IMG/VR virus record: IMGVR_UViG_3300034061_006882
Location: 1 to 37,096 of that record
Length of the DNA stretch: 37,096 bases
Direction: 5' to 3' (one strand)
From: a virus
Positions 1 to 37,096 of this stretch are shown piece after piece (the first letter of the stretch is position 1; each line of letters begins with the position of its first letter). The position numbers and the translations under genes were made by a program. The notes under the pieces were generated by a model, which had not been told where the DNA came from, searched no databases, and worked only from the letters and a program-made list of their open reading frames with translations.

Positions 1-1793
1 AAAGAATAAATGTTAACTTCAAGTTGGCCGTATTGAGCGGATACTGGAATTATTACTGAATACCATTTATCGTATTTTAAAGGTCCGACTGGAAAAGTGT
101 AATTCGTTCCGTTTATATTAACATAAACAGTGGTAGTTGCATCAATTCCATCAATATCAACTAGATTACAGGTAACGGTCATTCCCTTTTCTTGAAAATT
201 ATCGAATCCATCAATTAACTTTATGGATTGTGTGCCTTTATTAAATTTAACTAGGGCACTAAACGTCATGTTTGGAGTATTCACGGTTGAGGCAACTGAT
301 TTATAAACAACGGCATTCTCTGATTGCTTGAATTGAAAAACTCCAGCTGAAAATTCGGTGATGTCTCTACGATCGCTTGCGTTAAATCCTAAATTCTTGT
401 AACCTTCAACTGCAACGTATTTTCCAGTAGCTGGATTGTATGAATCCTTAGGACCATTCATTTTAACAGGTAGAGGTTTACCCGAACTACTTATAGTAGA
501 ATCGCCAGTATTCAATCGCCTAGCGGTCCAGGCCTTGTAAATTTCGCTATCTTGATATGCATAGATTGTGTACGGTTGACTAGGTGTAAGTTCTTGATCA
601 GCCGATGTTCCGTTAGATACTACCGAATAGTTAACGATTGCTGGTTTAACTCCGCTCATATCATAATAATATTCAATCAATGGAGCATAATTAAACGTGT
701 AGTCCAAAATCTTATTACTTAGGTCCGGATGAATTGATCTGCGGGTCTCATCGAATTTATGGGATATCGTCTTGTATTGTTTCTTATCAAGTGCGTCCTT
801 CTTTTGAACCTCAGCCGGTTTACCAAACAGTTCATCGCTTGACATGATGATGTTATCTAGGAATCGACGGTCCTCAGTTTTCATTAGCATGTCAATGTTT
901 GGACTGAATTTTGTCAATTGTATTTTCCAATAGAGAGGTTCCATCATGAATCCTCTAAACAGATACGAGCCTTGGATTTCGTACATTCTATTGGTTAATG
1001 GAAAGTACATGTAATCTCTTTTACGCGGCTGGGTGTCCGGTCCAAATATTGACTGAAAGTATATGTGATCAATATGAATCTCGAAAGGAATTTCAAAATC
1101 CACTCCGAATTCAGTGAAGTTTGGTTTGTTATCTGGGAAAGTATTATTCGGTACAACAACCTTAACACATTTGCGATCGGTTGTTTTGAAAAGGGTCCAT
1201 TCCTTGAATATGAAATCTCCACCGTCCCTATCTGGTTCAGTTTTAAAGTAGACAACTTCATGGCCAAACAATTTATTGGTCTGGAAACTAAGTTCCTTTG
1301 CAATACCGATTGCCGTACCAACCTCATAGGGTTTAAAACTAGCTTCTCTTTCAGCAATAATTGCTGGACAGCGTTCGCTTGAACAATAAACAGTCGGTGT
1401 GAATAGTGATTCAGCAATGTAAGTACTATTCAATCTAAATTTAACTGAATTAACGGTTAATGGTGTTGTGATTTGATTGTAAGTCGTATCATCGTACTCG
1501 TACTTTACTTCTATAAAGACTGGTGCATCACCAAAGTCTAGAACAGCAAGCTCGCTTAGGTCAGCTGGCGAAAACGGATACCACAGTGACCAATTTCCAC
1601 GGTCGGACGAGTATCTCATCTTACGAATAATGTTTGCTGAACTTGCACTACCTAGGTCAAGATCCTCGTCAAAGCCAACGATATTGAGTGCACCAGGCAC
1701 AGGTTCTCCAGTAGAAAAAATTCTGTAATTCTTACTGAAAGTGATGGTGTTTTTCGGAGGCTCCGGAATTACCTTGTAGGTGATTACTTGCAT
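1..1793 (-). CDS. Large virion-like protein, 3' end outside window (partial)
   Basis: An uninterrupted minus-strand reading frame runs from an ATG at 1793 to the window edge (597 codons visible, no stop). It begins MQVITYKVIPEPPKNTITFS. An AAAGGA sequence about 8 bases upstream is one of the few Shine-Dalgarno-like sites here. Residues around 235-300 contain FGPDTQPRKRDYMYFPLTNR followed by MYEIQGSYLFRGFMMEPLYW. The pattern 'RDYMYFPL-x-NRMYEI ... PLYWKIQLTKFSP' reminds me of the neck protein gp14 family of T4-like phages (xRDxxYFPLxxxLFEI...PFYxL), but the match is weak. Residues 400-597 are Ser/Thr/Asn-rich and beta-like, as in virion proteins. It diverges from the gene at 1874 and has its own late-type promoter box. 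The reading frame is certain; the function is not. A virion structural role is likely from context. Confidence 0.75.
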   Translation of the reverse strand, partial: MQVITYKVIPEPPKNTITFSKNYRIFSTGEPVPGALNIVGFDEDLDLGSASSANIIRKMRYSSDRGNWSLWYPFSPADLSELAVLDFGDAPVFIEVKYEYDDTTYNQITTPLTVNSVKFRLNSTYIAESLFTPTVYCSSERCPAIIAEREASFKPYEVGTAIGIAKELSFQTNKLFGHEVVYFKTEPDRDGGDFIFKEWTLFKTTDRKCVKVVVPNNTFPDNKPNFTEFGVDFEIPFEIHIDHIYFQSIFGPDTQPRKRDYMYFPLTNRMYEIQGSYLFRGFMMEPLYWKIQLTKFSPNIDMLMKTEDRRFLDNIIMSSDELFGKPAEVQKKDALDKKQYKTISHKFDETRRSIHPDLSNKILDYTFNYAPLIEYYYDMSGVKPAIVNYSVVSNGTSADQELTPSQPYTIYAYQDSEIYKAWTARRLNTGDSTISSSGKPLPVKMNGPKDSYNPATGKYVAVEGYKNLGFNASDRRDITEFSAGVFQFKQSENAVVYKSVASTVNTPNMTFSALVKFNKGTQSIKLIDGFDNFQEKGMTVTCNLVDIDGIDATTTVYVNINGTNYTFPVGPLKYDKWYSVIIPVSAQYGQLEVNIYS

Positions 1794-1810
1794 TAAAAAA
1801 TCCTTTTTGT

Positions 1811-1818
1811 TATTTATC
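1811..1818 (-). promoter_or_regulatory. Candidate late promoter box (GATAAATA)
   Basis: On the minus strand this reads GATAAATA, one mismatch from the T4 late -10 element TATAAATA. It lies 17 bases upstream of the ATG at 1793, which would give a short leader carrying AAAGGA. A gp55-like sigma factor is encoded at 22037-22456. Motif and position only; no transcription start is known. Confidence 0.45.
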
Positions 1819-1844
1819 GCAGCGGATCTAGGTTTTAGCCGTCA

Positions 1845-1852
1845 AATAAATA
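1845..1852 (+). promoter_or_regulatory. Candidate late promoter box (AATAAATA)
   Basis: Plus-strand AATAAATA, 21 bases before the ATG at 1874, is back-to-back with the minus-strand GATAAATA at 1811-1818. The 80-bp gap 1794-1873 would then be a compact divergent pair of late promoters. Known: gp55-type sigma factors read TATAAATA in T4. Inferred: AATAAATA is this phage's variant. Confidence 0.42.
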
Positions 1853-1873
1853 ATAAGAAAAATCGGGGTACAC

Positions 1874-2665
1874 ATGAAGCCTTTAAACCCCAAGCTTGTG
1901 CTAGACCCAATGTGGCTCTGTCAAGCGAATTTTGTTGACCTAGAGTATTACACGTACATTCTCTTGGACGCGAAGCAGAAGTATCTCTCAAACTTAGATA
2001 GTGACTTTTCCAACTTCTACGAAATAGTATTTCATTACCTAAATTTAAACACAGTAATAGCTGATAAAAAGGTTTACGATTCACATTTGAATGTGGTCAG
2101 GTCACACGAAAAGTTAATGGAAATAGTAACTCAATTGGCCCAGCCCGATGACTCTAATGGTAAGAATATCATTAAGGCATGCTCATCCATCTTGTCTGAA
2201 GTAATGGCATCGTATCTAAGAAAACAGATTCCAGTATTAGAACACATTCACTTTCATTTAAACAATAATCAAATACACAAACAGGATGTGATCTATATTG
2301 TTAGTAAGTCCACTAAATTAGACAGGTACGAGGTTTACAGATTAAACCTAAAGAGTAAATGCAATTTAGGTTACTCTATCAAAAGAAAGGCGGTATTGGA
2401 TTTACCAGGTCTAAAGAATTCCGAGTTTAAGTCCCGGCTGCTTGAGGCAAAACCTAACTTGACCGATTTTAATCCTGACCAGAATGTGATAGTCGTTTCA
2501 GGCACGGACCATGTTGTTCTGTCTGACGGAATTTGTCTTGCAAAGGACATTATCTTGGTCAATCGTATCATGAAACCCGTCCATGGATTCGATCCTAATG
2601 TTCTACTGGATTACAGTCGAATGCTAGAAAAAAAGAAGGCTATTCCATTTAAGCTAAAGGCTTAA
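1874..2665 (+). CDS. Conserved-looking hypothetical protein, lone plus-strand gene
   Basis: This 263-residue protein starts at an ATG preceded by GGGGTACAC and begins MKPLNPKLVLDPMWLCQANF. I do not recognise it. No signal peptide, membrane segment or enzyme motif is apparent. It is mixed alpha/beta with a His-rich stretch near residues 125-137 (EHIHFHLNNNQIH) and a basic C-terminus (EKKKAIPFKLKA). It is the only rightward gene inside a leftward block of structural genes. Its stop TAA (2663-2665) overlaps the stop of the convergent fibre gene within a shared TTAA. Its AATAAATA box suggests late expression with the virion genes, so a small structural, assembly or chaperone role is possible. The length and the absence of a competing long frame support a real gene. 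Confidence 0.8.
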   Translation: MKPLNPKLVLDPMWLCQANFVDLEYYTYILLDAKQKYLSNLDSDFSNFYEIVFHYLNLNTVIADKKVYDSHLNVVRSHEKLMEIVTQLAQPDDSNGKNIIKACSSILSEVMASYLRKQIPVLEHIHFHLNNNQIHKQDVIYIVSKSTKLDRYEVYRLNLKSKCNLGYSIKRKAVLDLPGLKNSEFKSRLLEAKPNLTDFNPDQNVIVVSGTDHVVLSDGICLAKDIILVNRIMKPVHGFDPNVLLDYSRMLEKKKAIPFKLKA

Positions 2666-5499
2666 GTTGCAGTTTCGTACGTAAAGTGACATTGAAATCT
2701 GATTAACTTTTCGAATAGGTTTGCATCTGCTGTATTTCCGGCTGCTGGAATCCATGCTTCATATAGGCAGTCAAGTGCAGTGACTGGACTCAGTCTACTT
2801 GTACCAAAAGTTCGGCGTCCGCCGGATGAGGTGAACGCGTTAGTATCTGCAAAATCTCTTTCGCCAAAGAATAGCGCAGCCGGTGAATAGCTGCTCTCCG
2901 GATCAAAAACTGGTGGACCACTAACTGTAAATCTGGTATTAACTACACCGATTCTAATTTCCGACTTTCCAGTTGGATTGATTGGTAACATGTTAGAAAC
3001 TAGGCCGATTGCTCCGCCTGTTTCAACTCCTCCACCGCTTGCAACTCCCGCGCTAACGGTTAGTGGATTCTGATAGAACGCTGGATATTGTACGATTGGA
3101 TAGCTTGGACCTAATCCGAAAGGATTAGGAAAACCGCTCACATTATTGTCTATTTGTAGATTATAGGTTCCGGCCAGCACGGTTGAACTAAGCTGGTCAA
3201 CATCGGGATCAAACAGAGTGGCATTTACTGAACCAGCCGATGGAGCAACTGCTGCGCCAAACGGTAAAGTAAGCCCTATTGCACAGCTACCCAGCCAATC
3301 ACGATTGACGTCATATAGGAAATCACAGCGACTTGCATTTGTACCAGCAGTAAAGACCTGAGTCAGTGTATTGACCGAGTCCCATGTTCCAGTATATCGA
3401 GTTGTTATCCAGTTAAAACTTGGATTGATTGCAAAGTTCACCCAACATGTAACCTTTTTTCCGACCTTTACGTATCGAGCATAGGTAACATCAATTGGAA
3501 TATCACGCCATGTGTAATTTGGACCTGACCCAAGAGGACCGTATAGACCAAGCTCATAAACTGGTCCTGATGTAAATAGGGGAGGTTGATAGTATGCTCG
3601 AGCTGGCCCGTTCAAAGACGACGCAGGTCCTTGAGTAGAGGCCATGAGTTGTTTAAATGATGGATTTGACGTTGCTTGATTTTGTAAGGCTCCGCCATAA
3701 AGAACTGGGGTCCACGTGCCTTCTTCGTAATCATCAAGCGTGTTTTCATCGGTTGATACAACTTGAGTTACCGGGAAAGGCAATCCCTGAGCAAGTCGAT
3801 TTTCTTTTACAACGACCGCATTATTTAGAGAAATTGTTGCCGCTGCATTTGAGGTTTGAAGTCTAAGATTACCATTTACTGCAGTGATCGTCCAAGTTGT
3901 ACCGGAACCAGAGGCAAAATCAATTCCGGTTGATTTTAGAGTTGAGGTAACTCCCGAACCCAATACGATATTTTGATTAAAGTTGAAAGTTACTCCACTT
4001 GGAGCATCGAAATCAATTGAGTTATTATTAGCTGGATTGAATCCTATTGCAAAGTAATTAACTGTTAAACCTCCTCCAAAGCTTGAGTTTCGCTTAAAAA
4101 ATAAGCCATCGACGCTGACTCCTGCAGCAACTGCAGTCGACTCGGTATTTGCTAATATGTGCTCATTAGTTAATTTCATTTCAACGGTTCGGCCGACTGA
4201 TTGTGAAGTGCCAGCCTTGTTGATTAACCAACGGTGCTCGCTATTTCTTCGAGGTGAGAATGATTCAGCAACTTCACTACCGCTTGAGGAAAGATCGTAT
4301 TCTGCTCGGAGCATGTAGTCTCCTGGATCAGCAGTGGTTCCACCGCTTAATGTGAATCCGCCTAATCGGTACTTTCGGATTCTTAGATTTTCAAAGCTTG
4401 GACTAATTAAGAAGTTTTGAGTAGTGATTCCATCGTATGCAGTCGGCAGAGTGTCTAATGAACCTAGTTCAATTTGACCTCTGTAACCCTTTGCACTTGG
4501 GTCGGTTTCAAATTCCTTTGCAGCAGATGCCGTGCTATTAAAGAACGAGTAAACTGCTAAATTTGAAGTTTGTGGAAATATACTGTCTACTGATGCTGGA
4601 TAAGTTATGAATTTATGCGGAGCTCCTGAATTCAAAGCTCCTAAACTCGTAAGATCTATTACTGGAGTCCCAGCCAAGGCCTGAACATACGTCTCACAAA
4701 GAGAAAATACGGTTAAACTTGGAGCGTACACGTAATATCCGCTGTTATTGGTTAGTCCACCGATTGAGGTACCGCCCTCGTTCGAATAAGTTACGAATTG
4801 GCCAGTACTTAATCCGTGACCTGCTGATACGGTTATTTGATTATTTGTTAAACTTACAACGGATGAGCTACTTGCGTTAAATGATACTTCGGTTGATGAA
4901 TTTAAAATGGCAGCAATGTTTGACCCGACTAGGGATAATGAGCGGGTCTTTAGCTCATTGAAATTATAGAGAACTGTCTGGTAATTTGTTCCTAATCCTG
5001 GGATTACAAAGTTAGGGTCAGTACTAGTCACGCTATTAGTTAAATCTAAACCTGCTGTAACTCTAGGTTTTACAACTCTAGACGTGGCTCCCAATCTAAC
5101 GTAGGGTGAAATATTTGTACCCAAGGCGGCCTGCACTAGTGAATTAAAATCAGTTAGTACTTCCCAACCAAAGATATTCGATCCGCTAGTTGAAACCCTT
5201 TTAAGAACTTTGTCAGATGTGATCAGAATATCGCCTATTGTAATGCCAGCAGGTGCACCAAACGGAGCGCTTGTGGCTGCTGTCGCTGGAGTTGTTCCAT
5301 AAATGACTGATCCAGTTGGGCCGGCTGGGCCGATTGGACCGATTGGACCAGCTGGGCCGATTGGACCAGTTAAACCAGTTGGACCAGTTCCACCTATACC
5401 AAGTGCAATTAATTGATTGAAGTTGAAGTTTACTTTGTTTGAGACCTCAACTTGACTATCGGTTGCGAATATCTCCTTTAAATTTATAATGACTGCCAT
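2662..5499 (-). CDS. Tail or whisker fibre protein with collagen-like segment
   Basis: This 945-residue protein starts at an ATG sharing one base with the stop of the upstream 2077-codon gene (TAATG), so the two are probably translationally coupled. The N-terminus (INLKEIFATDSQVEVSNKVN, then FNFNQL) followed by collagen-like triplets at residues 37-63 resembles the attachment end of many T4-like marine and Bacteroidota phage fibres. Residues around 595-610 contain NTLDDYEEGTWTPVL, a motif often found in phage fibre and spike proteins just before the distal, receptor-facing domain. The rest is Ser/Thr/Gly/Asn-rich beta-type sequence, and the C-terminus ends in HFTYETAT. The likely role is host adsorption as a tail fibre, whisker or head fibre; the exact location on the virion cannot be read. 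No intramolecular chaperone or endosialidase-type C-terminus was recognised. Confidence 0.82.
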   Translation of the reverse strand: MAVIINLKEIFATDSQVEVSNKVNFNFNQLIALGIGGTGPTGLTGPIGPAGPIGPIGPAGPTGSVIYGTTPATAATSAPFGAPAGITIGDILITSDKVLKRVSTSGSNIFGWEVLTDFNSLVQAALGTNISPYVRLGATSRVVKPRVTAGLDLTNSVTSTDPNFVIPGLGTNYQTVLYNFNELKTRSLSLVGSNIAAILNSSTEVSFNASSSSVVSLTNNQITVSAGHGLSTGQFVTYSNEGGTSIGGLTNNSGYYVYAPSLTVFSLCETYVQALAGTPVIDLTSLGALNSGAPHKFITYPASVDSIFPQTSNLAVYSFFNSTASAAKEFETDPSAKGYRGQIELGSLDTLPTAYDGITTQNFLISPSFENLRIRKYRLGGFTLSGGTTADPGDYMLRAEYDLSSSGSEVAESFSPRRNSEHRWLINKAGTSQSVGRTVEMKLTNEHILANTESTAVAAGVSVDGLFFKRNSSFGGGLTVNYFAIGFNPANNNSIDFDAPSGVTFNFNQNIVLGSGVTSTLKSTGIDFASGSGTTWTITAVNGNLRLQTSNAAATISLNNAVVVKENRLAQGLPFPVTQVVSTDENTLDDYEEGTWTPVLYGGALQNQATSNPSFKQLMASTQGPASSLNGPARAYYQPPLFTSGPVYELGLYGPLGSGPNYTWRDIPIDVTYARYVKVGKKVTCWVNFAINPSFNWITTRYTGTWDSVNTLTQVFTAGTNASRCDFLYDVNRDWLGSCAIGLTLPFGAAVAPSAGSVNATLFDPDVDQLSSTVLAGTYNLQIDNNVSGFPNPFGLGPSYPIVQYPAFYQNPLTVSAGVASGGGVETGGAIGLVSNMLPINPTGKSEIRIGVVNTRFTVSGPPVFDPESSYSPAALFFGERDFADTNAFTSSGGRRTFGTSRLSPVTALDCLYEAWIPAAGNTADANLFEKLIRFQCHFTYETAT
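5311..5391 (-). repeat. Collagen-like Gly-X-Y repeat, nine triplets
   Basis: Codons 37-63 of the fibre gene encode nine xxG triplets: GTG, PTG, LTG, PIG, PAG, PIG, PIG, PAG, PTG. On the plus strand they appear as repeated 'ggaccgattggacc' and 'ccagctgggccg' units. Such segments form short triple helices that trimerise phage fibres. The near-identical units could expand or shrink by slippage. Confidence 0.88.
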
Positions 5500-8400
5500 T
5501 AAATGAATTTAATTTTTATTTTTGGTACTAGTTTTATGCCAGTGTTAGGTTTTATCAAAATCGAGCCTTCGACTAGGTTTGATTTGGTATTATTTATTTT
5601 GACATTTCGAACTAGGATATAACCTAGATCTCCAAGCAAATCGTAATCGAGTTGGATGAAATTAACTAAGTTATTAGGTATTGTACTATCATTTAGTGAA
5701 TAGAACTCGAAACTGTCAATTGAATACAGTTTAATTAAATTAGTCGAGCAGTATTGAGCTAGATATTGTTCAAAAGTTAGATCGCCAAGAAATTCTGTAC
5801 TTGTTGTGATTTGTCCACCCAACTCATCTTTAAAGAACTTTTGGAATTCAGAGCGAAGCCCGTTATCTGATAGGTGTTTGGTTATCAAGTCAGATATGTT
5901 CAATTTAAAACGAACTTCATTTCCAAAAATTGAGTATTCCAAGTTTGCAGCAGTGGCAGTTGATGTTAAGAAATTTGAGTTAGTTACTTCAAGAGACGTG
6001 AATGACTCAATTGTAAAACTATTCGGAACATTGATAAGCTTCGAAACAAATGAATAATCTTCGGTAACTCGACGGCTTCCTGGAATTCTAGAGAATGAGC
6101 TCTTTTGTGAGTACTCAAAGTGGTAGTTGTAGTCCCAACTAGAAGACAAGATATTTAATGAAGTGCGGTCAATTGGAGTTTCGCCAATTAATGGGTACTC
6201 GGCTGAATAATTCTGACTATTTTCAAGATCGAGAATTGAGGTTCTTGAATACTTGACAAATTCAAACTCCGGTAATATAAAGAAGTTTTCAACATGCGGA
6301 TTTAGACATGCGTTTGCGCTAGTCAAGTCATTTTCATTTATTGAAAAGTTGTACTTAAATCCAGCGATTGGTCTAGTTATGATATCGTATTCCCCAGAGT
6401 ATCGATTAACTGAGTATGCTTGAGAATTAACTTCACTTAGCGTAACTCCGGCAATTTGATTAATTTGCCCAGACTGAACAGCCTCTTGCGAAATTTTTAC
6501 AATGGTAGATTTTGAAATTTCATCTGCTGTTAATACCTCCATTGAGATCTTTTTAGCATTTAGATTGATACCGTCGGTGTAAGTCTCCCAACTAATCACC
6601 TCTTGTGATTTGTCCAATAGCTGAACAAATTTAGCAAACGAAAGATTTCCAAATAATTTTTCAAAGTACTTGACTCCTCCAAATATTTGAAAGTGCTGAG
6701 CTTCATCTACCCAGGTCGAAGTAGTTCCATTTGGAATACCTACTTCAGAGTAAGAGAATGAAACGATATCTCCTAAATTAATAGTTGCCGGGATGACAGT
6801 CTTAAGAGATTTAGTTGGGATTTGAGTCAAAATGACTAGATTTTGATTTGCTCCAGCTATCCCATCTTCGGTCAATGTAATATTGGATAAGTTGGTTGGA
6901 GTTGGCAAAACTGGTACACTTGAAGGGCCACTGACGTTTTGAATCTGTAAAACAATATTCTTTTGTCCAGGTTTTATTACATAAAATGGAGAAAATCCAA
7001 TATTCGATTGCTCTATTTCTGAGTCAGCGGTTGAGTCGTAGTCTAGCAATCCAACAAGTTCACGAGTTTCAATAGATTCAGGCAATAAGCTAATTGTGCT
7101 TACATTGATTCCACTTGTGGATAAGTCAACTCCCCTAGAAAGCTTAATTGTTGAGTATGCGGCTGCCCGGTTATTGTACTTTTTATTTTTTGCAAAATAC
7201 AAGAAAGAGTGAGTTAAATTAGAAACATCACTAAATTCAATTCTATAATCACCGGATACTGAATCATAGTAAGACAAATTGTGCTCTACTGAAAATTCAT
7301 CAACTGCCGTAGAGTTTGAATCAATTGTGCTTGGTACAATCCAGTTAGCTTTGAATAGGACCGCTGTTCCATTAGTGATGCTTGCAGATATTCCACCGCT
7401 GACATAAGAGATCGGGATTGTGAAAACTCCAGAAGAGTAAGTAACGGAGGAGGCTACTGAGTAAATAACGTCTTGATAACTTGAATTAGCAATGCCGTAT
7501 GCTATTTTGAATTCGTTGCCACTCTGTAAAAGTTGATTTAGTTTGTAACTTTGATCAATTGATCCATTCGTAAAAAATGAAGAACTTGAAGTTGAAATTT
7601 GATTAATTGCTAAAGTTCCACCGCTTAATGTATTATTAAAAACTCCTGAACTTGGATCAAGTTGACCTGCACCAGCAGACGCAGTATTTAGCGTCCAGCT
7701 ATCTTGAAATTCAGATTGGATTCTAACGCTAGGATACGTTCCTTGATTTAAAATTAATGGCAAAGCCTGAGTAACATTAGCATAGGTCCTTTCTCCTAGG
7801 CGATCGCCATTTGAGATTAGTCCATTATTAACGTCTTCATAAACCCTAGACCCAGTGGAAGCAATTATTGAAGAGTATAGGGCAACTGGAGAACTCGATG
7901 GCGAAATTACTGGTGCGTAAATAATATGCACAGTTTCACCCAAGTCAGCTGGAATCAAGGTTGCTCCATTAATTAAGTTTAAGTAGGTTGTTAAACTCGA
8001 AACAGTAATCGTTCGATCAATTGAGTATCGAGTAGGCATTTCCCTAAATGTATTATTGAATACGGTAGTTTGATCGATTAGATCACCAGTAGGTATTGAC
8101 CAATCGGCAGTTAGGATTGTTGAATCTAGCATTGCTTTGTGGCCTATTGCTATCTCAATTAATACGGTAATTGCTTTAGCATTTGTGTTTTCAATCACTC
8201 TATACTTTATAGGTTGTCTAGTAACGGTTGGAACCTCCTTGATCGGCTTGACTAAAACGCTGAATTTGTAATCTTCAAATCGAGTTGTGTCTACTATTAA
8301 ATTTCCAAAATCATCAATTTCATAAAATCTAAATTTGGCTCCTTTAAACGTAGTTTCATACTGTTTGGTGAATTGATTCTTATTTAGAATTGAATACCTA

Positions 8401-11400
8401 AATTGTGGACGATCTACTTCAAACCCGTCAACTTTTGGAATGTACGTAAAATAGGTTTCAAAATATTGAGATGATGATGTTAATTGGTTAACATCAATCG
8501 GTGAATCGAAATATGAAAAGTTATATCGTGCAAGCTTAGGATCATTTAAGTATCCAAAGTCAGACTCTATATAAAACCATTCATGCGTCATTTTTTCAGG
8601 AGTTGGAGAAGTTTCACGATGAGAAGGTCCAAAATTATCCTTTCCAAACATAAGGTCAGAGTTTAGTCGATATGGATTATCACGACTGTCGGTTGAATCC
8701 TCTAGGCCCCACTTAGTTATGTATGGAATTACTCTGCCAGTAGACGCATATTCTTTATTAAAATTTTCAAGGTACACATGGTACTCGCTTGACACATTTC
8801 CTAAAACATAACGATCACGATTACCATAGGTCAAACTTTGTTGACTTTGGTATGCATGATCAGCCTTTAGTGCAAACGGTCCACTAAAATCAATCAAGTC
8901 ATTAGACTCATCATAATATGCTAAATCTAATCTGTCTGGATATACTGTACTGGTCGGATCAATTGTTGTATTTGGTCTCTTTTTTCCGTATATTAAAATT
9001 GCATCCCCTCTAACTACCGAGTATTTTGATAATTGGTTAGTATTTTGCCAAACTAGTGGACGGGCAGCTGTCCCAACTGAGGCGGCATTATATAGTTGAC
9101 CATTTATTTCAATATCACCATCTCCTATTATTTGGTATGAGTACTTTGTAAAGTCCAATAGTGTAACATTAGGAGGAATGTAAATGTCTTTATATAGATC
9201 AAGTAGTAAATTTCTAGAATATCGAGTTGAGTAAGTTGAGAAATCAAGATCCAGTACTTCAAAAATAGAAAGTACTCCGATTTTGGGTTTAAAAAGCTTT
9301 CTGATTTCAATTTTATCGTAATTAACGTTAACTACTTCATCATCAACTAGTTCAAGAGTTGCATAAGTATTGAAGTAATTGATTGCGTTTGTTTGGTCCT
9401 CATCTGATAGGCCGTTTTTGATTAAATCGGCTGCTCTACACACTCGACTAATTTTTGACCAATTATTATTGGTCTTCACGACTACATCATCAAGTAATGG
9501 AGTTAACTTTTCAATGTTTCCAATATCAATGATCGCATGAGGTTTACTTAAAAATCCTCCATCCGCCCAAACTAACGAATTTGTAGACTCGCCATTTATT
9601 TTAAAAGTCGATGAAGCTGCTGTTATTACCTTAATTTTTAATTCGCCATACGTATCTCCAAATTTTAGAGACTGTATGAATACCGTATCATTGAAAGGTA
9701 CTGCAAAAATAGATGCATCTCTTAATTCTATTACAGCATTGTAAATTGCTTGTGTGATTTGGCTAATATCTAAATCCGCATTAACGTATATTCGAGAACC
9801 GTAAACTCCTTCAACATACTGAGTTCCGTCAAAGTACCACTTGCTGTTGTTGATCGATGAAATGTATTGGGTCCCTATCGTAGCTGGCGAATATTGTGAG
9901 TTAGACGGAGGTACTGCATTCGGATCAAGCGCTGAGAAACTCACAGTTGGAATAGTTGGATAATCTACAGTGTATGCAGTTCCAGTTGGTAAGCTTGAAG
10001 GTCCGCCAGTAAAGTAAGATTTCACAAAGACGATTTCATCGTATCTTCCACCTATGTCATTTACATCCAGGCAACTTCCACTAGGGTGGTATATTCTAAG
10101 ACGGTCTAAATGATCTGGTTTATTAACGAACTGTAACGCAACCGTCGATTTAGTATCAATTGTTGAAACTGAGGCAGTCGGCTGAGAAATTAAATCAGTA
10201 GGTCCAAAGAAAGTACCTAGATCAACACTCACATTATCTATTTTAAAAGTTACCAAAGTACCGCTTTGATTCCAGTCATTTGAATTAATTAAATGAAGGT
10301 CTCCAGTTTTTCCCTTGATATAAGGAAAGAAGAGAGTTTCAGTTGATGTTCTATTCTGATTAATATCGCTAAGATTTTGGCCAATTGACTTTCCGTTAAG
10401 TTTGACACCAGTTGAATTAGTTAAGGTAAGTGAAATATCGTCTGATTGATTGTATCTTACTGGTAAAACCTGATCATTAACTAATGGGTCAAAAATAAGA
10501 GTATCGAGCTCAACCCATGGGTCGCTAATTGTTGAGCTTTGCAGTTCAAACTTAATAGGATTGATATTATTGGCAGTTATTGTGAGCTGGACAGATGAAG
10601 GAAAATTTATGTATGTGCCGGAAATTGTCAAAACACCGCTGTTGAATGTTACACCAGTGACTGAGATATTTACTGAATCGCTAAATGAAATGTTATTGAC
10701 TCCTAGATCGTCTAAATTTGTGCCGGTCACTTGCAAACTAAATGTTGAACTAGGAGACAGCGATAATTGATCTACTGTTTCAACTGCAACTACTTGCTCA
10801 GAAGACTCAGCATACATTCGATCCAGGTCAATTTCAAATTCTTCTAGATCAATATCATTACAATAAAAACCGAAATACCTATTGAAGTCATACGGGTCTG
10901 ACGTAATATCGTCAAACAAGAATTCCATGTTTAAAATTTTAGGATAGACTATTTTGTTCCTCTCGTATCCTAATGTTATAAATTCATCTACTTTTAATAG
11001 AGGTAAGGCTCTGCTAAATACTGTACTTAACTGTTCAGGAATTTCAACATACGTACCAGATGAGATTGAGGCGCCTCTATACAAAGAGTACCCGTCAATC
11101 TTATGGTTAACGTACAGAGGTTTTTTGGTGAACATTGGGTTCTTAGCCATGTTCTCCAAGTATTGTCCAATTTTTGAAGTTTTACCAAGGTCAAAAACTT
11201 TTACAATAGTCGAATGTTTAAAAGCTTCGGTTGCAAAGTCTTGAACTGAAATATTTTGCAAAGTCTTTCCTTGGCCTGCTGTGTAGTTTGAAGGTCCTGG
11301 TATTTTAAAAATGACAAATTTAGTAGGAACGACTTGGTCTAAATACAGAGGAGCTAAATACGAAAACTTTTCCAAGTATTGTCTACTTGTTAAGTATTTT

Positions 11401-11732
11401 GCTCCGCTTGTATAGAGGTCAAAATCAAATTGATCTTTTAGATCTTTAGCTACTGCATTCTTACCAATAGTTGAACCAACTTGGTATGCAATAGAGGCTG
11501 GCGTTTTACCGTTGTCGTAAAATTTATAGAGATTAACCTCATGGCTTGAATTTTCGTTTATTGCAAATCTCTTGTACTTTTGATTAGCAAGCTGCTCATT
11601 TGCATCAATTGAATTAAACCATAAGTCTCCACCAGAATCAACTGTTAACTTAATGTTTGTTGTTAATTTTGGGTTAGTTCGTAATAGTTGAAAGCTTACG
11701 TTTCTCTCAGCCAGTTGAGTGTATGTTACCAC
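5499..11732 (-). CDS. Giant virion/baseplate-associated protein, 2077 aa
   Basis: The start is a GTG at 11732, 16 bp after the stop of the upstream gene, with no Shine-Dalgarno; the leader reads AATATAATATAAATTT. The protein begins MVTYTQLAERNVSFQLLRTN. It is acidic, Ser/Thr/Asn-rich and beta-strand-like throughout, with no catalytic motif I recognise. Residues about 310-400 (e.g. SVNISVTGVTFNSGVLTISG) look like an Ig-like or bacterial adhesion-type beta sandwich. No transmembrane segment or long coiled coil is visible. Its place between baseplate-like genes and the fibre gene points to a peripheral baseplate or tail component, perhaps a scaffold that attaches fibres. At 2077 residues it exceeds any T4 structural protein (T4 gp34 is about 1289). 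The gene is certain; the role is inferred from position. Confidence 0.75.
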   Translation of the reverse strand: MVTYTQLAERNVSFQLLRTNPKLTTNIKLTVDSGGDLWFNSIDANEQLANQKYKRFAINENSSHEVNLYKFYDNGKTPASIAYQVGSTIGKNAVAKDLKDQFDFDLYTSGAKYLTSRQYLEKFSYLAPLYLDQVVPTKFVIFKIPGPSNYTAGQGKTLQNISVQDFATEAFKHSTIVKVFDLGKTSKIGQYLENMAKNPMFTKKPLYVNHKIDGYSLYRGASISSGTYVEIPEQLSTVFSRALPLLKVDEFITLGYERNKIVYPKILNMEFLFDDITSDPYDFNRYFGFYCNDIDLEEFEIDLDRMYAESSEQVVAVETVDQLSLSPSSTFSLQVTGTNLDDLGVNNISFSDSVNISVTGVTFNSGVLTISGTYINFPSSVQLTITANNINPIKFELQSSTISDPWVELDTLIFDPLVNDQVLPVRYNQSDDISLTLTNSTGVKLNGKSIGQNLSDINQNRTSTETLFFPYIKGKTGDLHLINSNDWNQSGTLVTFKIDNVSVDLGTFFGPTDLISQPTASVSTIDTKSTVALQFVNKPDHLDRLRIYHPSGSCLDVNDIGGRYDEIVFVKSYFTGGPSSLPTGTAYTVDYPTIPTVSFSALDPNAVPPSNSQYSPATIGTQYISSINNSKWYFDGTQYVEGVYGSRIYVNADLDISQITQAIYNAVIELRDASIFAVPFNDTVFIQSLKFGDTYGELKIKVITAASSTFKINGESTNSLVWADGGFLSKPHAIIDIGNIEKLTPLLDDVVVKTNNNWSKISRVCRAADLIKNGLSDEDQTNAINYFNTYATLELVDDEVVNVNYDKIEIRKLFKPKIGVLSIFEVLDLDFSTYSTRYSRNLLLDLYKDIYIPPNVTLLDFTKYSYQIIGDGDIEINGQLYNAASVGTAARPLVWQNTNQLSKYSVVRGDAILIYGKKRPNTTIDPTSTVYPDRLDLAYYDESNDLIDFSGPFALKADHAYQSQQSLTYGNRDRYVLGNVSSEYHVYLENFNKEYASTGRVIPYITKWGLEDSTDSRDNPYRLNSDLMFGKDNFGPSHRETSPTPEKMTHEWFYIESDFGYLNDPKLARYNFSYFDSPIDVNQLTSSSQYFETYFTYIPKVDGFEVDRPQFRYSILNKNQFTKQYETTFKGAKFRFYEIDDFGNLIVDTTRFEDYKFSVLVKPIKEVPTVTRQPIKYRVIENTNAKAITVLIEIAIGHKAMLDSTILTADWSIPTGDLIDQTTVFNNTFREMPTRYSIDRTITVSSLTTYLNLINGATLIPADLGETVHIIYAPVISPSSSPVALYSSIIASTGSRVYEDVNNGLISNGDRLGERTYANVTQALPLILNQGTYPSVRIQSEFQDSWTLNTASAGAGQLDPSSGVFNNTLSGGTLAINQISTSSSSFFTNGSIDQSYKLNQLLQSGNEFKIAYGIANSSYQDVIYSVASSVTYSSGVFTIPISYVSGGISASITNGTAVLFKANWIVPSTIDSNSTAVDEFSVEHNLSYYDSVSGDYRIEFSDVSNLTHSFLYFAKNKKYNNRAAAYSTIKLSRGVDLSTSGINVSTISLLPESIETRELVGLLDYDSTADSEIEQSNIGFSPFYVIKPGQKNIVLQIQNVSGPSSVPVLPTPTNLSNITLTEDGIAGANQNLVILTQIPTKSLKTVIPATINLGDIVSFSYSEVGIPNGTTSTWVDEAQHFQIFGGVKYFEKLFGNLSFAKFVQLLDKSQEVISWETYTDGINLNAKKISMEVLTADEISKSTIVKISQEAVQSGQINQIAGVTLSEVNSQAYSVNRYSGEYDIITRPIAGFKYNFSINENDLTSANACLNPHVENFFILPEFEFVKYSRTSILDLENSQNYSAEYPLIGETPIDRTSLNILSSSWDYNYHFEYSQKSSFSRIPGSRRVTEDYSFVSKLINVPNSFTIESFTSLEVTNSNFLTSTATAANLEYSIFGNEVRFKLNISDLITKHLSDNGLRSEFQKFFKDELGGQITTSTEFLGDLTFEQYLAQYCSTNLIKLYSIDSFEFYSLNDSTIPNNLVNFIQLDYDLLGDLGYILVRNVKINNTKSNLVEGSILIKPNTGIKLVPKIKIKFI

Positions 11733-11748
11733 AAATTTATATTATATT

Positions 11749-14700
11749 TTAGTCGGCTGCACCAACTGCACTAAATGTTGAAATATCTAGTTGGCTTAGC
11801 GGAACAACTACTGCTGTTTCTTTTTCATATTGAGTTCCGACCGTTACGTCAAACGAAAATACTGAGCCTACTGCATAAATGTCAAGTCCAATTTTCTTAG
11901 AGTACTTAACGTTCTTTAAGCCAGTCGGATTAGCTACTCTCCAGCCGCCAACATATCCAAGTTTATCAGATGCTCTGAATTGGAATATCAAAGGAATCTT
12001 AATTGAGTTAGTTGCACCAAACGAAAGTTGTTTGGTTGAGCCAGCTGGGCTTAATCCAGCAACAGATACGGCTGAATAAGTAGATGGTGCCATATACAAA
12101 TATGCACCGCATGTGTACTTACCAACTAAAAACTCATCATTTTTAAGAAATCCACTCTTAATTGGATATTGATTTTCTCTCAAATTTGCAGGAGTTGTAG
12201 TTAATGGGCTTGGAGCAACTGGTCGTTGATATGCAGCCTGTTGAAAATACGATGCACTGAATACGTTCGTTCCCTCAGCTTCAGTTATTTCACAATGTAT
12301 TGCTTGACTGAATGGAAGGTATTTTTGGATTGTGTCAGTAGTAAGATACGATGGTCTAGCTGGTACCCAAGTCGCTTGATTCCAGGCAGTAGTTATTTCC
12401 GGATGGCTCTTATGAATACAAAATTCGCTTAATTTACCATTACCATTTGGAGTTGAACCAGTTAAGGTACCGTTCCATATATTCGCATTAGCTGTAGTTG
12501 TATAAGGAGTTGCTGACAACGTTGGATTGAACGGTACATAATGACCGTGTACATAAGGTACAAAGTTCGATCCTATCTGAAATCCATTGTATGCATAATT
12601 TCCACTTGGAGCATTTACGTATAGGCTTGCAGATTGACCATCTCCTGTATATAAATCACTAGTTAGAGTAATATCCTTGTATCTTGTGTAAATAAATTGA
12701 CTTTGTACCTGTGATGATTGGTATCCGTCTTTTTGAACAAAATTAGCGAGAGTTTGGTCGGTTGAATTATTGATAGTCAATGGGCATCTATCATATCGTA
12801 AATTCTTATGGTAATTTGAAGTAGGGAATGCTGTTGGATTTGAGACATCAGCCGGAACGCCAATTCCACCAGCAAGAGTTGAAATTAATTGTAGTGCAGT
12901 TTGCGAGGTATTTTGTAATTGTACAATGTATTGAACAGCTACAACCTTTCCATGCGAATACTGAACTGGAGTTACGCTGGTGTCTTTTATTAGATCTTTA
13001 TAGTATCCAGCAAACAGCGAGATTGAATCTCCATTTTTTATTTCCTTTTCATTACCCAGTTGGTCAATGATACTCACTTTTAATGCACCTGCTCCAGTAG
13101 ATATTGAAGTTTGGACAGCCGATAGATCGTCCGAGATTGCCTTTAGTTTTGTATAGAGGTCAACCACATTTCCATCAGTTGCAAAAAATCCGCTTGCAAT
13201 ATCCTCTGACTTATGAGCATAATACTTATCACGAGTTGTGAATGCCGTTGAAAGGTGAATGTCTAATCCTTTTGAATTTAATTCATCTTGAAAGTTTAAT
13301 CTTGCCTCATCTGCAAATGCCTGTTGAGATACAATCGTAGCGTCTTCAACTGTTTCAATATCCGCTGGAAATTCAACTAGGATACTATCTGACCAATCTG
13401 ATTCGATCGGTGAATCTGGCCAACCTGCCTCAGACAAACTTTTGATTCTAATTTCAACAACTTCGCCTTTTTTGATTGGCACGTCTAGTTGATTTGAGTT
13501 GACTGCATCTGGGTCTGCTAAATTTTCATCGGCCCATTCGTAATAACCGGTTGAAGTATTCAACTTTTTGGTTCTTGCTTTAGATAAGTATTCTCTCCAA
13601 GGTGAGAACGCACCAGTTACTTTATTTCCATTAGCATCAACGAATTCTATTTGATCGGCGGTTTTGCTACTGCCGGTCTTGCTTAATGTACGATAGGATA
13701 TTTTAAATTGAGCTACTGTTTGTAAGCCGTGTAAAGTTTGTCTAGCCTCTGGGATAGCCCAGAATCCTCTAACTCTGTACTCCGGATTAGTTATAAAGCT
13801 CGGAGTTGATTTTATTGATGTTGTAATATCTCCAACTAAACTTTGTAAAGTTTTAGAGAGAGTTAATCTACGATCGCCAAAGGTCTTTAAATCTTGTTCA
13901 AGTTTTAACTTTTGACCTTCGTTCAATGAAGCATTCGTATTCAAGTTAGCTCTAGTTGAACTAATTTGTTTGTCGAGCTCAGATATTTGTGATGAACTTT
14001 GTTCTTTAGCTGAAATTTTTTGCTTGATTGCAAGAGTATTATCTGCATCCTGAATGTGTTGATCTATCTGAACAACTTTGAAATTAGTAGCAGTTGCAAC
14101 AACTGGATTTGGTTTTTCACCTAACGATGCAGGGAGTTTCTTTTCCTTTGCATAGTTTAAGAAAAGAAGTCCAAAATCGGATACGAAATTTTGATAGAAT
14201 TGAGTTAGGGTTAACTCTCTACCGTTTTGCATTTCGATAGTTAGGTCATTTGTATAAATTCCAAAGCCTTGAGAATATTGATCAGTCGTAACCGCTAATC
14301 GATCACTAATTGGTTTTAGGAAAATTATATCGCGTTCATTGTATCCAACGTTTAGTTGCACAAGAGTAGATCTTTCAAGAATTGGTTTGATTCTTAATTG
14401 ATCACGACCTATTGCAATTCCGCTTGAACCAAAAACTAATTCAAGTATTATGGTACGAGAGTTAGTGTCTACTGATTTTACACGAAATTCACTATTATCG
14501 GTAGCAATTAATTTATCGCCGGCTTTTAAGGTCCTTTCAATCGTTCCGCTTGCAGTATCCCCAGTTAAGCCAGAGTACTGTAACGTCCCTAATCTATATT
14601 TACGAACGCTGGCAGTTAGAGTCTGTCCACCTACTATCGCAGTTTCGGTGTCTTCTAAAATGTCAAGAACATCAAATGATCCTCTAACTGTATTTCGGGC

Positions 14701-15330
14701 CGGTGAAAGTTCTAGATTTGCAGTATCTTCAAAGTACTGAATGCCTCGGTTATTTAGATCTCTAATTACCGCTGAATACGATAAGTTGTTTTTACCTTTA
14801 TAGGTTGCATCGAAGTACTGAGTATCACTGGCTATTTGAGAGGTGATGATTACTCGAATTACTTCGAATTTATTAATATCCGGATCAGTTGTTATGGTTG
14901 ACGTATCGATATTAACGTAAAGTAATGGGTTTAAGAATGATTCAAAGAACCAGTTAGTTTTGTAATTAAAGGCTGCAGGTACTGCAACTCCGGTTGAACT
15001 TACTCTTTCTAAGTCATCAATTACGGTAGAAATATCCTTTAGTTCAAAGGTTCTTAGATTGCCGTCTTTGTCCTTGACTCCAAGTTGGTTTGCATTACCG
15101 CTTAATAGATTATTGAACTTCTCTTCAATGTTTTGAATTTGAGTGTTCAAATAACCAAATGACGGAATATTGTATTTTGCAGTGCTTCCGTCTTGTAAAA
15201 TTTGAGTGACACTAACTGAGTTAGCCTTAGTTGATAAGGATGTGTTGAGCTTAAGCAAGAATTCTTGCATGTTGTTAATATCAACTCCAAGCTCTGCTAA
15301 GTAATCGGTTAGTGATGATTTATCTGCCAT
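11749..15330 (-). CDS. Large baseplate/tail protein with coiled coil and FnIII-like domain
   Basis: This 1193-residue protein starts at an ATG 5 bp after the upstream stop, without a Shine-Dalgarno. An N-terminal helical part (residues 1-110) with heptad-like SLTDYLAELGVDINNMQEFL is followed by beta-rich sequence to about 420. Residues 430-500 form a probable coiled coil (KQKISAKEQSSSQISELDKQ and onward). Residues about 510-655 look like a fibronectin type III fold: RGFWAIPEARQTLHGLQTVA, then VEIRIKSLSEAGWPDSPIES and SDWSDSILVEFP. This resembles the FnIII modules of phage tail-tip proteins. The C-terminal half is Tyr/Ser/Thr-rich and fibre-like. It belongs to the leftward structural operon. 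A baseplate or tail-tip role is likely; no specific T4 counterpart can be named. Confidence 0.75.
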   Translation of the reverse strand: MADKSSLTDYLAELGVDINNMQEFLLKLNTSLSTKANSVSVTQILQDGSTAKYNIPSFGYLNTQIQNIEEKFNNLLSGNANQLGVKDKDGNLRTFELKDISTVIDDLERVSSTGVAVPAAFNYKTNWFFESFLNPLLYVNIDTSTITTDPDINKFEVIRVIITSQIASDTQYFDATYKGKNNLSYSAVIRDLNNRGIQYFEDTANLELSPARNTVRGSFDVLDILEDTETAIVGGQTLTASVRKYRLGTLQYSGLTGDTASGTIERTLKAGDKLIATDNSEFRVKSVDTNSRTIILELVFGSSGIAIGRDQLRIKPILERSTLVQLNVGYNERDIIFLKPISDRLAVTTDQYSQGFGIYTNDLTIEMQNGRELTLTQFYQNFVSDFGLLFLNYAKEKKLPASLGEKPNPVVATATNFKVVQIDQHIQDADNTLAIKQKISAKEQSSSQISELDKQISSTRANLNTNASLNEGQKLKLEQDLKTFGDRRLTLSKTLQSLVGDITTSIKSTPSFITNPEYRVRGFWAIPEARQTLHGLQTVAQFKISYRTLSKTGSSKTADQIEFVDANGNKVTGAFSPWREYLSKARTKKLNTSTGYYEWADENLADPDAVNSNQLDVPIKKGEVVEIRIKSLSEAGWPDSPIESDWSDSILVEFPADIETVEDATIVSQQAFADEARLNFQDELNSKGLDIHLSTAFTTRDKYYAHKSEDIASGFFATDGNVVDLYTKLKAISDDLSAVQTSISTGAGALKVSIIDQLGNEKEIKNGDSISLFAGYYKDLIKDTSVTPVQYSHGKVVAVQYIVQLQNTSQTALQLISTLAGGIGVPADVSNPTAFPTSNYHKNLRYDRCPLTINNSTDQTLANFVQKDGYQSSQVQSQFIYTRYKDITLTSDLYTGDGQSASLYVNAPSGNYAYNGFQIGSNFVPYVHGHYVPFNPTLSATPYTTTANANIWNGTLTGSTPNGNGKLSEFCIHKSHPEITTAWNQATWVPARPSYLTTDTIQKYLPFSQAIHCEITEAEGTNVFSASYFQQAAYQRPVAPSPLTTTPANLRENQYPIKSGFLKNDEFLVGKYTCGAYLYMAPSTYSAVSVAGLSPAGSTKQLSFGATNSIKIPLIFQFRASDKLGYVGGWRVANPTGLKNVKYSKKIGLDIYAVGSVFSFDVTVGTQYEKETAVVVPLSQLDISTFSAVGAAD

Positions 15331-15335
15331 TTAGT

Positions 15336-17510
15336 TTATCTAATTATTTTATCGACAACGAACGTTAAAGTTTTAGGATCTCTACAAACTATTTCAATAA
15401 TAGGTTTTCCAGTTCGACCGTAAGTGGTTGAAAAATCGGCCGCATTCAAAGTTGCAATTATTACGCTGTATTGGCTCCCTGCATTTACAATGTCCTGTGA
15501 ATCGGTTTTTATTGTTATTGTGTAAGAATTTGGAATGATTTGAGAATCACAAACGATTTTTAATGATTGACCGGCTCTCCATGCATTCAATGAATCATCT
15601 ATTAATAAAGTTAAATTACGATCCATCGTCCAAGGAATTGGGTTACCTGATCCGTTAACTTTTAGGTGTCTAATTTGAGTTCCGCCTATTCCTAAACTTT
15701 CAGTTCTTGTGCCTAATGTGTTTGAACTAAAATCTGACTCAATTATTTTAGAAAAGGCTTGAATGTCTGAATAGAATGTGATTTCTCCAGGAATCCTCTT
15801 GTCTAAAAAGACTCCGTATCCTGGTTTAAAAGAGTCAGTATTGTATTTTATTTGTAACGTTGTATTGTTACTTAATATCTCATCAATTCTTGAGTTAGTT
15901 GAATCGATTAGATCCATGATTGCTGATGCTTCTGCAAATGCAGCAGTTGAGGCAGCAACGGTTGTTTCAATCACACTGATTCTAGTTGCTAGGCTTTTTA
16001 GAGCAGTTGTATTTAGTAAAGCGTCCTTAGCCAAGTCAACATCATCCGATAGCTGATTAAGTTCTAGCAGTTTATCATTAAACTTTGTCTGTAGGCTTCT
16101 CATTTCCGTTAAAACATCCGTGAAAAGATTTAGAGAAAAAGTATTGTAATCGTTTATTGATTTTTCAACTGAAACGTCTTCAATTGAGGTATCAAATTTA
16201 ACGTTGACCTTGAATGCAAATGAATTACCGTTTGTTTTATTGATTGTGTCAGGTTTATTCTTAGTGATCATTGGAATAATGAATTCACTTCCACTTTGAA
16301 CTACTCTATTTAAGAAATAAACTCCATACAAGTTAGTTACGCTAACTGGTTCAGTTCCAGCAACCGCATTTGGTGCTGGATCATACACGTCATAGTAGAT
16401 TAGAATAGCATTAAATTCAAAATCCTCATTTGTGTAACTATCGTTTAGTTGAGAAAATGATTTAATGTTTGGATTTTGAGAAGCAATCAGATAGTTTGAA
16501 AGTGAGAAATCAATTACAACGCCGTCTAGTGTTGAACGTAAGTACTCAACCGTTCGTGTTCCGCTGTTATAGTTCTTGAAAATTCTTTGAACTTTAGGAG
16601 TTGAACTTGTAACACCGTATGGAGTTCCAAAGTAAGCCGCTTGATCTGTGTAATACGAGTTGTTAATTGATGAAGCTCCCCACCAGAAACCAGTTGTTGT
16701 AGGTTGAACGGTTAGGGTATCTGATATTTTTGAACTAACTGAGTTAGTATCTAGATCATAAAAGGCTTCAAGGCTCATTCCAGCAAATGGATGAGTATCA
16801 TTATAATGTCTACCGTTTAGGTACTCAACGTCTAATGGATCTCCTGGCGTATTAACAATTAGCATGCCAGGTCCATAGTTTTCATCCGGTTTTGAGTTGA
16901 ATAAAACGGTCGGCGTTGAACCTACGTTGGTTGGAACGTGAATGTATAATTCACTATATGAATTATCTTTACTGCGAACTGAGTTGACTACATCGATTTC
17001 ACCAATGTACTTAACTACTCGGTCATAGGTAGAGATGGTTGGGTTGTACCAATCTTCAGCCCAGCGCTTTTCTCCTGCTGGTAGAGTTGGAATTACCTCG
17101 GCAGTTGTTGCATCTCTCCAACGTACTGCTCCAAGTTCCTTTAACCATTTCCAAAAAACTCTTTCGGACACGTTTAATTTTTTTTCACGATTGTAGGTTG
17201 ACTGAGAAATTAGTAAACTCTCAAAGTTTAGCGCGTAGTTTTGAAAACTGTTAGCTAGGTTAATGTTTTCATTAGTTGAAAGATTATTAAGCAAAGGAGT
17301 TTCACCGGGTGCTAGGAACTGAACTTTATTATCAGTTTGCATTGTTGCTGGAATCCCAATCTCTGGAATACGCAATAGCGCAAACTTTGAAAATCTAAAC
17401 TTGTTCGTATTATTGTTAAACGTTAAGCTTAGGTCCTCAATCGCGCTCTGAAAAGAATAAAACATTCCTTTCTGAGTCTGTATTGGTTTTATTAATGGTG
17501 CAACTGCCAT
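15336..17510 (-). CDS. Structural (baseplate/tail) protein, 724 aa
   Basis: The start is an ATG at 17510, 14 bp downstream of the previous stop in the same transcript. The protein begins MAVAPLIKPIQTQKGMFYSF. The first 450 residues are beta-rich and aromatic-rich, including VFWKWLKELGAVRWRDATTA (about residues 118-137). Residues about 460-555 are helical with heptad character (EMRSLQTKFNDKLLELNQLS, then SVIETTVAASTAAFAEASAI), a likely coiled-coil trimer. A compact beta domain ends the protein (CRDPKTLTFVVDKIIR). This layout suits a trimeric baseplate or short-fibre protein. I could not assign a T4 gene number. Confidence 0.75.
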   Translation of the reverse strand: MAVAPLIKPIQTQKGMFYSFQSAIEDLSLTFNNNTNKFRFSKFALLRIPEIGIPATMQTDNKVQFLAPGETPLLNNLSTNENINLANSFQNYALNFESLLISQSTYNREKKLNVSERVFWKWLKELGAVRWRDATTAEVIPTLPAGEKRWAEDWYNPTISTYDRVVKYIGEIDVVNSVRSKDNSYSELYIHVPTNVGSTPTVLFNSKPDENYGPGMLIVNTPGDPLDVEYLNGRHYNDTHPFAGMSLEAFYDLDTNSVSSKISDTLTVQPTTTGFWWGASSINNSYYTDQAAYFGTPYGVTSSTPKVQRIFKNYNSGTRTVEYLRSTLDGVVIDFSLSNYLIASQNPNIKSFSQLNDSYTNEDFEFNAILIYYDVYDPAPNAVAGTEPVSVTNLYGVYFLNRVVQSGSEFIIPMITKNKPDTINKTNGNSFAFKVNVKFDTSIEDVSVEKSINDYNTFSLNLFTDVLTEMRSLQTKFNDKLLELNQLSDDVDLAKDALLNTTALKSLATRISVIETTVAASTAAFAEASAIMDLIDSTNSRIDEILSNNTTLQIKYNTDSFKPGYGVFLDKRIPGEITFYSDIQAFSKIIESDFSSNTLGTRTESLGIGGTQIRHLKVNGSGNPIPWTMDRNLTLLIDDSLNAWRAGQSLKIVCDSQIIPNSYTITIKTDSQDIVNAGSQYSVIIATLNAADFSTTYGRTGKPIIEIVCRDPKTLTFVVDKIIR

Positions 17511-17524
17511 AGTACTTAATTAAA

Positions 17525-18592
17525 TTAGTTTACTGTTTTTATGTTATGCGAACTTGTGATAACGAATCTAGACGAAGTGACCGTTGGCGTACCGATAGTT
17601 TCGTATTTTGTCAAGCTAACTGATGATCCAAAACGTCTTAATGCGGTTCCGCCAACATCTCCAGGTGCGGTTCCTAGCCCAGATTGAACATTACCGTTGA
17701 ATAATTGGATGTAATGAGTGAGCGCGCTAATCGCAGAGGTTGGATTACCCGCAATTCCTAACGAGCTTCCGTCTAATAGCACCGGAGTTCCAGTTGCAAT
17801 ATTTGTGAAACCTGGTACAATTCGAATAGGTCCCCAACTTGTAACGGATACGTCAACACTTGCAGAGGTTTGGTAATCTCTAAGTATGATTGTAAAAGTT
17901 TGACCAGGATCAGGTCTATCTGTTGGATCTTCATACGTAAATATAATTACTGGCTTTGCTGAACTTGGACTCGTATCCGCAGATCTAACTGTTAAGTAAA
18001 TGAATTGTTTACTTGATTTAGTTAATTTTAAAACCCCATAGTAGTAATCAACTCCGCCTGTATTCAAAGCAGTCGTTGTGATTACTGTGTTTGTACTACC
18101 TTCGGTACTTTGAGTTATTGCTTGTTTTGGGAAAGCCGCTTCACCATTGAATTGTGAAGGTACTGAAACAGTTTGGCTTCCAACATAGAATCCATCCGCT
18201 GTAACGTTAGCTAATGGGATTCCAACTCCCAATCTCTTGATTGCCATTGCATTACCGGTGCCGCTCATGTCAATTGTTCCGCCGGCCTGAATTACAAGTC
18301 TATCAATTGATAAAATCGATTTTCCAGCGCTCTTGGTTAAGCTACCGATTGTGTTAGTAGAATCCATGAAGGATATACTGTTTCCAAGAATAACGTTGTT
18401 TGTTTTTACTTGGTTAAAGTAGTTGTCTACTCCAATGTATTTGTTAGTCAAATCTATCTCAAATGTATTGATTAGATCTTCAACCTTTCCTTTGATCACG
18501 GAAACGTTAGCGTTTAGGATTAAACGCATGTCCGAGATGAAAGTTGACTCTAATAGAGGTTGTGTGTTTAGAGTTACGTTAGTAAATGCCAT
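17525..18592 (-). CDS. Structural protein, 355 aa, fibre/baseplate-like
   Basis: The ATG at 18592 begins MAFTNVTLNTQPLLESTFIS. An N-terminal helical region (residues 1-55, with NANVSVIKGKVEDLINTFEI) leads into glycine- and threonine-rich beta sequence (residues 65-150, e.g. SLTKSAGKSILSIDRLVIQA) typical of repetitive fibre shafts. The C-terminal half looks like a globular beta domain. No enzyme motif is seen. A candidate late box (AATAAATA, 18618-18625) lies 25 bases upstream, so a transcript covering this and the four downstream virion genes may start here. The exact role is unknown; a small trimeric baseplate or fibre protein is the best guess. Confidence 0.72.
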   Translation of the reverse strand: MAFTNVTLNTQPLLESTFISDMRLILNANVSVIKGKVEDLINTFEIDLTNKYIGVDNYFNQVKTNNVILGNSISFMDSTNTIGSLTKSAGKSILSIDRLVIQAGGTIDMSGTGNAMAIKRLGVGIPLANVTADGFYVGSQTVSVPSQFNGEAAFPKQAITQSTEGSTNTVITTTALNTGGVDYYYGVLKLTKSSKQFIYLTVRSADTSPSSAKPVIIFTYEDPTDRPDPGQTFTIILRDYQTSASVDVSVTSWGPIRIVPGFTNIATGTPVLLDGSSLGIAGNPTSAISALTHYIQLFNGNVQSGLGTAPGDVGGTALRRFGSSVSLTKYETIGTPTVTSSRFVITSSHNIKTVN

Positions 18593-18617
18593 TTTTTAGG
18601 TAGTTTTTTGTCTTTTT

Positions 18618-18625
18618 TATTTATT
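18618..18625 (-). promoter_or_regulatory. Candidate late promoter box (AATAAATA)
   Basis: The minus strand reads AATAAATA within the 51-bp gap between two virion genes, 25 bases before the ATG at 18592. It is identical to the boxes at 22013-22020 and 1845-1852 and one base from the T4 late consensus. Confidence 0.42.
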
Positions 18626-18643
18626 AAGAAAACCAGGAGGACC

Positions 18644-21600
18644 TTACATTTTAGCCTTTCTGCGGTTTAGTGTATTGTTCAAGTAATTCTTATACTCGGG
18701 AATTGATTTTGTATTTGCAGCTGAAAAGTCACGAGTTAATGAGAATAAGTTATTATTAACATCGGTCACATCGACTGTTATTGAATACGTACCAGGCTCG
18801 TCAAATCTCCAAATGAAAAATGAGGTTGATTTGATTTTAGCGATTTCTTCCCCAACGTGTTTTAGGGTCCAAATACATTCCTTTTTAGAATCTATATTTG
18901 AAATTGCTGCGAATACTGGGTGATCTATTGGTACAACCAGCCCTTCCGATCCAATCTTTAAGTTAGTTAAGTTGAACGTGTTTTGATCGTAGTTTGAAGG
19001 TAAGAATCCTCTAACTGATATCGCAGGAGTTGAGGATGGTCCACTTGCTGTATTAGTGAATTCAATGAATCCTTTGTTTATCCAATAGTTAATGTTATTG
19101 GCATTGGCATAGATGGGAGGTTCAGTTGAATTTGGGTTAGAGTACTCAAATCGCCATTCTGATACTGGAGTGCCGGATGGGCCTGCACCATTTGAGGCAG
19201 TTGCAGTTAATGTCAAAGTATTGAACTCTGAGTTCTGAGTAAAGGTTCCCTCTACCCATTTAGACGAATCACTAGCACTTATGGCTCTAACTATTGTTCC
19301 ACTTTCAAATTGTTTTCTCATATTTAGAGTAAAAGTAAATGGAGTTGTAAAGCTAGTCGCAATTATCCCAGGAGTGGTTGAAACTGCGGTTTCTCCGGTT
19401 TTTTCTAAAATATCATCAAACGTTGCATTTAAGAAAAGCAGATCATCGTCTAGTCTTCTAGAAATTTGAGAAAGTTGAGTGTTTAATCTATCCACTAGAC
19501 TTCTAGAATAGACTCCGAATGGATAACAAAATGTTTTTATTCTAAACTCATTTCCCATTGAAGTTAAGACCTTTAAGATTCGGTGAAGTCCCCTGTCCTG
19601 TTCAATTGCCCTTGCATGAACTCTGCCATTTAGTGCAACATATCGATATTGATTAACATGAGTATTGTTTGCTGAATTCAGTTGATTCGCTAGGTCGTCT
19701 GCATCCACATAAGAGTTAACTACGTAACTATTTAAGATATTCCAGTCTAGGAAGTTAATGAAGTTGATTGGATCAACCATTTTGGGTAAATCCAATATGA
19801 ATCCGTTTATTCTATCAGGTACGTATGAAAAATCGCTCATTCTGTTCATAACAAGTTCGCCTATCGTACTGAATCCATAATCTTCTAGCGTAGGTTGGCC
19901 GAATTCGCCTTGACCTGTACCCCATTGTAGAGTTATGTGATTGTCTGAATCATCTATTGGCTCAAAACCCAATCCGTTAGTATAAACTTCAACTTCTCTT
20001 TGAGGATTTCCAACTCCAAAATTATTAGAGTAGGTATTCCAATCAAGGTAGTGAGTTGGTAAATCGGTGCTCGTGCTACCGGCTTGGATAATATTAGCGA
20101 ACGGTTGGTAAAGTGGACTTGATGCTAAATCACCAATTGTAACATTATCTAAGTTTCTAAAATCATAACGATTTTTGTCCTGGAGTTTCGTGAATATTTG
20201 AATTACCGGCTCTTCAGTTATAACGTTAGTATGTAGGTAACTTACGCTATGACCTCCCTGCATGTCATACACGGTTGATTTAATTATGTATTTTCCAAGA
20301 TGAGGTAGAATATGTGGAATTTTAACTAGGTCCAGTAGCTTACCTCTCCAGTTAAAAACGTAACCTTGTGGTCCAGTAATATCCCACTCAATTTCATATC
20401 CGTTTCGGTATTTAATATTGCCAATTGTGTAGTGAGTTCCAAAAAAGTCTGAGAATTTAGAACCGTCTAGCTGAGAGATTGTGAAGTCTGGTGTGTATGC
20501 TTCCAAAGATACTGGGCATCCAACCTTTCCGTCAATATCATCACCGCTTATAATTGGGTTTGGCTGACCATGGTATTGAAACTCGTAATTGTTCAAGTTT
20601 TGATAGTAGTCTGAGATTGCTACAAGTAACGCAGGAATTTCAGAAACCGGGTACTTCTGCGAGTACTGATAGGGTTGGGTACTTGACGTATTAAATGTGA
20701 TGCTTGGAAATTGAGAAATGATCACGGTATTTGAAGGAGCTAAAACACTTACGGTTTTTGGGTATAAGGTCTTAATGTCCCTAATTTGTAGTAATTGAGA
20801 CTTTGTGATTGGTGAGTTGATCACAACATTATAGTCATCATTAATCTCTAATGAATTGATGTATGTGACATCTGACCAGTATCTCAGGTTAAATTTATGA
20901 AAGTATATGAATTCTCCAATGATGTCCTTGATGACAACATTAACTGGCAGCATTTCCTGCTTCAGCTTGGTAGAAAGTCGGTTAAGTTTATAGAATATTT
21001 CATTAACCTCGAAATCGGTCGTGAACTCTACTTCCGGTACGCCATCATCGTCGTAATTATCGCCAGCTACTGAAAATTCGTAAGCTAGAGCAAGAAACTC
21101 GGTCTTTTTGAATTTACCGCCTTTTTTAATTTGACCATTTAACTGAACTAGGTCGATCGAGTCTAGATTACCCTGAGTCATTAAGTCCGTGATATCGACC
21201 ATTGCGTACTTTTGATAATACGCTGAATTAGTATCACGGTCTTGCCAGTATTCCTTGACCCTAAGAACGTCTCGATAACCTAGAATATTGATTAGGTTGA
21301 TTAGTCCTTTGTATGTACCGACGTACGGATAGATTTGATCTCTATTTACAAGTAGTTCTTTTCTGGCCTGATTGATCTTGTTCCAGTCAGGTAAACCCTC
21401 CTTTAAGTCGTAATCCTTGAGTAACAGAGCGTCTTCTCTGTTGAATTTAATACCAAAGTTATCAAGCCATACTCTAAATCGGACATCTTCGTCCTCACCC
21501 TCACCGTAAAATGTGATTGTTCCAATTAAAGTAGTAGTTGAGGTAGTTTCATAATAGATGTCTAGGACCCTAGTGAACGCAACTTCATCAGTTGGTGCAA

Positions 21601-21988
21601 ATCCAACATTGATCTGTAAAGGATACGCTAGGTCAAGGTTAGTTGAACCGGCTGGATTAATGTCAGAATAGACAATATCTATTGAATTAGTTCTATTTAA
21701 GAATATCGTTGAATCGGTGTTCTCATCTTCTTTTGAGATTGTGAATAAGAAAAACTCATTTGAGTGTTGGGCTGTACGCCACTTGAATCTCAAGGCTGAG
21801 CCTGGAGCTAGCGCTGGAAATTTATAAGTGGAGCCGACCTTTTCTAGAATGAAGAGGTTAGACACGTCATATAGAGCGGTTGATACTGGTAAAAAGTAGT
21901 CAGCTCCTTCCCAAACTCCACTCGTGTTCTGCGAAAAGTTATAAGATTCTCCGTTTTTATCAAAAAATACGAGATTGTTAATGTTCAT
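18644..21988 (-). CDS. Baseplate wedge candidate (gp7/gpI-like) with PKD-like domains
   Basis: This 1114-residue protein starts at the ATG at 21988. Residues about 203-265 (KINQARKELLVNRDQIYPYV, then GTYKGLINLINILGYRDVLR and VKEYW) resemble the helical core of phage tail protein I/gp7-type wedge proteins, where a short 'GT-x-x-GL-x-x-LI' helix precedes a small beta domain. Residues about 530-595 and 1030-1090 each look like a PKD-type beta sandwich; the second has FDEPGTYSITVDVTDVNN, matching the PKD pattern 'F-x-x-PGTY-x-V-x-L-x-V-x-D'. gp7 of T4 is 1032 residues, close in size. The gene lies directly after the late sigma gene and heads the structural block, with its own AATAAATA box. The wedge assignment is an inference from motif, size and context. 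Confidence 0.7.
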   Translation of the reverse strand: MNINNLVFFDKNGESYNFSQNTSGVWEGADYFLPVSTALYDVSNLFILEKVGSTYKFPALAPGSALRFKWRTAQHSNEFFLFTISKEDENTDSTIFLNRTNSIDIVYSDINPAGSTNLDLAYPLQINVGFAPTDEVAFTRVLDIYYETTSTTTLIGTITFYGEGEDEDVRFRVWLDNFGIKFNREDALLLKDYDLKEGLPDWNKINQARKELLVNRDQIYPYVGTYKGLINLINILGYRDVLRVKEYWQDRDTNSAYYQKYAMVDITDLMTQGNLDSIDLVQLNGQIKKGGKFKKTEFLALAYEFSVAGDNYDDDGVPEVEFTTDFEVNEIFYKLNRLSTKLKQEMLPVNVVIKDIIGEFIYFHKFNLRYWSDVTYINSLEINDDYNVVINSPITKSQLLQIRDIKTLYPKTVSVLAPSNTVIISQFPSITFNTSSTQPYQYSQKYPVSEIPALLVAISDYYQNLNNYEFQYHGQPNPIISGDDIDGKVGCPVSLEAYTPDFTISQLDGSKFSDFFGTHYTIGNIKYRNGYEIEWDITGPQGYVFNWRGKLLDLVKIPHILPHLGKYIIKSTVYDMQGGHSVSYLHTNVITEEPVIQIFTKLQDKNRYDFRNLDNVTIGDLASSPLYQPFANIIQAGSTSTDLPTHYLDWNTYSNNFGVGNPQREVEVYTNGLGFEPIDDSDNHITLQWGTGQGEFGQPTLEDYGFSTIGELVMNRMSDFSYVPDRINGFILDLPKMVDPINFINFLDWNILNSYVVNSYVDADDLANQLNSANNTHVNQYRYVALNGRVHARAIEQDRGLHRILKVLTSMGNEFRIKTFCYPFGVYSRSLVDRLNTQLSQISRRLDDDLLFLNATFDDILEKTGETAVSTTPGIIATSFTTPFTFTLNMRKQFESGTIVRAISASDSSKWVEGTFTQNSEFNTLTLTATASNGAGPSGTPVSEWRFEYSNPNSTEPPIYANANNINYWINKGFIEFTNTASGPSSTPAISVRGFLPSNYDQNTFNLTNLKIGSEGLVVPIDHPVFAAISNIDSKKECIWTLKHVGEEIAKIKSTSFFIWRFDEPGTYSITVDVTDVNNNLFSLTRDFSAANTKSIPEYKNYLNNTLNRRKAKM

Positions 21989-22012
21989 GTGTGATGCCTA
22001 GCTCTTTACCTT

Positions 22013-22020
22013 TATTTATT
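22013..22020 (-). promoter_or_regulatory. Candidate late promoter box (AATAAATA)
   Basis: The minus strand reads TTAATAAATAAAGG in the 48-bp gap between the sigma gene and the 1114-codon gene. The box ends 24 bases upstream of the ATG at 21988. If real, the baseplate block can be transcribed by the sigma factor whose gene ends just upstream. Confidence 0.45.
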
Positions 22021-22036
22021 AAGCCTGGCAAATGGA

Positions 22037-22456
22037 TTAAATGGTGTAGATCTCGCTCTCACCCGAATGGCTTAACGAAACGAACTCAACCTTCTCTCCC
22101 TTGCCAATATGCTTGTAGATCTTCTTATATTCCTTAGCATAGCCGTTTTTTGCGATCTGCGTGAAGTAGGCAAAGGCATTATTTGACTTTTCTTCATTGA
22201 AATTCCTCCAATACCTAAGTAGATCAAGTAGAGCTGACTGAATACAGTCCTCTTTGTCTAACGGGTTGCTGAATCGCAGCTTTAGGATTGCACGGTTTGC
22301 TAAAATTACAAAATAGTTGACTGCAATCGGTGAAAGTTCACCGGCAACGTGCTGATAGCCGGTTTCTTCGTTTAAGAGGCCGTGCTTGCATCGAATTATT
22401 TCATTTGTGAAGTCTCTATTGTTGATGTAGTACTTACTTTCTTTGGCTTTTGACAT
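22037..22456 (-). CDS. T4 gp55-like late-transcription sigma factor
   Basis: This 139-residue protein has the small sigma-70 region 2 fold that directs RNA polymerase to phage late promoters. Near the N-terminus, YYINNRDFTNEIIRCKHG resembles the T4 gp55 start (YLTNKDFHAELVK-like). Residues about 72-110 contain SALLDLLRYWRNFNEEKSNN and AFAYFTQIAKNGYAKEYKK, matching the gp55 signature 'F-x-x-x-KSNNPFAYFT' and the sigma core-binding helix. T4 gp55 is about 185 residues, so this one is shorter. I do not see a clear hydrophobic clamp-binding tail; the C-terminus ends in ESEIYTI. The ATG is 3 bp after the resolvase stop, so the two are co-transcribed. Its likely sites are the AATAAATA/TATAAATA boxes in this window. 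Confidence 0.86.
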   Translation of the reverse strand: MSKAKESKYYINNRDFTNEIIRCKHGLLNEETGYQHVAGELSPIAVNYFVILANRAILKLRFSNPLDKEDCIQSALLDLLRYWRNFNEEKSNNAFAYFTQIAKNGYAKEYKKIYKHIGKGEKVEFVSLSHSGESEIYTI

Positions 22457-22459
22457 GAA

Positions 22460-23122
22460 TTATGATTCTTTTAATGACGTGTGTATTTTTAGCACAGCTA
22501 AATAAGAATCGATCATGTCCATAAATGGAGATTTCACAGTTTGATCCTTGAGTATTTGATCCTCGTACTTATTTATCACCTGGTGAAGACTACTGCCGGC
22601 TGCAATCATCGGATTCGATTTGAATTGCTGGTACACGTCGTATTTGCCAGCATTTCCCTTGGCTCCAATTGCATTTTTAAGCTCTCCAGGTGAAAATATG
22701 AACACGCTTTCCTGATGACCATTTAGAGTAGTGTCCAGGATCTTCTTTCTGAGCATTCCAGTTGCCTGGCATATATCGATCAAGGCATTACCTTGAGCTC
22801 CATACGCAACTCCCTCAATTGAAACAATTGCAGGTTGGCCAAGAACGATTTGATTGACTCTATTGATTAGGGTATCAACTAGTCTAGAGTAATTCTCTAA
22901 TTTAGCTCGCTCGGTTGCTGAATAGGTGTCGTGCTTAAGATTCTTAGGGGGGAGAAAAATGAATTCGAGATTTGGATATTCGAGCTGAACGTCCTCAAGT
23001 AGTTTTCTATGTGCTTTGGTTAGATTCGAATTGACACAAGAGACCCAGCTAAAACTATTAAAGTCTTTACAGATACAAACAGCTGGAAACTGTATTGAAA
23101 AGTCTATGCCAATTACAAACAA
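22460..23122 (-). CDS. RuvC-like Holliday junction resolvase (RNase H fold)
   Basis: This 220-residue protein is a RuvC-family structure-specific nuclease candidate that would resolve branched replicative DNA before packaging, the job of endonuclease VII in T4. The acidic active site is readable: D7 in VIGIDFS, E103 in VSIEGVAYGAQGNA, and the D202-x-x-D205 pair in FMDMIDSYLAV. K160 in AKGNAGKYDV matches the conserved 'G-x-x-x-K' loop. The start must be the TTG at 23122: an in-frame TGA lies at 23126-23128 and no ATG precedes the first catalytic Asp. It is the first gene of the leftward transcript leaving the divergent region and is followed 3 bp later by the late sigma gene. It could also be a related RNase H-like nuclease, but the motif order fits RuvC. 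Confidence 0.83.
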   Translation of the reverse strand: MFVIGIDFSIQFPAVCICKDFNSFSWVSCVNSNLTKAHRKLLEDVQLEYPNLEFIFLPPKNLKHDTYSATERAKLENYSRLVDTLINRVNQIVLGQPAIVSIEGVAYGAQGNALIDICQATGMLRKKILDTTLNGHQESVFIFSPGELKNAIGAKGNAGKYDVYQQFKSNPMIAAGSSLHQVINKYEDQILKDQTVKSPFMDMIDSYLAVLKIHTSLKES

Positions 23123-23361
23123 AGCTCATTTTGGTGATTTTGAATATTCTACTACCAAAAAAACTTTAGTTTTGCTCAAAACTTTTGTAAAAGTTACTGT
23201 AGAATAAGGGTGTTGGGAGGGTATAGAGCCTAGATACTTAGTACCTAGTCTACTTATTTATTATAAAATAAAGAATTAAGGTACCTAGTACTTAGAATCT
23301 TAGTCCCTAGGCTACTTTCTACTAATTATTAGTATATTCTATCTTGTAAAATACAATAATC
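23123..23361 (+). promoter_or_regulatory. Divergent control region, possible origin
   Basis: This 239-bp AT-rich non-coding gap separates the leftward late block from the rightward block, so promoters for both directions should lie here. It holds an AATAAATA box on the minus strand (23255-23262), a short inverted repeat AACTTTT/AAAAGTT (23180-23195) and a cluster of CTTAG and CCTAG motifs (23230-23318, listed separately). A short plus-strand frame at 23016-23207 is not credible, because it overlaps the resolvase antisense and its sequence is low complexity. I see no tRNA or conserved riboswitch. The strand switch plus repeats could also mark a replication origin; this is inference. Confidence 0.6.
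23230..23318. repeat. Repeated CTTAG/CCTAG motifs with imperfect 20-bp direct repeat
   Basis: CTTAGTACCTAGTCTACTTA (23237-23256) and CTTAGTCCCTAGGCTACTTT (23299-23318) agree at 17 of 20 positions. Around the first, 23230-23248 forms a 19-bp imperfect palindrome (CTAG-x-TACT-x-AGTA-x-CTAG). Between them GTACCTAGTACTTAG (23281-23295) carries the same words in swapped order. CCTAG occurs four times and CTTAG three times in under 90 bp, which fits protein-binding iterons or operators for the flanking divergent genes. Confidence 0.6.
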
Positions 23362-24105
23362 ATGTTTGATCCACATCAATTAGAAAAATTTCTGTTTTTT
23401 GACATTGAAACTGCAGGTGCAGAGTCAAATTTTTCAGAATTATCCCCAAAAATGCAAGAGCTCTGGTCAAAAAGAGCTGAAATCCTAAGAACTCAACTCG
23501 GAGAAAAGTATCCAGACAACAAAGACAAGTCAGACGATGAGCTTTTTCAAATGAAATCTGCTCTTCAAGCTGAATTTGGTAGAGTTGTTTGCGTGTCATT
23601 CGGCAAAATGAAATTTGTGGATGGTGAACCCACTGCCCAAATCGTTTCCTACTCTGGAAATAACGAGATTGAAATCCTAAATCAGTCTTTTAAATTAATG
23701 ACCGGATTAGCAAAGAACGGTATCAAGCTCTTCGGCCATAATGTAAAAAGATTTGATGTACCTTTCTTATGTAAGAGAGCCTTCATTCACGGAATTGAGC
23801 CAGCAACTCCTCTTCAAGTTTGGGATAAGAAACCTTGGGAAATATCAATATCTGATACTTCTGAACTTTGGTCATTCGGTGCATGGCAGGAGGGATTCAC
23901 CTCACTTGATCTACTTGCATCAGTCTTGGGCATAGATTCCCCAAAAGACGATATTACTGGAGCAGAGGTTCACGAAAATTTCTATGCTGGTGAGATTGAT
24001 AGAATCAAGGAATATTGCCAAAAGGACGTAATTACACTAATGCAGACGGCTTTACGATTATCTGGCCTAAACCAAATCGAAAAGTCTGATATAATAGTAA
24101 AGTAA
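23362..24105 (+). CDS. DnaQ/PolB-type 3'-5' exonuclease
   Basis: This 247-residue protein is a stand-alone DEDDy-type exonuclease, probably of the 'predicted 3'-5' exonuclease related to PolB exonuclease domain' family. Exo I is FFDIET with D14 and E16. Exo II is GHNVKRFDVPFL with D132. Exo III is YCQKDVITLM with Y218-x3-D222. All four metal-binding acids are present, so it should be active on single-stranded DNA or 3' ends, for proofreading or repair. Residues 25-75 hold a charged helical insert (ELSPKMQELWSKRAEILRTQ) typical of this family. It is the first rightward gene after the divergent region. There is no Shine-Dalgarno before the ATG. Its last codons overlap a candidate groEL promoter. 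Confidence 0.87.
   Translation: MFDPHQLEKFLFFDIETAGAESNFSELSPKMQELWSKRAEILRTQLGEKYPDNKDKSDDELFQMKSALQAEFGRVVCVSFGKMKFVDGEPTAQIVSYSGNNEIEILNQSFKLMTGLAKNGIKLFGHNVKRFDVPFLCKRAFIHGIEPATPLQVWDKKPWEISISDTSELWSFGAWQEGFTSLDLLASVLGIDSPKDDITGAEVHENFYAGEIDRIKEYCQKDVITLMQTALRLSGLNQIEKSDIIVK
24087..24095 (+). promoter_or_regulatory. Candidate extended -10 promoter for groEL
   Basis: TGATATAAT matches the sigma-70 extended -10 form TGnTATAAT exactly. It lies inside the 3' end of the exonuclease gene, 26 bases before the GTG of groEL. No clear -35 is visible, as in T4 middle promoters, which use an activator instead. The motif is chance-prone in AT-rich DNA. Confidence 0.4.
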
Positions 24106-24121
24106 AATAACCAAATAATAA

Positions 24122-25705
24122 GTGAATCAAACTAAATTTAAGGCAGAAGCCAGACAGCAATTAGCTGCCGGTATCAATGCACTAGCTGAAGCAGTCAAGG
24201 TAACGTTGGGCCCAAGAGGTCGTAATGTTGTCATTGCTCGAAATAACAGTGTTGCAATAACAAAGGATGGAGTAACCGTTGCTCGTGAAGTTCAACTAGA
24301 GGACTACATGGAAAATGTTGGAGCTCAAATGATTAAACAGGTTGCAAATAAAGTCGCAATGGAAGCTGGAGACGGTACAACCACTGCAACCGTTCTTGCA
24401 CATGCAATCTTTACTGAAGGTAATCGATTAATCGAGACCGGGTCTCATCCAATGGATCTTAAAAAAGGAATCGAGATTGGAATGAAACTTATCGTTGATA
24501 ATTTAAAAGAACAAGCCCAAAAGGTAGAGGACTTTGCGAAAATTAGACAAGTTGCAACAATCTCTGCAAATAATGACGAAGAAATTGGATCAATTATTGC
24601 AGATGCAATGGAGGCGGTAGGATTCGATGGAATCATTACAGCTGCTGAAAGTAAAACTGGAGAAACTTTTGTTGAAATAGTTGAGGGTATGCAATTCCAA
24701 AATGGCTACTTGTCCCCATATTTCATTACTAATCCAGAAAGAAACACCGTTGAGTTTGAGAAACCTCTAATTCTAGTATATGATGGTAAGATTTCAAATC
24801 TATCAGACATGCTACAATTTCTAGAGCACTCAAACAAACAGCGCCGTCCGCTATTAATAATTAGCGATGGAGTAGACGGAGAAGCCCTAAATACTCTACT
24901 TGTTAATAAATTACAGGGCACTTTAAAAGTAGCTGCAGTCAAATCACCAGGATTTGGAGAACAGCGCCGTTTTAAACTTCAGGATATTGCCACCCTAACT
25001 GGTGGAAAATTAATTTCCGAACTAGACGGTATTACTCTTAAGGAAGCAGTTGCGATTGATTATGTTGGAGGTTGTGACAAGATTACAATCACTTCAGATT
25101 CAACGACAATAATTGGTGGATTTGGAACAACCGACGCTATTTCAGAATTAACCAATGATTTGAAGTCTCAAATTCAAGCAGGTGAGTCTGAAACAACTAA
25201 ACTTCTATTAAAGGAAAGACTTGCTAAATTTGAGGGAGGAGTTGCAATCATTAAAATTGGTGCAACCTCTGAACTTGAAGCTAGAGAAAAATCTGATCGT
25301 ATCGATGATGCATTAGGTGCAACTAGAGCAGCGGTTGCCGAAGGTATTGTTGTTGGAGGCGGTCTTGCCCTAGTTAAAGCAGTAAATTCATTTGAATACA
25401 CTTCACCTAACCGTGATATTCAACTAGGTGTAGAACTACTTAAGAAAGCATGTCACCAACCTTTCCGTTCAATTTTAGAAAATGCTGGAGTCAATCCAGA
25501 TATCGTTCTCAGCAAAATTAACGAAGGCGCTCCAGGTTACAATGCTAAAACTGAGGAATACGTTGACATGATCGACAATGGAATTATTGATCCAGTTAAA
25601 GTTACTCGAACTGCTCTAGAGAATGCAGTTTCAATTGCAGGTCTTTTAATCACAACTGACTGCTTAATGGTACAAAAACCCCAAATGAACTCTCAAGTTC
25701 AATAA
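24122..25705 (+). CDS. groEL: Phage-encoded chaperonin GroEL
   Basis: This 527-residue protein is a full-length group I chaperonin (E. coli GroEL is 548). Visible signatures are KVTLGPRGRNVVI and TKDGVTVA (equatorial nucleotide pocket), GDGTTTATVLA with D84 (phosphate binding), GYLSPYFITN (apical substrate/GroES face), KSPGFGEQRR, and RIDDALGATRAAVAEG-IVVGGG (the catalytic Asp equivalent of D398). The start is a GTG with no Shine-Dalgarno; the next residues align with the normal GroEL N-terminus. The C-terminus ends LMVQKPQMNSQVQ and lacks the Gly-Gly-Met tail of most bacterial GroEL proteins. No groES lies next to it in this window, so it would need host GroES, a phage cochaperonin elsewhere (T4 gp31-like), or none. 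It probably folds phage proteins such as the capsid protein. Confidence 0.97.
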   Translation: MNQTKFKAEARQQLAAGINALAEAVKVTLGPRGRNVVIARNNSVAITKDGVTVAREVQLEDYMENVGAQMIKQVANKVAMEAGDGTTTATVLAHAIFTEGNRLIETGSHPMDLKKGIEIGMKLIVDNLKEQAQKVEDFAKIRQVATISANNDEEIGSIIADAMEAVGFDGIITAAESKTGETFVEIVEGMQFQNGYLSPYFITNPERNTVEFEKPLILVYDGKISNLSDMLQFLEHSNKQRRPLLIISDGVDGEALNTLLVNKLQGTLKVAAVKSPGFGEQRRFKLQDIATLTGGKLISELDGITLKEAVAIDYVGGCDKITITSDSTTIIGGFGTTDAISELTNDLKSQIQAGESETTKLLLKERLAKFEGGVAIIKIGATSELEAREKSDRIDDALGATRAAVAEGIVVGGGLALVKAVNSFEYTSPNRDIQLGVELLKKACHQPFRSILENAGVNPDIVLSKINEGAPGYNAKTEEYVDMIDNGIIDPVKVTRTALENAVSIAGLLITTDCLMVQKPQMNSQVQ

Positions 25706-25730
25706 TCGAATATTAGCCATCGAGGAACGT

Positions 25731-25769
25731 GCGCCTGTTGAGTAATTCTCACGGGCGCTGTTCTGTTTA
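25731..25769 (+). terminator. Terminator-like hairpin after groEL
   Basis: GCGCCTG (25731-25737) pairs with CGGGCGC (25752-25758) including one G-U pair. An inner TGAG/CTCA helix extends the stem around the loop TAATT. The tail TGTTCTGTTT is U-rich but not a pure run. It is the most GC-rich spot in the 93-bp gap and would separate groEL from the next gene. Confidence 0.55.
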
Positions 25770-25798
25770 GCTGGATCGATAGATAAAATAAAGATTTT

Positions 25799-28700
25799 TT
25801 GCAATTGGACAATCAGTTTAAGCAACTAATTAACGATATTAAGTGCGGAAAAACCGCCGCCCCAATGTTTACTGAGGATGACTTAGCTAAGGTTAAGGCC
25901 TGTTTGCCTGAACCAGTTGCACCACCACCGTCCAATGTAAATGTTTCTGTCCCAGAGACCGATTCGTGTGTAAATGATGGTATTGAGGAGGTCAAAAAGA
26001 TCATGATTGACCAGCTTTCCAAACAGGGAACAGTTGTCGAACTTGCAGCAATCAAAGGTAAGTTAGAAGAGCTCCAAGATCATTACAAGATCATTTCAGT
26101 TCACTATCAAGAACGTTATAGATTCTTCAATGATACGATAACAACGTTAGCCCCATTCACATCAGAGTTCGTTTATTGGGATGAAGAATTCAATCGCTTA
26201 AGTCTGCTTGAAAAAACAATTTACAATAAATATAGTGAAGCTAATGCTCCAGATAAGATAAAAACAATTGATCCAATTTTACTTATTTTAAATTGGATTA
26301 TTAAAGTAAATGATGAGGTTGCATTATTAATATTTGCTGGAAATCTTGATGAACTATCTAAAATTGCATCAGACATTGTTATATCTTTGCTAATTTCATC
26401 TGACGTTTATAAATCATATTCAACTGCTAGGAAAGCTAGAATTGAAGCAGGTAAATCTCGAGCTAGAGCAAAAACCGGCGCGACTAATGCGCTAAGGACC
26501 CGAATCCAGTCAATACCTAACCTTGGACTAGCGACAGTGGTTAAAGCGAATGCGCTTGCTATCACCAAACAAATAAGTGGACAGCTCATTCCAATTTTCA
26601 ATGATACTGATGTAGTACAACCCGTCACGCAATTAGTTACGTCAGCTAGATCATTAGCTTATGAAGTTAGATTGATTGACTTAGAGAACTATAAAATTAC
26701 AACCCCTCAAGTAAAAGCAGACGGGTCTTCGGATCAGGTCGAAAAGATCATTAACATTAGAACAAGCCCATACCTAAAATTTTCTCCATTCTCTAATACG
26801 ATAGGAGTTGCCATTAAAAATGCAAATTTTCAGTCAGGTTCTCCAACCGAAACAGATTACGCATTCATTCCTGGGGCTTTGTATAACCAAACAAATGGGT
26901 ATGCAGGTCTCTACAAAAAGTTGGCTAATCCAGTTAGGTACTTGTACACACCTGAAGAAAGAGGCCTTACTGTTGATCCAAACAAAATAGATCCAGTAAT
27001 AGCCGATGTAGAGAATGCTCCAAACTCAATAACCGAAGAGGACACAACTTTCTACATCGCCAATCAGGCCCAGTACTCTAAGTTTTATGATGAGGCTGCA
27101 GAAACACTACCTGATAAATTAAAGAACGAAAGAGCCGTTGTTTTTCCAAAACAGATTGAGAAAAACCTAGAGGCCCTTAAAACTCTTGGTCAAGCCGAAG
27201 CCGCTGACTTCTTTAGAAAAACTACGGATTCTGAAGTTAAATTGGCTCGTCCATTAACGTATAAGGCCATAGGTTCAAATATTTATCGAGCTGGCGAATT
27301 CACATACTCTTCGCTAGATAAAGTCATCTCATCAAGGCTTGCATACTACACAAAAGCAGCAGATGAAATTGATCAAAAGATCAAGGACCTTCAGGCTGAT
27401 ATTGACCAAATTTCTGAATTAATAACTCAAAATTCAATGGATCCTGACGTTTTAGCTAAGAGGATTTCAACTGTTGCCTGTTTTAAAGATGCGGCTAAGG
27501 CTAAAGCAACCGCCAAGGATTGTGAGGCTGAAACCAAGAAAAAGTTAGGAACGGACCCTTTAATGATTCGCACCCTTTCTGGAACGGACTCAAGTCTCCC
27601 GGACATGAATAACCCTTGTTACTGGAAAGAATTTGCAAATTCTTTAAATCAAATTAGTCTGCTACCTATCCCTGATGTAGCGTCTCCTTTATTAAGATAC
27701 TGGCCAATAAACAATATAATTCCAACTCCAGTAGGAGTGGTCATGATTCCAATGCCACAAAAATGGAGAGTTCTATTTTCATTATCGTCTTCGCTTGGAA
27801 CTTTGGTAACCTTTTTGACTCTACCTGCTCTCATTGTTGGAATTCCATTACCGTCAGTTTACATGTTCTACTTTTCACCCGACGGTAGTAAGTACATGCT
27901 ACTTGCTCCAAACTTTCCATTAGTGTTTGCGCCGGGTGCAATTAAGTATGGATTTGAGATAGACTCATCAGGTGAATCAGATAATCCAATTGGATTAAGT
28001 AATTCAAATCCGCATAAAGGTCAATTAATCAAAGGCTCTTTACTAGTACCTATTAAAGTGACTGCAAGTTCGTCAAGAGCAACTCGCCTAGCCGCGTTTG
28101 CTGCAACCATTGCTCAAGGTAAAAATCCATCAATTAACACGCCAGACGGTCGTGTAATTAAAGAGATCGATCCACAATTCTACTTACAAAATTATCTAGG
28201 ACTGTTTGAAGCTTCTTCTGCTGCCCTTGACGGCGGTGCTGCTGAAGAGTTTATTAATATCACCACCAAATTCAAAGCTGACCTCAATGCTCAATTCAAG
28301 ATTTTAGGTGACATGCAAATAAATGCGGTCACTAGATTAAAGGAAAAAACCAGATCAACTAGACAAAAAGACGTAGTTGCCGCCGAAGACATAACTGATC
28401 CTAAGGACCGGCTTGCGGCAAAGGACAAGGCTCGAGGTCTCGATCCAATAAGATTAACTGAAAAAATTCAAAGTGTGCTTTCTGATTTTGAATCATACAT
28501 CGATAAGATAAATTTAGGCACAATCGCAATCCCAAAGAATGCCACTCGACTTAACCCTAAACTACCGGGCGCAGTAACCGCGGTCCAACCACTAATAGAA
28601 AAAGCGGCTAGAGGAGAACTTGTCCCAGACATAAAGGCTAAAAACTTAATTTCAATAATCAAGAAGTTCGCATCACAAATTGATCCAAGTAAATTAGACG

Positions 28701-30172
28701 TACCTAAAAAAGAATTCAACTTAAATAAATTAGAAGACGTTGCCGAATTTAAAAATGCAATAAAGAAATTTGCAAATGACGCATTAGCTCATGCAACTGG
28801 CGATAAAACCACCGATGAAGACATTGATCCTAACTTACCTGAAGAACGAAAAGCAGAGATTGCAAAAGCAAATGAACAACGTAAAAAACGAATTAAAGCT
28901 GCATTTGCACTGTCTTCACTCGCATTAACTCCTCCGACTCTTAAACTGTTTGATCCTTCTGCTCCATGTTGCGCAACTGAGTCCGCTAAACCCAACGACT
29001 TACCGTCTCCTCAAGTACTAGCAGCAATCGCTATTTTTAATGCTCTGTTGGATGCATTTTTGCAAGGAATAACTATTGATACTCTAAAGAGCATGTTTGG
29101 AGATGCAGTTGAGAATATCGGAATAGACACAGTGAAGGCTTTATTTGATTCAGCACTATCAGCATTTCCACCCATTTTAATTCCTGAATTACCTGATGTC
29201 GTTGCAATATTTAAAACTATGATATTACCGGTGTTGGCTGCAACTCACATACCGCAATCGCCCATTCCACTCGGCCCAGTATTTCCAATTCCTATTGTGA
29301 TTCCATTGAATGCAATCCTAAAACCTTTAATAAAAGCGGCAATTGCATATTTACTTGAATTATTGTTAAGACTACTATCTGATGCCGGCAACATGCTAGC
29401 ATTCACCGGGCTTAGCATAGATTCTCCAACTCTTCAGGAAATTATTAAGCAGGTTCCATGTGGTGATTCTCAATTTGCAACAGTGTCTACCTCAAATATT
29501 TCAAGAACAGTTTCTGTAAAACTACCGAATGGCATAGTCTTGACGTTACCGAAGATTCCAAATATTCCATTAGACATCGTCTCTTACTTTGCACTATTGA
29601 CTTCTACTGATCTAGTAGAACTAATTCGAGGTTTGTTATTTGCAGCAATTGATGGAATCCTAGAACCTCTTAAGAGTATTGTTGTGCCGATTTTAAATAT
29701 TGCACAAAGCTTTAAAGACCTATCGCTTAATGTTATCGAGGCAGCAAATCCGTTTATTTTACCTATTAAACTAATTATATTAGCTCTACAACTTCAAATT
29801 CCAAATTCAACTAAGACCAAACTTGTGAATCTTGAAGCGCTTAACCTGATTAGAGCAGCGTACATTCCAGTCGCAACTGCAACTGAACCTATCCTAAAAG
29901 AAACCGCATATCTTTTTGCAATCCTAGCGCCAGCGTTTGCAAGTAAACCTGGGATCAAGATTGCTAGAATTGCAGCAAATCCATTTGTTAATCAGGACGA
30001 TCTTCCGCCATGGGAAAGACTGACCTATAAGAATCCTCTTTTTGCAATATTTCTAGATGAAATTGCATGGAGATCCAGTTTAACCTCGACGGGTAGCCTA
30101 ATATTTGCAACAAAAATGCCAGGCATATTTACCGGTGCTAGGACAATTACGTCAGATCCTGGAATTCACTAA
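25799..30172 (+). CDS. Very large hypothetical protein, 1457 aa, hydrophobic Pro-rich segments
   Basis: I do not recognise this protein. The frame opens at a TTG (25799) or the TTG two codons later; no ATG occurs before the conserved-looking start. An acidic N-terminal part has PEPVAPPPSN (linker, residues about 36-45). Helical sequence follows, with a coiled-coil stretch near 515-550 (DEIDQKIKDLQADIDQISEL). Residues about 620-695 are hydrophobic and proline-rich (IPTPVGVVMIPMPQKWRVLF, then TFLTLPALIVGIPLPSVYMF). A charged Lys/Glu-rich helical region spans about 830-1040. A second hydrophobic Pro-rich region at about 1120-1195 contains FPPILIPELPDVVAIFKTMI and PIPLGPVFPIPIVIPL. The pattern could fit a membrane-penetrating or tail-lumen virion protein such as a tape measure or ejection protein. 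It lies between groEL and the S1-like gene, outside the main structural operon. Confidence 0.72.
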   Translation: MQLDNQFKQLINDIKCGKTAAPMFTEDDLAKVKACLPEPVAPPPSNVNVSVPETDSCVNDGIEEVKKIMIDQLSKQGTVVELAAIKGKLEELQDHYKIISVHYQERYRFFNDTITTLAPFTSEFVYWDEEFNRLSLLEKTIYNKYSEANAPDKIKTIDPILLILNWIIKVNDEVALLIFAGNLDELSKIASDIVISLLISSDVYKSYSTARKARIEAGKSRARAKTGATNALRTRIQSIPNLGLATVVKANALAITKQISGQLIPIFNDTDVVQPVTQLVTSARSLAYEVRLIDLENYKITTPQVKADGSSDQVEKIINIRTSPYLKFSPFSNTIGVAIKNANFQSGSPTETDYAFIPGALYNQTNGYAGLYKKLANPVRYLYTPEERGLTVDPNKIDPVIADVENAPNSITEEDTTFYIANQAQYSKFYDEAAETLPDKLKNERAVVFPKQIEKNLEALKTLGQAEAADFFRKTTDSEVKLARPLTYKAIGSNIYRAGEFTYSSLDKVISSRLAYYTKAADEIDQKIKDLQADIDQISELITQNSMDPDVLAKRISTVACFKDAAKAKATAKDCEAETKKKLGTDPLMIRTLSGTDSSLPDMNNPCYWKEFANSLNQISLLPIPDVASPLLRYWPINNIIPTPVGVVMIPMPQKWRVLFSLSSSLGTLVTFLTLPALIVGIPLPSVYMFYFSPDGSKYMLLAPNFPLVFAPGAIKYGFEIDSSGESDNPIGLSNSNPHKGQLIKGSLLVPIKVTASSSRATRLAAFAATIAQGKNPSINTPDGRVIKEIDPQFYLQNYLGLFEASSAALDGGAAEEFINITTKFKADLNAQFKILGDMQINAVTRLKEKTRSTRQKDVVAAEDITDPKDRLAAKDKARGLDPIRLTEKIQSVLSDFESYIDKINLGTIAIPKNATRLNPKLPGAVTAVQPLIEKAARGELVPDIKAKNLISIIKKFASQIDPSKLDVPKKEFNLNKLEDVAEFKNAIKKFANDALAHATGDKTTDEDIDPNLPEERKAEIAKANEQRKKRIKAAFALSSLALTPPTLKLFDPSAPCCATESAKPNDLPSPQVLAAIAIFNALLDAFLQGITIDTLKSMFGDAVENIGIDTVKALFDSALSAFPPILIPELPDVVAIFKTMILPVLAATHIPQSPIPLGPVFPIPIVIPLNAILKPLIKAAIAYLLELLLRLLSDAGNMLAFTGLSIDSPTLQEIIKQVPCGDSQFATVSTSNISRTVSVKLPNGIVLTLPKIPNIPLDIVSYFALLTSTDLVELIRGLLFAAIDGILEPLKSIVVPILNIAQSFKDLSLNVIEAANPFILPIKLIILALQLQIPNSTKTKLVNLEALNLIRAAYIPVATATEPILKETAYLFAILAPAFASKPGIKIARIAANPFVNQDDLPPWERLTYKNPLFAIFLDEIAWRSSLTSTGSLIFATKMPGIFTGARTITSDPGIH

Positions 30173-30178
30173 TTTTTA

Positions 30179-30205
30179 AAACCTGAGGAGGTTTCTGTGT
30201 ATAAT
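30179..30205 (+). promoter_or_regulatory. Hairpin plus TATAAT box before the S1-like gene
   Basis: AAACCT-GAGG-AGGTTT (30179-30194) is a perfect 6-bp stem with a 4-base loop just after the previous stop, followed by TCTGTG; this is a weak terminator. TATAAT at 30200-30205 is a perfect -10 hexamer 30 bases before the ATG at 30236, without a clear -35. The GAGGAGG inside the hairpin is a strong anti-16S sequence, but it is about 45 bases from the start codon and cannot serve it. Confidence 0.4.
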
Positions 30206-30235
30206 TAAGTAGTTAATCTCATTAATACGACATTT

Positions 30236-31417
30236 ATGCAAAAAAACCAAAACGCTCAAGAAGTTATTGATTTTGATTTGCTATTTAGCCAAGGCAATAG
30301 CAAAATCAATCACAAGATCAAATTAACTCCAGCGGACAAAAAAGCGGGCGTAAGAATCTTTTGTAAAGAACCTTATGCTCAAGAACTTTACGACCTTTAC
30401 TATTCATCAGGCACCGCTCTAAAACCTGCAAATAAGGACTTTGAAGTTGGACGAGTTTGTAAAGTAACGGCAAAACGAATTGACTTCGATAATAAAATGA
30501 TTGAAGCCCAAGACGATGCAACTCTATCTACAATCTTTATTCCATTTAGGGAATTTACAGCAGAGCCTTCATTATTAATTCACAATGAAATAAGCGCAAG
30601 CTTTAAAATCGTTGTCTATAAAGTAGACGGTGGAGACTATTTAGGTTCTGAAAAACGATGTGCCGCATTAACTTACCGTGACGACCTTGAAGAATTCAGC
30701 AAGACTGAAAAATGGTTCTACGTTAAAGTTATGAACTTAGTTAAAGGCGGATATCTTGCTCTTTACAAAGGCACAATTAAGTGCTTCTTACCTGGATCGC
30801 ATGCAGCTGCTAACGTAATCAGAGACTTTAATGAGTACTTAAACAAGGAAATTCCAGTAATGATTGAGAACTATGATTCAGCAAATGAGCTATTCATTGT
30901 TTCTTACAAGAAATACATCAAGCAGACTCTACCTCAACGCGTTCATGAGCTTAGATTTGGTGAAAAGTACACAGGTATTCTAACAAACAAGCCTTATGAT
31001 TTTGGAATGTTCGTTGAATTCCAAAACTACTTTACCGGCTTATTGCACAAAACTGAATTCCCTAATTACGAAGAAGTTAGCAAAAACTACAAATCAGGCG
31101 ATCAAATTGATTTTTACGTCAAGGACATCGTTCTTAAGAAGGGCGAGCCTAGAATAATTCTAACTGACTCTCTGGAAAAAATCGGAGAAGACCAATTAAT
31201 CTGGCAAAGCCTAAAGGACACAATTGAAGGTAAAACGTTAGAATTCACTCTAAATAAGCAAAACTTTAATTTAGAGATTCAAATGCCAGATTCAGACAGA
31301 GTATTTCACACGGATGTGAACCACCTAAAAGGTCGAACTAAAATTAGCGACGAAGGTCAAATTAAAGTTCACCGAGTTGATACTATCCGGAAACAATTGA
31401 AGTTCGACTTTATTTAA
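30236..31417 (+). CDS. S1-domain RNA-binding protein (ribosomal protein bS1-like)
   Basis: This 393-residue protein has at least two OB-fold S1 repeats. One is at about 160-226 (WFYVKVMNLVKGGYLALYKG, then TIKCFLPGSHA, resembling the ribosome-contacting repeats of bS1). The other is at about 239-311 (LRFGEKYTGILTNKPYDFGM, then FVEFQNYFTGLLHKTEF), with the canonical 'G-x-x-x-x-G-x-V-x-x-x-x-x-GxFV' pattern. A weaker repeat may occupy 70-127 (VGRVCKVTAKRIDFDNKMIE). The last 80 residues are a separate beta domain. Host bS1 has four to six repeats, so this is a reduced version. Ribosomal-protein S1 homologues are known from some large phages. It may recruit ribosomes to phage messages, most of which lack a Shine-Dalgarno here. 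The alternative is a general RNA-binding or anti-decay protein. Confidence 0.84.
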   Translation: MQKNQNAQEVIDFDLLFSQGNSKINHKIKLTPADKKAGVRIFCKEPYAQELYDLYYSSGTALKPANKDFEVGRVCKVTAKRIDFDNKMIEAQDDATLSTIFIPFREFTAEPSLLIHNEISASFKIVVYKVDGGDYLGSEKRCAALTYRDDLEEFSKTEKWFYVKVMNLVKGGYLALYKGTIKCFLPGSHAAANVIRDFNEYLNKEIPVMIENYDSANELFIVSYKKYIKQTLPQRVHELRFGEKYTGILTNKPYDFGMFVEFQNYFTGLLHKTEFPNYEEVSKNYKSGDQIDFYVKDIVLKKGEPRIILTDSLEKIGEDQLIWQSLKDTIEGKTLEFTLNKQNFNLEIQMPDSDRVFHTDVNHLKGRTKISDEGQIKVHRVDTIRKQLKFDFI

Positions 31418-31429
31418 ACCAAAAACCAC

Positions 31430-31501
31430 AAAGAGTGGTATTTTATATTCGAATAAATAATCAAGATGCAAAGGTCGAATATTAAAATATCACTCTTTTT
31501 T
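31430..31501 (+). terminator. Long hairpin with U-tract; loop contains AATAAATA
   Basis: The left arm AAAGAGTGGTATTTTATATT-CGA (31430-31452) pairs with TCGAATATTAAAATATCACT-CTTT (31475-31498). About 22 base pairs form, with one G-U and one bulge, around a 22-base loop. A T-run (31496-31501) follows, as in an intrinsic terminator downstream of the S1-like gene. The loop and its edge contain AATAAATA (31452-31459), the late-promoter-like word. A second, shorter hairpin ACCAC/GTGGT (31425-31439) overlaps the left arm and would compete with it. Confidence 0.68.
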
Positions 31502-31616
31502 ATGTTCGGTGCTCTTCAGGTTAACCATTTAAACAAATTAGTTTCTATTAACCAAGCACGCAACACCATAACTCGAACTTTACATCGCATTTACACTTAA
31601 TCTAATAATAAAGAAC

Positions 31617-32582
31617 ATGATGGAACCTATTTTACAAGAGAATCCAAATCGATTCGTTGTCTTCCCAATTCAGCACCATGACTTGTGGGAATTTTATAAA
31701 AAAGCAGAAGCTTCATTCTGGACAGCTGAGGAAATTGACCTAGCTGCTGACCTAGTTGACTGGCGATCTCGATTAAACGATGACGAGCGTCATTTCGTTA
31801 AACACGTACTGGCATTTTTTGCCGCTAGCGACGGAATCGTTAATGAGAATCTTGCCGAGAACTTCGTTAAGGAGGTTCAGTATCCTGAAGCAAAATTCTT
31901 TTATGGATTTCAGATCATGATGGAAAACATTCATTCCGAGACGTATTCTCTTCTAATCGATACGTATATTACCGACCCTGAAGAAAAAATGCACTTATTT
32001 AGAGCAATCGATACCATTCCAGCTGTTGCAAAGAAGGCCGAGTGGGCCCTCAGATGGATCAAGAACTCTACGTTTCAAGAGAGATTAGTTGCATTTGCCG
32101 CAGTTGAAGGTATATTCTTCTCAGGCTCATTTTGTTCTATTTTTTGGCTTAAGAAAAGAGGCCTCATGCCAGGACTAAGTTTTTCTAATGAACTTATTTC
32201 AAGGGATGAAGGTTCCCATACTGACTTTGCAGTCCACCTACACAACAACCACGTAGTTAATAAAGTTTCAGAAGAAAGAATAAAGGAAATCATATTATCT
32301 GCCCTAGAAATCGAAAAAGAATTCATCACAGAGGCACTTCCTGTTAAATTAATAGGTATGAATTCCGACTTGATGAAACAATACTTGGAATTTGTTAGCG
32401 ATAGATTACTATCTGATTTAGGTTGCGCAAAAGTTTTTAATTCAACAAATCCTTTTGATTTCATGGTTAACATTGCGCTAAATGGTAAAACTAATTTCTT
32501 TGAAAAGAGAGTTGGCGAATATCAAAAAGCTGGAGTTAAATCTGGAGGAGACGCAGGATTTTCATTAGACGCAGATTTTTAA
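31617..32582 (+). CDS. nrdB: Class Ia ribonucleotide reductase, beta subunit
   Basis: This 321-residue radical-generating subunit works with NrdA to make dNDPs from NDPs for phage DNA synthesis. The di-iron ligands line up with the eukaryotic R2 set: D45 ([12 protein letters not shown]), E103 and H106 ([10 protein letters not shown]), E164 (AAVEGIFF), E198 and H201 (SRDEGSH). The radical tyrosine is Y110 in IHSETY. The C-terminal tail GFSLDADF matches the eukaryotic/Bacteroidota type that docks in the alpha subunit. All key residues are intact. ATG at 31617 is followed by a second ATG, either of which could start. The 200-bp leader holds the long hairpin at 31430-31501 and TTTACA-18-TAATAA near 31580-31610, a possible sigma-70 promoter. 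nrdA follows 22 bp later. Confidence 0.97.
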
Positions 32583-32604
32583 AAAACAGCAAAAAATTAA
32601 ACAG

Positions 32605-35025
32605 ATGAAGGTAATAAAAAGAGATGGCCATAGCGAAACGCTAAAGCTAGATAAAATCACAAACCGAATTAAAAAACAAACATACGGATTAAATACCGAA
32701 TATGTTGATGCCTTAGAGGTTGCAACGAAAGTCGTAGCCGGTATATATGATGGAATAAACACACAGCAGCTTGATCTGTTAGCTGCAGAGACGGCCGCTG
32801 CATTAGCGTACATTCACCCAGATTATTCAATCCTTGCCGCTAGAATTGCAATAACTCGTTTACATAAAACTACTCATAAATCTTTTAGTGATACGATCGA
32901 TCACTTATATAATTACATAGATCCAAAGACTAATAAGAACGCATGTATTATTTCAGATGAAACTTATGAAGCGGTTCAAAAATACAAGAACACCTTAAAC
33001 GAAGCAATCATACACGATAGGGATCTTAGTTTTGACTATTTTGGGTTTAAAACACTTGAAAAAAGTTACCTATTAAAAACTTACGGACAACCTGCTGAAA
33101 CTCCACAACACCTTTACATGAGAGTTGCAGTCGGTATTTGGGGAATGGACATTCAGAACGTTCTAAAAACTTATGAATTGTTATCAACTCATCAAATGAC
33201 TCATGCAACACCAACTCTATTTAATGCTGGAACAAGAAGACCTCAGCTTTCTTCATGTTTTCTATTAATGATGAATGAGGACTCTATTTCTGGCATCTAT
33301 AAAACTCTATCTGATGTTGCGGCAATTTCCCAAAACGCTGGAGGTATAGGTATTGCAATTTCAAATGTTAGAGCAACCGGTTCTTACATCAAAGGAACAA
33401 ACGGTACATCAAATGGAATCGTTCCAATGCTAAAGGTTTATAATGAAACTGCTAGATATGTCGATCAAGGTGGCGGAAAGCGTAAAGGTTCTTTTGCAGT
33501 TTATTTAGAACCTTGGCACGATGACGTTGAAGACTTTCTTGAACTTAGAAAAAATCATGGTAAGGAAGAGCGCAGAGCAAGAGATCTTTTCTTAGCAATG
33601 TGGACGCCTGATCTATTCATGAAGCGAGTTGAAGAGGATGGAGATTGGACAACATTTTGTCCAGCCGAAATCGATTGTGAACTTTGGGAAATGTACGGAG
33701 AAGAATTCGAAAGTAATTATGCTCGACTTGAAGCAGAGGGTAAGGGTCGTAGAACCTTTAAAGCTCGTGTACTATGGCAAAAAATTCTAGAGTCTCAAAT
33801 TGAAACCGGTACACCTTACATTCTTTTTAAGGATTCTGCAAATCGCAAGTCTAACCAAAAGAACTTAGGCACCATTAAATCTTCAAACTTATGTACCGAG
33901 ATTATTGAGTACACCTCAAAGGATGAACAGGCTGTTTGTAACTTAGCTTCAATTCCAGTGAATCAATTCGTAGTCTTAGGTAAAAGGACCGGTAAGCTAA
34001 GAAAGCCTACCGCTGAGTACAATCATAATGCACTATATGAAGTTGCATATCAAACAACTCTTAACCTAAATAAGGTAATTGATATTAATTTCTATCCAAC
34101 TCCAGAGACTAAAGCCTCTAATATGATGCATCGTCCAATTGGAATAGGAATTCAAGGTTTAGCCGATACGTTTGCACTAATGGGATTAGAGTTTGGAAAC
34201 GAAGAGTCTAAAAAATTGAATGAGGAAATCCATGAAACCATTTACTATGCAGCAATGGAAGCTTCAATTGACCTAGCCAAAAAAGATGGAGCGTATTCAT
34301 CGTATGAAGGTTCACCATTAAGTTCTGGACAATTTCAATTTAATCTGTGGGGCTTTACTGACGAACAATTGTCAGGTCGATGGAATTGGGCCTCTCTACG
34401 TAGGAAATTAATGAAGTACGGTTCTAGAAATTCTCTATTACTTGCTCCAATGCCAACTGCTTCAACCGCTCAAATCATGGGCAATAATGAAGCATTTGAG
34501 CCTTTTACTTCAAATATTGGAACACGTAGAACGTTAGCTGGCGAATTCATCACAGTTAATAAGCACCTGGTTCGCGATCTTGTAGAACTCGGCCTATGGT
34601 CAGATTCAATGAGAAATCAAATCATCGTTGAAAAGGGCTCAATTCAAAACATTCCTAATATTCCAGATGAGCTTAAGTTGATCTATAAAACAGTTTGGGA
34701 AATATCTCAAAAGACTATTATCGATATGTCAGCTGACCGTGGTAAATTCATTTGCCAATCTCAGTCCCTTAACCTCTTTTTTAGAGATGTTAATACTGCT
34801 AAATTAACGTCGGCTCACTTTCATTCTTGGAAAAGCGGCCTTAAAACTGGCATGTACTACTTAAGAACGGAAGCTGCTACATCAGCGATTGCCGGGCTGG
34901 GAGTAGACGCTTCTGCCAAACCGCAACCTGTCATCCAGGTTCCTCAAGACGATACTTTGCAGAACACAAATGATATAATCTGTTCTCTAGATAACAAGGA
35001 TGAATGTCTAGCTTGCGGGTCATAA
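32605..35025 (+). CDS. nrdA: Class Ia ribonucleotide reductase, alpha subunit
   Basis: This 806-residue catalytic subunit is full length. An N-terminal ATP-cone (residues 1-90, MKVIKRDGHSETLKLDKITN) gives allosteric activity control. The active site shows C218 (QLSSCFLL), N428-x-C430-x-E432 (SNLCTEIIEY) and C445 (AVCNLAS), almost the same numbering as human RRM1 (218, 427, 429, 431, 444). The C-terminal redox pair is C801-x-x-C804 (ECLACGS), as in eukaryotic R1. This eukaryote-like subclass is also the usual one in Bacteroidota, so a host-derived gene is plausible. No intron, intein or homing endonuclease interrupts it, unlike many phage nrd genes. It is co-transcribed with nrdB, followed by a strong terminator. 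Confidence 0.97.
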   Translation: MKVIKRDGHSETLKLDKITNRIKKQTYGLNTEYVDALEVATKVVAGIYDGINTQQLDLLAAETAAALAYIHPDYSILAARIAITRLHKTTHKSFSDTIDHLYNYIDPKTNKNACIISDETYEAVQKYKNTLNEAIIHDRDLSFDYFGFKTLEKSYLLKTYGQPAETPQHLYMRVAVGIWGMDIQNVLKTYELLSTHQMTHATPTLFNAGTRRPQLSSCFLLMMNEDSISGIYKTLSDVAAISQNAGGIGIAISNVRATGSYIKGTNGTSNGIVPMLKVYNETARYVDQGGGKRKGSFAVYLEPWHDDVEDFLELRKNHGKEERRARDLFLAMWTPDLFMKRVEEDGDWTTFCPAEIDCELWEMYGEEFESNYARLEAEGKGRRTFKARVLWQKILESQIETGTPYILFKDSANRKSNQKNLGTIKSSNLCTEIIEYTSKDEQAVCNLASIPVNQFVVLGKRTGKLRKPTAEYNHNALYEVAYQTTLNLNKVIDINFYPTPETKASNMMHRPIGIGIQGLADTFALMGLEFGNEESKKLNEEIHETIYYAAMEASIDLAKKDGAYSSYEGSPLSSGQFQFNLWGFTDEQLSGRWNWASLRRKLMKYGSRNSLLLAPMPTASTAQIMGNNEAFEPFTSNIGTRRTLAGEFITVNKHLVRDLVELGLWSDSMRNQIIVEKGSIQNIPNIPDELKLIYKTVWEISQKTIIDMSADRGKFICQSQSLNLFFRDVNTAKLTSAHFHSWKSGLKTGMYYLRTEAATSAIAGLGVDASAKPQPVIQVPQDDTLQNTNDIICSLDNKDECLACGS

Positions 35026-35044
35026 TCTTAACTTAATTTCAATC

Positions 35045-35071
35045 AAATGGGGGCCTTGTGTCCCCATTTTT
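35045..35071 (+). terminator. Intrinsic terminator after nrdA
   Basis: AAATGGGG (35045-35052) pairs perfectly with CCCCATTT (35062-35069) around a 9-base loop, then TT. It lies 20 bp after the nrdA stop. Its ATG (35047) is in frame with the next gene but is part of the stem, so it is not taken as that gene's start. Confidence 0.75.
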
Positions 35072-35075
35072 GGTT

Positions 35076-35083
35076 TATAAATA
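35076..35083 (+). promoter_or_regulatory. Candidate late promoter box (TATAAATA, exact T4 consensus)
   Basis: TATAAATA is identical to the T4 late -10 element. It sits between the nrdA terminator and the ATG at 35092, only 8 bases from that ATG, implying a nearly leaderless transcript. It would give late expression of the two genes with capsid-targeting-like leaders that follow. Confidence 0.5.
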
Positions 35084-35091
35084 ATACTATC

Positions 35092-35643
35092 ATGGAAATA
35101 CTATCATTTGACAAATTTAAGTTACTATTGGAAGCTGACGAAGCTGCTCCAGCTGCGGAACCTGCAGCGGAACCTGCTCCACCGGCTGATCCGATCGTAT
35201 CAACTCCACCTCCGCCAATGCCGGACCTAGGAGGAGCACCAATGTCTGACCCATTAGCCGGTGCAACGTTACCGCCTGATCCAAATGCGCCAACTCCAAC
35301 CGCTGGGGCATCCGTATTCAAAGTCGTATTTTTAGACTCTGAAAAACCATGGCACTCTAAGTACGCAGATGGTGGAGGAGTTAAACGATACAAAGAATAT
35401 GAAATCAGCCAAGCTGATCTTGACAAATGGATCACCGACTCTAAATTAGATGCAAATAAAGACGCTCTTTCTCAAGCAATAGGAGGTAAAAACCCTATTG
35501 AGAAAACCTTATTTGACAAATTAAAAGCAGCAGCAAATTCAAATAAACTAGGTAAGGACCGTGGTGATGTTGACGTGGATTATGATACTAAACAAATCCC
35601 ATCTACTGCCAAGCTTGATCTAATTTTTGTAACCTATAAATGA
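35092..35643 (+). CDS. Putative internal head protein with capsid-targeting-like leader
   Basis: This 183-residue protein starts at the ATG at 35092; the upstream in-frame ATG at 35047 is inside the terminator stem. The N-terminus MEILSFDKFKLLLEADEA resembles T4 internal-head-protein leaders (IPIII: MKTYQEFIAEA). In T4 the prohead protease gp21 cuts after (L/I)-x-E; here that would be after E14. Residues 16-75 are an Ala/Pro/Glu-rich flexible linker (e.g. APAAEPAAEPAPPADP). Residues 75-183 form a compact, charged domain (VFKVVFLDSEKPWHSKYADG...) of unknown function. The stop overlaps the next start by 4 bp (ATGA), so the two are coupled. Packaging into the head is inferred from the leader and the late promoter box. 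Confidence 0.7.
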   Translation: MEILSFDKFKLLLEADEAAPAAEPAAEPAPPADPIVSTPPPPMPDLGGAPMSDPLAGATLPPDPNAPTPTAGASVFKVVFLDSEKPWHSKYADGGGVKRYKEYEISQADLDKWITDSKLDANKDALSQAIGGKNPIEKTLFDKLKAAANSNKLGKDRGDVDVDYDTKQIPSTAKLDLIFVTYK

Positions 35644-36365
35644 TAAAACGTTTTAAAAACTTCATATACGAATCAAAGTTTGATTCTCTTGCTCATGCAA
35701 TTGCCCGCGATCTTTTTGCAATCGTGAAAACCACAGCTGGCACCAAGCTAGGTAAAGCAGTTCATCGGGAACTAACTTATTCTGATCCACTCGAGTTTAG
35801 TCTAAATTTTATTGTGAAAAGAGTGGTCCAATTTAATCCAAAAAGATCAGTTCATTTCAAAGCTCTTCCTTGGGAAGTTTTAAATTTTGAAGATAATGGA
35901 TTTGCACTAGATGCGAATGCATACATCCCAAAAGCTTCAGACCAAGAGGATCCTGAACTAGAATTAGTTCTCTATATTAGCCCGGATGCTGAGCCTCTAA
36001 GCTATGAGACGCTCGGTCATAAATTAGTTGAATACGTTAGGCACGAAATTGAACATCTGCTGCAGACAGGAATCAATCGTCGAACCGGCCATGCAATCAA
36101 AACCCCAAATAAGGTCAGGTCAAACGCAGAAACTTCATACAAGTACTTTTTATTAGCCGATGAAATTCCTGCAATGGTTGCTGGAATGCATGCATCTGCA
36201 GTTAGAAAGAGAATTCCAATTGATCAAGAATTTGAAATTTACCTAAAGCCTTTTCTTAAGTCAGGTTTAATAACTGACCAAGAATTCAACAATGTCATTA
36301 AAACTTGGATAAAATTTGCGATCAAAGTTTACCCAACCGCCAAATTTTCCAACAAAGTTTACTAA
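35640..36365 (+). CDS. Putative packaged zinc metallopeptidase (HExxH)
   Basis: This 241-residue protein begins MIKRFKNFIYESKFDSLA. The start again fits a T4-type capsid-targeting leader, with an I-x-E cleavage site after E11. HEIEH at 135-139 (VRHEIEHLLQTG) is the zincin signature HExxH. DEIPAMVAGM (174-183) supplies E175 as a likely third zinc ligand, the spacing seen in gluzincin-type enzymes (E about 20-65 residues downstream). No signal peptide or membrane segment is visible, so it is not obviously secreted. Coupled to the preceding gene by an ATGA overlap, it probably shares its fate. The combination suggests a protease carried in the capsid and delivered into the host, or a head-maturation enzyme. 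The active-site reading is good; the biological role is inferred. Confidence 0.72.
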   Translation: MIKRFKNFIYESKFDSLAHAIARDLFAIVKTTAGTKLGKAVHRELTYSDPLEFSLNFIVKRVVQFNPKRSVHFKALPWEVLNFEDNGFALDANAYIPKASDQEDPELELVLYISPDAEPLSYETLGHKLVEYVRHEIEHLLQTGINRRTGHAIKTPNKVRSNAETSYKYFLLADEIPAMVAGMHASAVRKRIPIDQEFEIYLKPFLKSGLITDQEFNNVIKTWIKFAIKVYPTAKFSNKVY

Positions 36366-36419
36366 TCTTTAAAACCGGGTGAATTTTTATTATATAAGAT
36401 ACAAAAAATCTTTGAAATT

Positions 36420-36611
36420 ATGACACCACAATGGTTAACTGAATTAAAGGAAGCAGTTTCTCAACTTGAAAACGAAACTGTTAAGTTCTACGAAAAGGGT
36501 AATAAATCTGCTGGAACTAGAACTCGTAAACTTTTACAAGACATCAAAGCCGTTTGTCAAGCAGGCAGAACTCACGTTCAAGAAGCAAAGACTAACGAGC
36601 CGAAAGCTTAA
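36420..36611 (+). CDS. Histone H1-like (Hc1-type) DNA-binding protein
   Basis: This 63-residue protein begins MTPQWLTELKEAVSQLENET. Its core KFYEKGNKSAGTRTRKLLQD-IKAV closely follows the short 'histone H1' proteins of Bacteroidota (KFYEKGNKAAGTRVRKxLQELK pattern, Hc1 family). It is helical, with a basic patch (K29, R34, R36, K37) flanked by acidic ends. It probably binds DNA as a nucleoid-associated protein, compacting phage DNA or altering host chromatin. A TATATAAG sequence about 25 bases upstream could be its -10. A strong terminator follows directly. It may have been captured from a host. The family call is from memory of the motif, not a search. Confidence 0.78.
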   Translation: MTPQWLTELKEAVSQLENETVKFYEKGNKSAGTRTRKLLQDIKAVCQAGRTHVQEAKTNEPKA

Positions 36612-36636
36612 TATCTTAATAAAAAGTTCACATTAA

Positions 36637-36670
36637 AGGGCGAGTCTAAAAAACTCGCCCTTATTTTTTG
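36637..36670 (+). terminator. Strong intrinsic terminator
   Basis: AAGGGCGAGT (36637-36646) and ACTCGCCCTT (36654-36663) form a perfect 10-bp stem with a 7-base loop, followed by ATTTTTT. It is the best terminator in the window and separates the Hc1-like gene from the gp32-like gene. Confidence 0.92.
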
Positions 36671-36723
36671 AAACTACTTACGGTTTTTTAGTACAATTTT
36701 ATAAATTAAAATCATTTTTGAAC

Positions 36724-37096
36724 ATGGAAGATCTATTCAATCTCAATCTCGATGATTTCTCAGGAAAATCATCATCTGCTGCTCGTAAAGTCGACGAGAA
36801 CATGTACAATCCCGGTCCAGACCAAGGTCAGAACGGTATTTACAAATCGGTAATTCGTTTTATCCCATGGGTAACGGATCCATCTAAAAGCCGCTACAAA
36901 AAGTATGCTGCTAAACTTATCAACCCTCTAACCAATGAGAAATTGTATGTGGACTGCCCTTCAACAACAGGAGCTTCATCAATTCTTTGGACTTTAGATC
37001 TAGAGTTGAAACGTTTGAAAAACGAGGAACCTCAAATTGTTGAGGAAATCCAAAAGTACTTCAATCGTTATTACAACTACTACTCTTGCGTTTACG
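36724..37096 (+). CDS. Single-stranded DNA-binding protein, gp32-like (partial)
   Basis: The visible 124 residues start at the ATG at 36724 (MEDLFNLNLDDFSGKSSSAA) and run off the window. Residues about 35-85 (GQNGIYKSVIRFIPWVTDPS, then SRYKKYAAKLINP...YVDCPST) match the opening of the gp32 OB-fold core: 'G-x-x-x-AVIRFLP', a positively charged strand, then 'YxxxxCPST'. The T4-type pattern continues with YFNRYYNYYSCVY, where aromatic residues stack on DNA bases. The zinc-finger and acidic C-terminal tail would lie beyond the edge. It coats single-stranded DNA during phage replication and recombination. TATAAATT at 36701-36708 precedes the start by 15 bases. Confidence 0.85.
   Translation, partial: MEDLFNLNLDDFSGKSSSAARKVDENMYNPGPDQGQNGIYKSVIRFIPWVTDPSKSRYKKYAAKLINPLTNEKLYVDCPSTTGASSILWTLDLELKRLKNEEPQIVEEIQKYFNRYYNYYSCVY

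Follow-up and report, generated by a model that had tools for sequence, protein, structure and literature searches.

The window, which is the entire virus record of 37,096 bases, carries two coupled genes, here termed A and B, whose products begin with leaders resembling the capsid-targeting sequence of phage T4. The leaders, their conservation, the constant pairing of the two genes, the presence of a prohead protease in relatives, and the zincin residue set of B can be read from the sequences, and we infer packaging, cleavage, injection, catalysis, and the role of A. In the scheme that we consider probable as a whole, A and B would be made late and belong to the internal head proteins of a T4-like phage. 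Their leaders would dock into the prohead core, where a gp21-like prohead protease would cut after E14 of A and after E11 of B. The mature proteins would stay packed with the DNA and most probably enter the next host cell along with it. In the new host, mature B would act as a zinc metallopeptidase, and A, which is presumably made in step with B, would serve as its partner in the form of an inhibitor, a carrier, or an adaptor. The predicted head packaging and leader removal are well supported because the leaders are conserved, the pair is constant, relatives encode a gp21-like protease, and B appears to have a zincin core. The features discussed below are collected in Table 1.

Table 1. Positions of the features of the A-B locus and of associated features in related contigs.
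Feature	Sequence	Position	Strand	Remarks
Terminator-like hairpin 3′ of upstream ribonucleotide reductase gene	window	35045..35069	+	consensus scan
TATAAATA, T4-late-type promoter box	window	35076..35083	+	8 nt 5′ of gene A ATG
Gene A, tagged partner protein	window	35092..35643	+	183 aa, ATG at 35092
Predicted capsid-targeting leader of A	window	35092..35133	+	residues 1-14, predicted cut after E14; E14 among four invariant columns (18 A sequences)
Pro/Ala-rich linker of A	window	35134..35307	+	~residues 15-72, low pLDDT
Globular alpha/beta domain of A	window	35308..35640	+	~residues 73-183, ~110 residues, pLDDT near 85
Gene B, tagged zincin-like protein	window	35640..36365	+	241 aa, ATG at 35640
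Predicted capsid-targeting leader of B	window	35640..35672	+	residues 1-11, predicted cut after E11; strict motif in 18/19 aligned B sequences
HEIEH motif of B	window	36042..36056	+	residues 135-139; H135, E136, H139 invariant in 19/19
Glu175 codon of B, predicted third zinc ligand	window	36162..36164	+	first residue of next helix in the model, in DEIPA; invariant in 19 sequences
Protease with C-terminal repeat domain	G001	66909-68900	minus	
Protease with C-terminal repeat domain	G002	68437-70428	minus	
Protease with C-terminal repeat domain	G008	52877-54856	plus	
Protease with C-terminal repeat domain	G010	38954-40939	minus	
Second tagged HExxH family	G007	63437-64402	minus	321 aa, HELMH / HELTH; not clustering with B
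Second tagged HExxH family	G008	133644-134609	minus	321 aa, HELMH / HELTH; not clustering with B

Leaders of A and B

The A protein begins with MEILSFDKFKLLLE, followed by A at the predicted cut site, and B begins with MIKRFKNFIYE, followed by S. According to the T4 record, IPII and IPIII start with MKTYQEFIAE, followed by A, and IPI starts with MKTFKEF. For T4 IPIII, residues 4 and 7 are described as the main determinants of targeting and residues 8 and 10 as those of processing, and the gp21 cleavage site is given as the position after L/I-x-E (PMC9026906). In B, residues F5, F8, I9, and E11 reproduce the T4 spacing and match at every position mapped in T4. The leader of A has the same elements, with two extra residues before LxE in the clade that includes the window. 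Eight aligned A proteins (L055 onward) have the exact T4 spacing, one of them with Leu as the second aromatic residue.

The leader motif is retained in 18 aligned B proteins that are 32-100% identical to that of the window, the exception among the 19 being the B protein of L020 at 27% identity. In this distant pair (L020, 262-1499), A carries a leader and B carries none, as if A could carry B, which is a single case.

Conservation of the pair

A wider scan of IMG/VR with three search patterns returned 457 related stretches, from which the best 80 loci were kept. The 81 loci examined consist of 77 of these 80 and four earlier loci; L176, L180, and L181 were excluded because the N-terminus is missing. 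Start codons were selected at a distance of up to 15 codons from the aligned start, with preference for a start that bears the motif. The loci encode 57 distinct B proteins, which are not independent of one another and form 38, 24, and 4 clusters at 90%, 70%, and 50% identity.

The proposal in the earlier note that two coupled, overlapping genes carry leaders of the T4 capsid-targeting type is borne out by this collection. The leader is present on 56 of the 57 distinct B proteins, and none of the three search patterns touched it. An ORF lies directly upstream of B in 56 cases, all of which match the A profile (worst E=1.7e-23, with some of the proteins being part of the profile itself), and the 57th B gene is located at a contig start. 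A leader is found on 53 of the 56 A proteins, in a strict but somewhat wider form in 36 and in a loose form in 17. The three A proteins without it include two that are truncated at contig ends and one with Arg as the first aromatic residue. The two genes overlap by 4 nt in 26 pairs, as they do in the window, and by 1 nt in another 26, and they are separated by 1 nt in three pairs and by 26 nt in one. A gp32 motif is located downstream in 50 of the 55 pairs with enough sequence. Because A always directly precedes B, the two proteins may form a complex.

A tblastn search of 50,697 phage records with three B and two A proteins recovered no A-B pair, and yielded a weak match in a Staphylococcus phage for an A relative (E=0.02). 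No B protein was found in three huge phages with a profile search that lacked a positive control.

A prohead protease in relatives

The earlier note had called for a search for a gp21-like protease. Genes for such an enzyme (Peptidase_S77) are present in G001, G002, G004, G008, and G010, and also in Flavobacterium phage immuto. These six are exactly the ones among the 13 records searched that contain a complete gp23 gene, and thus the protease is found in all five A-B-related contigs with a complete gp23. G011 has a gp23 fragment at the contig end only, and the other six records are without both genes; all are fragments, so absence from them says little. The four proteases that were read retain GELDHP or GDLDHP and VSSR or ISSR, motifs that we take to be those of the catalytic His and Ser. 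The window, as a 37-kb fragment, includes no head genes, and a protease in this phage is deduced from its relatives. Given that G001 and G002 span essentially the whole window at ~86% identity, the step from these contigs to the window is a short one.

In G001, G002, G008, and G010 the protease is ~660 aa long, and its C-terminal part consists of ~eleven phased 14-residue repeats. Read from G001, G008, and G010, the repeats mostly take the form YxxY[LIV][AG]E, with H possible in place of the second Y. With H allowed, the four proteins hold 8, 8, 9, and 10 motif copies, respectively, one of the 8 being outside the repeats, compared to 0.2 to 0.3 in shuffled sequences. By its residues, this repeat motif is that of the cargo tag. 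Repeats of this kind are absent from T4 gp21, from T4 gp22, and from the immuto proteins at that place.

The protease fusion matches 1574 GenBank phage records, and among the matches listed (the best 40) at least four cover at least 80% of it, four such records being uncultured huge phages. The protein of LR756501.1 (735 kb, uncultured) has 13 phased repeat copies, that of LR756500 has three strict and many worn copies, and that of Lak-A1 has none.

Fourteen residues correspond to two heptads, so that tags may associate with repeats as a helical bundle. The simplest mechanism would be that the tag copies the repeat, joins the scaffold, and is cut along with it. A broader reading, which we put forward as possible but tentative, is a self-clearing loading system in which the protease bears a scaffold of ~eleven repeats and each cargo tag is a copy of one repeat. 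The protease would cut repeats and tags after the same Glu, thereby dissolving the scaffold and freeing dozens of head proteins for injection. Such a system would operate in many T4-like phages of Bacteroidota, with A-B as conserved cargo, and in some of the largest phages.

Other tagged proteins

A search for further proteins with the same leader, also suggested in the earlier note, was productive. We defined a strict tag as [FY]xx[FY][ILVF]xE within the first 22 residues, a pattern that occurs by chance in 0.4 to 1.4 ORFs per genome when N-termini are shuffled. Strictly tagged ORFs number 12 of 224 in G001, 7 of 138 in G002, 11 of 167 in G007, 11 of 249 in G008, and 6 of 171 in G010, counts in which about one false match per genome is expected. 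Shuffle means for these five genomes range from 0.6 to 1.2, and in each genome the observed count lies above that of every one of the 500 shuffles. By eye, ORF 5278 of G010 and ORFs 92260 and 97164 of G008 look like false matches. In T4, five of 276 ORFs are tagged, a number reached by nine of 500 shuffles, and immuto, crAss001, and phi14:2 have one tagged ORF each, as expected by chance. Looser patterns were dropped for counting, as they gave 35 matches versus 15 in shuffles in G001.

When the 47 tagged proteins are clustered, B is the only family represented in all five genomes, and the others occur in one or two. The A protein is found in all five by profile, though it is often missed by the strict pattern. 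Pfam scans of 20 G001 proteins, three of them untagged, gave matches over the cut-off to AAA, L,D-transpeptidase, and DUF5824 among the 17 hand-listed tagged proteins. One NUDIX domain was found among 10 tagged proteins from other genomes, and one DeoC-type aldolase among 10 of the 34 tagged proteins of LR756501. Elsewhere, a case has been made for the packaging of NUDIX proteins in myoviruses (PMC9503650).

The HExxH motif is present in seven of the 47 tagged proteins versus nine of the 902 other ORFs of the five genomes (p=3.8e-6). The seven comprise five B orthologues and two members of a second family, so the excess reflects two independent families. Single tagged HExxH proteins are also encoded by LR756501 (268430-269518), where they amount to one of 34 tagged ORFs, and by LR756500 (200318-201793), where the count is one of 22.

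Within the first 381 kb, 34 of 524 ORFs are tagged in LR756501 (shuffle mean 3.85, maximum 12) and 22 of 499 in LR756500 (2.75, maximum 9). The corresponding count for Lak-A1 is four of 607 (3.12, maximum 11), or three of 429 (2.39, maximum 9) when TAG is read as Gln. The expectation that a genome with the repeats also has tagged proteins therefore held in this small test outside the first set. Phage immuto, which has gp21 without repeats and no tagged set, fits the same link. The exception is T4, which has tags and no repeats, indicating that tagging does not depend on the repeats. In LR756500, tags occur alongside just three strict repeat matches, and G007 has tags and no protease on its contig.

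B as a candidate zinc metallopeptidase

The HEIEH motif and the downstream DEIPA reported in the earlier note are both present in B of the window, with the predicted third ligand, Glu175, located in DEIPA and the predicted ligand residues invariant in all 19 sequences. R160 and Y169, located in between the two ligand helices, show the same invariance (19/19). The structural model of B, built with 19 sequences, has a pLDDT of 91.1 and a pTM of 0.89, with a mean pLDDT of 54 for the first 10 residues, which fall in the leader. It comprises helix 2-31, strands 40-47 and 53-61, helix 79-86, strands 88-95 and 106-113, helix 122-142 (with HEIEH), helices 157-163 and 167-171, helix 175-190 (starting at Glu175), and two further helices. 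In this model, the order of helix, strands, HExxH helix, and Glu helix is that of the zincin core, in which the HExxH helix precedes the Glu helix as described by Iyer et al. (PMC5512222). From the residues and the predicted fold, mature B is probably a zinc metallopeptidase.

The suggested comparison of the B model with zincins was favourable in part: the two helices are in core order, but no significant match to a solved zincin was obtained. Specifically, B has no PDB sequence match below E=0.05 and no Foldseek match in PDB at E<=0.001. The top Foldseek rows from PDB place lethal factor and an aminopeptidase amid unrelated proteins, all with E above 0.2, and VIA-align returned many gluzincins with Z <=4.8, tied with unrelated helical proteins. 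At E<=0.001, BFVD yielded uncharacterised phage proteins only, three for B and two for A. Neither A nor B of the window gave anything above the Pfam cut-off or a PHROG line, and six B and two A relatives likewise gave nothing over the Pfam cut-off. Two weak lines below this cut-off, WLM with L052 (E=0.018) and Peptidase_M91 with the immuto protein (E=0.0063), were not used as evidence. For A, BFVD, VIA, and PDB sequence comparison provided no named relative.

Flavobacterium phage immuto encodes a 907-aa protein (KNV73_gp088; L021, 3727-6450) with a C-terminal B-like domain (E=9e-19). It is annotated as NMN adenylyltransferase NadR. Upstream of this domain are nucleotidyltransferase, cytidylyltransferase, and peptidase lines, all below the cut-off, and another HExxH. 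The protein looks like a polyvalent protein.

The late-type promoter box

An exact box was said in the earlier note to precede the two genes. The box is indeed present in the window as TATAAATA, and of the 57 distinct pairs 36 have a NATAAATA box no more than 45 nt from A, but 19 pairs have none (in the remaining two, the contig edge intervenes) and TATAAATA is not enriched upstream of starts in G001. There, 7 of 20 occurrences lie 5′ of starts, against a mean of 5.0 and a maximum of 12 for permuted motifs. In T4, 21 of 32 occurrences of TATAAATA are placed before starts (permuted mean 4.1, maximum 11). Since it does not rise above permuted motifs in G001, TATAAATA was rejected as sole proof of lateness. 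The GATAAATA form is found before starts in 16 of 24 cases in G008 (permuted mean 1.3, maximum 4) and in 9 of 19 in G001 (1.9, maximum 6). AATAAATA precedes G001 starts in 22 of 32 cases, within the permuted range (mean 9.8, maximum 33).

The distance from the box to the ATG of A is 8 nt in 11 of the 36 pairs, including the window clade, with the remaining 25 having spacings of 17 to 34 nt. A spacing of 8 nt would leave almost no 5′ leader and yield a near-leaderless message. Of the 224 ORFs of G001, 35 have NATAAATA at a distance of up to 45 nt, including genes taken by eye for tail sheath and tail tube. This box precedes 8 of 19 hand-listed tagged ORFs versus 27 of the 205 others (p=0.0035), and 5 of the 12 strictly tagged ones (p=0.025). 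TATAAATA precedes the TTG start of the G001 protease gene, and the G001 gp23 gene has no box in the 60 nt shown.

Alternative explanations

The conservation and synteny of A-B also fit a role in head assembly. The two proteins could be head core or maturation factors that enter the prohead by way of their leaders and act there, for example in the trimming or removal of core proteins, and play no part once injection has taken place. A conserved and syntenic pair (gp32 motif in 50 of 55) would be expected of such factors, given that the other tagged clusters are confined to one or two of five genomes, and mutants of T4 IPIII with slowed head assembly are on record (PMC9026906). Nevertheless, head maturation in T4 is already accomplished by gp21-like proteases, and the T4 internal proteins whose role is described, IPI and Alt, exert it in the new host (PMC3012670, PMC9026906). 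Cargo is also the better fit for the tagged proteins with NUDIX, AAA, and L,D-transpeptidase-type domains, and we consider an assembly role unlikely. Less likely still is that B is packaged as something other than a peptidase, with its HExxH and downstream Glu serving another metal-dependent reaction or persisting in a degenerate structural domain. This view draws on the lack of a significant match to any solved peptidase and on an HExxH-type oxygenase domain among the weak VIA rows (8s5f, Z 4.2), but it must contend with the invariance of His135, Glu136, His139, Glu175, R160, and Y169 in 19 of 19 sequences. It must also accommodate the zincin core order of the model and the presence of HExxH in all 57 distinct B proteins, a count that is partly due to construction because one of the three search patterns spanned this motif.

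The N-terminal motif might instead be a common amphipathic start in these phages that does not address proteins to the head, since it is short and occurs on many kinds of hypothetical proteins, including small ORFs. We regard this as very improbable, as shuffled sequences, immuto, crAss001, and phi14:2 are at background, the motif terminates in a gp21-type site with a Glu that does not vary in A and is retained by 18 of 19 B proteins, and the same motif recurs in the protease-fused repeats. The preferred scheme, that A and B are packaged cargo proteins with B as a peptidase, has its own points counted against it, namely the leaderless B of L020, the missing match to a solved structure, and the 19 of 57 pairs that lack an exact NATAAATA.

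Relation to known systems

The internal proteins IPI-IPIII and Alt of T4 carry such leaders or propeptides, and several of them are injected (PMC3012670, PMC9026906). The leaders of A and B share the aromatic spacing and the L/I-x-E site with the MKTYQEFIAE leader type of these proteins, and the gp21 and gp23 system of T4 has its counterpart in the gp21-like protease and gp23 of the A-B relatives. Unlike the T4 internal proteins, A and B form a conserved coupled pair with a zincin-like member, and mature A of the window is acidic (predicted pI 4.7). The T4 proteins are described as not highly conserved (PMC9026906), whereas the A-B pair is conserved and syntenic. In addition, T4 gp21 lacks the repeat domain to which the protease of four A-B relatives is fused. 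In the giant phages SPN3US, phiKZ, and 201phi2-1, packaged head proteins are also processed by a gp21-related protease, but the cleavage motif reported for SPN3US is A-x-E (PMC5694885), unlike the L/I-x-E of the A-B leaders.

Zincin metallopeptidases are described as the commonest domain of the polyvalent proteins of phages and plasmids, and those of phages are predicted to be packaged (PMC5512222). Polyvalent proteins such as P1 DdrB and the N4 virion RNA polymerase share with B the HExxH helix, the Glu helix, and predicted delivery to the host (PMC5512222). They combine at least two effector domains per polypeptide, whereas A and B are encoded separately and have a single globular domain apiece, and only the immuto relative looks multidomain. 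Compared to polyvalent zincins, B is a stand-alone, single-domain protein that has a T4-type leader of its own and is paired with a dedicated partner. The earlier statement that no well-described system has this form can be narrowed to the coupled pair, as its elements have precedents in the T4 internal proteins, Alt, and the polyvalent zincins. The open-licence papers searched provided no report of stand-alone, coupled, CTS-tagged metallopeptidase genes. Nor did these papers provide a report of prohead proteases fused to repeats that match cargo tags, or of megaphages with large sets of tagged proteins. Use of the CTS by T4-like phages to load varied proteins has already been proposed (PMC9026906).

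We read the tagging as a variant of T4 internal-protein packaging with A-B as its conserved core, and the tags in relatives point to a widespread way of loading the virus with cargo. Because B is the only tagged family in all five surveyed genomes, B would more likely act on a conserved target, or at a step shared by all hosts, than on any single defence system. If the scheme is correct, one tag family predicts which unnamed proteins of Bacteroidota phages and of some megaphages accompany the DNA into the cell, which is when phage and host defences first make contact. Part of the dark phage proteome would become a testable list, and a conserved, probably injected metallopeptidase would be named whose substrate can be sought. 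It would also suggest how one simple tag loads many proteins into very large heads.

Additional features of the window

The order of features in the window is the ribonucleotide reductase gene, the hairpin, the TATAAATA box, A, B, a small Hc1-like gene, and the start of the gene for a gp32-like ssDNA-binding protein. Between B and gp32, positions 36420-36611 encode a 63-aa protein with a good Pfam match to Hc1 (histone H1-like), and the motif of this protein is found downstream of B in 24 of the 57 pairs. In a pattern scan of genome contigs, one of 75 stretches is a relative, a B locus that sits in a Bacteroidetes MAG. Because of this locus and the immuto relative, the host of the A-B phage is probably one of the Bacteroidota. 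Elsewhere in the window, positions 24122-25705 encode a phage-borne GroEL-type chaperonin (Pfam E=1e-66; PHROG groEL E=9.5e-159).
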